From positions 2,366,501 to 2,430,500 of the forward strand of contig NZ_CP118605.1 in the NCBI RefSeq assembly GCF_029869925.1: a DNA stretch of 64,000 nt, written 5' to 3'. Shown in pieces: positions 1 to 64,000 of the stretch. Each line of letters begins with the position of its first letter. Position 1 is the first letter of the stretch. The notes under the pieces were generated by a model, which ran no database searches, had not been told where the DNA came from, and worked only from the letters and a program-made list of their open reading frames with translations. A program made the position numbers and the translations under genes. This DNA comes from Microbulbifer bruguierae. Lineage in GTDB: Bacteria > Pseudomonadota > Gammaproteobacteria > Pseudomonadales > Cellvibrionaceae.

Positions 1-397
1 CCATTTCCCGCCCTTCTGCGGAGACCGCCCAGCCTTTACCGGTGTCATCGCGGCTGCTGGTCAGGGTGAGACGCGCAACGGAGGAGATACTCGCGAGGGC
101 CTCGCCGCGAAATCCCAGAGTGGCGACGGCCTCGAGATCCTCGAGCGCGTGAATCTTGGAGGTGGCGTGGCGGGCCAGTGCCAGGTGCAGGTCTTCTTTC
201 TCGATCCCCTTGCCATTGTCCCGCACCATGATGCGTTTGACCCCACCCGCATCGAGATCCAATTCCAGCCGTGTGGCACCGGCATCGAGGCTGTTTTCCA
301 ACAGCTCTTTGATCACCGAAGCGGGGCGCTCGACCACTTCACCGGCGGCGATCTGGTTGGCGAGTCTTGGGGAAAGTAATTGGATATTTTCTGGCAT
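1..397 (-). CDS. mutL: DNA mismatch repair protein MutL, N-terminal part (gene runs off the window)
   Basis: Only the first 132 codons are inside the window; the rest lies beyond base 1. The translation is the GHKL ATPase domain of MutL. It shows the N-motif [11 protein letters not shown] with the general-base Glu, the ATP-binding DNGKGI, and FRGEAL with its following Ser-rich lid. MutL couples MutS mismatch recognition to strand nicking and helicase loading. The ATG at 397 gives a start that is normal for the family ([16 protein letters not shown]). It is the last visible gene of a minus-strand series amiB-tsaE-nnr, but a 400-bp spacer with two repeats separates it from amiB, so it may have its own promoter. 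Confidence 0.95.
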
Positions 398-457
398 TGG
401 ATCTTGGTAAGTTCGTCGTCTGTGCCACCCCAAATATCGGGGTTCTTTGTATTGCAG

Positions 458-602
458 TGGCGCCGGATCACCGGGTATGGATTTTTGAAACCGCTGTGAA
501 TACGTCCCTGTACGCTGCGTCGGCGACATCCCTGTCGCCGACGCTTTCAAAAATCCATACCCGGCAATCCGGCTTCCAATTGAAACTTTGCTCTTCGTCA
601 GC
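458..602 (-). repeat. Covarying stem-loop intergenic repeat, copy 1
   Basis: Read on the minus strand, the copy starts with GCTGACGAAG (602-593) and has a 19-nt spacer. A 29-nt arm (573-545) pairs with 490-462 except at two positions. Between the arms are hairpin A (GCGTCGGCGACA, 544-533, pairing perfectly with 528-517, loop GGGA), AGCG, a small hairpin B (TAC/GTA around AGGGAC, 512-501) and the linker TTCACAGCGG (500-491). GCCA follows at 461-458. The arm sequence is shared only partly with the other copies, yet it is complementary to its own partner. The copy lies in the mutL-amiB spacer; its conserved strand is the transcribed-sense strand. Confidence 0.85.
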
Positions 603-639
603 AGCTGCAGGGTGCCAAGCCACGATCCTTTGACGCGAA

Positions 640-754
640 GGCTGGATACTGGGGATAGGTTTTCAGAAGCGTCGCAAACAGGATGTTTGCGCCGCAGCGC
701 CCAGGGATGGGTTCACAGCGGTTCTGAAAACCTATCCCCAGTATACTGCCGCCA
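640..754 (+). repeat. Covarying stem-loop intergenic repeat, copy 2
   Basis: The 5' arm 640-668 pairs with 722-750; the inner 23 pairs (646-668 with 722-744) are perfect. Hairpin A is 669-680 with 684-695 (GCAAACA/TGTTTGC in the upper stem, one mismatch). Compared with copy 1 its pairs GGCGACA/TGTCGCC are replaced by compensated changes. Hairpin B is CCCA/TGGG around GGGA (700-711), again compensated against TACA/TGTA in copy 4. The linker TTCACAGCGG (712-721) and terminal GCCA (751-754) are intact. The upstream GCTGACGAAG block is not recognisable here. Copies 1 and 2 are head to head, about 37 bp apart arm to arm, in the amiB-mutL spacer. Confidence 0.85.
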
Positions 755-797
755 CAGAAGCAACTATCAACGTCCGCTGTTGCAGCGAGGTACCACA

Positions 798-2162
798 TCA
801 GCCGGATGGAATGGTAAGTGTCTGCCCCACCCGAATCATCGACGTAGCCATTCCGTTGGCCCTCTTCAGGTCCGCGACGGAAATGTTGTAGCGAGCCGCA
901 ATACCGGACAGAGTATCACCGCGGGAAATCGTGTGCCGGCGGTCGATGCGACTGGCGTTGGCAGCGAGCCAGCTGCCCGCCGGGGGGCGCGCTTTGAAGT
1001 GGGCCACTATACCTTCGCTGAGTTTTTCTGCCATGCGTTTCTGGAACGCAGGGTCACGCAACCTCCGCGCTTCCTGGGGGTTAGTGATAAAACCGGACTC
1101 CACCAGGATCGACGGCACATCCGGATTGCGCAGCACCGAGAAATTCGCCTGCTCCACCTTTTTCTTGTGCAGGTGGGTAAAACTGCCCAGGGAGTTCAGC
1201 ACACTGGTGCCAACATCCAGACTCGTATTCATGGTCGCGGTCATCGCCAGATCCAGCAAAACACCTGCCAGGGTATCGTCCTTGTCGCTGAGACTCAGAC
1301 TGCCGGCACCACCGATCAAATCCGACTCATTTTCCCGCTGCGCCAGAAAGCGCGCCGTCTCACTGGTCGCACCGCGGGAGGACACCGCATACACACCGGC
1401 ACCGCGGGCTTCCTTGCGACTGAAGGCATCCGCGTGGATAGAAACAAACAGGTCCGCGCGCAATTGCCGCCCTTTTTTCACCCGATCACGCAGCGGAATA
1501 TAGTAATCCCCGGTGCGTACCAGCCTGGCACTGAATCCCGGCTCGCGGTCAAGCGCCTTATGCAACTGGCGGGAAATGGCCAGCACAACGTCCTTCTCGC
1601 GCACCCCACCCGGACCCAGGGCCCCCGGATCTTCACCACCGTGGCCGGCATCGATGGCGATGACGATGTCCCGCTCACCTCTGACCTGAACCTGCTCGAT
1701 GGTTTTTTCCTCCACCTTGTCGCGGTCGTGCAGGTCGATTACCAGGCGGTCGGGAAGCTGTTCGTGGCGGCGCAAGGCGAAGCTGCGGGGATTGACCGGC
1801 TGTTTGAGATCCAGCACCACCCGCAGGTCGCGCTTGTCTTTGGTGGCGTGACGAATACCCGAGATGGGGGTATCCGCGATGGGCAGCCCCTCCACCGGCG
1901 CGGCGAGCTTGGCCCCGCTCACATCAATTACTACCCGGTCAGGATTTTGCAGTGTGAACAGTTTGTGTTCGGCAGGGCCGTCAAGGTCGAACACCAGGCG
2001 GGTGTGATCCGGGGCTCGCCACAGGCGCACCCCCTCCACCTCGGTGGCAGACACAGGCTGAAAAAGTGCCGCGGCAAACAACGCGAGCAGCCGCAGCACG
2101 CCGATGACAAATTCATTCGCCATGGATGATTTCGGTCCCTGCGGGATTCCTGCTGCAATCAT
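798..2162 (-). CDS. amiB: N-acetylmuramoyl-L-alanine amidase AmiB (AMIN-amidase_3-LysM)
   Basis: This is a periplasmic zinc amidase that cuts the amide bond between MurNAc and L-Ala to separate daughter cells. A hydrophobic signal segment (about residues 17-39, ending PVSA) is followed by an AMIN domain (about 42-145) for septal targeting. The amidase_3 domain (about 165-385) has zinc ligands H174 (IDAGHGG), E189, H243 (SIHAD) and a Glu in LVESGF. A LysM domain (about 410-452, HTISRGDTLSGIAARYN) closes the protein. The ATG at 2123 (MANEFVIG) makes a more ordinary signal peptide and is a good alternative start. It lies 42 bp after tsaE in a tsaE-amiB-mutL order shared with many gammaproteobacteria. 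Activation by EnvC/NlpD-type LytM factors is known for the family and is not shown here. Confidence 0.95.
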   Translation of the reverse strand: MIAAGIPQGPKSSMANEFVIGVLRLLALFAAALFQPVSATEVEGVRLWRAPDHTRLVFDLDGPAEHKLFTLQNPDRVVIDVSGAKLAAPVEGLPIADTPISGIRHATKDKRDLRVVLDLKQPVNPRSFALRRHEQLPDRLVIDLHDRDKVEEKTIEQVQVRGERDIVIAIDAGHGGEDPGALGPGGVREKDVVLAISRQLHKALDREPGFSARLVRTGDYYIPLRDRVKKGRQLRADLFVSIHADAFSRKEARGAGVYAVSSRGATSETARFLAQRENESDLIGGAGSLSLSDKDDTLAGVLLDLAMTATMNTSLDVGTSVLNSLGSFTHLHKKKVEQANFSVLRNPDVPSILVESGFITNPQEARRLRDPAFQKRMAEKLSEGIVAHFKARPPAGSWLAANASRIDRRHTISRGDTLSGIAARYNISVADLKRANGMATSMIRVGQTLTIPSG

Positions 2163-2204
2163 TCTTATTGCCCCGTTAATCGGTTTTTATTCTGCATCCG
2201 GCGG

Positions 2205-2732
2205 TTACTGATCCCGCTTTGCCTGATCCGACTGTAGCGCGAACTGTTTCAGTACCGCTTCGCCGGTCGCACTCAATGCGGCGATACTCAGGTCGCGGCC
2301 GAGTACATCCCCCTGGGTATGCAAATTGAGTGCAACTTCCAGATCCGGCGCCGGCAACACACCGGTACCGCGCTCGGACCACTCCACCAGGCTCAGGCTG
2401 CCTGGGCCGAAGTAGTCTCGCACCCCCATGTATTCAAGCTCTTCGGCATCCCCCAGACGATACAGGTCGAAATGGTAAACACTGTGCTCGCCAAATTCGT
2501 AAGGCTCCACCAGTGTATAGGTGGGACTCTTTACTGCACCGCGATGACCAAATGCCCGCAGCACGCCGCGACTAAAGGTAGTCTTGCCCGCGCCCAGCTG
2601 TCCGCCGAGAAAAATCACCAGTCCCTGATGCAGGCCGGTATCCCGGCAGGCCCGACCCAACTCTTCGCCGGCAACGACGGTGGCGGCCTCGTCGGCGAGA
2701 AACCGGGAACTTGCCATTGGCTGTGCACTCAC
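2205..2732 (-). CDS. tsaE: tRNA threonylcarbamoyladenosine biosynthesis ATPase TsaE
   Basis: TsaE is the P-loop ATPase that works with TsaB and TsaD to transfer threonylcarbamoyl to A37 of ANN-decoding tRNAs. The Walker A is GGQLGAGKTT at residues 43-52. It is followed by the family sequence SPTYTLVEPY and by VYHFDLYRL, which carries the Walker B-like Asp. At 175 residues it is slightly longer than E. coli TsaE (153), with a short extra N-terminus and a charged tail. The start is 9 bp from the nnr stop, so the two are almost certainly co-transcribed. The nnr-tsaE-amiB order is a classic conserved cluster. Confidence 0.95.
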   Translation of the reverse strand: MSAQPMASSRFLADEAATVVAGEELGRACRDTGLHQGLVIFLGGQLGAGKTTFSRGVLRAFGHRGAVKSPTYTLVEPYEFGEHSVYHFDLYRLGDAEELEYMGVRDYFGPGSLSLVEWSERGTGVLPAPDLEVALNLHTQGDVLGRDLSIAALSATGEAVLKQFALQSDQAKRDQ

Positions 2733-2741
2733 ACCTGTTCC

Positions 2742-4265
2742 TCAGTCGACCAGTTTACGGATGCAAGGCAGCAGATCCGTCGCCAGCAAACCGCGCTGGC
2801 CATCCGCAGCGGCGAGATTACCGGCTTCCCCATGAAGCCATACGCCGAGCCGCGCTGCTGCCGGCAAGGCCATACCTTGACCAATCAGAGCGGCAATAAT
2901 TCCGCTGAGCAGATCGCCCATACCACCAGAAGCCATACCCGGGTTGCCGGTGTTGATCAGGTCCACGCCGTCGTCATGGGCGATCAGGGTGCCTGTGCCT
3001 TTAAGTATCACCACGCCACTGAACTTGCGCTGAATTGCCGTCGCCGCGGCAACCCGGTCGGCCATGACTTCCTCCCGGGAAATACCCAGCAGACGCGCGG
3101 CTTCTCCCACATGGGGGGTCAGCACCCAGTCATCCCGTTTTATACCCGCCAGAACTCTACCTCCGGCGAGAATATTCAGTGCATCGGCATCCACCACCAA
3201 CGCTGCTTTAGCGCGGCCGGCGCGGGCCAGTAACTGTTCACTCCAGGGAGACTGGCCCAGCCCCGGACCCACTGCGATCACCGTCGGAGCTTCCAGCAAT
3301 GGCTCCAGCTCCTGCCCGGACACCACCGGGTGCACCATCACCGCGGGACAGCGGGTCAGCGCCGCAGCCACATGTTCCGGCCGGCTGGCCAGGGAAATCA
3401 GGCCTGCGCCGGTGCGGGCAGCGGCCTCCGCCGCCATCATCGCAGCACCGCCGAAGCCGTGGTCGCCGCCCACCACCATTACATGGCCGAACAGGTTTTT
3501 GTAGCTGTCCGCCGCGCGGGGCGCTAGGCGCTCCAGGGAATCACCATGGTATTTTTGCACCACCGCAGGCACCGTTGCATAGATGGTTTCGGCGGCACCA
3601 AGATCGTCAAAGAGAACCTCACCGGTCACGGCAGGACCGCGACCGAGAAAAAGCCCGGCCTTGCGGCCGATAAAGGTTACCGTCAGGTCAGCCCGCACTG
3701 CGTCTGTCGCCACGCCGGTATCGGCATTCAGGCCGGATGGGATGTCCACTGCCAGTACCGGCGCACCAGCGCGATTGATATGGGCCACGGCAGTATCCAT
3801 TGGCGCGCGTAATTCACCGCTGAAACCTGTACCGAGCAGAGCATCCACCAGCACGGTGTTTTTTTCTACCGCGGGCAGGCCGCCAAGATCCGACACCAGG
3901 GTAGCGCCCTCGCGCTCGGCGAAGCGGTAGGCTTCCAGAGCTTCGCCCTGCAGCCTGCCTGCGGGCACCGCCATATACACGGTCACCGGCAACTGGCGCT
4001 GAGCCGCGAGCCCCGCAATAACGAAACCATCGCCACCATTGTTGCCCCCCCCGCAGAACACCTGCAGCGCATTCACATCGGGCCAACGCGCGGTCAGCGT
4101 ATCAAAAGCGACACGACCGGCGCGTTTCATCAACGCGACCGCCGGTACCTGCTGCTGGTTGATGACATTGTGGTCCAGCTCGCGCACGGCGGCGGCGGAG
4201 TAGAGTTTTTGTGGGGTTGTGCTGGCCGGGGCCTTCTGGCTATCCATAGGTGATTCGTACTGCAT
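2742..4265 (-). CDS. nnr: Bifunctional NAD(P)H-hydrate epimerase / ADP-dependent dehydratase
   Basis: Nnr repairs hydrated NAD(P)H. The N-terminal YjeF half (about residues 20-220) epimerises NAD(P)HX and shows GGGNNGGDGFV and the nucleotide-binding VDALLGTG. The C-terminal ribokinase-like half (about 230-500) dehydrates the S form using ADP and shows VGPGLG, a central VDADALN, LKGTGTLI and the catalytic-loop sequence NTGNPGMASGGMGD. I chose the ATG at 4265. A TTG further upstream and an ATG at 4247 (MDSQKA) are alternatives, and no clear ribosome-binding site decides. The gene diverges from queG, so their promoters must share roughly 70-100 bp. It is first in the run nnr-tsaE-amiB. Confidence 0.93.
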   Translation of the reverse strand: MQYESPMDSQKAPASTTPQKLYSAAAVRELDHNVINQQQVPAVALMKRAGRVAFDTLTARWPDVNALQVFCGGGNNGGDGFVIAGLAAQRQLPVTVYMAVPAGRLQGEALEAYRFAEREGATLVSDLGGLPAVEKNTVLVDALLGTGFSGELRAPMDTAVAHINRAGAPVLAVDIPSGLNADTGVATDAVRADLTVTFIGRKAGLFLGRGPAVTGEVLFDDLGAAETIYATVPAVVQKYHGDSLERLAPRAADSYKNLFGHVMVVGGDHGFGGAAMMAAEAAARTGAGLISLASRPEHVAAALTRCPAVMVHPVVSGQELEPLLEAPTVIAVGPGLGQSPWSEQLLARAGRAKAALVVDADALNILAGGRVLAGIKRDDWVLTPHVGEAARLLGISREEVMADRVAAATAIQRKFSGVVILKGTGTLIAHDDGVDLINTGNPGMASGGMGDLLSGIIAALIGQGMALPAAARLGVWLHGEAGNLAAADGQRGLLATDLLPCIRKLVD

Positions 4266-4338
4266 CCAAACTGTGGTCAATTTTTAAACTGTGGCAAAAT
4301 ACCCGGAATTATACCGCTTCACTCCAGCAACCGCCCCA

Positions 4339-5469
4339 ATGACATTCACCTCCCCTGCCAGTTCTTGCTCCGACGAGATGCTCACCGAGCTCGCCGCCCA
4401 TATCCACCGCTGGGGGCGGGAGCTGGGCTTCCAGCAGGTGGGGATTACCGATTGCCAGCTGGAACAGCACGGTGAACGTTTGCAGACCTGGCTGGAGGCG
4501 GGCTACAACGGCGATATGGAGTGGATGGGCAGCCACGGCGCCAAGCGCTGGCGGCCGCAGTTGCTGGAAGAGGGCACCCTGCGGGTAATCAGCGCGCGCC
4601 TGGATTACCTGCCTCCGGATACCGAGCCGGTCAGAATTCTGAAAGACCCCGGCAAAGCCTATGTGTCCCGCTACGCCAACGGCCGCGACTATCACAAACT
4701 GATCCGCAAGCGACTGGCGCAGCTGGCACAGCAGATAGATCGTTTTTGCGCTGAGCGCGGCATTGCTGCCAGTGGACGGGCGTTTACCGACAGCGCGCCG
4801 GTGATGGAGCGGGCGCTGGCTGAAAAGGCGGGACTCGGCTGGATTGGCAAAAACTGTATGGTCATCAACAGTCAGGCGGGCAGCTGGTTTTTTCTCGGTG
4901 AGATCTACACCAACCTTCCGCTACCGGTGGATGTGAGCGAAGAGCCCAACCAGTGCGGCGAATGTACCGCCTGCCTGAAGGTCTGTCCCACAGATGCATT
5001 TGTGGATGCCTACACCCTGGACGCACGCCGCTGTATCTCCTACCTCACCATCGAAAACAACGGCCCCATCCCCGAGGAATTCCGTGAGCCTATGGGCAAC
5101 CGGGTATTTGGCTGCGACGACTGCCAGATCATCTGCCCCTGGAACAAGTTCGCCAAGCCTACCAGCGAATCCGATTTTCACCCGCGCCACGGCCTGGACA
5201 GTGGCGAGCTACTGGACCTATTTCGCTGGCGCGAGGAAGAATTTCTGAAAAAAACCGAAGGTTCAGCAATTCGGCGGATCGGGTTTGAGCGGTGGCAGCG
5301 GAATTTGGCTGTGGCGCTCGGGAACTCGGATCCCGCTCCGGAAACAATTGCTGTTTTGGAAGGAGCGCTTGATTCTGTCTCACCGTTGGTGGCGGAACAT
5401 ATTGAGTGGGCTTTGGGAAGATTGCGGAGTGGGCGACGTCGGAAACGGAAAATCAAACGAACTCCCTAG
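4339..5469 (+). CDS. queG: Epoxyqueuosine reductase QueG
   Basis: QueG carries out the last step of queuosine tRNA modification, reducing epoxyqueuosine with a cobalamin and two [4Fe-4S] clusters. The cluster ligands are visible as CGECTACLKVCP (Cys206, 209, 212, 216) and GCDDCQIICPWN (Cys259, 262, 266). The first 180 residues contain the family signatures GWIGKNCM and YVSRYANGRDYHK. The length of about 376 matches E. coli QueG (379). I took the ATG at 4339; ATG 4378 (MLTELAAHI) would also leave the conserved fold intact, and a GTG at 4291 is unlikely because it would run into the divergent nnr. The last ~20 residues are basic and unconserved. Confidence 0.94.
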   Translation: MTFTSPASSCSDEMLTELAAHIHRWGRELGFQQVGITDCQLEQHGERLQTWLEAGYNGDMEWMGSHGAKRWRPQLLEEGTLRVISARLDYLPPDTEPVRILKDPGKAYVSRYANGRDYHKLIRKRLAQLAQQIDRFCAERGIAASGRAFTDSAPVMERALAEKAGLGWIGKNCMVINSQAGSWFFLGEIYTNLPLPVDVSEEPNQCGECTACLKVCPTDAFVDAYTLDARRCISYLTIENNGPIPEEFREPMGNRVFGCDDCQIICPWNKFAKPTSESDFHPRHGLDSGELLDLFRWREEEFLKKTEGSAIRRIGFERWQRNLAVALGNSDPAPETIAVLEGALDSVSPLVAEHIEWALGRLRSGRRRKRKIKRTP

Positions 5470-5542
5470 ACCACTCCTACTTCAGTGGTATTTGGTGCTC
5501 TGTTGTCACCTTAGAGGCGGCGTAGGCGGCGGGACACCTGAG

Positions 5543-5700
5543 GCTTACGAAGTACAAAAACCGAAATTTAAGGTGGAGTGACGGGGATCGGTTTTCAAAA
5601 GCGTCGGCGACAAGGACGTCGCCGACGCAGCGTACAGGGAAGTATTGAAGGGGGGCGCCTAGCCCGGTTTTGAAAACCGATCCCCGTCGCTCCACCGCCA
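5543..5700 (+). repeat. Covarying stem-loop intergenic repeat, copy 3 (extra hairpin)
   Basis: The 5' block GCTTACGAAG (5543-5552) is followed by the standard 19-nt spacer. The 29-nt arm 5572-5600 pairs with 5668-5696 throughout, with a single G-T wobble. Hairpin A is GCGTCGGCGAC (5601-5611) with 5618-5628. Hairpin B is reduced to TAC/GTA (5633-5644). The usual TTCACAGCGG linker is replaced by 23 nt (5645-5667) that contains its own small stem, GGGC/GCCC (5653-5656 with 5662-5665). GCCA ends the copy at 5697-5700. It sits between the convergent genes queG and orn, where it may also act as a bidirectional transcription barrier (inference). Confidence 0.85.
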
Positions 5701-5731
5701 GCGCGCCTGCTTCCAAGCCATCATATATCGT

Positions 5732-6274
5732 TCAACTCATACGAAAAAAGTGCTCACGATAGTGCTTCAGCTCATTGATCGAATCGTGAATATCATCCAG
5801 TGCGAGGTGCGAAGAAGTCTTTTTCACCCCATCCAATACATCCGGTCGCCAGCGCCGCGCCAGTTCCTTGACCGAACTGACATCCAGGTTGCGGTAGTGA
5901 AAGTACTGCTCCAGTAGCGGCATATACTTCACCAGAAAGCGGCGATCCTGCCCGATCGAGTTGCCGCACATGGGGGACGCGCCTTCCGGCACCCAATGGC
6001 GCAGGAATTCGATGGTTTCGCGTTCCGCCTCGCGCTCGCTGATCTGCGACTCTTTCACCCGCGCAACCAGACCGGACCCACCGTGCTGCTCGGTATTCCA
6101 ATCGTCCATGGCATCCAGCAGCGCATTACTCTGGTGAATCGCCATCACCGGCCCTTCCGCCAGCACATTCAGGCGGGAATCCGTCACCACGGTGGCAATC
6201 TCGATGATGCGTTCCTTTTCGGGATCGAGGCCGGTCATTTCCAGATCGATCCAGATCAGATTATTCTGATCCAC
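5732..6274 (-). CDS. orn: Oligoribonuclease Orn
   Basis: Orn is a DEDDh 3'-5' exonuclease that degrades 2-5-mer RNA, and in c-di-GMP-using bacteria the dinucleotide pGpG. The 180-residue length is standard. Motif I is [10 protein letters not shown] (D10, E12). The family-typical HGGSGLV and SIGQDRRFL (motif II Asp) follow, and [11 protein letters not shown] carries the motif III His and Asp. The gene is convergent with queG and divergent from rsgA, as in P. aeruginosa (orn-rsgA). Removal of pGpG by Orn is relevant in a genome with type IV pilus signalling, but the link is inferred. Confidence 0.97.
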
Positions 6275-6378
6275 AGTAGTCTCCTATCAGGCCGCAAACG
6301 GAAGACGGCGAAGTTACAGGTGGGAGGGTGGAATAGTAGGTAGAACGCACGGTACCGCAATCCACCCCCGATGCAAGT

Positions 6379-6384
6379 TATAAT
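6379..6384 (+). promoter_or_regulatory. Likely -10 box of the rsgA promoter
   Basis: A perfect TATAAT lies 28 bp before the rsgA ATG at 6412, in the 137-bp spacer between divergent orn and rsgA. No good -35 hexamer is seen at 16-18 bp, so this rests on the -10 box and position alone. Confidence 0.4.
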
Positions 6385-6411
6385 CCCCGACTTTCCGCAA
6401 ACCGAGCCCCC

Positions 6412-7443
6412 ATGAGCAAACGCAAACTCAACCGCCGCCAACAGTGGCGCATCGCCAAAATCCAGCAGGAGCGCGAGGCGCGTGCACGCAAGCGGGAAGA
6501 AAACCTCGGGCACGCAGAAGAAGTCGGCGACCTCGGTGCAGAGCAGACCGGCCTTGTCATCGCCAACTATGGCACCCAGGTGCTGGTCGAAAGCAGCATG
6601 GATAGTGAGTTGCGACAGCGCTGCCATGTTCGGGCCAATATCGACACGCTGGTCACCGGTGACCGGGTAGCCTGGAATCCTGCCACCGGTGAATCCACCG
6701 GCGGGGTCGGCGTCGTTGGTGCCCGCCTGCCGCGGCACTCGGAACTGCAGCGACCGGATCGCTACGGCGACATGAAAACCGTTGCCGCCAATATCGATCG
6801 CATCCTCATCGTCATCGCGCCCTACCCCGAGCCCTTCGCCAACGCGATCGACCGCTATCTGGTCGCCGCCGAAAGTACCGGTATACAACCCCTGCTGCTG
6901 CTGAACAAAATTGACCTCATCGACGACGGCAACCGCGACAGTCTGGACGAGCTGCTGGCCCCCTACCCCGGTCTCGGTTACCGGGTACTGAAACTGTCCA
7001 CCAAGACCGGCGAAGGACTCGACGGCCTGCTCACCACCCTCGCCGAGGGCACCAGCGTGTTTGTCGGCCAGTCTGGCGTCGGCAAATCTTCCCTGATCAA
7101 CGGCCTGCTCCCCAGTGCCGACGCCCGCACCGGTGCACTGTCGCAAGCCACCGGCAAAGGCACTCATACCACCACCGCCGCTGAACTGTTCCATCTGCCC
7201 AGTGGCGGCGATCTGATAGACTCCCCCGGCATCCGCGAATTCGGCCTCTGGCACATGAGCGAGCAGGAACTGCTGGAAGGCTACGTAGAATTTCGCCCAT
7301 TTATCGGCCACTGCCGCTTCCGCGACTGCCGCCACCAGAGTGAACCCGGCTGCGCCATTCAGGAAGCGCAGGAGCGCGGCGACATCAGCGAACGACGCAT
7401 GGAAAGCTATCTGCACCTGCGCAATAGCCTGGAAAACGAATAG
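6412..7443 (+). CDS. rsgA: Ribosome small subunit-dependent GTPase RsgA
   Basis: RsgA is a circularly permuted GTPase that checks late maturation of the 30S subunit. In order there are a basic N-terminal tail, an OB fold (about residues 45-115), the G4 motif NKID (165-168), G1 GQSGVGKSS (219-227) and G3 DSPG (about 268). A C-terminal zinc knuckle (CRFRDCRHQSEPGC) follows. Having G4 before G1 is the diagnostic permutation. The length of 343 matches E. coli RsgA (350). The orn/rsgA divergent pair is conserved in gammaproteobacteria. The next gene starts 40 bp downstream and may share the transcript. Confidence 0.97.
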   Translation: MSKRKLNRRQQWRIAKIQQEREARARKREENLGHAEEVGDLGAEQTGLVIANYGTQVLVESSMDSELRQRCHVRANIDTLVTGDRVAWNPATGESTGGVGVVGARLPRHSELQRPDRYGDMKTVAANIDRILIVIAPYPEPFANAIDRYLVAAESTGIQPLLLLNKIDLIDDGNRDSLDELLAPYPGLGYRVLKLSTKTGEGLDGLLTTLAEGTSVFVGQSGVGKSSLINGLLPSADARTGALSQATGKGTHTTTAAELFHLPSGGDLIDSPGIREFGLWHMSEQELLEGYVEFRPFIGHCRFRDCRHQSEPGCAIQEAQERGDISERRMESYLHLRNSLENE

Positions 7444-7483
7444 GCCAAAAAAACACAGGCCAAAAATGATTTAGGAAAACACC

Positions 7484-8290
7484 GTGAGTGAAATTCCCCT
7501 GATCCTGGAACCGGAACAACTGGTGCCATTGCTGGAACACGAAGAAATCAAAATCGTCGATCTCAGCGCGCCCGCCAACTACCTTGCCGGCCACATTCCC
7601 GGCGCCATCGGCCTGCCCTTTCAGGCACTGATGGCAGGCACCCCGCCGGCACCGGGAAAACTGCCTTCACTGGAACGGCTCACCGAAGTCTTCCGTGCTA
7701 TTGGTCTCACATCGGACACCCATATTGTCGCCTGTGACGACGAAGGCGGCGGCTGGGCCGGGCGCCTGCTGTGGACCCTCGAAGTGATCGGCCATACAAA
7801 ATACAGCTATCTGAACGGCGGCATGCACGCCTGGAAAGCCGCCGGCCTGCCACTTTCCACCGAAGAGGTGAGTGTCACCCCCAGCGAAATCGAAATTGCC
7901 ATCGCCGCAGGTGCGCCGTTGATCGACGCGGAACAAATCCGGCAGCGCCTCGGTCACAACGACTTTCAGATATGGGATGCCCGCTCCCCCGCCGAACATA
8001 GCGGTGAACGGGTACTGGCAATGAAGGGAGGCCATATTCCCGGTGCGATCAATTGCGAATGGACGCAGTTGATGGACCCACAGCGCGACTTGCGAATCCG
8101 CCAGGATGCGAAGGAATTTTTGGCCGCCCTGGGAATAAACGGCGAGAAAGAAATCGCCACCCATTGCCAGAGCCACCACCGCTCGGCGTTTACCTGGTTG
8201 GTGGGAAAATCCCTGGGATTCCCCATAAAAGCTTACCCTGGCTCATGGAGTGAGTGGGGCAATTTGCCGGATACACCGGTGGAGAATTAA
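7484..8290 (+). CDS. rhdA: Tandem-rhodanese thiosulfate sulfurtransferase, RhdA type
   Basis: Two rhodanese domains are present (about residues 12-125 and 145-262), the second being catalytic. The active-site loop is CQSHHRS (C228-S234). This closely resembles the CQTHHR loop of Azotobacter vinelandii RhdA and differs from the CGSGVTA-type loop of mercaptopyruvate sulfurtransferases, so thiosulfate or another persulfide source is the likelier donor. The first domain also has a Cys (C84, CDDEGGG). The start is a GTG preceded by TTAGGAAAACACC, with AGGA at good spacing; no ATG fits. In P. aeruginosa the homologue also lies just before psd. Confidence 0.88.
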   Translation: MSEIPLILEPEQLVPLLEHEEIKIVDLSAPANYLAGHIPGAIGLPFQALMAGTPPAPGKLPSLERLTEVFRAIGLTSDTHIVACDDEGGGWAGRLLWTLEVIGHTKYSYLNGGMHAWKAAGLPLSTEEVSVTPSEIEIAIAAGAPLIDAEQIRQRLGHNDFQIWDARSPAEHSGERVLAMKGGHIPGAINCEWTQLMDPQRDLRIRQDAKEFLAALGINGEKEIATHCQSHHRSAFTWLVGKSLGFPIKAYPGSWSEWGNLPDTPVEN

Positions 8291-8362
8291 TTTAGCGCGA
8301 CTGCCCGCCGGATTCCTATCTGCGCGGGAATGACGAAAAATAAATCTTCAGTAAATGCGATC

Positions 8363-8478
8363 GCTGACGAAGTCAAAATACTCAAATTGAAGGTCAGGTA
8401 GCGGGGATTCGTTTTCGAAAGCGTACATGGATGTATTCACAGCGGTTTCGAAAACGAATCCTCGATGCCTGACCGCCA
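8363..8478 (+). repeat. Covarying stem-loop intergenic repeat, copy 4 (hairpin A absent)
   Basis: GCTGACGAAG (8363-8372) and a 19-nt spacer precede the 29-nt arm 8392-8420. This arm pairs with 8446-8474 with two G-T wobbles and one mismatch. Hairpin A is missing. Hairpin B (TACA/TGTA around TGGA, 8424-8435), the TTCACAGCGG linker (8436-8445) and terminal GCCA (8475-8478) are all present. It lies in the 244-bp spacer between rhdA and psd. The rest of that spacer holds no gene. Confidence 0.85.
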
Positions 8479-8534
8479 CTAAACGTGATTAACAGCGCCC
8501 CTGAAATCCAGCGCCCACAGGAATCAAATTTTCA

Positions 8535-9386
8535 ATGCACCCGAAACTGTTTATCTTCCTGCAATACATCACCCCACAACACCTGCTCTCCAGAGCCGCA
8601 GGCTGGCTGGCGGAAACCCGTATTGGCGGTATCAAAAATCCGTTTACCAAATGGTTCGTGGAGAAATACGAAGTCAATATGAGTGAAGCGCAGGAAGAGG
8701 ATTACACCGCTTACACCTGCTTCAATGACTTCTTCACTCGAGCATTGAAACAAGGCGCGCGCCCGATTGTCGAAGGGGAAGGAACCATTGCCGGCTGTGC
8801 CGACGGAGCCATCAGTCAGCTGGGCGAAATCCACAATGGCCGAATTTTTCAGGCCAAAGGCCAGGACTACAGTCTGCTGGAACTGGTCGGCGGCGACCCT
8901 GAAGTGGCTGCGCAATTCACCGGCGGAAAATTCGCAACCATCTATCTTTCACCGAAAGACTACCACCGGGTACATATGCCCATCGACGGCGTTCTGCAGC
9001 GCATGATCTACGTTCCCGGTGAACTCTTCTCCGTCAATACCACCACCGCCGAAAACGTGCCGCGGTTATTCGCCCGCAACGAACGCCTGGTGTGTATCTT
9101 CGACACCGCCGCCGGCCCCATGGCCATGATCCTCGTCGGCGCCATGATCGTAGCGGCCATCGAGACCGTCTGGGCCGGACAGGTCGCGCCACTCAAGCGT
9201 CAGGTACGCACCACCCGCTACGACGAACAAAAACCCATCGAGCTGAAAAAAGGCGAAGAAATGGGCCGTTTCAAACTCGGCTCCACCGTAGTGCTGCTGT
9301 TCGGCGCGGACAAGGTAAAGTGGCTGGAAGAACTGACCGCGGAAACCCCGGTGAAGATGGGAGAGCACTTCGGCGATCTGAATTAA
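8535..9386 (+). CDS. psd: Phosphatidylserine decarboxylase proenzyme
   Basis: Psd makes phosphatidylethanolamine from phosphatidylserine at the inner membrane. The LGST motif is at residues 248-251 (FKLGSTVVLLFG). Self-cleavage before S250 would give a large beta chain and a small alpha chain bearing the N-terminal pyruvoyl group. D90 and H147 (KDYHRVHMP) correspond to the catalytic Asp and His of the E. coli enzyme. The length of 283 is typical of the bacterial type I family. The start ATG begins MHPKLFIFLQYITPQ, which matches family N-termini. Repeat copy 4 lies just upstream. Confidence 0.97.
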   Translation: MHPKLFIFLQYITPQHLLSRAAGWLAETRIGGIKNPFTKWFVEKYEVNMSEAQEEDYTAYTCFNDFFTRALKQGARPIVEGEGTIAGCADGAISQLGEIHNGRIFQAKGQDYSLLELVGGDPEVAAQFTGGKFATIYLSPKDYHRVHMPIDGVLQRMIYVPGELFSVNTTTAENVPRLFARNERLVCIFDTAAGPMAMILVGAMIVAAIETVWAGQVAPLKRQVRTTRYDEQKPIELKKGEEMGRFKLGSTVVLLFGADKVKWLEELTAETPVKMGEHFGDLN

Positions 9387-9504
9387 GTCCCAGATTCCCT
9401 CCGGTAAGTCCTCGGCGGTCGTGCTGCTGGGGACCAGTCCCCGCCATCACACCCTTAGTATCCAGCGCTCGACTTCGACCTAACAAACAGGCTCCTCCAC
9501 CAAA

Positions 9505-10737
9505 ATGTCTGCTGTCCCCCAATTTATCCGCAGCAATCCCAAACTCGCCTTCTTCTCCCTGCTCGCCGTCGCCGCCTCCGGTTTCGGCCAGACATTTTTT
9601 ATCGCCATTTTTGGCGGCGCCATTCGCGACGAGTTTCAACTGAGCAACAGCTGGTACGGTGCCAGCTACAGTGGAGCAACCCTGCTGTCCGCCTTTGTAT
9701 TGCTCGGTGCAGGCACCCTGGTAGATCGCTGGCCACTCAAACGTGTTGCGGCACTCGGGGTATTGCTGCTGTGTGCCGGCTGCCTGGTAATCGGCCTGGC
9801 GCACAGCGTCTGGATGTTGCTGCCCGGATTTTTCCTGCTGCGCTTCGCGGGCCAGGGATTTATGACCCATATGGGCATGACCACTGCCGGGCGCTACTTC
9901 ACCAGCAATCGCGGTAAGGTGATTGCCCTGGCTGCACTCGGCTTCCCGATCGCCGAAGCACTGCTTCCCACCAGCGGTTCACTGCTGGTAGCGCACAGTG
10001 GCTGGCGCAGTGTATGGCTGCTGTCAGCTGGGGTTTTGCTACTTGTCGTATTGCCAGCGCTGATCTGGCTGGCGGGAAGTGCAGGAGAAAAATCCGAGCA
10101 GCCAGCGAAGGAAAGCTCTTCACAAGCCAACGACTTCACCCGCGCCCAGGTTCTACGCGACCGGGGGTTTTACTGTCTGCTGCCAGCAGCCCTGATGACG
10201 CCGTTTGTGGTAACCGCGGTACTTTTCCACCAGGGTGCCATCGCCGACGCCCGCGGCTGGTCCCTGCAGGTACTCGCCGGTGCCTTCGGCGCCTATGCCG
10301 CAGGACACCTGCTCGCTTTGTTATTTGCGGGTGGACTCGTTGACCGTTTCGGGGCCCAGCGCAGTCTGCCAGTGGCGCTGATGCCCATGGTGGGCGCGCT
10401 ACTGCTACTCGCCGTCTGCCGGCAACCCTGGGTTCCCTACCTTTATCTCGCCCTGATTGGCGTTGCCCAGGCAGGCACCGGCACCGCCGGCAGTGCGCTC
10501 TGGCCGGAGCGCTATGGCAGCACTCACCTGGGGGCCATTCGCTCTATTTCCCAGGCCACCATGGTGTTTTCCACTGCCGCGTCTCCGCTGCTGATGGGCG
10601 CCCTGCTTGATCGGGGGTGGGAAGTGACCGGCATCGCACTGCTGCTGGCCGGCATTGTCGTGGGCGCAATTCTGCTAACACTGGCGACTGCCACTAGCAA
10701 CAAGCAGGTTGGGCACTACGACCGAGGGGAAAGATAA
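9505..10737 (+). CDS. MFS transporter, substrate unknown
   Basis: The 410-residue protein has about 12 hydrophobic segments in two six-helix halves. A charged central loop (about residues 190-212, rich in Glu, Lys and Ser) separates them, which is the normal plan of a major facilitator permease. The motif-A-like GAGTLVDRWPLKRVAALG follows helix 2, and its counterpart AGGLVDRFGAQRS is in the second half. I recognise no substrate-specific signature. It follows psd by 118 bp, a spacer that contains only a short GC-rich hairpin (9429-9442). It is convergent with the HD-GYP gene. Confidence 0.85.
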   Translation: MSAVPQFIRSNPKLAFFSLLAVAASGFGQTFFIAIFGGAIRDEFQLSNSWYGASYSGATLLSAFVLLGAGTLVDRWPLKRVAALGVLLLCAGCLVIGLAHSVWMLLPGFFLLRFAGQGFMTHMGMTTAGRYFTSNRGKVIALAALGFPIAEALLPTSGSLLVAHSGWRSVWLLSAGVLLLVVLPALIWLAGSAGEKSEQPAKESSSQANDFTRAQVLRDRGFYCLLPAALMTPFVVTAVLFHQGAIADARGWSLQVLAGAFGAYAAGHLLALLFAGGLVDRFGAQRSLPVALMPMVGALLLLAVCRQPWVPYLYLALIGVAQAGTGTAGSALWPERYGSTHLGAIRSISQATMVFSTAASPLLMGALLDRGWEVTGIALLLAGIVVGAILLTLATATSNKQVGHYDRGER

Positions 10738-10765
10738 GGAAAAAGAGGAATAACGCAGGCGAGAT

Positions 10766-12136
10766 TTAGCTCTTGGGAAGCAAGCGTGCAATAAACGCCG
10801 GCAGGCGCTGCTCAAACATATACTGATCGCGCACCGCGGCGACATCGATCTGTGGATAGCGGCTTTGATCCAGGTCCTGAGTGATGGTAATCAAGCCGAC
10901 TTCGGCGAGAGATTTTTTACCTTTTTCCACCAGCGCCTGCTTGCGATCATCGTCCGCAGCCATATCAAACAGGCGCGGCTTTGCCAGCAGGTTTTTTTCA
11001 GCATCGGTCACCAGCATCACTTTTGGTTTCAGACGACGCTGGTAACTCTGCTCCACCACCACCGCAACCTCACCGGTGGAGAGCTCTACCTGGGTACCCG
11101 TGGGATACAGGCCAATGGACTGGATAAACTCCACCACCAGCTGCTCCTGAAAAGCACTGTTACGCAATTCGTATAGTTGCCCAACCGCCTTGGACGGCGG
11201 CACCGGAAATTCCGCACCACGGGGGTTGGTCGCTTCATCGTAAAAGGTGACGATACCGCACATACGCGCCAGTATCGGTATCTGACCACCGCGTAAACCG
11301 CGCGGATATCCGCTGCCATCGTACTGTTCCTTGTGACATTGCACGATACTCAGCACTTGTTGATCGATGTTCGGATCGGTAGACAGCAGTTTCACGCTGT
11401 AATCAACGAACTTGCGGTATTCCAGCTCTGCGCGCGGATCGCGCTTCTCGGCTTTCAGTACCTTGTCCGAAAGGTACAGTTTGCCCACATCCTTTAGCAG
11501 AGTGGCCAGCCCCAGCTGTACCAGTTCCTGGCGTCGCAGGCCGATATGGCGGCCAAATACTACTGCCCAGACGCTGGCGCGTACCGAGTGGCTATAGGTG
11601 TGCTCATCTTTATCCCGCACCCGCGCCAACCAGGAAAAGGCATCGGGGCTGCGCAACACACTGTCGACCATCTGCGTGACCACATGATTGACATCGCCAA
11701 TTGGCAGCGGACGGTCGCTTTTGATCTGCACCATCACCTCGTGCATGCCCTGGACAATACGGCCGTGCAACTGCCTGGCCTTGGCGGCCTCTTTGCGCAC
11801 CGGTTCTGGCCGCAGATAGCTGTTGTGCTTGACCTGCACCGGCTTGCAATTGATGGCTACGGGAACGCGGCGTTTGGGCGAGGCTGACTTGTCAGTAGCC
11901 GCCTGGCTGGCGGCGCCGGTAATCTTGCGGAGCTTGGCCCCAATCTCACCCACGCTCTTGACTACATCGACGTAGACGTAACGACAGTATTTCTGCAGCT
12001 GGCGAATTTCTTCCTGATCGCGGATATAAAATCCCTGCAGCGCAAACGGCGTGCGCGTCCACGGACGATCCAGACGGGACACAAACATGCCCCGTTGCAG
12101 GTCTTCAACAAATACTTTTGCTTGCTGGATTGCCAC
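10766..12136 (-). CDS. HD-GYP domain protein with DUF3391, metal-site residues degenerate
   Basis: The N-terminus (about residues 5-100) is the DUF3391 module (VFVEDLQRGMFVSRLDRPW). Residues 150-400 form an HD-GYP domain, with GYP intact in YDGSGYPRG (276-278). The family usually cuts c-di-GMP. Here several metal ligands are missing: the HD pair reads LLKDVGK (K215, D216), the HPxxG motif is replaced by YRKFVDYS (240-247), and HHE reads HKE (H268, K269). H183 of HSVRASVWA remains. A catalytically weak or purely binding role is therefore likely (inference). The start is a GTG at 12136. A spacer with CRP-like and palindromic sites precedes the gene. Confidence 0.88.
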   Translation of the reverse strand: MAIQQAKVFVEDLQRGMFVSRLDRPWTRTPFALQGFYIRDQEEIRQLQKYCRYVYVDVVKSVGEIGAKLRKITGAASQAATDKSASPKRRVPVAINCKPVQVKHNSYLRPEPVRKEAAKARQLHGRIVQGMHEVMVQIKSDRPLPIGDVNHVVTQMVDSVLRSPDAFSWLARVRDKDEHTYSHSVRASVWAVVFGRHIGLRRQELVQLGLATLLKDVGKLYLSDKVLKAEKRDPRAELEYRKFVDYSVKLLSTDPNIDQQVLSIVQCHKEQYDGSGYPRGLRGGQIPILARMCGIVTFYDEATNPRGAEFPVPPSKAVGQLYELRNSAFQEQLVVEFIQSIGLYPTGTQVELSTGEVAVVVEQSYQRRLKPKVMLVTDAEKNLLAKPRLFDMAADDDRKQALVEKGKKSLAEVGLITITQDLDQSRYPQIDVAAVRDQYMFEQRLPAFIARLLPKS

Positions 12137-12237
12137 TGAAATGTGTGCCGCGTATTGCCGTTTATTGTCGAGTTATTGGTACCTTCTTCCCACTAATGCC
12201 GGTAGCGCCTTTTTCGCGCTAATTTTCGACACGCAGG

Positions 12238-12274
12238 AAAATGCCCCGTTCGGTGATGACCACCAAGACGGGGC
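12238..12274 (-). terminator. Hairpin after hemE, probable terminator or leader structure
   Basis: On the minus strand GCCCCGT (12274-12268) pairs with ACGGGGC (12249-12243), and an inner GGTG/CACC stem extends it. The tail is ATTTTCC. It is about 180 bp past the hemE stop and 107 bp before the HD-GYP start, so it could end hemE transcripts or form part of the HD-GYP leader. Confidence 0.5.
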
Positions 12275-12289
12275 TATCTGTCACGCAAG

Positions 12290-12330
12290 TCTACTCCCGA
12301 GTAGACACGAATTGTGTGATGTATATCACG
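12290..12330. promoter_or_regulatory. CRP/Vfr-like site and adjacent palindrome upstream of the HD-GYP gene
   Basis: TGTGATGTATATCACG (12315-12330) matches the CRP/Vfr consensus TGTGA-N6-TCACA at nine of ten positions and is also a GTGAT-N4-ATCAC dyad. Nine bases away is TCTACTC-CC-GAGTAGA (12290-12305), a perfect seven-base inverted repeat. The pair lies in the 315-bp gene-free spacer between hemE and the HD-GYP gene, about 180 bp before the HD-GYP start. Control of that gene is inferred from position. Confidence 0.5.
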
Positions 12331-12451
12331 GAAACATATCTGAGCGTCAGTGGCGCGCATTTATTTGACTCCAATGGCAGCCACGTTGGCACAATTTTCT
12401 ACATTCAACCAATAAGCATCCGCCTATGGGTACCAGAGGCTACCTCTGGAT

Positions 12452-13537
12452 CTATATACCGGAGTGGTAAGCCGCCGATAACTCGACCACCGCTTCGATC
12501 ATCGCTCCCGCGTGGGCCGGATCCACTTGCGGGGTAATACCGTGGCCGAGATTGAAAATATGACCACTGCCCTGCCCGTAAGCCGCCAGAATGGTTGCCA
12601 CCTCTTCCCGAATTCGCGCCGGACTGGCCAGCAGAATCGACGGGTCCAGATTCCCCTGCAGTGCAACCCGGTCGCCGACGCGATTGCGGGCAGCGCCGAT
12701 ATCCGTGGTCCAGTCGAGACCCAGGGCATCGGCACCGGTATCCGCCATGGCTTCCAGCCACTGGCCACCACCTTTGGTGAACAGGATCGCTGGAACCCGG
12801 CGACCGTCGTGCTCCTTGATCAACCCCTGCACAATGCGCGCCATATATTGCAACGAGAACTCGCGGTAAGCCGCGTGACTCAGAGCCCCGCCCCAGGTGT
12901 CGAAAATCTGCACCGCCTGCGCGCCGGCGCGAATCTGGGCATTAAGGTATTCGACCACCGAGTCCGCCAGGACGGTCAACAGCTGGTGCATGTCCTCCGG
13001 GCGGTTGTAGAGCATCTCCTTGGCGCGGGCAAAATCCCGGCTGGAGCCCCCTTCAATCATGTAAGTCGCAAGGGTCCAGGGACTGCCGGAGAACCCGATC
13101 AGGGGCACGCGACCATTGAGTTCGCGGCGGATGGCGGTGACGGCATCGGTAACATAACTGAGATCCCGCGCAGTATTCGCCACTTCCAGGGCGGCGATAT
13201 CCGCACTGGAGCGCACTGGCTTTTTGAATTTGGGGCCTTCACCTTCCTCAAAATACAGCCCCAGGCCCATGGCGTCGGGGATAGTGAGGATATCGGAAAA
13301 CAGAATGGCGGCATCCAGGGGATAACGCTCCAGCGGCTGCAGGGTCACTTCACAGGCCAGTTCGGTATTGCGGCACAGGTCCATAAAAGTGCCGGCCTGG
13401 GCACGGGTGGCGCGATATTCAGGTAGATAACGACCAGCCTGACGCATCATCCACACGGGAGTGCGATCGACGGGCTGGCGCAGCAGGGCGCGGAGGAAAC
13501 GGTCGTTCTTCAATTCAGGAAGCTTGGATTCAGACAT
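12452..13537 (-). CDS. hemE: Uroporphyrinogen decarboxylase HemE
   Basis: HemE removes four carboxyl groups from uroporphyrinogen III to give coproporphyrinogen III in the cytosol, without a cofactor. The N-terminal signature [16 protein letters not shown] carries the substrate-binding Arg residues. [17 protein letters not shown] and the C-terminal FNLGHGI are also present. The length is about 361, compared with 354 in E. coli. I chose the ATG at 13537 ([15 protein letters not shown]) over the GTG three codons upstream. It stands alone here; in P. aeruginosa hemE is adjacent to gltD, whereas here a three-gene insertion separates them. Confidence 0.97.
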
Positions 13538-13729
13538 GGCTACCACAGGCTGGTTAAAATCGCGGCTATTGTAGCGGGGTGCTGCGAGGGAAAACAGGAT
13601 TCGGCAAAAAGCAGCATAATCCCCGGATTACGGGCAATTGACCGCCCGATCATGTGGGGCTATCGTCACTGCGCATATGATATCAACATTTCACAATCTG
13701 ACCGGCAACTCACCTCTACGGCGATACCC

Positions 13730-14614
13730 ATGGCGGTACGGCATGGCGACACGGAACGCATCGTGATTAACGGAAGAGAAGAGCAGGCCAATTGGCACAA
13801 AACCCTGGGTCAGCTCGTAACAGCACTGGGAAGCGATCTTTTTTACCGCCAGCTGCTGGAGACCATCCACTCCCGGGTGCCAGTGGACTACCCGCAAATC
13901 TGGTTGTATCACCGGGAACAAAGACCCTCAGCCCTCTACTACGACCTGCCGCCAGGGGACGAACCCAATCAGATTGACCGGTATATTGCCGGGTCCTATC
14001 GTCTCGATCCCTTTTACCTGACCGCATTCGAAGCGGGAGAGCCCGGTGTTTACCGCCTCACCGAAATTGCAGCACAGCGTTTTGAACAGAGCGACTACTA
14101 CAAAAGCTACTACGCGCTGCTCAAGGCCACCGACGAAATCGTTTTTATTGCGGATATCAACCCGGACAGCTCTCTGCAGGTATGTCTGATGCGCGGCGAC
14201 ACCGCTGGTCGCTTTACCGATCGGGAGCTGGAGTTTCTTCGATTAGCGGAACCGGTAATTACCCCGCTGCTCAGACAGCACCTGAAACTAAGCCCCCCTC
14301 CGCCCGCTGCGCCGCCGGGGATGGAAAAAAGTGTAGAGCGGGCATTCGGCCTGTTCGGACAGTCTATGCTGACTGGACGAGAGCGTGATGTGCTCGGACT
14401 TATCCTGCAAGGCTACAACAGCCGGGTAGCAGCCGAACGCCTGGGTATCTCCGCAGAAACGCTGCGCCGCCATCGCAAAAATATTTACCGTAAACTCGAC
14501 ATCAGCTCCCAGAACGAACTTTTTTCCCTGTTTCTCAGCTCGCTCCACTGCCTTGATCACACCCCCAATGTAGATCCACTCTTTACCTATATGAATATGC
14601 AGGCAGATTCCTGA
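13730..14614 (+). CDS. LuxR-family transcriptional regulator with an uncharacterised N-terminal domain
   Basis: The C-terminal 65 residues form a LuxR/GerE helix-turn-helix (LTGRERDVLGLILQGY, then ERLGISAETLRRHRKNIYRKL), preceded by a Pro-rich linker. The N-terminal ~190 residues are a soluble sensor-like region (WHKTLGQLVTALGSDLF). It has no autoinducer-binding signature that I can place and no receiver domain, so the signal is unknown. I use the ATG at 13730; an upstream in-frame ATG at 13652 would add 26 residues lacking family character. It is followed by palindromes and direct repeats, then by a TonB receptor and an antiporter on the same strand, which it may regulate (inference from position). 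Confidence 0.85.
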   Translation: MAVRHGDTERIVINGREEQANWHKTLGQLVTALGSDLFYRQLLETIHSRVPVDYPQIWLYHREQRPSALYYDLPPGDEPNQIDRYIAGSYRLDPFYLTAFEAGEPGVYRLTEIAAQRFEQSDYYKSYYALLKATDEIVFIADINPDSSLQVCLMRGDTAGRFTDRELEFLRLAEPVITPLLRQHLKLSPPPPAAPPGMEKSVERAFGLFGQSMLTGRERDVLGLILQGYNSRVAAERLGISAETLRRHRKNIYRKLDISSQNELFSLFLSSLHCLDHTPNVDPLFTYMNMQADS

Positions 14615-14618
14615 GTTC

Positions 14619-14640
14619 TACCCCATATGGGGTATACCCC
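14619..14640. promoter_or_regulatory. Two overlapping perfect palindromes, candidate LuxR-type operator
   Basis: TACCCCATATGGGGTA (14619-14634) is a perfect 16-bp palindrome and GGGGTATACCCC (14629-14640) a perfect 12-bp one. They share GGGGTA. They begin five bases after the regulator's stop codon and lie about 130 bp before the receptor start. Dimeric LuxR-type HTH proteins bind such dyads, but binding is not shown. Confidence 0.5.
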
Positions 14641-14681
14641 GCATCCAAACCTCTCCATAGTATGTCCCTAGTGCCACTGCG

Positions 14682-14715
14682 CGATAACAACACGCGATAA
14701 CAGTCCTCGATAACA
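14682..14715 (+). repeat. Three direct repeats CGATAACA at exact 13-bp spacing
   Basis: CGATAACA occurs at 14682, 14695 and 14708, each 13 bp from the next, in the spacer before the TonB receptor. The array could be a multi-site operator or the product of small tandem duplications. It is followed by an AT-rich stretch (about 14735-14750) that could hold the receptor's -10 region. Confidence 0.6.
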
Positions 14716-14768
14716 ACTAAGGCACCTCCCAGCGATGATAATTAAAATAATGTACCGGGAACTCAACT

Positions 14769-17069
14769 ATGAGAAATGTACCGTTGCGCCGTCGTGCGCT
14801 CGCGGCTGCCGTGGCTGGCCTGGCATCGGTCGCCGCCGATGCTCAACAAATTGAAGAAATCGTTGTTACCGCCCAACAAAGAGAACAGACCCTGCAGGAA
14901 GTTCCAATCGCCGTATCCGCGTTCAGCGACGGTTTTATGGAGCAAGCCAACGTAGACGACGTTCGCGGTCTCGTCGCCCTATCTCCCGGATTCAATGGTG
15001 CCACTGAAGACAGCTTCTCCGACGCCATGGCAATGCGGGGTATCAGCACCAACGATTTCGGAGTCGGCGGCGATCCCTCCGTTGCCATTTTTATGGACGG
15101 CGTCTGGCAGGGCCGCAATGGCGGTGTGCAAACCAGCTACTTTGACATCCAGCGCGCTGAAGTGGTTAAGGGGCCACAGGGTACTCTCTTTGGCCGTAAC
15201 GCCATCGCCGGCGCCGTCAGCGTATTTACCAACAAGCCCACAGAAGAGTTCGAAGGCAAGGTACAACTGGGTGTAGCCCAGTACGACAAACGCGAAGCGA
15301 CTGGCACCATCAATGTGCCGCTCACGGACAATCTGTACTTCCGCGGCAGTGTCTACGGTCTCAGTGAAGACGGCTGGCTGGAGAACCAGCAGGGTGGTGA
15401 GGACTTTGGCTTCCACGAACGCAGCGCTGCCCGCGCCGCCCTCCGCTATGTGGATGAGCGTACCGACGCAACCCTGACTCTGAACTACGAAGATCGTGAA
15501 CAGAACAGTTCTATCTACTGGAATCCGGAAGCCGGCCTGCCGGAAGACCAGGTGAATAGCGACCTGCGTGGTCGCGACGCCATTGACGAAGGCGAAATCT
15601 TCTCCGCCACGGCAAATATCTCGGTGAACCTCTCCGACCAGTACACCCTGACGTCCATTACCGGGTTCAAGACCTTCAACTTCTTCTATCTGGAAGACTA
15701 TGACGCGAGTCCGGAGCGGGTGAACAACTACCTGCAGGATTCCAAGGTCGACTACCTGAGCCAGGAAATACGCATCAACTTCGATGACGGCGGCGACTTC
15801 GTCTGGTTTGCCGGTGCGAGCCTGTACCGCGAGGATATCGACAACCTCGCTTCCGCACTCTACGACGAAGATGCGCTTTGCCGCGCGATCAGCCGCACCG
15901 ATGCCGAAGACTTCGACGGTGAAGTCAGCGGTTGTGCCGATCCCGGTTTCTGGCTTGATTACTGGGAAGCCGATGAAGCACCGACCGCGGAAGAGCTGGC
16001 GATCAATAAGCGAGAAGACACATTCAACCTGGTGAAATCTTCCGGTTGGGCGGCGTTTGCCGACGCCACATGGTCCGCCACCAGCCAGCTCGACCTGATG
16101 CTCGGCGCCCGCTACACCGTCGACAAAAAAGAAATGGACATGCGCATCCCGGATTCCGGGGGATGGCTGGGCAACAACTTCAACTATGAATTCGCAGTAC
16201 CCGAGTGGATTTCAGCGGACGACGAGTGGAGCGCATTTACCCCCCGTATTGCGGCGAACTTTGCGCTGAACGAGGAAATCAGCCTCTATGCCAACGCGGC
16301 CCGCGGCTACAAGACCGGTGGTTTCGCCACGTTTGGCGTAGACCTTGCCGGTGTGGATGACGATGGCATTGCCATGCCTGGTTCCACCCCCATGCAGTTT
16401 GACCCGGAGACCGTGCAGAGTTTTGAAGCAGGCGTAAAGAGCAAGCTGCTGAACAATTCCCTTCAGGCCAACCTGGCCATTTACCAGTACACCTATGAGG
16501 ACCTGCAGTTCGTTTATTTCGATAACGGCAGCCAGCTGGTAGAAAACCTCGGGGAAGCAGGCGGTCGCGGCGCCGAATTCGACTTGCGCTACCTGCCGAA
16601 TGAGCGTCTGGATTTCTTCTTCACGCTGTCTTATATGGACACAGAGATTACCAACGACGACGATATTCGCGGCAAAGCCTGTGATGAATCCGGTTGTAAG
16701 GGCAAGTCTCTGCCATTTTCACCAGAGCTGAGCACAGCCTTCATCGCAACCTATCGACACCCTCTCGACGCCGGCGAACTGCTGTTTAGCCTGGAGCAGA
16801 TCGGCCAATCCAAACAGTACAGCGATATCGATAATATCGAGCTGGTTGCACAGAAAGCCTGGCAGGAAACCAACCTGCGGCTGGGCTACCACGCCAGTGC
16901 AGACTGGAAGTTGACCTTGTGGGTAGAGAACCTGTTCGAAGAGCAGTACTTCGAACGCGGCTGGGCCAATGCCGACGTAAATAACCAGTGGGGATACGGC
17001 CTGGTAAACACCCAGGTGTGGCCGAGCAAACCGCGCACCGCCGGCATGGATTTCACCATGCAGTTCTAA
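14769..17069 (+). CDS. TonB-dependent outer-membrane receptor
   Basis: The 766-residue protein is a 22-strand beta-barrel receptor with an N-terminal plug. It has a signal peptide ending ASVAADA near residue 24 and a TonB box IEEIVVTAQ just after it. The plug domain (about 45-165) contains GVGGDPSVAIFMDGVW and VEVVKGPQGTLFGRNAIAGAV. The barrel ends in the usual aromatic residue (GMDFTMQF, C-terminal Phe). The substrate cannot be read from sequence: I see no siderophore or B12 enzymes nearby, and the neighbours are a LuxR regulator and an NhaC-type antiporter. This receptor style (YFDIQRAEVVKGPQGTLFGRN) is common in marine and aquatic proteobacteria that take up complex organics. Confidence 0.93.
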   Translation: MRNVPLRRRALAAAVAGLASVAADAQQIEEIVVTAQQREQTLQEVPIAVSAFSDGFMEQANVDDVRGLVALSPGFNGATEDSFSDAMAMRGISTNDFGVGGDPSVAIFMDGVWQGRNGGVQTSYFDIQRAEVVKGPQGTLFGRNAIAGAVSVFTNKPTEEFEGKVQLGVAQYDKREATGTINVPLTDNLYFRGSVYGLSEDGWLENQQGGEDFGFHERSAARAALRYVDERTDATLTLNYEDREQNSSIYWNPEAGLPEDQVNSDLRGRDAIDEGEIFSATANISVNLSDQYTLTSITGFKTFNFFYLEDYDASPERVNNYLQDSKVDYLSQEIRINFDDGGDFVWFAGASLYREDIDNLASALYDEDALCRAISRTDAEDFDGEVSGCADPGFWLDYWEADEAPTAEELAINKREDTFNLVKSSGWAAFADATWSATSQLDLMLGARYTVDKKEMDMRIPDSGGWLGNNFNYEFAVPEWISADDEWSAFTPRIAANFALNEEISLYANAARGYKTGGFATFGVDLAGVDDDGIAMPGSTPMQFDPETVQSFEAGVKSKLLNNSLQANLAIYQYTYEDLQFVYFDNGSQLVENLGEAGGRGAEFDLRYLPNERLDFFFTLSYMDTEITNDDDIRGKACDESGCKGKSLPFSPELSTAFIATYRHPLDAGELLFSLEQIGQSKQYSDIDNIELVAQKAWQETNLRLGYHASADWKLTLWVENLFEEQYFERGWANADVNNQWGYGLVNTQVWPSKPRTAGMDFTMQF

Positions 17070-17203
17070 TGGGCGACGAGGACAGCCCGGCGGCGAAATG
17101 CGCCGGGTATGTCCATGCTCACTGCACAACCATCGCGCATCCATCGCCTATCCCCATCAATCCAGTCGGGCCGGCATCCCTGGCTCGCCATTCGAGTTTA
17201 ACC

Positions 17204-18565
17204 ATGGACACATATGGACTTCTGAGTTTGCTGCCTACTGCTGTGGTGGTCGCCACTGCAGTCCTGACCCGTCGACCGATCATTGCTCTCGTCACCGGTG
17301 TAGTCGTGGCACTGGTGATGCTCGATCCAAGTAATATCATGACACCGCTTGCGGATACCGCTTTGTCCGTCATGATGGACGAGACGATTGGCTGGATCAT
17401 CCTTGTCTGCGGTCTGTTCGGCAGCTTGATTGCATTACTGATACGCGCCGGTGGCGCCAGCGCCTTTGCAGAGACACTTGCTGCCAGAGCCAATACCCGC
17501 GCCCGCGCCCTGCTCAGCACGTGGCTGCTGGGGCTGGTGATTTTTATCGATGACTACCTCAATGCACTGGCAGTCAGCGCCTCTATGAAAAAGCTGACGG
17601 ACAAATTCCGAATTTCCCGTCAGATGCTCGCCTATGTCGCGGACTCCACCGCAGCACCGACCTGTTTTCTTATTCCCATCTCAACCTGGGCGGTTTATTT
17701 CTCCGGAGTACTGGAGTCTTCCGGTACCGGCAGTGAAGGTTCCGGGATGAGCCTCTACATCAGCGCCATCCCGTTTATGCTGTATTCCTGGCTGGCACTG
17801 CTGATTGTACCGTTTGTGGCAACAGGTGTTATTCCGCTGTTTGGTCCAATGAAACCGGCCGAAGCGCAGGCAGTGGACGCGCCACCGGTAGAAAGGGATG
17901 TAGAACTGGTGCCCGCATCACTGGGCGCAGCGGCCGTTCGACGCAAGCACCACGCGTGGAACTTCATTATTCCGATCCTGAGTCTGGTGATCTTCAGCTG
18001 GCTTTACGATATCGACGTGCTGAAAGGCGTGATCGCTGCGCTCGCGATAACCGTACCGCTACTCGCACTGCAACGCCTGCTTTCCCTGGGAGACATCTTC
18101 GACACGATACTGGAAGGCTTTAAAACCATGATTGCGCCGCTCGCCATTGTGGTCGCCGCGTTCATGTTCAAAGCGGTCAATGACAGTCTCGGTATGCCCC
18201 AGTACGTCATCGACTCCGTGAAGCCGTTGATGACTGCGCAGTGGTTACCCCTGGTCGCCTTTCTTTCGATGTCACTCATTTCGTTTGCGACAGGGTCTTC
18301 ATGGGGGATCTTTGCCATTACGATCCCGATTATTGTGCCACTGGCGGAGGCCACTGGTTGTCCGCTGCCACTGGCGATCGGCGCACTGCTCTCCGCCAGT
18401 GCATTTGGCAGCCACGCCTGTTTCTATGGTGATGCCACGGTACTGGCGGCCCAGGGCAGCGGTTGCTCACCCATGAGCCACGCCCTGACCCAGCTACCCT
18501 ACGCACTGATTGCGGCAGCCGTCGCCAGTGTGGGATTTATCGCTCTGGGATATATGTTCACTTGA
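17204..18565 (+). CDS. NhaC-family Na+/H+ antiporter or related organic-anion antiporter
   Basis: About 453 residues with 11-12 hydrophobic helices match the NhaC superfamily. The conserved half-helix sequences VIFIDDYLNALAVSASM and FATGSSWGIFAITIPI are present, as is the late ASAFGSHACFYGDATVL. Members exchange Na+ for H+, or malate/lactate for cations, so the exact substrate is uncertain. The ATG at 17204 (MDTYGLLSLLP) is the start that fits the first helix. It lies 134 bp after the TonB receptor and ends at a strong terminator, so the receptor and antiporter may be one transcription unit moving the same solute (inference). Confidence 0.85.
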   Translation: MDTYGLLSLLPTAVVVATAVLTRRPIIALVTGVVVALVMLDPSNIMTPLADTALSVMMDETIGWIILVCGLFGSLIALLIRAGGASAFAETLAARANTRARALLSTWLLGLVIFIDDYLNALAVSASMKKLTDKFRISRQMLAYVADSTAAPTCFLIPISTWAVYFSGVLESSGTGSEGSGMSLYISAIPFMLYSWLALLIVPFVATGVIPLFGPMKPAEAQAVDAPPVERDVELVPASLGAAAVRRKHHAWNFIIPILSLVIFSWLYDIDVLKGVIAALAITVPLLALQRLLSLGDIFDTILEGFKTMIAPLAIVVAAFMFKAVNDSLGMPQYVIDSVKPLMTAQWLPLVAFLSMSLISFATGSSWGIFAITIPIIVPLAEATGCPLPLAIGALLSASAFGSHACFYGDATVLAAQGSGCSPMSHALTQLPYALIAAAVASVGFIALGYMFT

Positions 18566-18609
18566 TCCACGGGAATAGCAATCAGCAGACAAGAGCGATG
18601 TGAAGACAC

Positions 18610-18638
18610 AAAAAAAGGGGCTTTAAAGCCCCTTTTTT
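18610..18638. terminator. Bidirectional intrinsic terminator
   Basis: AAAAAAGGGGCTTT is followed directly by its exact complement AAAGCCCCTTTTTT, a perfect stem with an A-run before and a T-run after. It serves the antiporter gene (+) and gltD (-), which converge here. Confidence 0.92.
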
Positions 18639-18641
18639 CGT

Positions 18642-24526
<5,885 letters not shown>

Positions 24527-24552
24527 AGAATTCCTCAAAGTGTTATTGCTAC

Positions 24553-24581
24553 CCCTTACGCGCCGATCGCCAGAGTGTCAA
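24553..24581 (-). promoter_or_regulatory. Candidate sigma-70 promoter of gltBD
   Basis: On the minus strand a perfect -35 TTGACA (24581-24576) is followed after 17 bp by TAAGGG (24558-24553), a poor -10 box. Transcription from here would leave a leader of about 20 nt before the gltB ATG. Confidence 0.4.
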
Positions 24582-24693
24582 TTCACGCAATGGCCATCAG
24601 TTCACAGTCCGCGGACCGCCCCTGGGGGTATATTTATCTACTTTCGAGCCAATGGTGCCGCAGATTCCACTGATTTTTCCGTACTCCAGTGAC

Positions 24694-24724
24694 AAAAAAA
24701 GCCCGCTTGCGGGGCTTTGTTTTT
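24694..24724 (-). terminator. Intrinsic terminator between aroB and gltB
   Basis: On the minus strand AAAGCCC pairs with GGGCTTT around CGCAAGC and runs into seven T residues. It lies about 200 bp past the aroB stop and ends aroK-aroB transcripts before the gltB promoter. Confidence 0.8.
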
Positions 24725-24931
24725 GCACGGATATCACGTGCCTGCGCTTGTTGTTATTGGCTCACTTCCCCGGCTTTCACCGAGGGGGCGCGCAATATTA
24801 CTCGTGCCCCCCTGTAATTGCAAGAATCGCCAGATTTATTCGCTGCCAGTAAGCCTATCAACCGACTTATCTTCTTTGTTGACGCAGTTTTGTCAAATAC
24901 TCCTCACCCAGCGCAAAATCCCAAATCCCTG
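24725..24931. other. Gene-free stretch between aroB and its terminator
   Basis: This stretch, with the flanking spacer up to 24526, makes about 400 bp without a gene. I see no coding sequence on either strand and no trace of the SPOR/DamX-type gene that usually follows aroB in related gammaproteobacteria. Confidence 0.5.
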
Positions 24932-26017
24932 TCACTTTGCACCACAGGCGCGCAAAGCTTCTACCAGCTGATCTTTGGGCGTGTCGTCGCTAATTTGCGC
25001 ATTTCCCAGGGCCTCGAGCAGCACCAGGCGCAATTTGCCATTTTGCACCTTTTTATCCACAGCCATTGCCTGCAGATAATCATCCACCGTCATATCAGAA
25101 GGGGATTGTTGCGGAAGATTGGCTCTACTTAGCAGCGAGCAAAGACGATCTACGTCGCCCGCAGAGATCCAGCCGCGCAAGTGCGACAACCTGGCTGCCA
25201 TCACCATCCCCGCAGCGACCGCTTCGCCGTGCAGCCATTTGCCGTAACCTTGCACAGCCTCGATGGCGTGGCCAAAAGTGTGGCCAAAATTGAGGATCGC
25301 GCGGCGCCCGGACTCCCGCTCATCTTCGGCGACAACGGCCGCCTTGTCAGTACAACTGCGCTGAACCGCATAGGATAGTGCTTCCGGGTTCCTCGCCAGC
25401 AGGGCATCCATGTTTTCCTCGAGCCAGGCAAAAAACGGCGCATCACAAATCATGCCGTATTTGATCACTTCGGCGATGCCCGCCGACAATTCGCGATCCG
25501 GCAGGGTGGCAAGAGTATCGATATCGATCAGCACCAGCTGCGGCTGGTAAAATGCGCCGATCATATTTTTTCCCAGAGGATGATTCACGCCGGTTTTACC
25601 ACCAACGGAGGAATCCACCTGGGATAGCAGGGTCGTGGGAACCTGTACGAAATCCACGCCGCGCTGATAGCAAGCCGCAGCAAAGCCGCTCATATCTCCC
25701 ACCACTCCGCCGCCGAGGGCAACAATGGTGGTGCTACGGTCGTGGCGTTTTTCGAGCAGTGCATCAAAGATACGATTGAGGGTATCCAGGGTTTTGAAGG
25801 CTTCGCCGTCGGGGAGCTGCACGCTGTCGACCTTATCGAATGAGGACAGACTCGATAGCAGTGTTTCCAGAAACAATGGAGCAATGGTCTCGTTGGTGAC
25901 CACCAGAACCTGCCGGCCGCGAATATGCTCGGCGAAATACATGGATTGTTTCAGTAATCCGGATCCGATCAGAATCGGATAACTGCGCTCACCCAGGTCG
26001 ACATTGAGACTGTGCAT
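24932..26017 (-). CDS. aroB: 3-dehydroquinate synthase AroB
   Basis: AroB converts DAHP to 3-dehydroquinate, the second step of the shikimate pathway, using NAD+ and a divalent metal. The NAD-binding region shows [15 protein letters not shown] and [14 protein letters not shown]. The metal ligands are a Glu in [13 protein letters not shown] and His residues in [11 protein letters not shown] and [10 protein letters not shown]. The ATG at 26017 ([15 protein letters not shown]) follows GGGAGCAGCC, a good ribosome-binding site; the ORF extends further upstream without family similarity. At 361 residues it is normal for the family. It lies 90 bp after aroK on the same strand, the standard aroK-aroB pair. 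Confidence 0.97.
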
Positions 26018-26107
26018 GGCTGCTCCCTTTCGCGTACACAATAAATAGAAAATTCAGGAGGGCGGCACTCTAGCACAGGCCTGCGTGCCTACGGGAGAAC
26101 CGCTGTA

Positions 26108-26632
26108 TTAGCCAGACGTCTCAGCAAACAGCCGGTCCGCTACCAGCTGCGCCGCCTGCCTGGGGCTACAGTGATCGGTATCGCAGACCAGGTCCGCAAC
26201 CTCGGTGTAAAACGGCTCGCGCTGCTGCAAGATTTCCTGCAACTTTGTGCGCGGATCCGCTACCCGCAGCAATGGCCGATTGTTGCTTTTTGAAGTGCGC
26301 TCCACAAGCTGGTCAAGCCCCGCCCGCAGGTACACAACAAATCCCTGCTGTTTGAGCAGAACGCGGTTTTCCGGCAGCAATACGATACCGCCGCCGGTAG
26401 CGACAACTTGCGGCGCACCACTGCACAGATCCCGCAACACCTCGCTTTCACGACGGCGGAAGCCGGCCTCCCCCTCTACATCAAAAATCCAGGGAATATC
26501 GGCTCCGGTGCGATCTTCCAGCACCTTGTCGGAATCGGCAAAAGGCAACCCTAGCTGGGTCGCCAGTAATTTACCGATGGTGGATTTGCCGGCCCCCATG
26601 GGGCCGACAAGGAAGATAGGCTGGGAAATCAC
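26108..26632 (-). CDS. aroK: Shikimate kinase AroK
   Basis: AroK phosphorylates shikimate at O3 with ATP. It has a Walker A GPMGAGKST (about residues 10-18) and the substrate Asp in ADSDKVLEDRTG. The shikimate-binding Arg/Gly residues are in FRRRESEVL and VATGGGIV, and a lid region is rich in Arg. The 174-residue length is usual. The start is a GTG that overlaps the pilQ stop (GTGA), so the gene is probably translationally coupled to the pil operon, as in Pseudomonas, where pilMNOPQ runs into aroK-aroB. I see no better start downstream. Confidence 0.96.
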   Translation of the reverse strand: MISQPIFLVGPMGAGKSTIGKLLATQLGLPFADSDKVLEDRTGADIPWIFDVEGEAGFRRRESEVLRDLCSGAPQVVATGGGIVLLPENRVLLKQQGFVVYLRAGLDQLVERTSKSNNRPLLRVADPRTKLQEILQQREPFYTEVADLVCDTDHCSPRQAAQLVADRLFAETSG

Positions 26633-28854
26633 TTGCTGAAGGACAGGAACTCGTCTTGCATGATGCGCGGGGTGATGAAGATCAGCAGCTCGCGCTTGTC
26701 TTCCTGCCTGGTGGACTGCTTGAACAGATGGCCCAGGAACGGGATGTCACCCAGCAATGGCACCTTCACTTCACCTTCGATGGACTGCGCTTCGAAGATA
26801 CCACCGAGCACAATGGTCTCACCGTTGGCAACCAGCACTTTGGTCTGCAGGGAGTTCACGTTGATCGCCGGAATCTGCGCACCCGTAACCACATTGGTGA
26901 ACAGCTCACCGACACTGTTCTGGTCGATGTTCAGGTCCATGATGATGTTGTCATCCGGAGTGATCTGCGGAGTCACATTCAATAAAAGTACCGCTTCCTT
27001 GAAGGTCACCGAAGCGGCCCCGGAAGAAGTGGCTTCCAGATAGGGAATCTGTACACCGGAACGGATGCTCGCTTCCTGTTTGTCACCCGTCACTACTTTC
27101 GGCTGGGAGACGATTTCCGCCTTGCCGGAATCTTCCAGCGCAGACAGCTCCAGACCTAGCAGGAAGTCTTCTTTCAGGATCGCATAAGCCACACTACCCG
27201 CCGGGTTGGTGATTCCCAAGTCGATCAGCATCGGATCGTGCAACGTGGTCGGCGCAGACATGTCTGGGCCATTGCCGTCACCGTCTGAAGGGAACGAGGC
27301 CAGACCACCGGAACCAATACCAATGGTGTCGTCACTGGTGTTGTGATCCTCCATATAGCTCCAGCGCACACCGAGACTTTTCTCAAAGTCGGTGTTGGCA
27401 GTCACGATACGCGCCTCGATCATTACCTGGCGGATGGGGATATCGATGGCGCCGATAAGATCGCGGAACTGGGCGATCTTGTCTTCGGTATCGGTGAGGA
27501 TAATGGTATTGGTGCGCTCGTCCACAATGGCACTACCGCGGGAAGACAGGATACTGCGGCTCTCCTGATCCTCGCGCCCACCGGCGAAGTTACCCCGCCC
27601 CATACCGCCACCCTGTCTGCCACCCTGAGCTCCGGCAAACAGGGAAAAGAGTTCACGGGCATCGGCGTAGCGAATCTGGATATATTCGGTGCGCAGCGGC
27701 GCCAGCTCTTCCAGCTGCTTGCGGGTCTCCAGTTCGCGGCGCTCGCGCTCGGCAATCTCTGCCGCCGGCGCCACCATGATTACATTGCCGTCCTGGCGCT
27801 TGTCCAGGCCCTTGGCCTTGAGGATCAACTCCAGCGCCTGGTCCCAGGGCACACCGTCAAGGCGTAAGGTAATACGCCCCTGTACGGTATCGCTGGCCAC
27901 CAGGTTGAGATCGGTGAAATCGGCAATCAACTGCAATACCGAACGAACCTCGATATCCTGGAAATTCAGGGACAGCTTCTCTCCGGTAAACTGGAATTCT
28001 TGCTGCTTTTCGCGTACCTGGGCAACACTGAGTGGTTTCACACTCAGAACGTACTCGGTGTCCGCCTGGTAGGCGAGGTAGTCGTAATCACCAGCGTGGG
28101 GATCTACAGAAATCACGGTATTGCGACCATCGTAATCAACACTGATGGCGTTCACCGGGGTAGCAAAGTCGGTGACATCGAGACGCTGGCGCAGGGACTG
28201 CGGCAGTTCAGCACCGAGGAATGTCAGAATAATCTTGCCCTTGGTGCGCTCTACATCAATGTTCACTGCGGGGTCGGTCAGACTGACAATCACTTTGCCC
28301 TCGCCGCCCTCACCGCGGCGAAAGTCGACATTTCTGATCGCCACACCGCCCGCAGGCTTGAACTGGGCGTTACCGCCAATATTGGTGCTGCTGAGTACCG
28401 GTGCAGCTGTCACTGCAGCGGTTGTCGCAACGTCCGCACCCACTTCCAATATCACCTGATTGCCAATGCGCTCACTGGTGTACACCGGCAGCTGGTCCAG
28501 ATTGAGAATCAGACGGGTGCGATCTTCACCGGAGACGATCACCGCACTGCGCGCGGCACCGATATCCAGACTGTATTTTTTCTGCGGCAGCACGCTCTCG
28601 ACCCCGGCAAAGTCCATAACGATACGGGCCGGTTGCTCGATGGTGTAGCCCGTAGGTTCCGGCGGCACATCACTGAAAGTGAGGCGCAGCTGCAGGCGGC
28701 TGCCGGGCAGCTCGGAAAACTGGATATCGTTCAGCTGGCTGGCCAGAGACGGAGCCGCCAGCGGCAGCAACACCAGGCCAAACAACAGTGCTTTCACACG
28801 CGGTAGTGCATTGGCGATCCGCGCCAATACTTTGGCGAGTTGCGTGGTGATCAT
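26629..28854 (-). CDS. pilQ: Type IV pilus secretin PilQ
   Basis: PilQ is the outer-membrane channel through which the pilus leaves the cell. It has a signal peptide (about residues 20-39, ending PSLAS) and two AMIN domains (about 45-120 and 160-260) that bind peptidoglycan. A short STN/N0 domain (about 310-365, LSLNFQDIEVRSVLQLIADFTDLNL) and an N1 domain follow. The secretin domain (about 550-735) includes VPLLGDIPFLGHLFK near the end. A Gly-Arg-rich low-complexity stretch (GAQGGRQGGGMGRGNFAGG) sits between N1 and the secretin. At 741 residues it is normal. It is the last pil gene of the operon, one base after the pilP stop. Confidence 0.96.
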   Translation of the reverse strand: MITTQLAKVLARIANALPRVKALLFGLVLLPLAAPSLASQLNDIQFSELPGSRLQLRLTFSDVPPEPTGYTIEQPARIVMDFAGVESVLPQKKYSLDIGAARSAVIVSGEDRTRLILNLDQLPVYTSERIGNQVILEVGADVATTAAVTAAPVLSSTNIGGNAQFKPAGGVAIRNVDFRRGEGGEGKVIVSLTDPAVNIDVERTKGKIILTFLGAELPQSLRQRLDVTDFATPVNAISVDYDGRNTVISVDPHAGDYDYLAYQADTEYVLSVKPLSVAQVREKQQEFQFTGEKLSLNFQDIEVRSVLQLIADFTDLNLVASDTVQGRITLRLDGVPWDQALELILKAKGLDKRQDGNVIMVAPAAEIAERERRELETRKQLEELAPLRTEYIQIRYADARELFSLFAGAQGGRQGGGMGRGNFAGGREDQESRSILSSRGSAIVDERTNTIILTDTEDKIAQFRDLIGAIDIPIRQVMIEARIVTANTDFEKSLGVRWSYMEDHNTSDDTIGIGSGGLASFPSDGDGNGPDMSAPTTLHDPMLIDLGITNPAGSVAYAILKEDFLLGLELSALEDSGKAEIVSQPKVVTGDKQEASIRSGVQIPYLEATSSGAASVTFKEAVLLLNVTPQITPDDNIIMDLNIDQNSVGELFTNVVTGAQIPAINVNSLQTKVLVANGETIVLGGIFEAQSIEGEVKVPLLGDIPFLGHLFKQSTRQEDKRELLIFITPRIMQDEFLSFSK

Positions 28855-28855
28855 T

Positions 28856-29383
28856 TTAGTTTTCCTTCTCTTCCAAAGTCAGAGCCCGCGGCCGTTCAAT
28901 CCAGCCACCGGTACCATCCGGCACAATTTCCAGTACATCGATTTGCGACGATGAGGCGTTGACCACACGCCCGTGATTTTTACCCATGTAATTGCCGATG
29001 GTGATGCGGTGGATACCGCCATCACCATCGTTCACCAGCGCCCATAACTGCCCGCCCCGGGACAGGGTGCCCACCATGGCCAGCGCATCAAAGGGGTAGC
29101 TTTCCAGCATTTCTTTTTTTCGGTTCAAATCCGGGGCCACATCCAGCTTGCGCCCCACCAGGCGCTGATCGGCCTCGAGTACCGGGCGCAGGAACGGGCT
29201 GCGCAGCGCGGCAGCGCTGTATACATAGGGACTGTAAGGCGTAAAGGTGGGGATAGGATCAATCTGGCCGCGCGGCTTGAGTTTGACCTCGGTCATCTTT
29301 TTACGAAGATCCGCGTGCCCCCCGTCCATGCTACAGCCAGCCATCGCCAATAGCACGGTGGTCAGAGCGAAGTACTTTTTCAT
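28856..29383 (-). CDS. pilP: Type IV pilus lipoprotein PilP
   Basis: PilP is an inner-membrane lipoprotein that links the PilNO complex to the PilQ secretin. The signal peptide ends in the lipobox LLAMAGCS, with the acylated Cys at about residue 17. A Pro-rich flexible region (IDPIPTFTPYSPYVYSAAALRSPF) precedes a small beta-sandwich (about 85-165, GTLSRGGQLWALVNDGDGGIHRI). The length of 175 is typical. The ATG overlaps the pilO stop (ATGA), which predicts coupled translation. Confidence 0.95.
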   Translation of the reverse strand: MKKYFALTTVLLAMAGCSMDGGHADLRKKMTEVKLKPRGQIDPIPTFTPYSPYVYSAAALRSPFLRPVLEADQRLVGRKLDVAPDLNRKKEMLESYPFDALAMVGTLSRGGQLWALVNDGDGGIHRITIGNYMGKNHGRVVNASSSQIDVLEIVPDGTGGWIERPRALTLEEKEN

Positions 29384-30000
29384 CCCTCTTCCCCCTGATC
29401 CTTATAACGGTAGGTTTTTGCGCTCACTACCATGTTCAACAGCGCCGCGCTATTTTTCGTCGTTTTGATATCGAAATCATGCAGTGTGACAATCCGCGGC
29501 ATGCCCGCGATACCACTGATAAAGGCTCCGAACTCGTGGTAGCCGCCCTGGACCTCAATACGGATTGGCAGTTCGACATAGAACTCACCTACCTGCTCGC
29601 CTTCCAGCGCAATCTTCTGAATTGTCAGGCCGCTGCCGCGACCGAACTCGTCGATATCTTCCAGCAGCCCCGGCACCTCAGTATCTTTGGGCAACTGCTT
29701 GAGCAGCGCACCGAAGGTTTCTTCCATTTCGGCAAGCTGCTCGCGATAGACATCCAGATTGGCCGCCTCGTGGGATTTGCGCTCAAACTGGGTAAACAGA
29801 TCACGCTCTTTATTCACGGCGATGTTCAGCGCGGCGTAGCGGTCCTTGACCAGAAAATAATATCCTCCGCCCACCAGCACCGCGGCAATTACGATCAACA
29901 ACACTATCCGCCCCGCCAACGGCCAGACGCCGACACGGGAAAAGTCGATATCACTGATATCCAGCTGATTCAGCTGTTTGAGAGTATCTTCAAGCGCCAC
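29380..30000 (-). CDS. pilO: Type IV pilus alignment protein PilO
   Basis: PilO is a bitopic inner-membrane protein that forms a heterodimer with PilN. One transmembrane helix (about residues 28-50, IVLLIVIAAVLVGGGYYFLV) is followed by a coiled-coil (about 60-110) and a ferredoxin-like periplasmic domain (about 115-195). The start is a GTG (MALEDTLKQLNQLDI), two bases after the pilN stop. At 206 residues it matches family length. Its place between pilN and pilP is the conserved order. Confidence 0.95.
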   Translation of the reverse strand: MALEDTLKQLNQLDISDIDFSRVGVWPLAGRIVLLIVIAAVLVGGGYYFLVKDRYAALNIAVNKERDLFTQFERKSHEAANLDVYREQLAEMEETFGALLKQLPKDTEVPGLLEDIDEFGRGSGLTIQKIALEGEQVGEFYVELPIRIEVQGGYHEFGAFISGIAGMPRIVTLHDFDIKTTKNSAALLNMVVSAKTYRYKDQGEEG

Positions 30001-30002
30001 GA

Positions 30003-30584
30003 TTAGGCTCCATTGTTGGCGGCATCGCCATCTTCTTCTTTTTTGCGGCCGCTGACACTGACTGTCATCTCAAATGCGCTGGCCTGCTCGCCAAATGCCG
30101 GCTTCGCCGTCACCCCGGTCAGATTCGGAGACTCAAACCATTCAGACTGGTCGAGGCTTCGCATAAAGGAGGACACCCGGTTGTTGGACTCTGCTACCCC
30201 GGATATCTTCAGGGTCTTACCGGTGCGCTTGAGGTTGGTGAGCCACAGACCTTCCGGCGCTGCCCGCACCATCTCATCGAAGTAGCGCACTGCCAGCGGG
30301 CGATTGCCCTGCAGCTCCTGAATCACGCGCATACGATCGATCAGCTGCTGGCGACGCTTCTTGAGATCCTTGATCTCCCTCACCTGCTTATTCAGCGCCA
30401 TGATTTCTGTATTCAACAGCTGATTGCGCTCTTTCTGATTATCGATTTGCGCATCGACCGTCTTCATCCACATAAAGACTGAGACAGCAGCAACAATCAC
30501 AACCAGCACGGCGACCTGCTGGAATTCTTTCTGCTTTTGCTCCCGGTATTCCTGGCGCCACGGGAGTAGATTGATCTTTGCCAT
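30003..30584 (-). CDS. pilN: Type IV pilus alignment protein PilN
   Basis: PilN has a short cytoplasmic N-terminus with the PilM-binding motif INLLPWRQE (residues 4-12). One membrane helix (about 24-42) and a coiled-coil (about 45-80) precede a periplasmic ferredoxin-like domain. The INLLPW motif docks into PilM, as established for Thermus and Pseudomonas homologues. The length of 193 is usual. The start is three bases after the pilM stop. The C-terminal end is acidic and low in complexity (RKKEEDGDAANNGA). Confidence 0.96.
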   Translation of the reverse strand: MAKINLLPWRQEYREQKQKEFQQVAVLVVIVAAVSVFMWMKTVDAQIDNQKERNQLLNTEIMALNKQVREIKDLKKRRQQLIDRMRVIQELQGNRPLAVRYFDEMVRAAPEGLWLTNLKRTGKTLKISGVAESNNRVSSFMRSLDQSEWFESPNLTGVTAKPAFGEQASAFEMTVSVSGRKKEEDGDAANNGA

Positions 30585-30587
30585 GTG

Positions 30588-31685
<1,098 letters not shown>

Positions 31686-31700
31686 TTATGGAGGTTTGAT

Positions 31701-31728
31701 GGTATAGCACTTTAAATTACCGTCGCAA
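31701..31728 (-). promoter_or_regulatory. Sigma-70 promoter of the pilMNOPQ operon
   Basis: On the minus strand TTGCGA (31728-31723) is followed after 16 bp by TATACC (31706-31701). Transcription would begin about 30 nt before the pilM ATG. Confidence 0.6.
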
Positions 31729-31763
31729 CCGCCTTTTGCATAGGTAACAGTGCACATTATTCG

Positions 31764-31769
31764 TATAAT
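31764..31769 (+). promoter_or_regulatory. Likely -10 box of the mrcA promoter
   Basis: A perfect TATAAT lies 50 bp before the mrcA ATG, in the divergent spacer shared with pilM. No good -35 is present at 16-18 bp, so the call rests on the -10 box. Confidence 0.45.
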
Positions 31770-31819
31770 TGTCGAACAGTGCCGATATAATTGATCAAGA
31801 CGTAGACAGAAAGATTTCC

Positions 31820-34510
31820 ATGACCGAAAAAGCCCGCAACCGCCTGCTTTCCCTGCTGTGGCTGGCTCTCGCCGGCGCCGCCGCCGGTGCTATGGCGTTT
31901 TCCAGCATTTATCTCTATTTGAAGCCCGGACTGCCGTCGGTGGAAAGCCTGCGCGATATCCGCCTGCAAACCCCCCTGCGGATATACTCGCGAGATATGA
32001 AGCTAATCGGCGAATTTGGCGAAAAACGCCGCAGTCCGATTACCATCGCGCAGACCCCGGACATGTTCATCAAGGCCATTCTGGCCGCGGAGGACGACGC
32101 CTTTTATTCCCACAGCGGTGTCTCCATTAAGGGGTTGATGCGCGCCGCACGCCAGCTGGTGGCCAGTGGCTCCATCCAGTCCGGCGGTAGCACCCTCACC
32201 ATGCAGGTGGCGCGAAACTTCTTTCTCAGCCGCGATCAGCACTTTATCCGCAAATTCAACGAAATTCTCCTATCGCTGCAGATTGAACAGGAGCTCAGCA
32301 AGGACGAAATCCTGGCCCTGTATATCAACAAGATCTTTCTGGGCAACCGCGCTTACGGCTTCCAGGCTGCAGCGCAGGTGTACTACGGTAAGGACATCAA
32401 CGAGCTGAATCTGGCCCAGTGGGCGATGATGGCGGGCCTGCCCAAGGCGCCGTCCACCTATAACCCCATCGCCAATCCCTCCCGCGCGCTGGTGCGCCGC
32501 AACTGGATCCTGAAGCGCATGCTGGATCTGGGGTATATCGACCAGGACGCTTACAAAAACTCCATCACTGCGCCGGTTACCGCCCGCTATCACGGCCGCG
32601 ATCTGGACATGAGCGCGCCCTATGTGGCGGAAATGGCGCGCAAGGAAGCTGTGGAGCTGTTCGGCGACGCCGCCTACACCGACGGCTACCAGGTAATCAC
32701 CACCGTCGACAGCAAGCTGCAGGACGCGGCGCGCAAGGCTCTGCAGAATGGCCTCGAAACCTACGACAGCCGCCACGGCTACCGCGGCCCAGAGCAGCGG
32801 CTTGACCCTGAGCTTCTGGCGGACAATGACCAACTGGTTGATCTGCTGCGGGAGATCCCGCTACTCGGCGACCTGGAGCCCGCCGTGGTGACCGCGGTAG
32901 CGCCACAGAGCCTCAGTGTACAGTTGCGGGACCGCCGCGTAATTGAAATTCCCTGGGATCGCGGCCTCAGCACCATTCGCCCCTATATCTCTGAAAACGC
33001 CCGCGGTCCGCGGCTCAAGTCCGCCGACGAAATGTTCGCCCCTGGTGACGTGGTGCGCCTGCGCAGGGTACTCATCTCCGCAGAAGAGGTGGAAAAAGAA
33101 CGGGAAAATGCCCGTGTGGCAGCAATTGAGAATGCCGCAGAATCGCTCGCCGATGCCACCGTTACCGACGACCCCTTCACGACTCCGGAAGGACTCGCTG
33201 ACGACGAACAAACGGAAACGCCTCAGCCCCGTGAAGAGTGGCACCTGACCCAGGTACCGGCAGCGCAGAGTGCGCTGGTGTCGCTGCAACCGGAAGACGG
33301 CGCTATCCGTGCCCTGGTTGGCGGCTATGATTTCCGCCAGAGCCACTTCAATCGCGTCACCCAGGCGGCGCGCCAGCCCGGCTCCAATTTCAAACCCTTT
33401 ATTTACTCTTCCGCCATCGAGCGGGGATACACCGCCGCCAGTATCATTAACGATGCCCCCATCATCTTTGAACAGACCAACCTCGAAGACGTTTGGCGTC
33501 CGGAAAACTCCAGTGGTGATTTTCTCGGCCCCATTCGCCTGCGCCAGGCGCTGTATCTGTCGAAAAACCTGGTATCCATCCGCCTGCTGCAGGCCCTGGG
33601 CATCGACTACGCGCTCAACTTCGTCGAAAACTTCGGTTTCGATCGCAGTAAGCTCGCGCGCAACCTCACTATTGCCCTTGGCAGCTCGGCATTGACGCCG
33701 CTTGAGATCGCGCGGGGCTATGCGGCTTTCGCCAATGGCGGCTTCCGGGTCGAGCCCTATCTGGTGGACCAGGTTCTGGACGTACACGGTGACACTATCT
33801 ATCAGGCGCTGCCGCTGACTGTGTGTAGTGACTGCCCGGAAACCAGTGAGCAGTATGGCGGTGAGCCCGAGCCCATCGACCTTCAATCAATTCCCCAGGA
33901 AACAGCGCTGGCATCCGGTGAACGAGAACCACTGGAATTGCGGACCCTGCCGGTTGCACCGCTGCATGCGGATGAACAGGCCCGCCCAAGGGCACCCCGC
34001 GCCATCTCGGCGGAGACCGCTTACATCATGGATTCGATGCTCAAGGATGTCATCAAGAAGGGCACCGGACGTATGGCGCTATCCATGAAGCGCGGTGATA
34101 TCGCCGGTAAAACCGGCACCACAAACGGCCCCCGGGACGCCTGGTTCTCAGGCTATAGTCCCCACCTGGCGACCAGTGTTTGGGTCGGTTTCGACTCCAA
34201 CTCTGAACTTGGCAAGAATGAGTACGGTGGTTCGGCAGCGCTGCCAATCTGGATCGACTTCATGTCCGAGGCACTCGAAGGCCTGCCGGAGCGCCACCTG
34301 GCGCAGCCAGACGATATAGTGACCATGCGTATCAATCCACGCACCGGACTGCGCACATCCCGCGGCGGCATCTTCGAGATCTTCCGTGCGGACCGCCTGC
34401 CGGGGCGCGAAAACTATGGTAACTACCCGTCGATTTACTCAGAGAGCCCGGATACGCCGGCGACAAATGACGACCAGGCCCAGGAGTCATTGCCAGAAGA
34501 GTTGTTCTGA
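31820..34510 (+). CDS. mrcA: Class A penicillin-binding protein 1A
   Basis: This is a bifunctional peptidoglycan glycosyltransferase and transpeptidase. A membrane helix (about residues 12-32) precedes the GT51 domain, with catalytic E91 in AAEDDAFYSHSGV and the motif GGSTLTMQVARN. An OB-like insert (about 315-430) has an acidic stretch. The transpeptidase domain has SxxK at S522 (SNFK), SKN in YLSKNLVSI, and KTG at K764 (KTGTTNGPRDAWF). I chose the ATG at 31820 (MTEKARNRLL), since a TTG upstream adds a tail that does not belong to the family. At 896 residues it is in the usual range. It faces pilM, the order known from Pseudomonas (ponA-pilM). Confidence 0.96.
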   Translation: MTEKARNRLLSLLWLALAGAAAGAMAFSSIYLYLKPGLPSVESLRDIRLQTPLRIYSRDMKLIGEFGEKRRSPITIAQTPDMFIKAILAAEDDAFYSHSGVSIKGLMRAARQLVASGSIQSGGSTLTMQVARNFFLSRDQHFIRKFNEILLSLQIEQELSKDEILALYINKIFLGNRAYGFQAAAQVYYGKDINELNLAQWAMMAGLPKAPSTYNPIANPSRALVRRNWILKRMLDLGYIDQDAYKNSITAPVTARYHGRDLDMSAPYVAEMARKEAVELFGDAAYTDGYQVITTVDSKLQDAARKALQNGLETYDSRHGYRGPEQRLDPELLADNDQLVDLLREIPLLGDLEPAVVTAVAPQSLSVQLRDRRVIEIPWDRGLSTIRPYISENARGPRLKSADEMFAPGDVVRLRRVLISAEEVEKERENARVAAIENAAESLADATVTDDPFTTPEGLADDEQTETPQPREEWHLTQVPAAQSALVSLQPEDGAIRALVGGYDFRQSHFNRVTQAARQPGSNFKPFIYSSAIERGYTAASIINDAPIIFEQTNLEDVWRPENSSGDFLGPIRLRQALYLSKNLVSIRLLQALGIDYALNFVENFGFDRSKLARNLTIALGSSALTPLEIARGYAAFANGGFRVEPYLVDQVLDVHGDTIYQALPLTVCSDCPETSEQYGGEPEPIDLQSIPQETALASGEREPLELRTLPVAPLHADEQARPRAPRAISAETAYIMDSMLKDVIKKGTGRMALSMKRGDIAGKTGTTNGPRDAWFSGYSPHLATSVWVGFDSNSELGKNEYGGSAALPIWIDFMSEALEGLPERHLAQPDDIVTMRINPRTGLRTSRGGIFEIFRADRLPGRENYGNYPSIYSESPDTPATNDDQAQESLPEELF

Positions 34511-34531
34511 CCTCCTACCAAGGGCAGAAAC

Positions 34532-34570
34532 AAAAAAGCCGCCCTGTTATGTCACAGGGCGGCTTTTTTT
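34532..34570. terminator. Bidirectional intrinsic terminator
   Basis: AAAAAAGCCGCCCTG pairs perfectly with CAGGGCGGCTTTTTTT around an eight-base loop. It serves mrcA (+) and chpC (-), which converge here. Confidence 0.93.
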
Positions 34571-34604
34571 GGCCTTATGTCCAGCAGTCGTTGCAATAGG
34601 AAAA

Positions 34605-35090
34605 TCAGCGGCGTTTGCGGTACGCCAGACAGGCTTCTTCCATTTCTGCCAGATCAGGGATCACCGCCGCTTCGCCGGAAAGTGCCACGTGCATCAACTC
34701 TCCCATGGCGCATTCGGCATCGCGCCCCGCCAGTTCTTCCGGCGTAACCCGGACCAGACGCGGTGTACCCTGAAGTACCAGGGCAAAAAACGGCAGATCG
34801 CCTTCCGCCTGGCCGGTACTCAGGACCGCGATACGACAGTTACTGCGCAGGGTAGGCATAGGATTGCCGCGCATCACCTCAAAGGACATCAGCGGCAGGC
34901 GCAATTCCCGCCAGTGTAACTCCCCCATATACCAGTCCGGCGCATCAAACGCGGTGACAGGGCTCTGCAGCGCAATAATTTCGGATAGGGTTTCCACCGG
35001 CACCAGCAACTGACCATCCGCCAGCGGCAAAAGCAGGCTGCTGACCTCCTGCGGTACTTCGGTAGTGGGCAAGGCGTCTACTCCGCTCAT
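34605..35090 (-). CDS. chpC: CheW-like protein ChpC of the Pil-Chp chemosensory system
   Basis: This is a CheW-domain adaptor of about 161 residues (residues 14-150, SSLLLPLADGQLLVPVETLSEI, then WYMGELHWRELRLPLMSFE). Such adaptors couple receptors to the ChpA kinase; in P. aeruginosa the gene at this position is chpC. The ATG at 35090 overlaps the stop of a 23-codon frame (ATGA) that itself overlaps the chpA stop. A longer in-frame extension to 35177 is possible but would overlap chpA and lacks CheW character. It ends 36 bp before a strong bidirectional terminator. Confidence 0.82.
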   Translation of the reverse strand: MSGVDALPTTEVPQEVSSLLLPLADGQLLVPVETLSEIIALQSPVTAFDAPDWYMGELHWRELRLPLMSFEVMRGNPMPTLRSNCRIAVLSTGQAEGDLPFFALVLQGTPRLVRVTPEELAGRDAECAMGELMHVALSGEAAVIPDLAEMEEACLAYRKRR

Positions 35091-35158
35091 GCTTTGTGTT
35101 CTCCGCCGCGCACTCGGGCTTGCATATATTCGTTGCTCGTTGCTGACGCCGTCGCCAT
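35087..35158 (-). CDS. Possible 23-codon coupling frame between chpA and chpC
   Basis: The chpA stop and this ATG overlap as TGATG, and its own stop overlaps the chpC start as ATGA. Its 24 codons, including the stop, exactly bridge the two genes. Short Shine-Dalgarno-like runs (GGAGG, GAGG) precede it at the end of chpA. It encodes MATASATSNEYMQARVRGG plus four residues, with no recognisable domain. It may serve only to carry ribosomes from chpA to chpC. A chance frame is not excluded. Confidence 0.35.
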   Translation of the reverse strand: MATASATSNEYMQARVRGGEHKA

Positions 35159-38100
35159 CACACCTCGGCCTCCGCATCGGTAAAGTCGCGGATCGCCGCC
35201 AACAGCACTTCCTCCTGATAGGGTTTACCCAGATAGTGGTTTACCCCCAACGACAGGGCATGATCCCGGTGCTTCTTACCGGTACGGGAGGTGATCATAA
35301 TGATCGGGATATCCCGCAAGCGGCCACTCGAGCGCATATTGCGCGCCACTTCGAAACCATCCATCCGCGGCATCTCGATATCCAGCAACATCACGTCCGG
35401 AATGACATCCTGGAGCTGGATAATGGCGTCCTGACCGTCTTTCGCGGTAATCACCCGGAAGCCTTCGCGTTCCAGGAAGCGAGTGGTTACCTTGCGCACC
35501 GTTACCGAGTCGTCCACCACCATCACCAGTTTCTGGGTTTCCGGCTCCTCGCGACCACTGATTACAGGCTTTTCCTCCAGCAGGGGAATCTCCGGACGTG
35601 CCAACTGTGCCGAGTGCTTCCGCAGCAGGGCGTGGGCGTCGAGAATCACCACCACCGTCCCGTCACCGGTCACCGTAGCACCGGATACCCCCTGAACACT
35701 GGCGAACTGCGGCCCGAGGCTCTTCACCACAATCTCGCGGCTGCCCAGGATGGCGTCGACCTGCAGGGCCATGGCGGAATTGTCCGAGCGCACCAGCAGT
35801 ACCGGCATCTGCATGTCTTCCACCACAAGGCGCGGTTGCGCACTGGACTGCAGCAGGCTACCAAAATAACTCACCAGGTAGGGCTCACCGGCGTATTCGA
35901 AGCGTGCGTCCGGCGTGCGATAGTAATGCTCCAGCTCGAACGGGCTGAGACGCACGATACCTTCGATGGTGTTCAGCGGCAGTGCGAACATATCCTCGCC
36001 CACTTTCACCATCAGCGCGCGGTTCACGGAAACCGTAAACGGCAGCCGCACCACAAACTCGGTGCCCTCACCCGCCTGGGAGGCGATGGTTACACTGCCA
36101 CCAATCAGCTTGATTTCCGCAGACACCACGTCCATGCCGACACCACGGCCCGAAATCTGCGTGACCTGCTCTGCGGTACTGAAACCTGCATGCAGAATGA
36201 ACTGCATAATCTCACTATTGGACAGCTCTGCGTCCGGGCGCATCAGGCCGGTTTCGATCGCCTTTTCGCGCACCCGCATCAGGTTGATCCCGGCCCCGTC
36301 GTCACTGATGGTAATCACCACCTCACTGCCTTCCCGTGCGAGCGCCACGGAAATACGCCCGCGTTCCGCTTTGCCGGCGTCGCGACGCGCCTGCGGCGAT
36401 TCAATCCCGTGGTCCACCGCGTTGCGCAGCATATGCTCCAGGGGCGCCACCATGCGCTCCAGCATGGATCTGTCCAGTTCTCCCTCAACGTTGGAAAACA
36501 CCAGATCCACCTGTTTGCTCAATTCCGCGCTTACCTGGCGCACAATACGGCGCAGTCGCGGCACCAGGCGGGAGAAAGGCACCATGCGGCTGCGCATCAG
36601 GCCTTCCTGAAGTTCGGTGTTTACCCGCGACTGCTGCAGCAGCAGGGTTTCCGTATCCCGGGCCTTGTTGCCCAGGGTCTGGCGCAACTCCAGCAAGTCC
36701 GAGGTGGACTCCAGCAGTGAGCGCGACAGGTGCTGGATGGACGAATAGCGGTCCATTTCCAGCGGGTCAAAATCAACGTCCTGCTCCGCCAGCTGCTCCT
36801 GACGGAACTGGATCTGAGCTTCAGTCTCCTTGTCCAGCCTGCGCAGCTGTTCGTTGAGGCGGGAGAGGGTCGAGTCCATCTCGTCCAGCGCCAGACCAAA
36901 CTCACTGACCTGCTCTTCCAGACGCCCGCGGGAAATCGAGGTCTCACCGGCGAGGTTTACCAGTTCTTCAAGTAGCTCCGAGGCAACCCGCACCATTTCC
37001 TGGGGTTGGTTGCGCGGCTGGCCGCCATCGCGCTCGCCAATATTCTTCGATTTGCGCACAAACGGCAGCACGTTGCTGGCGGGCACTGGAGCCTGCGCCG
37101 CAGCTACCTTCTCGATCACTTCCACCGCCGGCAGTTTGACATCGCCGGAATCCGGTTCTTCAGCAACCACTTCAGGGGTCTCGTCGCGATCCTCGGACAG
37201 CAGCTCCGGCTCAGGCCGGGTATCCGGTTCAGTGGCTTCGATACCGTAGTCGACGGGACTTGCGTCTACCGCCACCTGCTCATCCGCCCAACTGGTTTCC
37301 AGCAGGGCGCAGAAAGCGGGCAGCTCATCGCCCCCCATCCATGCGCGCACGGTTTCGACACCGGCGGCGAGACGATCGTAGATTGCGTGGGCATCGGCGA
37401 AGAACTCAGCGGAGGGCGAACTGCCGCTCTGCATATTTTCGATCACCGTTTCAAAACGGTGCGCGACTTCACCAAGTCCCATCAATGCCGCCATGCGTGC
37501 ACCGCCCTTGAAGGTGTGCAGCACACGCTTGAGCGCCTCGGGGGGCTCACGGTCTTCTGGAGACTGCTCCCAGTTCTGGATCAGCTCTTCCAGCTCATCC
37601 ATCAGGTCGCTAGCCTCTTCCAGGAATACTTCCACCACATCCGGATCGATATCCGCCAGCAGGCCACGCTGAGATTCACTGATTTCACCGGTGCCCGGCT
37701 CAACCTCGAGAGCCGGCGCAACTGGCACAGAAACCTGTTCGCTCGCAATCTCTTGCGCTGGCACTTCAGGTTCCACCTCGGCGGCGTTTACCGGTGCAGA
37801 CTGGTCTTCAATTGACGAGCCAACAACCGCCATCTCATCAAAAATCTGGCTTTCTTCGACTGAGTCTTCTGTAACCGGCGCTTCCGGCACGTCGACGATA
37901 ACGATATCGTCCAGTTCAGGCTCAACATGTGACTGCGCCGCACTCAACTCGGCTTCGAGCCATTCGACGGTGAGCTCCGGCTCTTGTTCCGGAATTTCAC
38001 TGTCCGACGTCGCCTGCGGAATCAGGGAATCGCTGCGGGCCGCCTGTTCTGCCAGCAGGTCGTCGAAATTGAGGTCGGCAAGCATTCCTTCATTGCCATC

Positions 38101-41100
38101 AGCGTCGACTTGCGACATCTCGATAACAATTTCTTCGCCCGCCTCGTCACGGGGAAGTTCGAGTTCAATGAGCAGTTCCGATTCGTCCGCTTCCGCAACG
38201 ACGGAATCACCGTTGTCCTCTACGCCGAATACGTCGCTGTCGATGCCGTATTCGGACAGGTCGATATCCTCGTCCTCGCCACCATCGTCGCCCTGAGCCA
38301 GATAGCGCAGAGCCTCACCCACTGCTTCGCTTACTGGAGGCAGGTCGGTAGACGCCGCCACCGCGTCGACGAGATCCAGCAGCTCGTTGTGTCCCTGCTC
38401 CAGGGCCGCCCATAGTGCGGGCTCCACTTCGAGGTGTCCGTCGATGACCTGGCGATATACTGCCAACAGCAACTGTGACAACTCCTGCAGGGCTGGCAAT
38501 TGCGCCTGACCGGCGGCCTGTTGCAGCACATCCAGCTCTTCCGCAACCGGCAGCAGGATGCTCGTATCCATCGGCTGCTGACGCCACTGGTGCAGCATCT
38601 GATCTGCATCCAGCAATACTTTCATGCCGTCGGCCATGATGACCGCCAGCAACTGCGGATCTACCGCTTTCGGTTCGTTGGCCTCGCGTTCGCGAATGAG
38701 GTGCCCAACCGCGCGTTCCTGCAGCTCAGCCACCCGCGCCAGAAACTGCTCACTGCGCTCCACCAACAGTGGCTCGCCGCAATAAATCTGGTTCAGCGCA
38801 ACTTTTACATAGCTGGCTGCATCGCCGATTAGCTCGTAGATATCGCTATCGATGGGGACCTGATAGGTGCGCAATTCCTTCACAAAGCGCTCGAGCGGCG
38901 CCATCAATTCCGCAACCGGGGTAACCTCGGCCATGTGCGCGGAGCCTTTCAGGGTATGCAGGGCGCGGTGCAGCGGATCGGAAGGAATCCCGTACAGTGG
39001 CGCAGCACGGTCCATCTCCGACAGAAATTCTGCCACGGTCGCCAGGTGTGTCTCTGCCTCCTGGGCAAAAATTTCCCACAGCTGGGCATTGTCATCAGCG
39101 TCAACCAATTCATCTTCAATCGCCGCGCCGGTCTCGTCCTCCTGCTCGGCGGACTGCAGTAACGCCTGGGGAACTTCCCCCATGGAAAGCTGCTTGGCCC
39201 AGTGTTCCAGCTCCGCAGTACGTGCGGGTTCGGGATCACCGCTGCGGGTGCGGAAAGCGTCGACCATGGAAGGAAGTTTCGCCAGCACCTGTTCAATCAG
39301 CAACGCATGGGCACGGCCCGGGGTGATGGTGTCATCAAGGACCCGGTTCAGCATATTTTCCACGGCCCAGGCCAGCTCACCGACTTCCATCGCTTCCACC
39401 ATGCGGCCGGAACCTTTCAGGGTATGGAAACCCCGTCGGAATTCCACCAGCGCATCGCGGTTGCCAAAATTGGCCACCCACTGCGGGAAGTAATGCTCGA
39501 TGGTCTCCAGTACTTCCGCCGCTTCCTCGAGGAAAATTTCCAGAATTTCGTCGTCGATGATGCTGGTTTCATCGTCATCCGCCAACACCGGAGCAGGTAC
39601 TGTATTTGGTGTCACCGGCCTCGCCGAATCTACGGCGAAGTGGTCTACGGCAGATTCATAAAGGCGCTCATCCGCGTACGATTCTTTTGTCAGATCTGTT
39701 GTTGGCTCTGCGGTCAGACCGGCCGCCAGATCGGCCAGCGGATCTGCGCTTTCCGATGCGTCGATAACCGCGGTTTCAGCGGCTATGTCATCGAGCGAAA
39801 ATTCAAAACTGGCGAGCCCCCGCTCTTCCAGTTGCTCCTGTGAGAGTGCCTGGTCTTCCGCTATAACATCCAGATCCGGCGGCTCTATAACACTATCGGA
39901 CAGAGTCTTTTGACTCTGGATATTCTCGGGATCCTGGCCGCCGGCAACGGCGTAGCCGAGCGTAGCGACGCTTTCTTCCGCCAGGGCCAACAGCATATCC
40001 GCATCTTCGATGCCCTCCGCGCGACGCTCCAGGTAGTACTCGACACTGGTAACGGCGTCGGCCAGGGTATCCAACAGCTTCCAGTCCGGCTGCTCACCGG
40101 CGTGGATCAGACGCTCTTCAATATATTTTTTACACGCTCCGACGATTTCAGCGGCGCGCTGGTAACCCACCATATCCAGGCCGCCACAGACTTCCTGCAG
40201 ACGCTGCGGCACTTGTGACAATTGGCCGGCATCCCAGTGACTGGCGATGTACTCGACAACGGCCTCTTTTACATTTTCCAGGCCAATACGCGCCTCGCGC
40301 AGTACGCGTTCGGTGGCTTCTCCCATGAGCGGGGAATCGCTGTCGATCTTTTTGTCGCGCTCCACCGCCGCAGCGAGACCCGAGTCCAGTTGCACCAGTT
40401 CTGACGCTGCCTGCATCAGCAACTCATCCGGATCGGAGCTGCGAGAAGCGTCACGCAGATGTTCGTATATGCTGCGCGCGCGGGTGCGTTGATTTTCCAG
40501 GCCCAACACGCCGAGGGTGTCGGCGATGCGCTTGGCAATTATCGCGGTATCCGCGAGCGGTGGACGCTCGGTAGTGGTAACACTGGGGTCCAACGCTTCG
40601 CGCACGCTGGCGAGTTCTTCCCGCAGTGCAGCGACTGCGGTACCCATCGCCTCAGGGCCCATAGCCAGTGCATCTTCGGTATCCGGTCGTGGGGTACCCG
40701 GCACAGCCTGATCAAGGGCGTACTTCGTATACAGCGCGCTGGTGCGCGGTCCATTGGGTCCGCTCAGGTATACGTAAAACAGCAGGTTGCGCAGCAAATC
40801 GCGATCCGGACGCAAATCCAGTACCCGCACACCCTGGCCCTGCAGAAGACGGAATTCCACATCGATGCGGCGCAGCAGCTGTCGCAAGGCGGGCAACACA
40901 TTGATGCGGTGGTCGGAGATGCCTTCTAGCAGTGCCTGCAGTATTTCCCACAGGTGCCGGCGCTGGCTGCCGCTGTACAACAGCGCCATCTTCTCACTGA
41001 CCTTACCCAGGTAAGCGATACTCTCACCGCTGTTCACATCGCGAATCAGCGAAGCCGCCGCAACGTGATACATCTTGCGCAATTTGAGCACCAGCTGCTG

Positions 41101-41613
41101 CAGTTTTTCCGGGCTATTCAGCAGGGCCTGGCGCTTGCCCACGATCTCTTCCAGCGCAGACAAATCCGGGGCAAACAGCGCGCCCTCAGTGATCAGTCTC
41201 TCGCGGCGTACCGCGCGCAAATCATTCAGCAACGGCAACAACAGCACCGCATTGTCACGGCGCTGGAATGCGGTTTTTTCCAGGTAGAGGGGAAGCTCCA
41301 GCAATGCCCGCATAAGAAATTCGCGGGTTTCATCGCTGTTCTCGACTTCGCCGCTGGCCAGCGCTTGCACCAACTGCTCCATCTCTTCCGCGAGCATGGC
41401 GGCACCGGTAAGCTCCGCCATGTGCAGGGAGCCGTGCACCTGGTGAATCAGGTCCAGGCAGTTTTTCAGTAAACCGGAGGAATCACCGGAACTATCCGGC
41501 GTGGAAGAATCCGAGGCAAAAGTTTCCAGGTGCTGACGCGCCTGAGCCAGCGTTTCGTTGATTTCGCCTATCAGCCAATCCAGGGCTACAAAATTGGGAT
41601 TGTCCCGATTCAC
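35158..41613 (-). CDS. chpA: Hybrid chemotaxis histidine kinase ChpA of the type IV pilus system
   Basis: This is a CheA-like kinase of 2151 residues. Canonical Hpt sites are H730 (FHTLKGSGRM), H886 (LHTLKGSAHM) and H1366 (LHTFKGGARM). An Hpt-like site H57 (HQVHGSLHM) lies near the N-terminus, and a degenerate one has Gln473 in place of His (QEVCGGLDM). Long acidic linkers (about 1080-1300) follow. Then come the dimerisation helix, the HATPase (LRNAVDHGIE, DDGAGINL, GRGVGMDVV), a CheW-like domain and a C-terminal receiver with D2078 in LLDIEMPRMDG. The start is a GTG at 41613 with GAGGA seven bases upstream. The P. aeruginosa homologue is longer (about 2470) with more phosphotransfer sites. 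It signals to PilG/PilH. Confidence 0.95.
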   Translation of the reverse strand: MNRDNPNFVALDWLIGEINETLAQARQHLETFASDSSTPDSSGDSSGLLKNCLDLIHQVHGSLHMAELTGAAMLAEEMEQLVQALASGEVENSDETREFLMRALLELPLYLEKTAFQRRDNAVLLLPLLNDLRAVRRERLITEGALFAPDLSALEEIVGKRQALLNSPEKLQQLVLKLRKMYHVAAASLIRDVNSGESIAYLGKVSEKMALLYSGSQRRHLWEILQALLEGISDHRINVLPALRQLLRRIDVEFRLLQGQGVRVLDLRPDRDLLRNLLFYVYLSGPNGPRTSALYTKYALDQAVPGTPRPDTEDALAMGPEAMGTAVAALREELASVREALDPSVTTTERPPLADTAIIAKRIADTLGVLGLENQRTRARSIYEHLRDASRSSDPDELLMQAASELVQLDSGLAAAVERDKKIDSDSPLMGEATERVLREARIGLENVKEAVVEYIASHWDAGQLSQVPQRLQEVCGGLDMVGYQRAAEIVGACKKYIEERLIHAGEQPDWKLLDTLADAVTSVEYYLERRAEGIEDADMLLALAEESVATLGYAVAGGQDPENIQSQKTLSDSVIEPPDLDVIAEDQALSQEQLEERGLASFEFSLDDIAAETAVIDASESADPLADLAAGLTAEPTTDLTKESYADERLYESAVDHFAVDSARPVTPNTVPAPVLADDDETSIIDDEILEIFLEEAAEVLETIEHYFPQWVANFGNRDALVEFRRGFHTLKGSGRMVEAMEVGELAWAVENMLNRVLDDTITPGRAHALLIEQVLAKLPSMVDAFRTRSGDPEPARTAELEHWAKQLSMGEVPQALLQSAEQEDETGAAIEDELVDADDNAQLWEIFAQEAETHLATVAEFLSEMDRAAPLYGIPSDPLHRALHTLKGSAHMAEVTPVAELMAPLERFVKELRTYQVPIDSDIYELIGDAASYVKVALNQIYCGEPLLVERSEQFLARVAELQERAVGHLIREREANEPKAVDPQLLAVIMADGMKVLLDADQMLHQWRQQPMDTSILLPVAEELDVLQQAAGQAQLPALQELSQLLLAVYRQVIDGHLEVEPALWAALEQGHNELLDLVDAVAASTDLPPVSEAVGEALRYLAQGDDGGEDEDIDLSEYGIDSDVFGVEDNGDSVVAEADESELLIELELPRDEAGEEIVIEMSQVDADGNEGMLADLNFDDLLAEQAARSDSLIPQATSDSEIPEQEPELTVEWLEAELSAAQSHVEPELDDIVIVDVPEAPVTEDSVEESQIFDEMAVVGSSIEDQSAPVNAAEVEPEVPAQEIASEQVSVPVAPALEVEPGTGEISESQRGLLADIDPDVVEVFLEEASDLMDELEELIQNWEQSPEDREPPEALKRVLHTFKGGARMAALMGLGEVAHRFETVIENMQSGSSPSAEFFADAHAIYDRLAAGVETVRAWMGGDELPAFCALLETSWADEQVAVDASPVDYGIEATEPDTRPEPELLSEDRDETPEVVAEEPDSGDVKLPAVEVIEKVAAAQAPVPASNVLPFVRKSKNIGERDGGQPRNQPQEMVRVASELLEELVNLAGETSISRGRLEEQVSEFGLALDEMDSTLSRLNEQLRRLDKETEAQIQFRQEQLAEQDVDFDPLEMDRYSSIQHLSRSLLESTSDLLELRQTLGNKARDTETLLLQQSRVNTELQEGLMRSRMVPFSRLVPRLRRIVRQVSAELSKQVDLVFSNVEGELDRSMLERMVAPLEHMLRNAVDHGIESPQARRDAGKAERGRISVALAREGSEVVITISDDGAGINLMRVREKAIETGLMRPDAELSNSEIMQFILHAGFSTAEQVTQISGRGVGMDVVSAEIKLIGGSVTIASQAGEGTEFVVRLPFTVSVNRALMVKVGEDMFALPLNTIEGIVRLSPFELEHYYRTPDARFEYAGEPYLVSYFGSLLQSSAQPRLVVEDMQMPVLLVRSDNSAMALQVDAILGSREIVVKSLGPQFASVQGVSGATVTGDGTVVVILDAHALLRKHSAQLARPEIPLLEEKPVISGREEPETQKLVMVVDDSVTVRKVTTRFLEREGFRVITAKDGQDAIIQLQDVIPDVMLLDIEMPRMDGFEVARNMRSSGRLRDIPIIMITSRTGKKHRDHALSLGVNHYLGKPYQEEVLLAAIRDFTDAEAEV

Positions 41614-41743
41614 GCCAAGTCCTCGGTAATTCGATTTCGCCGCAGCCGGGTAACGCGCGGGGGCGACACCCGGTCTGCGACTGTGCACCCCCGCTCTCAC
41701 CGATACGGGGACGTCCGCTTTTCGTTATGGGTTTAGCGGCTTA

Positions 41744-43900
41744 TCAGGCCAGAGCTCGCTCTTCGCGCTCCCGCTCAGTATCCAGTGCGTCTTCGCCGAT
41801 GGTATCGTCGTCCAGCATTGGGAACTCTTCAGACAGCTCCGCCAGATCCCCATCGTACAGGTCACTTTCGCCTTCCACCTCGTCATCGGTGGGCAGCTTG
41901 AAGCCGGCAACGGAATCGCGCAGGGCAGAAGCGGTCTGGGCCAGGTTACCAATGGACTGTGCAGTGGCCTGGGTACCCGCGGAAGTCTGCGAGGTAATCT
42001 CCTGAATCACGTTCATCGTGTTGGAGATATGACCTGCGGACGAGGCCTGTTGGCGTGCCGCGTTGGAGATGTTCTGAATCAAGGATGCGAGGTTGGTAGA
42101 TACCGTTTCGATCTCTTCCAGGGCAACACCCGCGTCCTGTGCCAGGCGGGCACCGCGCACCACCTCGGTGGTGGTGGATTCCATCGATACAACCGCTTCG
42201 TTGGTGTCCGACTGAATCGCTTTTACCAGGCCCTCAATCTGCTTGGTTGCAGCGGCGGAACGTTCCGCAAGTCGCTGTACCTCGTCCGCAACCACCGCGA
42301 AGCCTCGACCGGCATCACCGGCCATGCTCGCCTGAATGGCGGCGTTAAGTGCCAGAATGTTGGTCTGGTCGGCAATGTCGTTAATCAGGCTAACGATGTC
42401 ACCGATCTCCTGGGAGGATTCACCCAGGCGCTTGATTCGTTTGGAGGTGTCCTGAATCTGCTCGCGAATGGTATCCATGCCCTTGATGGTGTTCTGTACC
42501 ACCTTGGCGCCGTTGCTCGCGATCTGTACCGAGCGCTCCGCTACCTGCGCCGATTCGGCGGCGTTAGCAGATACCTGGTCAATGGTCACGGCCATCTCAT
42601 TTACCGCCGCAGATGCACCAGCAATTTCCTGCGCCTGGTGCTCGGAGGCTTCGGCCAGGTGTAATGCCGTCTGCTGGGTTTCCTGAGACAGGGAAGATAC
42701 TTCCTGAGCCGCGCCATTAATTCGCGATACCAGTACCCGCAGCTGGTCGATGGTGTAGTTGATAGAGTCCGCAATCGCACCGGTGAAGGCCTCGGTTACC
42801 GTTGCGGTGGTGGTCAAGTCACCGTCTGCAAGGTCGGCCAGTTCGTCCAGCAGCTGCATAATCGCCTGCTGGTTACGCTCGTTGGTTTCGGACTCTTCAC
42901 GCAGACTGCGGCGGGTTCCGGAGAAGGCCTGCACCATCATGGCAAAGATCAACAGTACGAAGACGCCGGCGATAATGGCAATGGTCTGGTTATTGGGCTG
43001 ACGCTCGTCGGACAGGCTGACAATACGGTCGTTCAGGATAGACAGAGCTTCCAGCAGCTGCGGCGAAGAAGTAGCAATACCGTCAGCGGCCTGGCGGGTG
43101 GCGAACAGCGCTGGCGTGGCTTCAAAGATTTCGCGTACCGAGGAGCTTACGAATTCAAACAGTTCGGTAATTTCTTCCAGGGACTCGCGGGCTTCGTCGT
43201 CGGTTACGCGGGAGATACCCATCACCACGTCGCCGCCCTTCATGCCCTCAACCACTTTACCGAACAGGCTGGCGTCGGTATTGAACTGGTCCGCCGCGGA
43301 TTCCGCGTCATCACCACCCTGCAGCATTTTATCGATGTTTCGACCGATACGTTCGGCGCGCCATACCTGCAGCTGGGCTTGTTCGACCTGGTTCGCCGGG
43401 GCGTTGTTAGCCAGCAGGATTTCCACAATATTGTTGTGCTCTGCCTGCAGTTCCGGCAGCGAGTCGTTCAGGGTACTCGCCACGTCATTCAGGAAGATGA
43501 TCGAATCCTTGTTGCCCAGAATGGTATCGGCCTGTTCGCGCAGCTGGCGCCATACCTGGCCGTAGTTGGCCAGTTCGCTCTCCAGTGCCTTACTACTGGC
43601 CCTATCCATCCCCTGTAGCTCGCTCCAGGTGGCCGACATCTGGTTGACGGTCCGCTCCAGGTCTACGAACGCCTGCTCATCGCCGGCGGTGGCTGCGGGC
43701 GCGTAGGACACCACCTGATAGGACAGTGCGCGCAATTCGGCCACATCCTCAAGGTGTTCCTGGTCGCGGTCGGCGTTGCGCTGCACCAAGAAGATGCTAA
43801 CGATCAGTCCCGCCAGTGTGGCGAGTACCAGCAAACCCATAAACAGCGCGGCAGGATTACTGCGCAGCGCGGAAAATGAACTCTGGGAGCCTGTTTTCAT
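41744..43900 (-). CDS. pilJ: Type IV pilus methyl-accepting chemoreceptor PilJ
   Basis: PilJ is the sensor of the Pil-Chp array. Transmembrane helix 1 (about residues 16-40) precedes a long periplasmic part with two PilJ-type helical modules (about 50-310), then helix 2 (about 318-340). A HAMP-like region and a cytoplasmic signalling domain follow, with the hairpin tip [41 protein letters not shown] (quoted in two parts in databases as the MCP signature). The C-terminus is acidic and ends EREERALA. The ATG at 43900 is preceded by AGGAGT at ideal spacing. At 718 residues it is close to P. aeruginosa PilJ. No CheR or CheB homologue lies next to it. Confidence 0.95.
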
Positions 43901-44064
43901 AAATTACTCCTGGCGAACCTGTCCCTCAGGCCAACTCTTGTTATCACCACTTTCTGGGCCTACGGCCCCCCATCCCTTAACTGCCCAAGCATTTGGGCGC
44001 CCCTAAATCGGCAGACACCGACAAGGGATATTGCCGGGGGCGGGGTAACGGCCCGCTCCCTATA

Positions 44065-44095
44065 GAGGTGTAACGCACTAAATGCGCTTCACCTC
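44065..44095. repeat. Inverted repeat in the pilI-pilJ spacer
   Basis: GAGGTG (44065-44070) pairs with CACCTC (44090-44095), and CGCA (44074-44077) with TGCG (44082-44085), making one imperfect 31-bp dyad. No T-run follows on either strand. It lies in the 262-bp spacer between pilI and pilJ, which also holds smaller GC-rich dyads. RNA processing or partial attenuation between the two genes is possible. Confidence 0.45.
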
Positions 44096-44162
44096 AGTAA
44101 CCTTTGGGCAGGGTTAAAACCAGGCCCGCGAGTACGTACCACCAAAAACAGAAAGCCGCAGC

Positions 44163-44705
44163 TCAATGAGCCGCGGCATCCGCAAATTGAAAATCACCTA
44201 TCAGGGCCTGCAGGTCGAACACCAACCAGCGCCCCTGCTGCAACACAAACTGGCCGCTGACCATGGGTGCAAACGGCTCCGCCAGGTCAGCTGGCGGCAT
44301 CTGGCCATATTCCAGAGCCAAATGCTGCATACCGTGCAGCTCATCGACAATCAGACCCGCGTACACCTTATCCCGCTCCAGTACCAACACCCTGCGACGC
44401 TGGCGCGGACTGGTCAGGTGGCCGCCGAAAAACGCCGCCATATCGAACAGCGGCAGCAAGCGGCCACGCACGTTGGCCACCCCACGCACCCAGGGCTGAA
44501 CCCCGGGAATGAAGGTGTAGTGGGGCACTTCCAACAGTTCCACCACATCTTCCATGGCGGCAACGAAACGATGGCCCAACAGGGAAAAACCAATGCCCGT
44601 CCAGTAAGGCTTAATTTCCTGGCGAGCAGGCAGTCCCTGCGCTTGTGCTTTCGCACGCCGGGCTATATCAACCAGTGCGAGATACGGGGTAAGTGTGGAA
44701 TGCAC
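44163..44705 (-). CDS. pilI: CheW-like adaptor PilI
   Basis: This is a single CheW domain of 180 residues (about 35-175). The typical sequences are GFSLLGHRFVAAMEDVVELLEVPHYTFIPG, split across strands, and WVRGVANVRGRLLPLFD. It links PilJ to the ChpA kinase. The N-terminal ~30 residues are helical and basic. The only usable start in frame is a GTG at 44705, 18 bp after the pilH stop. No strong ribosome-binding site is seen, so translation may be coupled to pilH. Gene order pilG-pilH-pilI-pilJ is as in P. aeruginosa. Confidence 0.9.
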   Translation of the reverse strand: MHSTLTPYLALVDIARRAKAQAQGLPARQEIKPYWTGIGFSLLGHRFVAAMEDVVELLEVPHYTFIPGVQPWVRGVANVRGRLLPLFDMAAFFGGHLTSPRQRRRVLVLERDKVYAGLIVDELHGMQHLALEYGQMPPADLAEPFAPMVSGQFVLQQGRWLVFDLQALIGDFQFADAAAH

Positions 44706-44723
44706 GGAGGTTCAATGCCGGCC

Positions 44724-45086
44724 TCAGGCCAACACCTCTTCGATGGTGCCGAGCAGCTTACTCTCGTCAACCGGCTTGGTCAGGTAAGCACGCGCGCCCT
44801 GGCGCATACCCCATACGCGGTCGGTATCCTGGTCCTTGGTGGTTACGATAACAATCGGAATCCCACTGGTTTCGTCGCCCTTGCTCAGCTGACGGGTAGC
44901 CTGAAAACCATTCAGCCCCGGCATAACGATATCCATCAGGATTACATCAGGACGCTGCTCGCGGGCCGTGTCGACGCCGCTCTCGCCACTGGTGGCAGTA
45001 AGCACCGCGTGGCCGTTTTTTTCCAGAATGGTGGTCAGCTTGTGAGTTTCGGTTGGCGAATCATCTACGATAAGAACTCTGGCCAT
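44724..45086 (-). CDS. pilH: Type IV pilus response regulator PilH
   Basis: This is a stand-alone CheY-like receiver of 120 residues with D8-D9, the phosphoacceptor D52 (ILMDIVMPG) and K104 (YLTKPV). In Pseudomonas PilH is linked to retraction and acts as a counterpart or phosphate sink for PilG. The ATG at 45086 follows CGGGGGAAAC, a good ribosome-binding site; the frame runs further upstream without similarity. It is 240 bp after pilG, a larger gap than in Pseudomonas, which suggests its own promoter. Confidence 0.93.
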   Translation of the reverse strand: MARVLIVDDSPTETHKLTTILEKNGHAVLTATSGESGVDTAREQRPDVILMDIVMPGLNGFQATRQLSKGDETSGIPIVIVTTKDQDTDRVWGMRQGARAYLTKPVDESKLLGTIEEVLA

Positions 45087-45307
45087 GTTTCCCCCGAGAT
45101 AGTGTTTCCCACCCGACTGATCGCTTACATCCGGGTGACTGTTGTTGCTACAGGCCGGACGCCGAAATCGACGTCGCGACCACACGCTTTGTTATATGAA
45201 GTTGACTTTTGTGCCGTGCGGAACTTTTTTGCTTTTATTTAATGGTTCCAGCGCCAAAGAACGAGAATTTGGCACAGTCTACGCCATTTCCGCATAGCCT
45301 TTCACAC

Positions 45308-45329
45308 AAAAAATGAGATACGAGTCTCA
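45308..45329 (-). terminator. Weak terminator-like hairpin at the end of pilG
   Basis: On the minus strand TGAGA (overlapping the pilG stop) pairs with TCTCA across six bases, followed by six T residues. The stem is only five pairs, so termination would be partial. Confidence 0.4.
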
Positions 45330-45722
45330 AGCTGCATGGTGAGGCTTTGCGTGCGCAGAAATTGCCCCCAGCAGTTCGCTTTTGCTGAAAGGCTTGGTCA
45401 GGTACTGGTCGCACCCCACCACACGACCTTTCGCCTTGTCGAACAGGCCATCCTTACTGGAGAGCATGATGACCGGCGTACTGCGGAATTCACTGTTGTT
45501 TTTGATCAGCGCGCAAGTCTGATAGCCATCAAGGCGCGGCATCATAATGTCTACAAAAATGATGTCGGGACGTGAATCGGCGATCTTTGCCAGCGCATCG
45601 AAGCCATCGGTAGCCGTAACCACCGTACAGCCTGCTTTCTGCAGCAGCGTCTCGGCGGTGCGACGAATAGTTTTACTGTCGTCGATCACCATCACGGTGA
45701 GACTTTCCCAGTTGAGCTCCAT
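45327..45722 (-). CDS. pilG: Type IV pilus response regulator PilG
   Basis: This is a single-domain CheY-like receiver of 131 residues with D14-D15, phosphoacceptor D58 (IIFVDIMMPRLDG) and K110 (YLTKPF). PilG carries the ChpA signal toward pilus extension and, in Pseudomonas, cAMP synthesis. The ATG follows CAGGAACACT. It opens the Pil-Chp run on the minus strand and faces gshB, as in P. aeruginosa. An inverted repeat in its upstream region is listed separately. Confidence 0.94.
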   Translation of the reverse strand: MELNWESLTVMVIDDSKTIRRTAETLLQKAGCTVVTATDGFDALAKIADSRPDIIFVDIMMPRLDGYQTCALIKNNSEFRSTPVIMLSSKDGLFDKAKGRVVGCDQYLTKPFSKSELLGAISAHAKPHHAA

Positions 45723-46137
45723 AGTGTTCCTGAATCCCCTTTACTTATTTTTCCAGGCGCTGCGTAAAACGCGGTAAATCGTCATCCATCGCAGCGCCTT
45801 ATGCGCAACCTCTTAACGGGGTCCGATCGTCGCCGCGTTCAGTCGAGAAGTGCTGTAACCACCACTGCGTGCTGGCAAGCGCAGATCAAGGCAAACTTTT
45901 ATCACAGATACCACAGTGAATCTAGCGACGACCGGAGCCCATGGGGACCAATGATCAATTTGTGAGCAATAGCGCAGTTATAACTGACTGAAACGCGCAA
46001 GCCGGCCTTGCAGACTCACTCTACTACTTTTAATTTAGCGGCTCTGAGTTTTCGATGAACAACAAGCGGACACTGGAAAGAATACCCCTGTGCCGCTATT
46101 TCCCTCCCGCTGCAACATCAGATTTACGGACTGCCCT
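45723..46137. other. Divergent spacer between pilG and gshB with a 10-bp inverted repeat
   Basis: No gene is seen in these 415 bp. AGGCGCTGCG (45755-45764) and its exact complement CGCAGCGCCT (45790-45799) flank 25 bp, just upstream of pilG and inside its probable leader. I could not place a convincing -35/-10 pair for either gene. Confidence 0.5.
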
Positions 46138-47094
46138 ATGAGCCAGACCCTCGGCGTGGTCATGGACCCGATCGCCAACATCAACTACAAAAAAGACACC
46201 ACCCTGGCAATGCTGCTCGCCGCCCAGCGCGCAGGTTTCGAACTGGTGTATTTTCTGCAATCGGATCTGTATCTGGACTGCGGCAAACCAATGGGGAACG
46301 GCTCACCACTACAGGTGTTCGAGGATCCCGACAACTGGTTCAAACTGGGCGAGCGCAACCCCGTACACCTGGGAGATCTCGATGTGCTGCTGATGCGGGT
46401 CGACCCACCCTTCGACAACGAGTACATCTACTCCACCTACATCCTTGAAGCCGCCGAGCGCGCTGGCGCCCTGGTGGTCAACAACCCCCAGTCCCTGCGC
46501 GACTGCAATGAAAAAATCTTTGCCACCTATTTTGGCGAATGCTGCCCGCCGCTGATTGTCAGTCGCGACATGCAGCAGCTACGCGCCTTCCACGCAAAAC
46601 ACAAAGACGCGATTTTCAAACCGCTAGACGGCATGGGCGGCACCGGCGTGTTTCACGTCAAACCGGACGGCGGCAATCTCGGTGCCATTCTGGAAATGCT
46701 CACCGACAACGGCAAGCGCCAGATCATGGGCCAGCGCTATATTCCCGAAATCAAAGATGGCGACAAGCGCATTCTGATGGTGGATGGTGAACCGGTACCC
46801 TACTGCCTGGCGCGCATCCCCGAAGCCGGTGAAACCCGCGGCAATCTGGCGGCCGGGGGCCGCGGCGAAGCACGCCCCCTGTCCGAACGGGACCTGTGGA
46901 TAGCCCGCCGGGTCGGCCCTGAACTAAAAAAACGCGGACTGCTGTTTGTCGGTCTCGACGTCATCGGCGACTACCTTACCGAAGTGAATGTCACCAGTCC
47001 GACCTGCGTGCGCGAAATCGATGCCGCCTACGGTACCGACATCGGCGGACTATTGATGCGCGCGATCACAGACCAACTGGTTCAAAAAGGGTAA
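46138..47094 (+). CDS. gshB: Glutathione synthetase GshB
   Basis: GshB ligates glycine to gamma-glutamylcysteine with ATP. It is an ATP-grasp enzyme of 318 residues. The N-terminal substrate domain is VVMDPIANINYKKDTT. The ATP-grasp core shows KPLDGMGGTGVF and, near the end, GLDVIGDYLTEVNVTSPT, which holds metal-binding Glu and Asn. The ATG at 46138 (MSQTLGVVMDPI) fits the family N-terminus; the in-frame extension upstream does not. In P. aeruginosa gshB is also beside pilG and tonB3. Confidence 0.97.
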   Translation: MSQTLGVVMDPIANINYKKDTTLAMLLAAQRAGFELVYFLQSDLYLDCGKPMGNGSPLQVFEDPDNWFKLGERNPVHLGDLDVLLMRVDPPFDNEYIYSTYILEAAERAGALVVNNPQSLRDCNEKIFATYFGECCPPLIVSRDMQQLRAFHAKHKDAIFKPLDGMGGTGVFHVKPDGGNLGAILEMLTDNGKRQIMGQRYIPEIKDGDKRILMVDGEPVPYCLARIPEAGETRGNLAAGGRGEARPLSERDLWIARRVGPELKKRGLLFVGLDVIGDYLTEVNVTSPTCVREIDAAYGTDIGGLLMRAITDQLVQKG

Positions 47095-47176
47095 ACTCAC
47101 CCCTCGCCGCCGCAACCGGGTATCGACACATCCGGGCGGCGGCAGTTTCACGGCAGTAGTAAAAGCAATAACCACA

Positions 47177-48118
47177 ATGACCGCAGCAGCCAGCCAATCC
47201 AGAGCCGAGACCAATCCGTCGGCACCCATTCCGGCAACCCCCACCACCCAAGGGGACCGTTTTACCTTTGCGCTGTTTCTGGCCTGCGCAATGCACGCAT
47301 TGATCATTTTTGGTGTAGCCTTCTCCGCACCGGAGGCCCGCGAGGCGCCCCCCACACTGGAAGTCACCCTGGCACAGCACCGCGCCCTCGATGCACCAGA
47401 AGACGCCGACTACCTGGCCCAGCACAACCAGCAGGCCAGTGGCACTGCCGATACCCCGCAGGAGCTTTCCACCGACCGCCGTGCGGAAATCGCAGACACC
47501 AGCATTCGCCAGGTCAGCCCCCTGCCGCAACAGCAAGCGGCGCGCCCCGCAGACCAGTTGCGCCAGCTGGTGACCACCATCGGCGACAGCCCTTTCAGGG
47601 CTCCGGAACTGCCTGCGGAAGACAAGCGCTCGGAAGAAAAGCGCGGTGATGCCCCCACCGATCTGCCACCCACCAACCCCGAGATCGCCAGCCTGCAGGC
47701 GCGCCTGGACAAGATCCGCCAAACCATCGCCCAGCGCCCACGGGTGCGCCGCCTTACATCGGTAGCGACCAAAGCCTCAGCAGATGCCGCGTATCTGCAC
47801 GACTGGCGCCAGAAGGTGGAAGCCATCGGCAACGACAACTTCCCCGAGGAGGCGCTCGCGCGCCAGATCACTGGCGACCTGCGTCTCATGGTACGCCTGC
47901 TGCCCACCGGGGCCGTGGAGGAAGTGGTCATCCTCGAGTCCTCTGGCGAACGCATCCTCGACGACGCCGCACAGCAGATAGTGCGCCTGGCGGCCCCCTT
48001 TGCACCTTTCCCGCCGGAAATCCGCAAGCAGGCAGACCGCCTGGAGATTATTCGCACCTGGCGCTTTGAAATGACCGGTTTCTCCACTGCTGCCGGCAAA
48101 TCCGACAATCGCAGTTGA
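47177..48118 (+). CDS. TonB-family protein, TonB3-like
   Basis: The 313-residue protein has one N-terminal membrane helix (about residues 30-50, FALFLACAMHALIIFGVAF). A long Pro/Gln/Glu-rich periplasmic stretch (about 55-190) and a C-terminal TonB fold (about 210-300, YLHDWRQKVEAIGNDNFPEEA, LRLMVRLLPTGAVEEVVILESSGERILDDAA) follow. TonB proteins transmit proton-motive energy to outer-membrane partners. No exbB or exbD is adjacent. In P. aeruginosa the gene in this place is tonB3, required for twitching, so a role with pili rather than iron is plausible but inferred. The gene starts about 80 bp after gshB. Confidence 0.85.
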   Translation: MTAAASQSRAETNPSAPIPATPTTQGDRFTFALFLACAMHALIIFGVAFSAPEAREAPPTLEVTLAQHRALDAPEDADYLAQHNQQASGTADTPQELSTDRRAEIADTSIRQVSPLPQQQAARPADQLRQLVTTIGDSPFRAPELPAEDKRSEEKRGDAPTDLPPTNPEIASLQARLDKIRQTIAQRPRVRRLTSVATKASADAAYLHDWRQKVEAIGNDNFPEEALARQITGDLRLMVRLLPTGAVEEVVILESSGERILDDAAQQIVRLAAPFAPFPPEIRKQADRLEIIRTWRFEMTGFSTAAGKSDNRS

Positions 48119-48152
48119 CCCAGTCCGGGCCAGCTAACGCTAAACTACCCCC

Positions 48153-48746
48153 ATGCCTTTCAAACAATCCCAGAATATCGACAGCGATCTTACCCACAGC
48201 AGTCTGCGCGGGCAGTTCCTGATCGCCATGCCCGGCATGCAGGATCCGCGCTTCAAACAGGCGGTTACCTTTATCTGCGAGCACACCAGCGAAGGCACCA
48301 TGGGGATCGTCGTCAACGCCCCCAGCCGTGTGACCTGGAAGGAAGTCTTTGCCCAGCTGTCCCTCGACGACGCCAGCCTGCGCGGCGACGAACCGGTGCT
48401 GGTAGGCGGCCCGGTAGCTCAGGAACAAGGATTTGTACTGCACGGTCGCGGCATGCAGTTTGCGTCCACAGCAGAAGTCTCCGAGCACATCAGCCTTACC
48501 GCATCCAAGGACATCATTGAATCCCTCGCCGCCGGTCGCGGGCCAGACGACGTACTGCTGGCACTGGGCTACGCAGGCTGGGGGCCCGGGCAGCTGGAAG
48601 AGGAAATCACGGAAAATGCCTGGCTCACCCTGCCCGCAGAACCGGAAATCCTCTTCGCGACCCCCTGGGAAAAGCGCTGGCAGACTGCCGCAGCCCGCCA
48701 CGGTATCGACCTGAGCGGCATTGGCACCCAGTCCGGCCATGCTTAA
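48153..48746 (+). CDS. yqgE: YqgE/AlgH family protein
   Basis: The protein belongs to the YqgE/AlgH family (DUF179), with GQFLIAMPGMQDPRFKQAVTFICEH near the N-terminus. GTMGIVVNAPS, VLVGGPVAQEQGFVLH and the late LGYAGWGPGQLEEE follow. It is a small alpha/beta protein whose biochemical role is not established; AlgH was once linked to alginate regulation in Pseudomonas. At 197 residues it is of normal length. It almost always precedes ruvX, as it does here, and is probably co-transcribed with it. Confidence 0.93.
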   Translation: MPFKQSQNIDSDLTHSSLRGQFLIAMPGMQDPRFKQAVTFICEHTSEGTMGIVVNAPSRVTWKEVFAQLSLDDASLRGDEPVLVGGPVAQEQGFVLHGRGMQFASTAEVSEHISLTASKDIIESLAAGRGPDDVLLALGYAGWGPGQLEEEITENAWLTLPAEPEILFATPWEKRWQTAAARHGIDLSGIGTQSGHA

Positions 48747-48893
48747 GAAACCTCACTAAAACTGCTGCGCCGGAGCATGGCGGCGCTGGTGCGCCAGCCC
48801 GGTCACAATTCCCATGTAGTTCAAGTACACTCCGCTTGCTCCGCTCCAGCGCACAAGCGCCATGCGCACTCGCTACGTTTTCCCGAGGTTTCC

Positions 48894-49331
48894 TTGTCAA
48901 AAAGCAACAATCCTATTACTGCCCTGGCCTTCGATTTCGGCACTAACTCCATCGGTCTCGCCTATGGCCAGAGTCTGACCGGCAGTGCACGCGAGTTAGA
49001 CCCGTTGCCTGCCAAAGACGGCAAGCCCGACTGGGCGCGGGTGCAGCGCATTGTCGATGAATGGCAGCCCAGGGTATTGCTGGTGGGGCTACCGCTGAAT
49101 ATGGACGGCAGCGAAAGCGAGTTCAGCGCCCGCGCGCGCAAGTTCGGACAGCGCCTGCACGGACGCCTCGGCCTGCCCGTAGAGTACGCCGACGAACGCC
49201 TCAGCACGCGCGCCGCCAAGGAAGAAGCCCGTGACCGCGGCCACCGCGGCAACTATGCAGACCAGCCGGTAGACTCCATTGCCGCGCGCATCTTTCTCGA
49301 AGACTGGCTGCGCAAGTACAGCGGTCAGTAA
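48894..49331 (+). CDS. ruvX: Putative pre-16S rRNA nuclease RuvX (YqgF)
   Basis: RuvX is an RNase H-like nuclease used to finish the 16S rRNA 5' end and has been linked to resolvase activity. The motifs are ALAFDFGTNSIGLAYG with its acidic residue, VLLVGLPLNMDGSES, YADERLSTRAA and the final VDSIAARIFLEDWL. The likely start is a TTG at 48894, because GAGG lies six bases upstream and the reading frame before it shows no similarity. That gives 145 residues, the family length. An upstream ATG at 48777 is the alternative. It follows yqgE, the conserved partner. Confidence 0.93.
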   Translation: MSKSNNPITALAFDFGTNSIGLAYGQSLTGSARELDPLPAKDGKPDWARVQRIVDEWQPRVLLVGLPLNMDGSESEFSARARKFGQRLHGRLGLPVEYADERLSTRAAKEEARDRGHRGNYADQPVDSIAARIFLEDWLRKYSGQ

Positions 49332-49388
49332 TTGCCCGCACAAGCTGTTAGACTTGCCGCGAATTTTCAACAGACCCGACTTCCGCGC

Positions 49389-50363
49389 ATGTCCGACAAC
49401 GTCACTATCTCCAGTCCCGCCATCCGCAAAATCCGTATCGCCACCCGCGAGAGCGCTCTCGCCCTGTGGCAGGCCAACTACGTCAAGCAGGAGCTCGAAC
49501 GCCACCACCCCGAGCTCACCGTCGAGCTGCTGCCGATGACCAGCCGCGGCGACCAGCTGCTGGAGATCCCACTCGCCAAGGTCGGCGGCAAGGGCCTGTT
49601 CGTGAAGGAACTGGAGAAAGCCATGCTCGATGGCCGCGCAGACATCGCTGTGCATTCCATGAAAGACGTGCCGATGGAATTCCCCGAAGGCCTCCACCTG
49701 GCGGTGATCTGCGAGCGGGAAGACCCCCGGGATGCCTTCGTCAGCAATCACTACAACACCATAGAAGCCCTGCCCCAGGGCGCCGTGGTAGGTACATCCA
49801 GCCTGCGCCGCCAGTGCCAACTGCTGGCCCTGCGACCCGACCTGCAGGTGAAATTCCTGCGCGGCAACGTCAATACCCGCCTCGCCAAACTTGATGCGGG
49901 TGAATACGACGCAATTATCCTCGCCGCTGCCGGTCTTCTGCGCCTGGAAATGCGCGACCGTATCGCCGCATTTATCGAACCGGAAACCCTGTTGCCTGCC
50001 GGTGGCCAGGGCGCCGTAGGCATCGAGTCCCGCCGCGATCCTGCCTTGGAAGCACTGCTGGCACCGCTGCACCACACCGAGACCAATTACCGCCTGATCG
50101 CCGAGCGCGCCATGGTGCGCCGTCTCAACGGCAGCTGCCAGGTGCCGATCGGCTGCTACGCCACTCTTCATCAAGCAAGCGACCAAACCAGTAACCAAAC
50201 CAGTAGCGAGCTATATCTGCGCGGCCTGGTGGGCAGCCCCGATGGCGCCACCATGCTGAGTGGCGAGGTGCGCGGTGGCATTGACGAAGCCGAAGCCCTG
50301 GGCATCCGCCTGGCAGAACAACTGTTGCAGGCCGGCGCTGACAAAATCCTCGCAGCCATTTGA
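49389..50363 (+). CDS. hemC: Hydroxymethylbilane synthase HemC
   Basis: HemC polymerises four porphobilinogens on a dipyrromethane cofactor. C250 in [15 protein letters not shown] is the cofactor Cys. The catalytic region is TSRGDQLLE with [13 protein letters not shown] and HSMKDVP, and the Arg-rich [18 protein letters not shown] and RGNVNTRL bind substrate. The ATG at 49389 ([10 protein letters not shown]) gives 324 residues, close to E. coli (313). It begins the hemC-hemD-hemX-hemY run and is 57 bp after ruvX. A short Gln/Thr/Ser-rich repeat (about residues 258-270) lies after C250. Confidence 0.97.
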
Positions 50364-50382
50364 ATCGCGGCAAGCGCTATCC

Positions 50383-51174
50383 ATGACCAAACCCACAGCA
50401 ACACCGCTCGTCGGCCAGCGCATCCTGATCACACGCCCCGTGCACCAGTGCGGGGGGTGGCGCGACCTGCTGCGTTCACAAGGGGCCGATGTAGACGCGG
50501 TACCCCTGTTGGAAATCGTGCCGATTAAAGAGGGGGATGGGGCGCAACAGATCAAGAATCTGATCATGGATTTCGACCAGTTCGACCATGCCATCTTTGT
50601 GTCCCAGAACGCCGTGCAATACGGTTTTGATTGGCTGGATGACTACTGGCCGCAGCTGCCACAGGGGCCCCGCCATTACGCCATCGGCGCCGCTACCGCC
50701 CGCGCCATCCGTACCCGCGGGGCGGAACCGGTGACGGACAATATCGATACTGCGATGGACTCCGAAGCTCTGCTGGCGCTCCCGCAATTGCAACACCCGG
50801 CGGGCCAGCGCGCGATTATTTTTCGCGGCCAGGGTGGGCGCACCCTGATTGGCGACACCCTCATAGAGCGCGGCGCGCGCCTCGATTACTGCGAGCTCTA
50901 CCGCCGCCTGCTGCCCACCAGCGCGCAACAGCAGTTGCACGACTACCGCTGCACGCCCGACGCGATCACCGTGCACAGCGGTGAAACCCTCGACAACCTG
51001 CTTCAGGCGTTACAGGCCAGCGGCCGCCAAGATCTGCTCAATCCACCGCTCATCTGTCCCAGCGAACGCGTCGCCGGGCACGCCCGCACACTCGGCTTCA
51101 CCCGTGTATACGCCGCCGCCAATGCCAGCGACAGTGCCATGCTTGAGTCTCTCGAGGCGGCTTTACAGTCCTGA
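50383..51174 (+). CDS. hemD: Uroporphyrinogen-III synthase HemD
   Basis: HemD closes hydroxymethylbilane into uroporphyrinogen III with inversion of ring D. Sequence conservation is low in this family. The call rests on RILITRPVHQCGGW at the N-terminus, AIFVSQNAVQYGFDW, YAIGAATARAI, the Gly-rich RAIIFRGQGGRTLIGDTL, and VHSGETLDNLLQAL with a late CPSERVAGHAR. It also follows hemC by 19 bp, its standard neighbour. The ATG at 50383 gives 263 residues; the frame extends back into hemC without similarity. Confidence 0.92.
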   Translation: MTKPTATPLVGQRILITRPVHQCGGWRDLLRSQGADVDAVPLLEIVPIKEGDGAQQIKNLIMDFDQFDHAIFVSQNAVQYGFDWLDDYWPQLPQGPRHYAIGAATARAIRTRGAEPVTDNIDTAMDSEALLALPQLQHPAGQRAIIFRGQGGRTLIGDTLIERGARLDYCELYRRLLPTSAQQQLHDYRCTPDAITVHSGETLDNLLQALQASGRQDLLNPPLICPSERVAGHARTLGFTRVYAAANASDSAMLESLEAALQS

Positions 51175-51246
51175 CGGCGCCCAAATTACGCCTGTCCGGG
51201 TAAAAAATTTCATTTCCACGCCAGACTTCGTATAAAGAACAACTTC

Positions 51247-51267
51247 TGTCGCTATAATTTGGCGACA
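51247..51267 (+). promoter_or_regulatory. Dyad TGTCGC-N9-GCGACA spanning a TATAAT box upstream of hemX
   Basis: A perfect -10 box TATAAT (51253-51258) sits inside a six-base inverted repeat TGTCGC (51247-51252) and GCGACA (51262-51267). A second TATAAA is at 51231. No strong -35 is seen. The layout is what a repressor overlapping a promoter would give, about 100 bp before hemX. Confidence 0.45.
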
Positions 51268-51357
51268 AAATTTCTATCGGGATCAGCCTGTCCGCCGCTG
51301 TCCCGACACGCCCGGCATCCCCTTACGTGCCGGCATCCACCCTGAGCAAGCGAGTCC

Positions 51358-52899
51358 ATGAGCGATAACAAAGCCCCGGCTTCCTCCGACAAAGACGACG
51401 GTAATAACAGCAAAAACGAAGACGTTCCGATGGTGACGCAAAAAGTCGAGCCCAAAAGCAATTTCGCCAAGGCCGCCGAAGCCGGGAAACAGGGCAAGGG
51501 TGAATCCAGAACTACTGGCGACCAAAAAGGCACGACCACGCCACCCCGTACACGCGCGGCCAAAAAAGGCCGCGGCTGGATCTGGTTCTGGCTGTTTGTG
51601 TTACTACTGATCGGTGCAGCCGTCGCTGCCTGGCACCTGATCCCCGGTGTCCGCCAACAAATGAGCCAGCAGCTGCAGCAGCTACCGGTGGTGGGCAAAC
51701 ACTTTGCCAGCGATGCGACGTCAAGCGCGCAGAGCGCCGACACAAGATCAACTTCGGCCCGCGACCAGGCGGAATCTCCAAGCACCGTCGCGGACCAGAC
51801 ACCGCCGCGCGACAGCAGCAACTCAGCCTACACCGCCGGCAATCAGCAAACGACAACCTCCGGGCAGGCCGCAACCAATTTGCCCTCGGTTACTGCGCCG
51901 GCAACAACCGGAACCGACACACAGCAGGTCACTCAAGCGGCTCCCGAGCAATCCGGCCAGCCACCGGTGCCGTCTGCGACGTCTCCGGTTCCGCCGTACC
52001 ACCAGAATACGCAGCTGATCAGCGAGCTGCGCCAACAGCTCACCCAGCAAAATCAGACCATTGAGCAGCTGCAACAGCAACTGGCAGGGCTGCAGCGCAA
52101 CGTCACCGCCCAGGGCAACCGCCTCAGCCAACTAGGCAACGCCAGCCGTGAAGACTGGCAACTGGCGGAGGCGGACTATCTGCTGCGCCTGGCCAACCAG
52201 CGCCTGATGCTGGAACAGGACAGCCGCGCCGCTCTTGGCCTGCTGCAGCAGGTGGACACCATTTTCCGCAATGTAGACCTGCAGGATCTGTACGGCGTGC
52301 GTCAGCAGCTGGCCCGGGATATCACCGCGCTGAAACTTGCAGAAGACGTGGACCGGGAAGGACTCTACCTGCAACTGCGCGCCCTGGAAGAGCAGATGAT
52401 AAAGCTCAACATCCAACCCAAATTTGACCTCGCCAAACGCGACGCCGCGACAGCCCAAGCCCAGGCAGACAATACGGATGTGGGTGAAGCCCATTTCCGC
52501 TCCAGCTGGGATAACTTCGTCAGTTTCCTCAAGGACTCAGTGCGCATCCGCGACGCGGAACTGGATCCGGTGCTTCTTTCACCACAAAGCGAAACCCGCT
52601 TCCGCCAGAGCCTGCGCCTGAATATGGAGCAGGCAGAACTTGCGGTATTGCGCGCGGACGAAACCGTCTATATCGACGCGCTCAAGCACGCGCGCCAGTT
52701 GCTGGTGGAGTACGGCATCGACACCCCCCAGCGCCAGGCAATCCTGCGCGAACTGGAGGCGCTCTCGCAACAGAAGATCCAGGTAGACCTGCCCAATCTC
52801 AATGGCACCCAGAGCGCTCTGCGCAACTACATCGACAGGCTGCACAAGGTTTCTTCCGGCCAGTCCCCGGAAACCACTGACGGAGGCAGCCTCCAGTGA
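51358..52899 (+). CDS. hemX: HemX-family membrane protein
   Basis: The 513-residue protein has a charged N-terminal cytoplasmic region (about 1-70), one membrane helix (about 75-98, WIWFWLFVLLLIGAAVAAW) and a long Gln/Ser/Thr-rich linker (about 105-215). A coiled-coil (about 218-260, LRQQLTQQNQTIEQLQQQLA) and the HemX helical domain (about 265-500, DWQLAEADYLLRLANQRL) follow. Homologues are often labelled uroporphyrin-III C-methyltransferase, but there is no SAM-methylase motif here. Its exact role in haem synthesis is unknown; it may organise or regulate the pathway at the membrane. It overlaps hemY by four bases (GTGA). Confidence 0.92.
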   Translation: MSDNKAPASSDKDDGNNSKNEDVPMVTQKVEPKSNFAKAAEAGKQGKGESRTTGDQKGTTTPPRTRAAKKGRGWIWFWLFVLLLIGAAVAAWHLIPGVRQQMSQQLQQLPVVGKHFASDATSSAQSADTRSTSARDQAESPSTVADQTPPRDSSNSAYTAGNQQTTTSGQAATNLPSVTAPATTGTDTQQVTQAAPEQSGQPPVPSATSPVPPYHQNTQLISELRQQLTQQNQTIEQLQQQLAGLQRNVTAQGNRLSQLGNASREDWQLAEADYLLRLANQRLMLEQDSRAALGLLQQVDTIFRNVDLQDLYGVRQQLARDITALKLAEDVDREGLYLQLRALEEQMIKLNIQPKFDLAKRDAATAQAQADNTDVGEAHFRSSWDNFVSFLKDSVRIRDAELDPVLLSPQSETRFRQSLRLNMEQAELAVLRADETVYIDALKHARQLLVEYGIDTPQRQAILRELEALSQQKIQVDLPNLNGTQSALRNYIDRLHKVSSGQSPETTDGGSLQ

Positions 52900-54149
52900 A
52901 ACGCTTCCTGTTTTTAACCCTGGTACTACTGCTGGGCGGTGCCCTGCTGGCCGAAGCCATGCGCACCTACCCCGGTTACCTGCTGCTGATGGTGGGCGGT
53001 GAAACCGGCAAGCGGATCGAGATGAATCTGTGGGTCGCAATCGGCGGCCTGACCCTCGGCATCCTCGGCCTGTTCCTGTTTTTCTGGCTACTGCGCAGTC
53101 TCGCGCGCGCGATCGGCGGCAGTGTCAGCCGTATCCGCTTCGGCCGCAGCCGCATGGCCCGCCGGCGCCTGACCAACGGCCTGGTGGAATACATGGAAGG
53201 TAACTGGGCCCGCGCGCGTCGCCTGTTACTGAAAAGTGCGGCCCGCTCAGATGCACCCATCATCAATTATCTTGCCGCGGCCCGCAGCGCCTTTGAACTG
53301 GGCTACCGGGACGAAGCCAACGAGCTGCTGGCCAAAGCCGAAGCCACCGGCGACGATACTCAGCTCGCCGTCGCTATCAGCCAGGCGCGCATGCAACTGC
53401 TGGATAAGCACTATGAGCAGTGTATCGCCAGCCTGCAGCGCGCCATGCAGGAGGAACCCAACCATCCAGCGCTGCTGCAGTTGCTGCGCCAGGCCTACTA
53501 CCACATCGGGGAATGGCACGGCCTGCGCGAACTGCTACCGCGACTGGAAAAGCACGGCACCATGTCCGAGTCCCAACTGCAACAGCTGGAGCTGGAGGTG
53601 TATCAACACCTGCTGCAGGATGCGGCCAACCGTAACGACAGGGAAAAACTTCGGGAAACCTGGCAAAGCCTGAGCGGTCGCTGGCAACGCAATATCGAAC
53701 TGCGCAACCAGTACGCTGCGCTGCTGCACAAGGTAGGAGAAGACCTGGAAGCAGAAAAACATCTGCGATGGATCCTGAACCGCGAATGGCGCGCTGACAC
53801 TGTGCGCCTGTACGGCTATCTCACCGGCGCCGACGCCAGCCAGCAACTGGCGGTAGCCGACAGCTGGCAGAAGGAATACGGGGAAAACGCCGACCTGCTC
53901 ACCTGTCTCGGCCGCCTGTGCCTGCGCAATGAAATCTGGGGCAAAGCCCGGCAGTACTTTGAAAAGAGCCTGCTACTGCGCTCGGATCCCGCGACTTCCG
54001 CGGAACTGGCACGACTGCTCTACGCCCTTGGGGAAAAGGAACACGCCGCACGCCTTTATGAAGAAGGTTTAATGCAGGCCGTATCGGACTTACCGAAATT
54101 GCCTCTGCCCGACCAGAGTACGGGGATACTGAGCAGCCGAGCGCCCTGA
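52896..54149 (+). CDS. hemY: HemY-type TPR membrane protein
   Basis: This is the proteobacterial HemY, not the Bacillus protoporphyrinogen oxidase of the same name. Two membrane helices (about residues 3-20 and 45-66) precede a TPR solenoid (about 85-400), with repeat-like units NGLVEYMEGNWARARRLLLKSA and LGRLCLRNEIWGKARQYFEKSL. The start is a GTG that overlaps the hemX stop, predicting coupled translation. At 417 residues it is normal. Its function in late haem metabolism is inferred from its constant position after hemX. The C-terminus is short and unconserved. Confidence 0.92.
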   Translation: MKRFLFLTLVLLLGGALLAEAMRTYPGYLLLMVGGETGKRIEMNLWVAIGGLTLGILGLFLFFWLLRSLARAIGGSVSRIRFGRSRMARRRLTNGLVEYMEGNWARARRLLLKSAARSDAPIINYLAAARSAFELGYRDEANELLAKAEATGDDTQLAVAISQARMQLLDKHYEQCIASLQRAMQEEPNHPALLQLLRQAYYHIGEWHGLRELLPRLEKHGTMSESQLQQLELEVYQHLLQDAANRNDREKLRETWQSLSGRWQRNIELRNQYAALLHKVGEDLEAEKHLRWILNREWRADTVRLYGYLTGADASQQLAVADSWQKEYGENADLLTCLGRLCLRNEIWGKARQYFEKSLLLRSDPATSAELARLLYALGEKEHAARLYEEGLMQAVSDLPKLPLPDQSTGILSSRAP

Positions 54150-54178
54150 TAAACGAAAACGGGAACCGCTTTCACCGC

Positions 54179-54214
54179 GCCCGTCCGTCCACACATATAT
54201 GAGGCCGGACGGGC
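54179..54214. terminator. GC-rich inverted repeat between convergent hemY and the FkbM gene
   Basis: GCCCGTCCG (54179-54187) pairs with CGGACGGGC (54206-54214) over an 18-base loop. There is no T-run on either strand, so a role in termination is uncertain. It marks the left edge of the AT-richer patch. Confidence 0.4.
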
Positions 54215-54294
54215 AACACTCACAAAAAAAGCACGCCAAAACTCAAGCGAAGTTGCGATCTTTCGCTACCTGCCCACGATCGTCAGATCTCTAT

Positions 54295-55224
54295 TCACTG
54301 TGCAACCAGTTTGGCCAGTTTTGAATTCTCTGTAACCAAATCAGATCGAATCACCGCATAGTCGGTTACACCAGGCAACTGCCCCCCCGTAGGAACCAGC
54401 GTGGTAGACCAGGGAGATTTTTTGATACCGTAAATTCGGTACACATAAGGCTCGATTATCGTTTTAATTTCTTTGAATGCCGCCGCCTCAGACAAATGAT
54501 TTTCAAAAACAATCGCCTTACACGCCCCGGACTCAATACAAGGTTTAAGTGACCTGAAGACCTGCGCTTCATGCCCCTCGACATCAATCTTGATAACGCT
54601 CGGCCAACCGAATCGAGATCTCTCAGCTATCTGAGATGCAGTTTTGATCTCGATCTCTTCGACTTCATCATTTTCAGTTATTTCTTGCACATGCAAACTC
54701 GCAGCACCGAAATTGGCATTCGGTACAACCAGAGTTAACTTCGCGGGTTCATCTCCGACACCGGCCTGGACGTATTCATAGCGACCGGCACAAATGGACT
54801 CCAGGTTCGCAACATTGTTAGCACGCAATTTTTGCTGTGGCTCTATGGCTACCACCTGTAACATTGGAAGTTTCGCAGCCAGGCTACTAAAACAGGCCCC
54901 TTTATTTGCACCTATATCCCAGAAAACTTCCTTGGCATTTGGATCACACGCCTTCTCCAGAACCTCAATCACTTCCGGATCAAACGACTTCAGAATAAAA
55001 AAATGCCAACCAACAAGATCATGGGGATCCAAAGTTACCTTGTGGGTATTAAGCGAAAACGTAACTGGCTTACCGCTCTTATTCCAAATCCGGGGAGACA
55101 GAATATCGAGAATTCGATGTTTACCGTGCTTTATAGGTATCCCGCGAAGCAGAAAGGAGAGAATAGACTCACTGAAAGAAATTTGACGAGCCTGCTGGTC
55201 CATAGCTTCTAATCCACCAACCAT
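54295..55224 (-). CDS. FkbM-family SAM-dependent methyltransferase
   Basis: The 309-residue protein carries a class I methyltransferase fold. Motif I is FWDIGANKGACFSSLA (about residues 100-115), an acidic end of strand 2 is VVAIEPQ, and the FkbM signature is KIDVEGHEAQVF (about 213-224). FkbM relatives O-methylate sugars, polysaccharides or secondary metabolites; no acceptor can be named. No glycosyltransferases or polyketide genes lie nearby, which makes it an orphan here. The surrounding DNA is richer in A and T than the flanking haem and ubiD genes, consistent with recent acquisition (inference). It is convergent with hemY. Confidence 0.88.
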   Translation of the reverse strand: MVGGLEAMDQQARQISFSESILSFLLRGIPIKHGKHRILDILSPRIWNKSGKPVTFSLNTHKVTLDPHDLVGWHFFILKSFDPEVIEVLEKACDPNAKEVFWDIGANKGACFSSLAAKLPMLQVVAIEPQQKLRANNVANLESICAGRYEYVQAGVGDEPAKLTLVVPNANFGAASLHVQEITENDEVEEIEIKTASQIAERSRFGWPSVIKIDVEGHEAQVFRSLKPCIESGACKAIVFENHLSEAAAFKEIKTIIEPYVYRIYGIKKSPWSTTLVPTGGQLPGVTDYAVIRSDLVTENSKLAKLVAQ

Positions 55225-55935
55225 ATTTCATCCCTGATAGCTTAAGGTTTATTCAGATTTCCTTGCACTGGCGGGCTCTTGCAACTGCGCACACCCTGCC
55301 CACCCAGTTATTTTTTGTTATTTCACGAATCGTTCGTATAAATCGATCATAAATCGGTTAACAGCCAACATCTAGCTGTGATTCAGCATGAACTAAATTT
55401 ACAGATAGCTTCCGCCCGAAAGCCCACTGTTCTTTACCTCATATGATATATAGTCACATTCTCACCAATATTAATTATTGTCACAAAAATTACACGGGAA
55501 AGAATGAGCGCACTCGAAAATGGATGCAGTGCTCTATTAAAATTGAGTCGGCAGATATTCAATCAATTGCCCATTCGGCCGATCAAAATTCAACCACACC
55601 ATTTTCATTAAATCATCCAGTAGGATTACGATCATACGGCAATCCAGAATCAGATATGGCCTATAGCGAGAATACTGCTTCCAACTTTGATCGAGATTTA
55701 GGCTAATATGCCGACGCAGCAAACATAACCCAACAAAAAATGTTCAGCGCACTATAAAAGAGCGAAACGGCAGTAATCTACACCGAAGATTTGTGCCCGC
55801 ATTAAAAAGTATCGTGCATTCTCAACAATTATTTTATTTTCGTGTGTGCAAACAAGCTTCGTCGCTATTTATACCCTTCCCTTGAAAAACGAGGCGAGCT
55901 ATGGAGCAGGCATCATTCACATTCAGTCCAGAGAG
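55225..55935. other. 711-bp AT-rich stretch without a convincing gene
   Basis: I see no recognisable protein, RNA or mobile element. Short open frames on both strands (for example 55443-55706 and 55537-55722) lack good ribosome-binding sites and family similarity. A small dyad ACGAA-TCG-TTCGT occurs near 55327. It may be the eroded remains of transferred DNA, or it may hold the promoter of the FkbM gene. Confidence 0.5.
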
Positions 55936-56334
55936 TCACTCCACTCTACGCCAAACCTCATATTCAACTCGCACTCCATCTTTCCAGCGAGAATTGTGCC
56001 AGTACTGATTTTCTATTTTCACATCAAAAACAAATTCAGATCCGGATTCTTCACCAAACGAGTTGAACTTCAATTTTTCGGTATATTTCCCGTCCTTCAC
56101 TTTATAAGTCCCAGATCCCGACGCCCAAAATTTATCGCCCTTCATAGAGGTAAAGCTAAAATGTGAATTAGAAATTATTTTCAAAGACTTGAACCCGAGG
56201 CCACTGTAATCAACCAACTGTCCATCGCCATCGATATATTCACCAGAATCCAACTCCCAAACGCCAACCAGGCTCTGTGCTGTAACTATCGAACTCAAAA
56301 AAAACACAAAAACAAATAAAACTATATTTTTCAT
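55936..56334 (-). CDS. Small secreted protein, lipocalin-like beta fold suspected
   Basis: The 132-residue protein has a clear signal peptide (MKNIVLFVFVFFLSSIVTAQS, about 20 residues; cleavage after TA). The mature part is rich in beta-prone and aromatic residues, beginning LVGVWELDSGEYIDG and ending WKDGVRVEYEVWRRVE. The opening resembles lipocalin-like 'GTW' proteins, but I cannot assign a family. The gene lies 37 bp after the flavin-split-barrel gene on the same strand. Its high Lys/Asn/Ser content fits the AT-rich patch. A soluble periplasmic or exported role is all that can be said. Confidence 0.65.
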   Translation of the reverse strand: MKNIVLFVFVFFLSSIVTAQSLVGVWELDSGEYIDGDGQLVDYSGLGFKSLKIISNSHFSFTSMKGDKFWASGSGTYKVKDGKYTEKLKFNSFGEESGSEFVFDVKIENQYWHNSRWKDGVRVEYEVWRRVE

Positions 56335-56371
56335 GGAACTCTTAGTCTCTCAGCCAAAATATAACCGACCA

Positions 56372-56965
56372 TCATTCAACCGAAAATTTCTCACCACTCG
56401 GCATTACGCCCTTTATACCAGCTCGGTCCAGTATTTCTGTCTCGAAACCATCAATACTTTGCTGATTTTTTTTAGCCCAATACTTCTCGATGCCATCCGT
56501 GCCTTGCTTTTCCGACCATTTGGCCAAATCGTCTCGATCGCCTTCATAACCAAAATAGGGAACTGACATCCCACATGAAGACTGAACCAGACTGACAGCT
56601 AAAACAAAGATCTGTCTTGCAGCCACACTGAACGGGAATTTAGAACCATATTTCCCCCAATCCTTATCCGTCTTATGCAGAACCCTGGCTTCACCATAGG
56701 CCCTCAGGATTAAAGGCTTACCTTTAAAAGCACAAAACATCAATGTCATTCTGGAGTTTTTCAACACGTGAGAAGCCGACTCATTCCCGCTCCCTGTGAG
56801 ATTCAACCAGGCAATCTCTTTAGAATTAATTACCCGAAGTGAATCTCCTCCTTTCGGAGAAACGTTGACGCTTCCTGTTTGGGCTGCCGTCCCGACAAAG
56901 TATATTTTTTGCTCAGAAATAAACTGGATGTGACGATCATTTAACTCTGAATATTGCTGCCCCAC
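56372..56965 (-). CDS. Pyridoxamine 5'-phosphate oxidase-family (flavin split-barrel) protein
   Basis: The 197-residue protein resembles the PNPOx-like flavin split barrel. It has FISEQKIYFVGTAAQTGSVN, the phosphate-contacting VSPKGGDSLRV, AWLNLTGSGNESASHVLKNSRMTLMF and ILRAYGEARV. Such proteins bind FMN or F420 and reduce varied substrates, so the name does not imply vitamin B6 synthesis. The start is a GTG with an excellent AAGGAGG five bases upstream. It stands between a small secreted protein and a membrane protein in the AT-rich patch, with no obvious pathway partner. Confidence 0.82.
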   Translation of the reverse strand: MGQQYSELNDRHIQFISEQKIYFVGTAAQTGSVNVSPKGGDSLRVINSKEIAWLNLTGSGNESASHVLKNSRMTLMFCAFKGKPLILRAYGEARVLHKTDKDWGKYGSKFPFSVAARQIFVLAVSLVQSSCGMSVPYFGYEGDRDDLAKWSEKQGTDGIEKYWAKKNQQSIDGFETEILDRAGIKGVMPSGEKFSVE

Positions 56966-57083
56966 TGAATCCTCCTTAATTCACTACAATCCGCTATAAA
57001 ACCAACCATATAGTGCCGCCAACCTGGGCAGCTTGTTGTGCTTTACTTACCCGCTTTGACCGCCTCGAGAAATCCGATCTAAC

Positions 57084-57533
57084 TTAAATTTCGTCACTTA
57101 TATATCCGCCAGTTAAATATCTGGACAACCTAACACCAACCATAATGGAAAACACACAGGTACACACAGTTACCAGATAATAAGAAAAAATTTCCGCGTT
57201 CACCGGGGCCCAGAAAGTCGCAATCACAAATCCGGAAACAACCCCGACTCCCAGCCATGTACAACTCAGACTGAGCTTTCCTGAATACTTTTCCAACATC
57301 CCCAGGATTAGTGTGTAGCCAGCGAAAATCACCATGGTTACCGGGAGATCCACCATCCACATCAAAACTCTAACCAGGGCGCGGCATGAATCAATCTCGA
57401 AGGTTTCCCGACAGGGTCCAACAACAGGCTCCCAACTTACATTTAAGAAAATGCCGCCAAATAGAATGGGAAATAAGATCACGTATATGAACAGACCCAC
57501 CCAACCGAAAACAACATTTAACACCCGATTCAT
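57084..57533 (-). CDS. Hypothetical four-helix membrane protein
   Basis: The ~149-residue protein has four hydrophobic segments (roughly residues 5-30, 52-72, 85-105 and 113-135), with a Cys-containing loop between the first two (PCRETFEIDSCRAL) that could form a disulfide. I recognise no family. The ATG at 57533 follows AGGTG at six bases; a GTG three codons upstream is possible. It is 74 bp after ubiD on the same strand and at the right-hand edge of the AT-richer patch. It could be co-transcribed from ubiD. Confidence 0.65.
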   Translation of the reverse strand: MNRVLNVVFGWVGLFIYVILFPILFGGIFLNVSWEPVVGPCRETFEIDSCRALVRVLMWMVDLPVTMVIFAGYTLILGMLEKYSGKLSLSCTWLGVGVVSGFVIATFWAPVNAEIFSYYLVTVCTCVFSIMVGVRLSRYLTGGYISDEI

Positions 57534-57607
57534 GTAAAGCACCTGGCGCCCCCAAATACGATTCAGTTATTTCTCCGGGAGCCCCCCAAACCGCTACCCC
57601 TCGGCGA

Positions 57608-59071
57608 TCACAAACCGAGATCTTTCCAGATTTCATCTATTTTTCTTGTGACTTCCGGGTCTTTGACAATCGGCCTGCCCCACTCTCTGGTCGTTTCCCC
57701 TTCCCATTTATTGGTGGCGTCGAAACCGATTTTTGAGCCGAGGCCAGATACCGGAGAGGCAAAATCGAGATAATCGATAGGTGTGTTTTCCACCATGACG
57801 GTATCCCGCGCAGGGTCCATTCGGGTGGTCATGGCCCAGATCACGTCGTTCCAGTCCCGCGCATTGACGTCGTCGTCGGTGACGATGACGAACTTGGTAT
57901 ACATGAATTGTCGCAGGAAGGACCACACTCCCATCATCACGCGCTTGGCGTGCCCCGGGTACTGCTTCTTCATGGTGACCACCGCGAGGCGGTAGGAGCA
58001 GCCCTCTGGCGGAAGGTAGAAATCGACGATCTCCGGGAATTGTTTGCGCAGAATCGGCACGAAGACTTCGTTCAGTGCTTCACCGAGTACCGCTGGTTCA
58101 TCGGGTGGGCGGCCGGTATAGGTGCTGTGGTAGATGGGATCTTTGCGGTGGGTGATCTTCTCGACGGTGAACACCGGGAAGCGGTCCACTTCGTTGTAGT
58201 AGCCGGTGTGATCCCCGTAGGGTCCTTCATCAGCCATATCTTCGGGGTAAATAAATCCCTCGAGTACGTATTCGGCGCTGGCGGGTACCTGAAGGTTGCT
58301 GAGGCGGGCCTCGGCAACTTCGGTTTTGCCGCCGCGCAGCAGGCCGGCAAAGGCGTATTCTGACAGCGTATCGGGCACCGGGGTAACCGCGCCGAGAATT
58401 GTCGCAGGATCGGCGCCGAGGGCGACAGCCACCGGGAACGGCTCGCCGGGAAAGCTCTGCTGCCATTCGCGGTAATCCAGTGCACCGCCACGGTGGGAAA
58501 GCCAGCGCATGATCAGGCGGTTTTTGCCGATCAGCTGCATGCGGTAGATACCGAGGTTCTGGCGCTTCTTTTCCGGGCCGCGGGTAATTACCAGAGGCCA
58601 GGTGACCAGCGGCGCGGCATCGCCGGGCCAGCAGGTCTGGATCGGCAGTTTGTTGAGGTCGATGGCATCGACGTCCAGCTCAATCTGCTGGCTGGCGGCC
58701 TTGCTCACCACCTTCGGCCCCATGTTCATAACCTGTTTGAAAATGGGCAGCTTTTCCCAGGCGTCCTTCAGGCCCTCCGGGGGCTGGGGCTCCTTGAGGA
58801 ACGCGAGCAGCTCGCCCACTTCCCGTAATTCTGCAACGGACTCACGCCCCATACCGAGGGCGACACGTTCGGACGTGCCGAACAGATTGGCGAGTACCGG
58901 GGTGTCGTAGCCGGTGGGATTTTCAAACAACAACGCTGGGCCGCCGGCACGCAGTACACGGTCGGCAATTTCAGTCATTTCCAGGTAGGGGCTGACGGGG
59001 TGTTTGATACGTTTCAGTAGGCCGCGCTTTTCCAACAACTGGATAAAGTCGCGCAGGTCTTTGTATTTCAT
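57608..59071 (-). CDS. ubiD: 3-octaprenyl-4-hydroxybenzoate carboxy-lyase UbiD
   Basis: UbiD decarboxylates the prenylated hydroxybenzoate intermediate of ubiquinone synthesis using prenylated FMN supplied by UbiX. The typical features are the N-terminal [17 protein letters not shown] and the prFMN/metal-binding region [18 protein letters not shown] with [11 protein letters not shown] Glu-rich stretch [17 protein letters not shown] holds the catalytic acids. The length of 487 matches E. coli UbiD (497). The ATG follows AGGAAACCG. In Pseudomonas ubiD also lies close to rho and trxA; here an RRM gene is between them. Confidence 0.96.
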
Positions 59072-59208
59072 CGGTTTCCTGGCTGTGGACCATATGGCGG
59101 AGACTGGTCGGCCAGTGTAAAGCAGTCAGCAGGAAATGGGGAATTTGCACCACACCAGATCGGCGGGTAGAGCGGGAGAAGGGAGAGCCTGAGAGCGGCG
59201 AGAGCCCG

Positions 59209-59236
59209 ACAACAACCCGCAGCAATGCTGCGGGCT
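59209..59236 (-). terminator. Intrinsic terminator of the RRM gene
   Basis: On the minus strand CCCGCAGC pairs with GCTGCGGG around three bases and runs into TTGTTGT. It lies about 25 bp past the RRM stop. Confidence 0.75.
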
Positions 59237-59262
59237 GCCTTGCTTCTAGGTGACGCTAGGTC

Positions 59263-59544
59263 TTAGAAGCGGGGACGACGCGGGCGGTCGCCGCCACGGT
59301 CTTCGCGCGGCTTGGCTTCGTTAACACGGATGTTACGGCCAGACAGCGGCTTGTCATTCATTTCTTCGATTGCCTTACGCGCTTCGTCGTCGTTCGGCAT
59401 TTCTACGAAACCAAAACCTTTAGAACGGCCAGTTTCCCGGTCAGTGATTACAGTAGCCCGGGAGATTTCACCGAACGCACCAAATGCTTCGTGCAGATCG
59501 TCAGAGGTAACGCCGTAGGCCAGATTTCCGATATAGATATTCAC
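59263..59544 (-). CDS. Small RRM RNA-binding protein
   Basis: The 93-residue protein is one RNA-recognition motif. RNP2 is IYIGNL at residues 3-8 and RNP1 is KGFGFVEM (about 42-49). A short Arg/Gly/Asp-rich tail follows (REDRGGDRPRRPRF). Such proteins are cold- or stress-linked RNA chaperones in cyanobacteria and many proteobacteria; that use here is inferred. The gene has its own sigma-70 promoter (59709-59737) and a ~158-nt leader with several hairpins, which suggests control at the RNA level. It ends at a good intrinsic terminator. Confidence 0.93.
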   Translation of the reverse strand: MNIYIGNLAYGVTSDDLHEAFGAFGEISRATVITDRETGRSKGFGFVEMPNDDEARKAIEEMNDKPLSGRNIRVNEAKPREDRGGDRPRRPRF

Positions 59545-59702
59545 TAAAATGTCTCACATGAGTCAGTGGGCTGTCGGTCGATTCACAAATGAGTAACCAG
59601 CACCACCACGTTACTCGTCTGAGATTGGTCCAGATTCAGTCGACTTCCCAGTCGCCTGAGACCAATTCGGTCAGCGCTGGACATTGGTTCAGCGCCACAA
59701 TG
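59545..59702 (-). promoter_or_regulatory. Structured 5' leader of the RRM gene
   Basis: Reading the transcript direction, GCGCTG/CAGCGC stems (59695-59690 with 59679-59674) come first. ATTGGTC/GACCAAT (59666-59660 with 59630-59624) encloses CGACT/AGTCG (59654-59641). A GAGTAAC/GTTACTC stem (59616-59610 with 59597-59591) follows. The set resembles leaders that change fold with temperature or protein binding. Function is inferred. Confidence 0.55.
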
Positions 59703-59708
59703 TTGGCC

Positions 59709-59737
59709 TTTATATGCTTAACGCCAAGCCGTTTCAA
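59709..59737 (-). promoter_or_regulatory. Sigma-70 promoter of the RRM gene
   Basis: On the minus strand TTGAAA (59737-59732) and TATAAA (59714-59709) are separated by exactly 17 bp. Transcription would begin near 59702, just before the first leader hairpin. Confidence 0.75.
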
Positions 59738-59796
59738 CAGATTTCGGCGCAATTTCACGCCTTATTTGTCCTATTGCAACATTCATCCACAGAATG

Positions 59797-59829
59797 CAAA
59801 AAAGGCTGACAACTATCGTCAGCCTTTAT
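59797..59829 (-). terminator. Intrinsic terminator of rho
   Basis: On the minus strand AAAGGCTGAC pairs with GTCAGCCTTT around seven bases, then T residues follow. It lies 15 bp after the rho stop. Confidence 0.88.
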
Positions 59830-59841
59830 TCAGTTGGGGAA

Positions 59842-61101
59842 TTATTTCCGTTTCATGGACAGGAAGAACTCGTCATTGGTTTTGAAATCCTTCAACTTGT
59901 CGATGAGGAATTCGGTCGCCGCCAGGTCTTCCATATCGTGCAGCAACTTGCGCAGGATCCATACTCGCTGCAATTCGCCTTCCGGCATCAGCAACTCTTC
60001 GCGGCGAGTACCGGAGCGACGTACGTTGATGGCCGGATAGACACGCTTCTCCGCGATCTTGCGGTCCAGCTGCAGCTCCATGTTACCGGTGCCCTTGAAC
60101 TCCTCGAAGATCACCTCATCCATTTTGGAGCCGGTATCGACCAGCGCAGTAGCGATAATGGACAGGCTACCGCCCTCCTCGATGTTACGCGCTGCACCAA
60201 AGAAGCGCTTGGGGCGCTCCAGGGCGTGGGCGTCCACACCACCGGTCAGCACCTTGCCGGAGCTGGGTACCGTGGTGTTGTAGGCGCGCGCCAGACGGGT
60301 GATAGAGTCGAGCAGGATCACCACGTCTTTCTTGTGTTCTACCAGGCGCTTGGCCTTCTCAATCACCATCTCCGCAACCTGCACGTGACGCGCCGGCGGC
60401 TCGTCGAACGTAGACGCAACCACCTCACCGCGCACGGAGCGCTGCATCTCGGTAACCTCTTCCGGACGCTCATCGATCAGCAGAACAATCAGATGACATT
60501 CCGGGTTGTTGCGGGTGATGGCCTGGGCCATGTTCTGCAACATGATGGTTTTACCGGCCTTGGGCGGTGCCACGATCAGACCGCGCTGGCCTTTGCCGAT
60601 TGGGGCAATCAGATCGATGATACGGCCGATAAGGTCTTCGGAGGAGCCGTTTCCGCACTCGAGGGTGAGGCGATCATTGGGAAACAGCGGGGTAAGGTTT
60701 TCGAACAGGATCTTGTTGCGAGCATTTTCCGGTTTGTCGAAGTTGATGTCGCTGACTTTCAGCAGTGCGAAGTAGCGTTCACCTTCTTTCGGCGGGCGGA
60801 TCTTGCCGGAAATGGAGTCACCGGTGCGCAGATTGAAGCGGCGAATTTGGCTGGGAGAAACGTAAATATCATCGGGGCCGGCGAGGTAGGAAGAGTCGGC
60901 AGATCGCAAAAAGCCGAATCCATCCTGAAGAATTTCCAGTACACCCTCGCCGTAGATGTCTTCACCGCTTTTGGCATGGCGCTTCAGGATATTGAAAATA
61001 ATGTCCTGCTTGCGCGAGCGGGCGAGGTTTTCAAGGCCCATGCCCTTGGCTATTTCAATCAGTTCTTCAATGGGTTTGGTTTTTAATTCAGAAAGATTCA
61101 T
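59842..61101 (-). CDS. rho: Transcription termination factor Rho
   Basis: Rho is the hexameric RNA translocase that ends untranslated transcripts. Its 419 residues equal the E. coli length. The N-terminal helix bundle ([20 protein letters not shown]) and the RNA-binding cold-shock-like fold ([22 protein letters not shown]) come first. The ATPase domain has Walker A APPKAGKT (about 178-185), Walker [11 protein letters not shown] and the Q-loop/R-loop region [13 protein letters not shown] long leader with its own promoter precedes it, as expected for an autoregulated rho gene. trxA is upstream, the common enterobacterial and pseudomonad order. Confidence 0.98.
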
Positions 61102-61412
61102 ACCAATTGCTTTATTAAGGTTTCTTCTATCAGTTGGTGCGGACGCACCGGAAATTTATGCGGGGGGAGTTGCAAGCTCGATGTTGATACAGCCCGTAAC
61201 GGATTGCCGACGGACAAACTGACCAAACGCAATTCTTCACTCGCTGAAAAACACCACTCACCAGGTAACGGATTAACGTTTGCATTGGCAAGCCGATATC
61301 GGCCTGGGTGCCTGGAGAGATGTTCAACTTGAGGAGTTTGCGCCGGAGAGGCTGTGTCGACAGCGGGGTTGGCGACTTGGCTCAGGTCTGTACTGAACAG
61401 TTAATTTGATTA
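61102..61412 (-). promoter_or_regulatory. Long untranslated leader of rho
   Basis: About 310 nt lie between the predicted rho start of transcription and the ATG. No convincing leader peptide is seen; a 65-codon frame (61130-61327) starts at a TTG without a ribosome-binding site. Rho is known to terminate in its own leader in E. coli; the same is likely here. Confidence 0.45.
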
Positions 61413-61418
61413 ATAGGC

Positions 61419-61446
61419 AGTATAACGGCAGTTTGACATCCTGCAA
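61419..61446 (-). promoter_or_regulatory. Sigma-70 promoter of rho
   Basis: On the minus strand TTGCAG (61446-61441) is followed after 16 bp by TATACT (61424-61419). It lies downstream of the trxA terminator hairpin. Confidence 0.6.
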
Positions 61447-61517
61447 GGGCTATTTAGCACGCTTGAGGCGCCTTGTTGGGCGCAATAGCCAGTCATACCC
61501 AGAAGCCCACAACGACG

Positions 61518-61540
61518 AAGGGCGCCCGCTGGCGCCCCTC
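61518..61540 (-). terminator. GC-rich hairpin after trxA
   Basis: On the minus strand GGGCGCC pairs with GGCGCCC over a short loop, immediately after the trxA stop. The following sequence is only mildly T-rich, so termination may be incomplete. Confidence 0.5.
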
Positions 61541-61547
61541 ACTGGAA

Positions 61548-61874
61548 TCAGATCTGGCTGTCGATGAACTCGGTCAGCTGGGCACGGGACAGAGCGCCCA
61601 CTTTAGTGCCTTCCACATTGCCGCCCTTGAACAGCAGCAGGGTAGGAATGCCGCGCACGTTGTACTTGGCTGCGGATTCTTTGTTGGAATCCACGTCGAC
61701 TTTGACGATTTTCAGCTTTTCGCCGTAGTGACCCGCCAGATCTTCCAGTACCGGGGCGATCATCTTGCAGGGGCCACACCACTGCGCCCAGAAGTCGACC
61801 AGTACCGGGCCATCCGCCTTGAGTACTTCGGCTTCAAATTCTGCATCTGTAATGTTGACGATGTTCGCGCTCAT
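61548..61874 (-). CDS. trxA: Thioredoxin TrxA
   Basis: This is a 108-residue thioredoxin with the active site WCGPC (W32-C36) in [16 protein letters not shown], the cis-Pro loop [10 protein letters not shown] and Lys/Gly residues GALSRAQL near the end. It reduces ribonucleotide reductase, methionine sulfoxide reductases and others, and is recharged by TrxB. The ATG at 61874 follows AGGAAAGCAAT; the frame upstream is not thioredoxin. It has a sigma-70 promoter 50-80 bp upstream. rho is next on the strand. Confidence 0.97.
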
Positions 61875-61925
61875 ATTGCTTTCCTGTGGTTCTATGTCTT
61901 CAGCCTGGGGGCCGTGCTGGCACAC

Positions 61926-61954
61926 ATAATAAGTAGCGCCCGCTGGCCCCGCAA
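61926..61954 (-). promoter_or_regulatory. Sigma-70 promoter of trxA
   Basis: On the minus strand TTGCGG (61954-61949) and TATTAT (61931-61926) are 17 bp apart. The leader would be about 45 nt. Confidence 0.6.
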
Positions 61955-62022
61955 GGCAAATGCTGTCGCCGTTATCGGCATTCCCCCTGTATTGGGGCGA
62001 GCAGGCGCGGATTCAAGCCCGC

Positions 62023-63249
62023 TCAGTCCCGCGGTAGAAACCGCTGCAGGATTTCGTCTATATAGTCATATCCGAATTGGCTGGTAGTAATTCGGGGCCC
62101 CAGGGGCTCCACCAGCTCCATAGCCCGCAGACTCCGCCACTCGCGCTCGAGCACGGCCAATGGCAAGCCGGTATAGGCGGAGAAGGTTTCCACCTCGACG
62201 CCCCCCTCCAGCCGCAGGGCATTCATCAGAAACTCCACGGGCAGCTCCGCCATCGCTACCGGGCTGGTTTTGGGCAATGGGAACGCCTCACCGCCATCGC
62301 CCGAGCCCGTAGACAGCCCCAGGGATAAATAATCCCGGGGGGTGCGGGTGCGCTGGGTACGGATAATCTGCCCGATGTCCGGAAGGGTAAATTTGCCGTG
62401 GGCACCTGCTCCAACACCGATGTAATCTGCAAATGACCAGTAATTGAGGTTGTGCCGGGAGGCCCGTCCCGCGCGGCCGTAGGCGGAGACTTCATAGCGC
62501 GCATAGCCGGCATCACCGAGATACGCTCTGCCCGCGCGCTGGATTGCTGCGATCTGTGCCGAGCCCGGAGTAACCGGAGGTGCGGAGTAAAACGCAGTGT
62601 TCGGCTCGATGGTCAACTGATACCACGAGATATGCTCCACACCCAGCTCCACCGCGCGCTGTAAATCCTTCAGCGCATCGGCTTCCGTCTGTCCCGGCAG
62701 GCCGTGCATCAGGTCGATATTGATATTGCTAAAACCCGCGGCACGAGCCTGGGTAGCCGCAACTTCCGCCTCTGGCCCGGTGTGGATACGCCCCAGATTT
62801 TGCAGCTGCAGCGGATCGAAACTCTGCACACCGATGGACAGACGATTGATTCCCGCACTGTGGTAACCGGCAAATTTCGCCTGCTCAAAGGTGCCAGGAT
62901 TGGCTTCCAGGGTAATTTCAATTCCATCCTGGAAGCCGATCAGCGCTTCGGCAAGGTCGAGAATACGGCCGATCGCTACGGGAGAGAACAGACTCGGTGT
63001 CCCGCCACCGAAAAAGATCGAGCCTAGCCTGCGCCCCTGAACCCACGGCAACTGGCTGCGCAGGTCACGCTCCAGTTGGTCCACGTACTCTGCCTCGGGC
63101 ACATGGTTGCCCGCGGGTTCGCTGCCGATAGCGTGGCGGGTGGTCACATGGGTGCCCGGAGTGACCTCGTGAGAGTTGAAGTCGCAGTAGGGGCATTTGC
63201 GCACGCACCAGGGGATGTGCACATACAGGCTAAGTGGTGGCAGCCTCAT
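62023..63249 (-). CDS. hemW: Radical-SAM haem chaperone HemW
   Basis: HemW carries a radical-SAM [4Fe-4S] cluster on C15, C19 and C22 (PWCVRKCPYCDFNSH) and delivers haem to respiratory enzymes. It was long misnamed as an oxygen-independent coproporphyrinogen oxidase. The family CX3CX2C spacing without the extra Cys of HemN supports HemW. GGGTPSLF and EANPGTFE are the next radical-SAM motifs. I chose the ATG at 63249 (MRLPPLSLYVHIPWC), which matches family N-termini and follows GAGG at eight bases; a GTG 15 codons upstream is possible. It lies shortly after rdgB, the usual pair. Confidence 0.94.
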   Translation of the reverse strand: MRLPPLSLYVHIPWCVRKCPYCDFNSHEVTPGTHVTTRHAIGSEPAGNHVPEAEYVDQLERDLRSQLPWVQGRRLGSIFFGGGTPSLFSPVAIGRILDLAEALIGFQDGIEITLEANPGTFEQAKFAGYHSAGINRLSIGVQSFDPLQLQNLGRIHTGPEAEVAATQARAAGFSNINIDLMHGLPGQTEADALKDLQRAVELGVEHISWYQLTIEPNTAFYSAPPVTPGSAQIAAIQRAGRAYLGDAGYARYEVSAYGRAGRASRHNLNYWSFADYIGVGAGAHGKFTLPDIGQIIRTQRTRTPRDYLSLGLSTGSGDGGEAFPLPKTSPVAMAELPVEFLMNALRLEGGVEVETFSAYTGLPLAVLEREWRSLRAMELVEPLGPRITTSQFGYDYIDEILQRFLPRD

Positions 63250-63302
63250 CAGGGAGGCCTCAGTATTGGATAGCGCCGTTACGGGTGTATTCACGGTAAG
63301 GC

Positions 63303-63944
63303 TCAGATCAGCGTCTTGCCGGTTTCCACGTGCTGCTGTTCCGGAAGCACCATTTCTTCATGCCACAACTGTTCGAATTTCTTCACCGCCTGTGCGCGGT
63401 GGCTCAAGCGGTTTTTTACTGTGCGGGGCAGTTGCGCCGACGTCAGTTTTTCTGTGGCCACATAGAATAGCGGATCGTAACCAAAGCCCTGATCGCCCGC
63501 CGCACGGGTAAGAATCGTTCCCTGCCAGCGCGCGCTGCACACCAACGGTACCGGGTCATCCGGGGTGCGCACAAAGGCCAGTGCACAGTGGAAGCTCGCG
63601 CTTCGCTTCTCCAGCGGCACGCCTTCCAGTGCGTCGAGCAATTTCTGGTTGTTGTCCTCATCGCTCGCACCCGGGCCAGCATAACGGGCAGAGTAAATCC
63701 CCGGAGCACCACCAAGCACATCCACTGCCAGTCCGGAATCGTCCGCCAGTGCCGGCAAGCCACTGGCACGACTGGCATGGCGCGCCTTGATCAAGGCATT
63801 TTCTATAAAGCTGAGCCCGGTTTCTTCCGCTTCCTCATCCACAAATTCCGACTGTGGCAGCACCGCGATCTGCCAGCCGGCAAACAGCTCGGAAAATTCT
63901 TTCAGCTTGCCCGCATTGCCGCTGGCGAGAACAATCTTGTCCAT
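63303..63944 (-). CDS. rdgB: RdgB/HAM1 non-canonical purine NTP pyrophosphatase
   Basis: RdgB hydrolyses dITP, ITP and XTP to keep them out of DNA and RNA. The N-terminal ASGNAGKLKEF binds the triphosphate. ETGLSFIENALIKARHAS, ALADDSGLAVDVLGG with the metal Asp residues, GFGYDPLFYV and the C-terminal SHRAQA complete the signature. At 213 residues it is slightly longer than E. coli (197), with a tail after the SHRAQA motif. The ATG at 63944 gives MDKIVLASGN, the normal start. It is first in an rdgB-hemW pair. Confidence 0.96.
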   Translation of the reverse strand: MDKIVLASGNAGKLKEFSELFAGWQIAVLPQSEFVDEEAEETGLSFIENALIKARHASRASGLPALADDSGLAVDVLGGAPGIYSARYAGPGASDEDNNQKLLDALEGVPLEKRSASFHCALAFVRTPDDPVPLVCSARWQGTILTRAAGDQGFGYDPLFYVATEKLTSAQLPRTVKNRLSHRAQAVKKFEQLWHEEMVLPEQQHVETGKTLI

Positions 63945-64000
63945 AGTGAATATTTTTGGTTTACCAATAAAAAACAGCGAGCGTAGAGGCCCGCTGATTG

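Follow-up and report, generated by a model that had tools for sequence, protein, structure and literature searches.

The window analysed here, a stretch of 64,000 nucleotides from Microbulbifer bruguierae (contig NZ_CP118605.1, positions 2,366,501 to 2,430,500), contains four copies of a folded element near its left end, and a check of the sequence finds them where a preliminary description had placed them. R1, a covariance model made from 28 copies in the genome that include the four in the window, recovers each of them (Table 1). The other R1 matches in the window are the opposite-strand shadows of these same copies and a match at 7584-7668 with an E value of 0.063, which is chance level only. 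The arms are 29 bp long as described, and the arm column singled out there does read G, A, C and T in copies 1 to 4, with the correct partner each time.

The common plan proposed for the four copies needs correction: copy 3 does not have TTCACAGCGG, and in copy 4, where hairpin A has been lost, a single hairpin is left. The exact TTCACAGCGG is found in copies 1, 2 and 4 only; copy 3 has TTGAAGGGGGGCGCCTAGCCCGG in its place, a module that also occurs in other copies in the genome. A 5' block does lie 19 nt ahead of the arm in copies 1, 3 and 4, but its wording differs, copies 1 and 4 having GCTGACGAAG where copy 3 has GCTTACGAAG, and it is absent from copy 2. Copies 1 and 2 stand head-to-head, with 60 nt between their 5' ends.

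Table 1. The four copies of the element in the window and their parts
Feature	Position	Strand	Basis
Copy 1, full two-hairpin element; 5' block reaches ~602	457..576	-	R1, E 6.7e-29; sequence
Copy 1, 5' arm (partner 462-490)	545..573	-	alignment columns 4-32/101-129
Copy 1, 3' arm	462..490	-	alignment, covariation test
Copy 1, hairpin A, 12 bp, loop C-AGGGAT-G	517..544	-	alignment, fold
Copy 1, hairpin B core TACAGGGACGTA	501..512	-	alignment
Copy 2, full element	637..755	+	R1, E 2.1e-26
Copy 2, 5' arm (partner 722-750)	640..668	+	alignment, covariation test
Copy 2, 3' arm	722..750	+	alignment, covariation test
Copy 2, hairpin A, CAGGATG loop as in CsrB-type repeat, one base shorter	669..695	+	alignment, fold
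Copy 2, hairpin B core CCCAGGGATGGG	700..711	+	alignment, fold
Copy 3, with extra 3' hairpin module; 5' block starts 5543	5569..5701	+	R1, E 4.2e-24; fold
Copy 3, 5' arm (partner 5668-5696)	5572..5600	+	alignment, covariation test
Copy 3, 3' arm	5668..5696	+	alignment, covariation test
Copy 3, hairpin A, loop AAGGAC	5601..5628	+	alignment, fold
Copy 3, hairpin B core TACAGGGAAGTA	5633..5644	+	alignment, fold
Copy 3, extra hairpin GGGC-GCCTA-GCCC, within the segment replacing TTCACAGCGG	5653..5665	+	sequence, fold
Copy 4, without hairpin A; 5' block starts 8363	8389..8479	+	R1, E 1.5e-15
Copy 4, 5' arm (partner 8446-8474)	8392..8420	+	alignment, covariation test
Copy 4, 3' arm	8446..8474	+	alignment, covariation test
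Copy 4, hairpin B core TACATGGATGTA, by alignment	8424..8435	+	sequence, alignment; own lowest-energy fold pairs differently

The common fold is Y-shaped and consists of a 29-bp arm, which drifts in sequence yet stays paired, and two hairpins, A and B. The claim of covariation proved well founded: among the 28 copies, 30 of 48 pairs have changed on both sides, and standard pairs fill 93.4% of the pair cells, compared with 77.9% after shuffling (none of 500 shuffles was as high). Cells with a change on both sides number 213 against 63.5 when shuffled, and moving the partner by one to three columns reduces pairing to 37.7-44.5%. All four Watson-Crick types occur at arm columns 20 and 21. The window copies are predicted to fold very stably, and the minimum-energy fold is more stable for the sense strand in three of the four, copy 2 being the exception. 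Some departures from the model are seen: hairpin B looks different in the minimum-energy fold of copy 4, RNAalifold puts columns 34-35 opposite 98-99 and not opposite 58-59, and copy 4 and two further loci (L019 and L030) do not have both hairpins.

Mismatches in the arm are mostly G-U and not A-C, so it is the strand carrying the GGA loops that is kept foldable. The G-U to A-C counts are 111:11 in M. bruguierae (74 of 77 elements), 68:4 in its relatives (55 of 59) and 124:25 class-wide (103 of 116), the remaining 3, 4 and 13 rows having been left out as short-armed or repeated. Scoring was symmetric because covariance-model alignments favour G-U. Random arms gave 207:163, a control that itself leans slightly to G-U (p 0.025) and whose pool may include some elements; the element copies for their part share ancestry. 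Foldability of the GGA strand fits RNA better than DNA. In single-stranded DNA, G-T is tolerated somewhat better than A-C, and the asymmetry alone is therefore also compatible with a single-stranded DNA fold.

The element occupies 75 distinct places in the genome among the matches listed, drawn from the best 150 candidates, in which opposite-strand shadows of the palindrome are counted; two candidates were left out, one shorter than 75 nt (79578-79622) and one short of E 1e-4 (2038476-2038543). Many further copies are found in related species (best 95 candidates), and R1 matches at least 45 of the 276 genomes sampled from the class, M. bruguierae included (best 13 candidates per genome), shadows again being included in both searches. 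The latter figure is a lower bound because R1 was trained on its own genus. A pattern scan gave at least 120 loci, of which 29 were compared with R1 and 18 scanned with Rfam models. The copies are thus dispersed and mobile-like, as had been proposed, with both orientations to genes and with 0, 1 or 2 copies per orthologous site.

Gene calls made with a simple codon-usage script allowed 65 of the 75 copies to be classified, the other 10 being without a neighbour in the stretch fetched, and the 3' end of a neighbouring gene faces the element in 62 of the 65. Relative to co-directional genes, 27 copies are sense and 20 antisense, with no clear bias, which is odd for a cis-acting RNA signal. The same script flagged seven of the 75 as overlapping a predicted frame. 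Adjacent copies in the genome are mostly head-to-head (seven of nine pairs). The gap between queG and orn occurs in related species, at species-level divergence, with no copy, a single copy or a pair, and one orthologous gap displays presence, absence and both orientations. At the orthologous site TST-psd, paired arm changes come as blocks and the core has apparently undergone deletions. A TTTT within 19 nt after the element was found in none of 76 copies; with no T-run and no established promoter, the element is not a typical sRNA gene.

The loops match the binding site of a global regulatory protein, CsrA. Both have the consensus C-A-N-G-G-A-N-G, which is the published CsrA/RsmA consensus, and both carry A-N-GGA in 66 of 77 elements of M. 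bruguierae and in 56 of 59 of its relatives. Where both loops are present, 20-21 nt separate their GGAs in 66 of 66 and 55 of 56 elements, respectively, a spacing within the reach of one CsrA (RsmA) dimer. An independent test used a pattern that left everything free except hairpin B and the bases following it: in 108 of 122 cases a GGA lies 19-21 nt upstream, compared with 256 of 6000 random places. Among the 99 cases with a distance of 20-21 nt, the sequence around this GGA is C(88) A(86) N GGA Y G(94), with 1.3-2 bits of information at C, A, GGA and G and 0.13-0.94 bit at stem positions.

According to excerpts of PMC7652899, the SELEX consensus is RUACARGGAUGU with an ANGGAN hexaloop, the CsrB repeats read CAGGA(U/A/C)G, and CsrA bridges sites 10-63 nt apart with an optimum above 18 nt. 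By the standard of those excerpts, which asks for at least two ANGGAN hairpins at a bridging distance, the elements have this structural feature of a CsrA-binding RNA, although hairpin A reaches 12 bp, whereas most SELEX ligands have stems of 4 bp or less. Nine of 11 exact matches to RUACARGGAUGU in the genome fall inside elements; a reversed-pattern control gives 2.

Among catalogued families, one of the closest is TwoAYGGAY (RF01731), which shares Rfam clan CL00106 with CsrB and, in the part of PMC4333381 available, was proposed by Gardner and Eldai to bind CsrA. It and the elements have in common a long outer arm that carries hairpin A, an A-G linker and hairpin B, with GGA in the loops of both hairpins. 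Eight of the nine matches of its model in the genome are element copies, in sense (best 37.4 bits), and it matches 2 of 19 class-wide loci (best 38.3, in L362); scans of 20 other loci gave no listing, and its gathering score of 43 bits was not reached wherever it was tested, in the genome or at the class-wide loci. The loops differ, being mostly AGGGAY in the elements and AYGGAY in TwoAYGGAY, and the latter is described as an sRNA candidate, whereas the element is a dispersed high-copy repeat.

In RU-2 of Yersinia (PMC2759123, Table 1b), the hairpin CGCGCCAAGGATGGCGCG is followed by TACATGGATGTATTTACGGCG and there are partner arms, a likeness judged by eye. R1 matches copies in Yersinia similis (E 6.7e-10) and Pectobacterium aroidearum (E 4e-10) over all model positions, so the two-hairpin plan of YPAL/RU-2 is shared. 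YPAL is dispersed and intergenic with reported empty and filled sites, and is reported to be expressed with upstream genes, possibly affecting RNA stability (PMC2229807, in the portion available, the latter citing De Gregorio 2006); the queG-orn states are filled and empty sites of the same sort. The arms and stems of YPAL/RU-2 differ in sequence from those of the elements, and the Ysr224 model (RF02770) represents the opposite strand. As to the proposed novelty, the element is related to the catalogued TwoAYGGAY, YPAL/RU-2 and Ysr224, although a scan of the window gives no match to Rfam models at their gathering scores. A literature search found no paper naming both CsrA and YPAL and, the TwoAYGGAY proposal aside, none tying CsrA to such dispersed repeats, within sources seen partly in excerpt and with subscription journals mostly outside its scope. 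What is new is the union of TwoAYGGAY with YPAL/RU-2, the occurrence outside Yersinia of a dispersed form at high copy number, and evidence for the strand, the spacing and the loops.

CsrB, CsrC and RsmX/Y/Z also have several GGA-loop hairpins and the CAGGA(U/A/C)G repeat, but each of these comes from one sRNA gene and carries many sites, whereas a copy of the element offers two and the copies are scattered by the dozen, with no promoter or terminator evident. REPs and REPINs resemble the elements as dispersed extragenic palindromes in inverted pairs, but the elements are much longer. The GTAG/CGTC-tagged 20-40 bp palindrome with a RAYT gene that characterizes the REP/RAYT system (PMC3733652, in part) was not found, no such tag being seen at the ends of the elements, nor are there the shared terminal inverted repeats of a MITE, the arms differing between copies. 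A search of the genome for the Y1 transposase family gave just two loci, one with an internal stop and the other flanked by ordinary GTAGGAGCCTGC-type REPs that differ in sequence from the element, which does not support the suggestion of a REP/RAYT-like element.

Judged from sequence, it is rather likely that the copies are dispersed RNA modules of the TwoAYGGAY/YPAL kind, each a two-loop candidate clamp for one CsrA dimer. A neighbouring transcript that reads through a copy on the GGA strand would fold into a three-way junction in which the long arm insulates the fold and the two hairpins each present an A-N-G-G-A-N loop, and one CsrA (RsmA) dimer would clamp both GGAs. Bound to an untranslated region, CsrA would likely alter the decay or the read-through of that transcript, while dozens of copies would likely act together as decoy sites that titrate CsrA. 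New copies would arise when the element inserts into the gaps that follow genes, and old ones would decay as the palindromic core is deleted. The preliminary description had preferred a DNA element to an RNA signal; its covariation and dispersal hold up, but the G-U pairing of the GGA strand and loops with the consensus of an RNA-binding protein indicate the opposite of that preference.

Perfect pairing needs no function if, by template switching during DNA replication, one arm is rewritten from the other, and the block-wise paired changes and apparent core deletions at TST-psd speak for such a neutral palindrome. Yet a strand-blind process expects G-U and A-C to be equal, in conflict with all three counts above, and it leaves the loop consensus unexplained, so this origin is strongly disfavoured and scarcely credible. 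A substrate that folds as single-stranded DNA at replication and is moved by a HUH-kind transposase, as REPs are by RAYTs, with loops and arms serving DNA recognition, could accommodate the strand asymmetry along with the dispersed copies, the head-to-head pairs and the presence, absence and both orientations at one gap. It is nevertheless quite improbable given the state of the two Y1 loci, an arm that a transposase might read but that is the most variable part, and a loop consensus that belongs to an RNA-binding protein.

Closer to the CsrA clamp is an RNA fold that does without CsrA, a stem-loop in the untranslated region that shapes mRNA stability or termination, as has been suggested for YPAL, its GGA loops serving another binder or none. 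The gene ends facing the elements, the very stable folds and the reported behaviour of YPAL all agree with it, but structure needs no pair of A-N-GGA-N loops whose N varies where CsrA tolerates variation, and a structural role does not require fixed spacing; we consider it unlikely.

For the clamp reading, a wider version is possible but doubtful: a class-wide mobile RNA element that serves as a distributed CsrA buffer, with dozens of two-site clamps per genome, and of which YPAL, Ysr224 and TwoAYGGAY are fragments of one family. If so, a CsrB-type sponge function would be spread across the transcriptome, CsrA occupancy would be tied to the transcription level of neighbouring genes, and the element may use CsrA for protecting its own RNA. 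If the copies bind CsrA, much of the genome's CsrA sites would lie in scattered repeats and not in dedicated sRNA genes, and a change in repeat copy number would alter global regulation. The orphan families TwoAYGGAY and YPAL/Ysr224 would gain one testable function, and the G-U:A-C asymmetry offers a simple sequence test of RNA-level against DNA-level selection in extragenic palindromes.

A link between the elements and csrA copy number, considered for six genomes with 5-19 csrA matches and 0-30 element matches among the matches listed, was dropped because these csrA-rich genomes form one clade and amount to one event. In three genomes (G017, G018 and G008) csrA seems to be missing or truncated, but this is no evidence, since the adjacent stretch reads N. 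In the class sample, csrA is present in 44 of 45 element-bearing genomes and in 198 of 231 others, a weak association in which kinship and genome size are confounding factors; the one element-bearing genome without a csrA listing (G227) is in 270 contigs. M. bruguierae has one csrA, whose product, with L4 and R44, is close to solved CsrA chains.

The structured repeat is real, class-wide and kept foldable on one strand. The window occupies positions 2366501-2430500 of a single contig of 4,481,396 bases, and the four copies that the preliminary description had placed in it are present as stated, with small corrections (Table). Pfam searches of the genes near these copies returned an amidase with AMIN and LysM domains, TsaE, YjeF_N/Carb_kinase, QueG, RsgA, an RNase_T exonuclease (called orn), a rhodanese (called TST) and phosphatidylserine decarboxylase (psd), which is an ordinary chromosomal gene set.

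Table. Coordinates of element copies and associated features; L numbers are stretches fetched around loci, with local coordinates.
Feature	Stretch	Coordinates	Strand	Setting
Copy 1	window	457-576	-	head-to-head pair with copy 2; pair adjoins amidase gene; other-side neighbour extends beyond window edge
Copy 2	window	637-755	+	head-to-head pair with copy 1
Copy 3	window	5569-5701	+	gap between convergent queG and orn
Copy 4	window	8389-8479	+	gap between rhodanese (TST) and psd genes
GGGGGGCGCCTAGCCCGG-type segment	window	5645-5667		
TPP riboswitch	L026	1301-1399	-	adjoins element copy
Element copy	L026	1467-1586	-	adjoins TPP riboswitch
Ordinary REPs (GTAGGAGCCTGCTTGCAGGCGAA type)	L032	about 1347-1410; about 1918-1940		flanks of RAYT-type gene
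Ysr224 match	L267	7888-7994	-	strand opposite to GGA loops
Ysr224 match	L273	638-745	+	strand opposite to GGA loops

With copy 1 as the query, BLASTN found 36 matches in the Microbulbifer bruguierae genome. A covariance model built from 28 of its copies (R1) matched 110 times over the two strands at E 0.1 (at most 150 candidates scored), including opposite-strand shadows caused by the palindromic nature of the element. Re-scoring 65 fetched stretches with R1 and removing the shadows left 75 separate locations, each 75 nt or longer, 44 on the plus and 31 on the minus strand. Along the contig, the first two ninths are sparse (3 and 2 copies), and the sixth and seventh are densest (13 and 14). 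In the covariance-model search of relatives, proposed earlier as a check, 26 of 38 genomes match, own genome counted, and ten others of the genus have 85-95 matches each (shadows included, 95 candidates scored per genome). A copy is carried, for example, by Microbulbifer rhizosphaerae contig NZ_JACHWZ010000002.1, and the element also occurs in three other families of the order (f4, f6 and f11). In a class-wide sample, R1 matches 45/276 genomes and 41/216 genera at E 1e-5, again counting the own genome.

From 5' to 3', the element consists of the block GCTNACGAAG, 19 nt, a 29-bp arm, hairpin A (12 bp when full), an A, hairpin B (a 4-bp core and a short lower helix), the partner arm and GCCAC. 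Some arm columns are conserved (GGG, TTT) and others free; a tandem G-U wobble predominates at columns 11-12 (U-G in 18/28 and G-U in 16/28 copies). Compensatory changes at the base of helix A (columns 33/60; G-C, C-G and U-A among the 28 copies) suggest that both hairpins and the arm would join in a compact three-way junction, a model that is not settled, as RNAalifold pairs columns 34-35 with 98-99. A subset of copies has a swappable third hairpin, a GGGGGGCGCCTAGCCCGG-type segment that replaces or extends TTCACAGCGG; it is seen in copy 3 and at L012, L016, L017, L018, L021, L022 and L030.

If pairing were maintained as double-stranded DNA, G-U and A-C mismatches would be expected about equally often. 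Counted in the arms with symmetric alignment scoring, the G-U:A-C ratio is 111:11 in the own genome (74 copies), 68:4 in relatives (55 copies) and 124:25 class-wide (103 copies); random imperfect inverted repeats in the fetched loci give 207:163, a slight lean (p 0.025). This excess of G-U implies that the strand with the GGA loops is the one kept foldable, and the asymmetry is the strongest single result for a function as RNA or, less likely, as sense-strand single-stranded DNA.

In the alignment of the 28 copies, the loop columns of both hairpins read C, A, N, G, G, A, N, G; the A and GGA are constant in nearly all copies, and variation sits at the two N positions. Both loops fit this consensus in 66/77 own and 56/59 relatives' copies. 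When named genomes were scanned with a pattern that constrained hairpin B and its trailing bases alone, at least 120 loci matched. Among the matches listed, GGA lies 19-21 nt upstream in 108/122 cases (256/6000 random places) and is missing in 14/122, an A-N-GGA hairpin lies upstream in 98/122 (57/2400 random 60-mers), and complementary arms flank the pattern in 90/116 (12/1997 random places). C, A, N, Y and G recur around the upstream GGA, and conservation is much lower at stem positions (0.13-0.94 bit). R1 matched 28 of 29 pattern loci submitted, with all model positions covered, including Marinobacter, Halomonas, Stenotrophomonas, Methylomicrobium, Thiofilum, Cellvibrio, Yersinia similis, Pectobacterium and others; for Halomonas and Methylomicrobium, R1 hit a part of the locus other than the pattern site.

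The CsrA consensus published in PMC7652899 comprises the sequence RUACARGGAUGU and an ANGGAN hexaloop; a single dimer can bridge sites 10-63 nt apart, with more than 18 nt being best. The GGA-GGA distance in the elements is 20-21 nt. The own genome has one csrA gene, close to solved CsrA chains, with binding residues L4 and R44 present (counted on the translated frame). Outside the elements it has two exact matches to the SELEX consensus, equal to a reversed-pattern control. csrA was found in 242/276 genomes of the class sample, in 44/45 element-bearing versus 198/231 other genomes (Fisher one-sided p 0.013, uncorrected for kinship and genome size); G227 is the sole element-bearing genome absent from the csrA listing, in which 14 genomes without a match go unnamed. 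Six genomes of the genus forming one clade (G003, G004, G006, G009, G010 and G014) have between 5 and 19 matches for csrA and between 0 and 30 for the element, and most other searched members have one csrA and dozens of elements.

The element is most likely a two-site docking module to which CsrA/RsmA would bind, carried by a YPAL-type dispersed element; its loops, their spacing and the strand asymmetry are strong evidence. TwoAYGGAY is the nearest Rfam RNA in plan and shares clan CL00106 with CsrB. Its model gives nine matches in the own genome, eight of them element copies, and matches 2/19 class-wide loci, all under threshold; none is listed among the Rfam matches of 20 other loci. Gardner and Eldai put TwoAYGGAY forward as a target of CsrA (PMC4333381), and Weinberg and others gave its range as human gut, gamma-Proteobacteria and Clostridiales (PMC2864571). 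The RU-2 repeat of Y. pestis (YPAL) has the same plan as the element (PMC2759123); the literature describes YPAL as a mobile repeat whose target duplications span 3-26 bp (PMC2229807) and which reaches 144 copies per Yersinia genome (PMC2847712). Ysr224 matches at gathering score at the Y. similis and Pectobacterium loci on the strand opposite to the element, and this Rfam entry may represent the antisense of a YPAL-type copy. Since ordinary REPs flank a RAYT-type gene in the own genome, its REP/RAYT system seems to be separate from the element.

Among 65 classified copies, 27 lie sense and 20 antisense between co-directional genes, 15 between convergent and three between divergent genes, so that divergent (promoter) gaps seldom contain the element. 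In 33/47 co-directional cases, the stop codon facing it is at most 64 nt away, and TTTT within 19 nt after the element was found in none of 76 copies. Read-through from a neighbouring gene is the simplest putative expression route.

Copies are gained, lost and paired. Of the 22 loci listed for the queG-orn gap (own genome among them), R1 places a head-to-head pair in 8, a single copy in 3 (2 in the own orientation, 1 in the opposite one) and a partial match in 1; the remaining 10 have no match, and two of these gaps measure only 20-23 nt. In the TST-psd gap, 12 of 16 listed loci have a copy in gene orientation, and the other four retain the apparent element ends with the core deleted. Here (L126-L141), both arms switch sequence type jointly, as blocks, across species, which suggests exchange between copies by gene conversion or replacement. 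Neighbours less than 300 nt apart in the own genome are (-,+) in 7/9 cases and (+,-) in 2/9; relatives have nine (-,+) pairs plus one same-strand tandem array, entered three times in the count via overlapping loci. Class-wide loci have one pair of each inverted kind, and seven more pairs among the R1-scored pattern loci are all (-,+). At L119, L170 and L175 of genome G034, the element forms a same-strand tandem array with a period of 233 bp; elsewhere it is dispersed.
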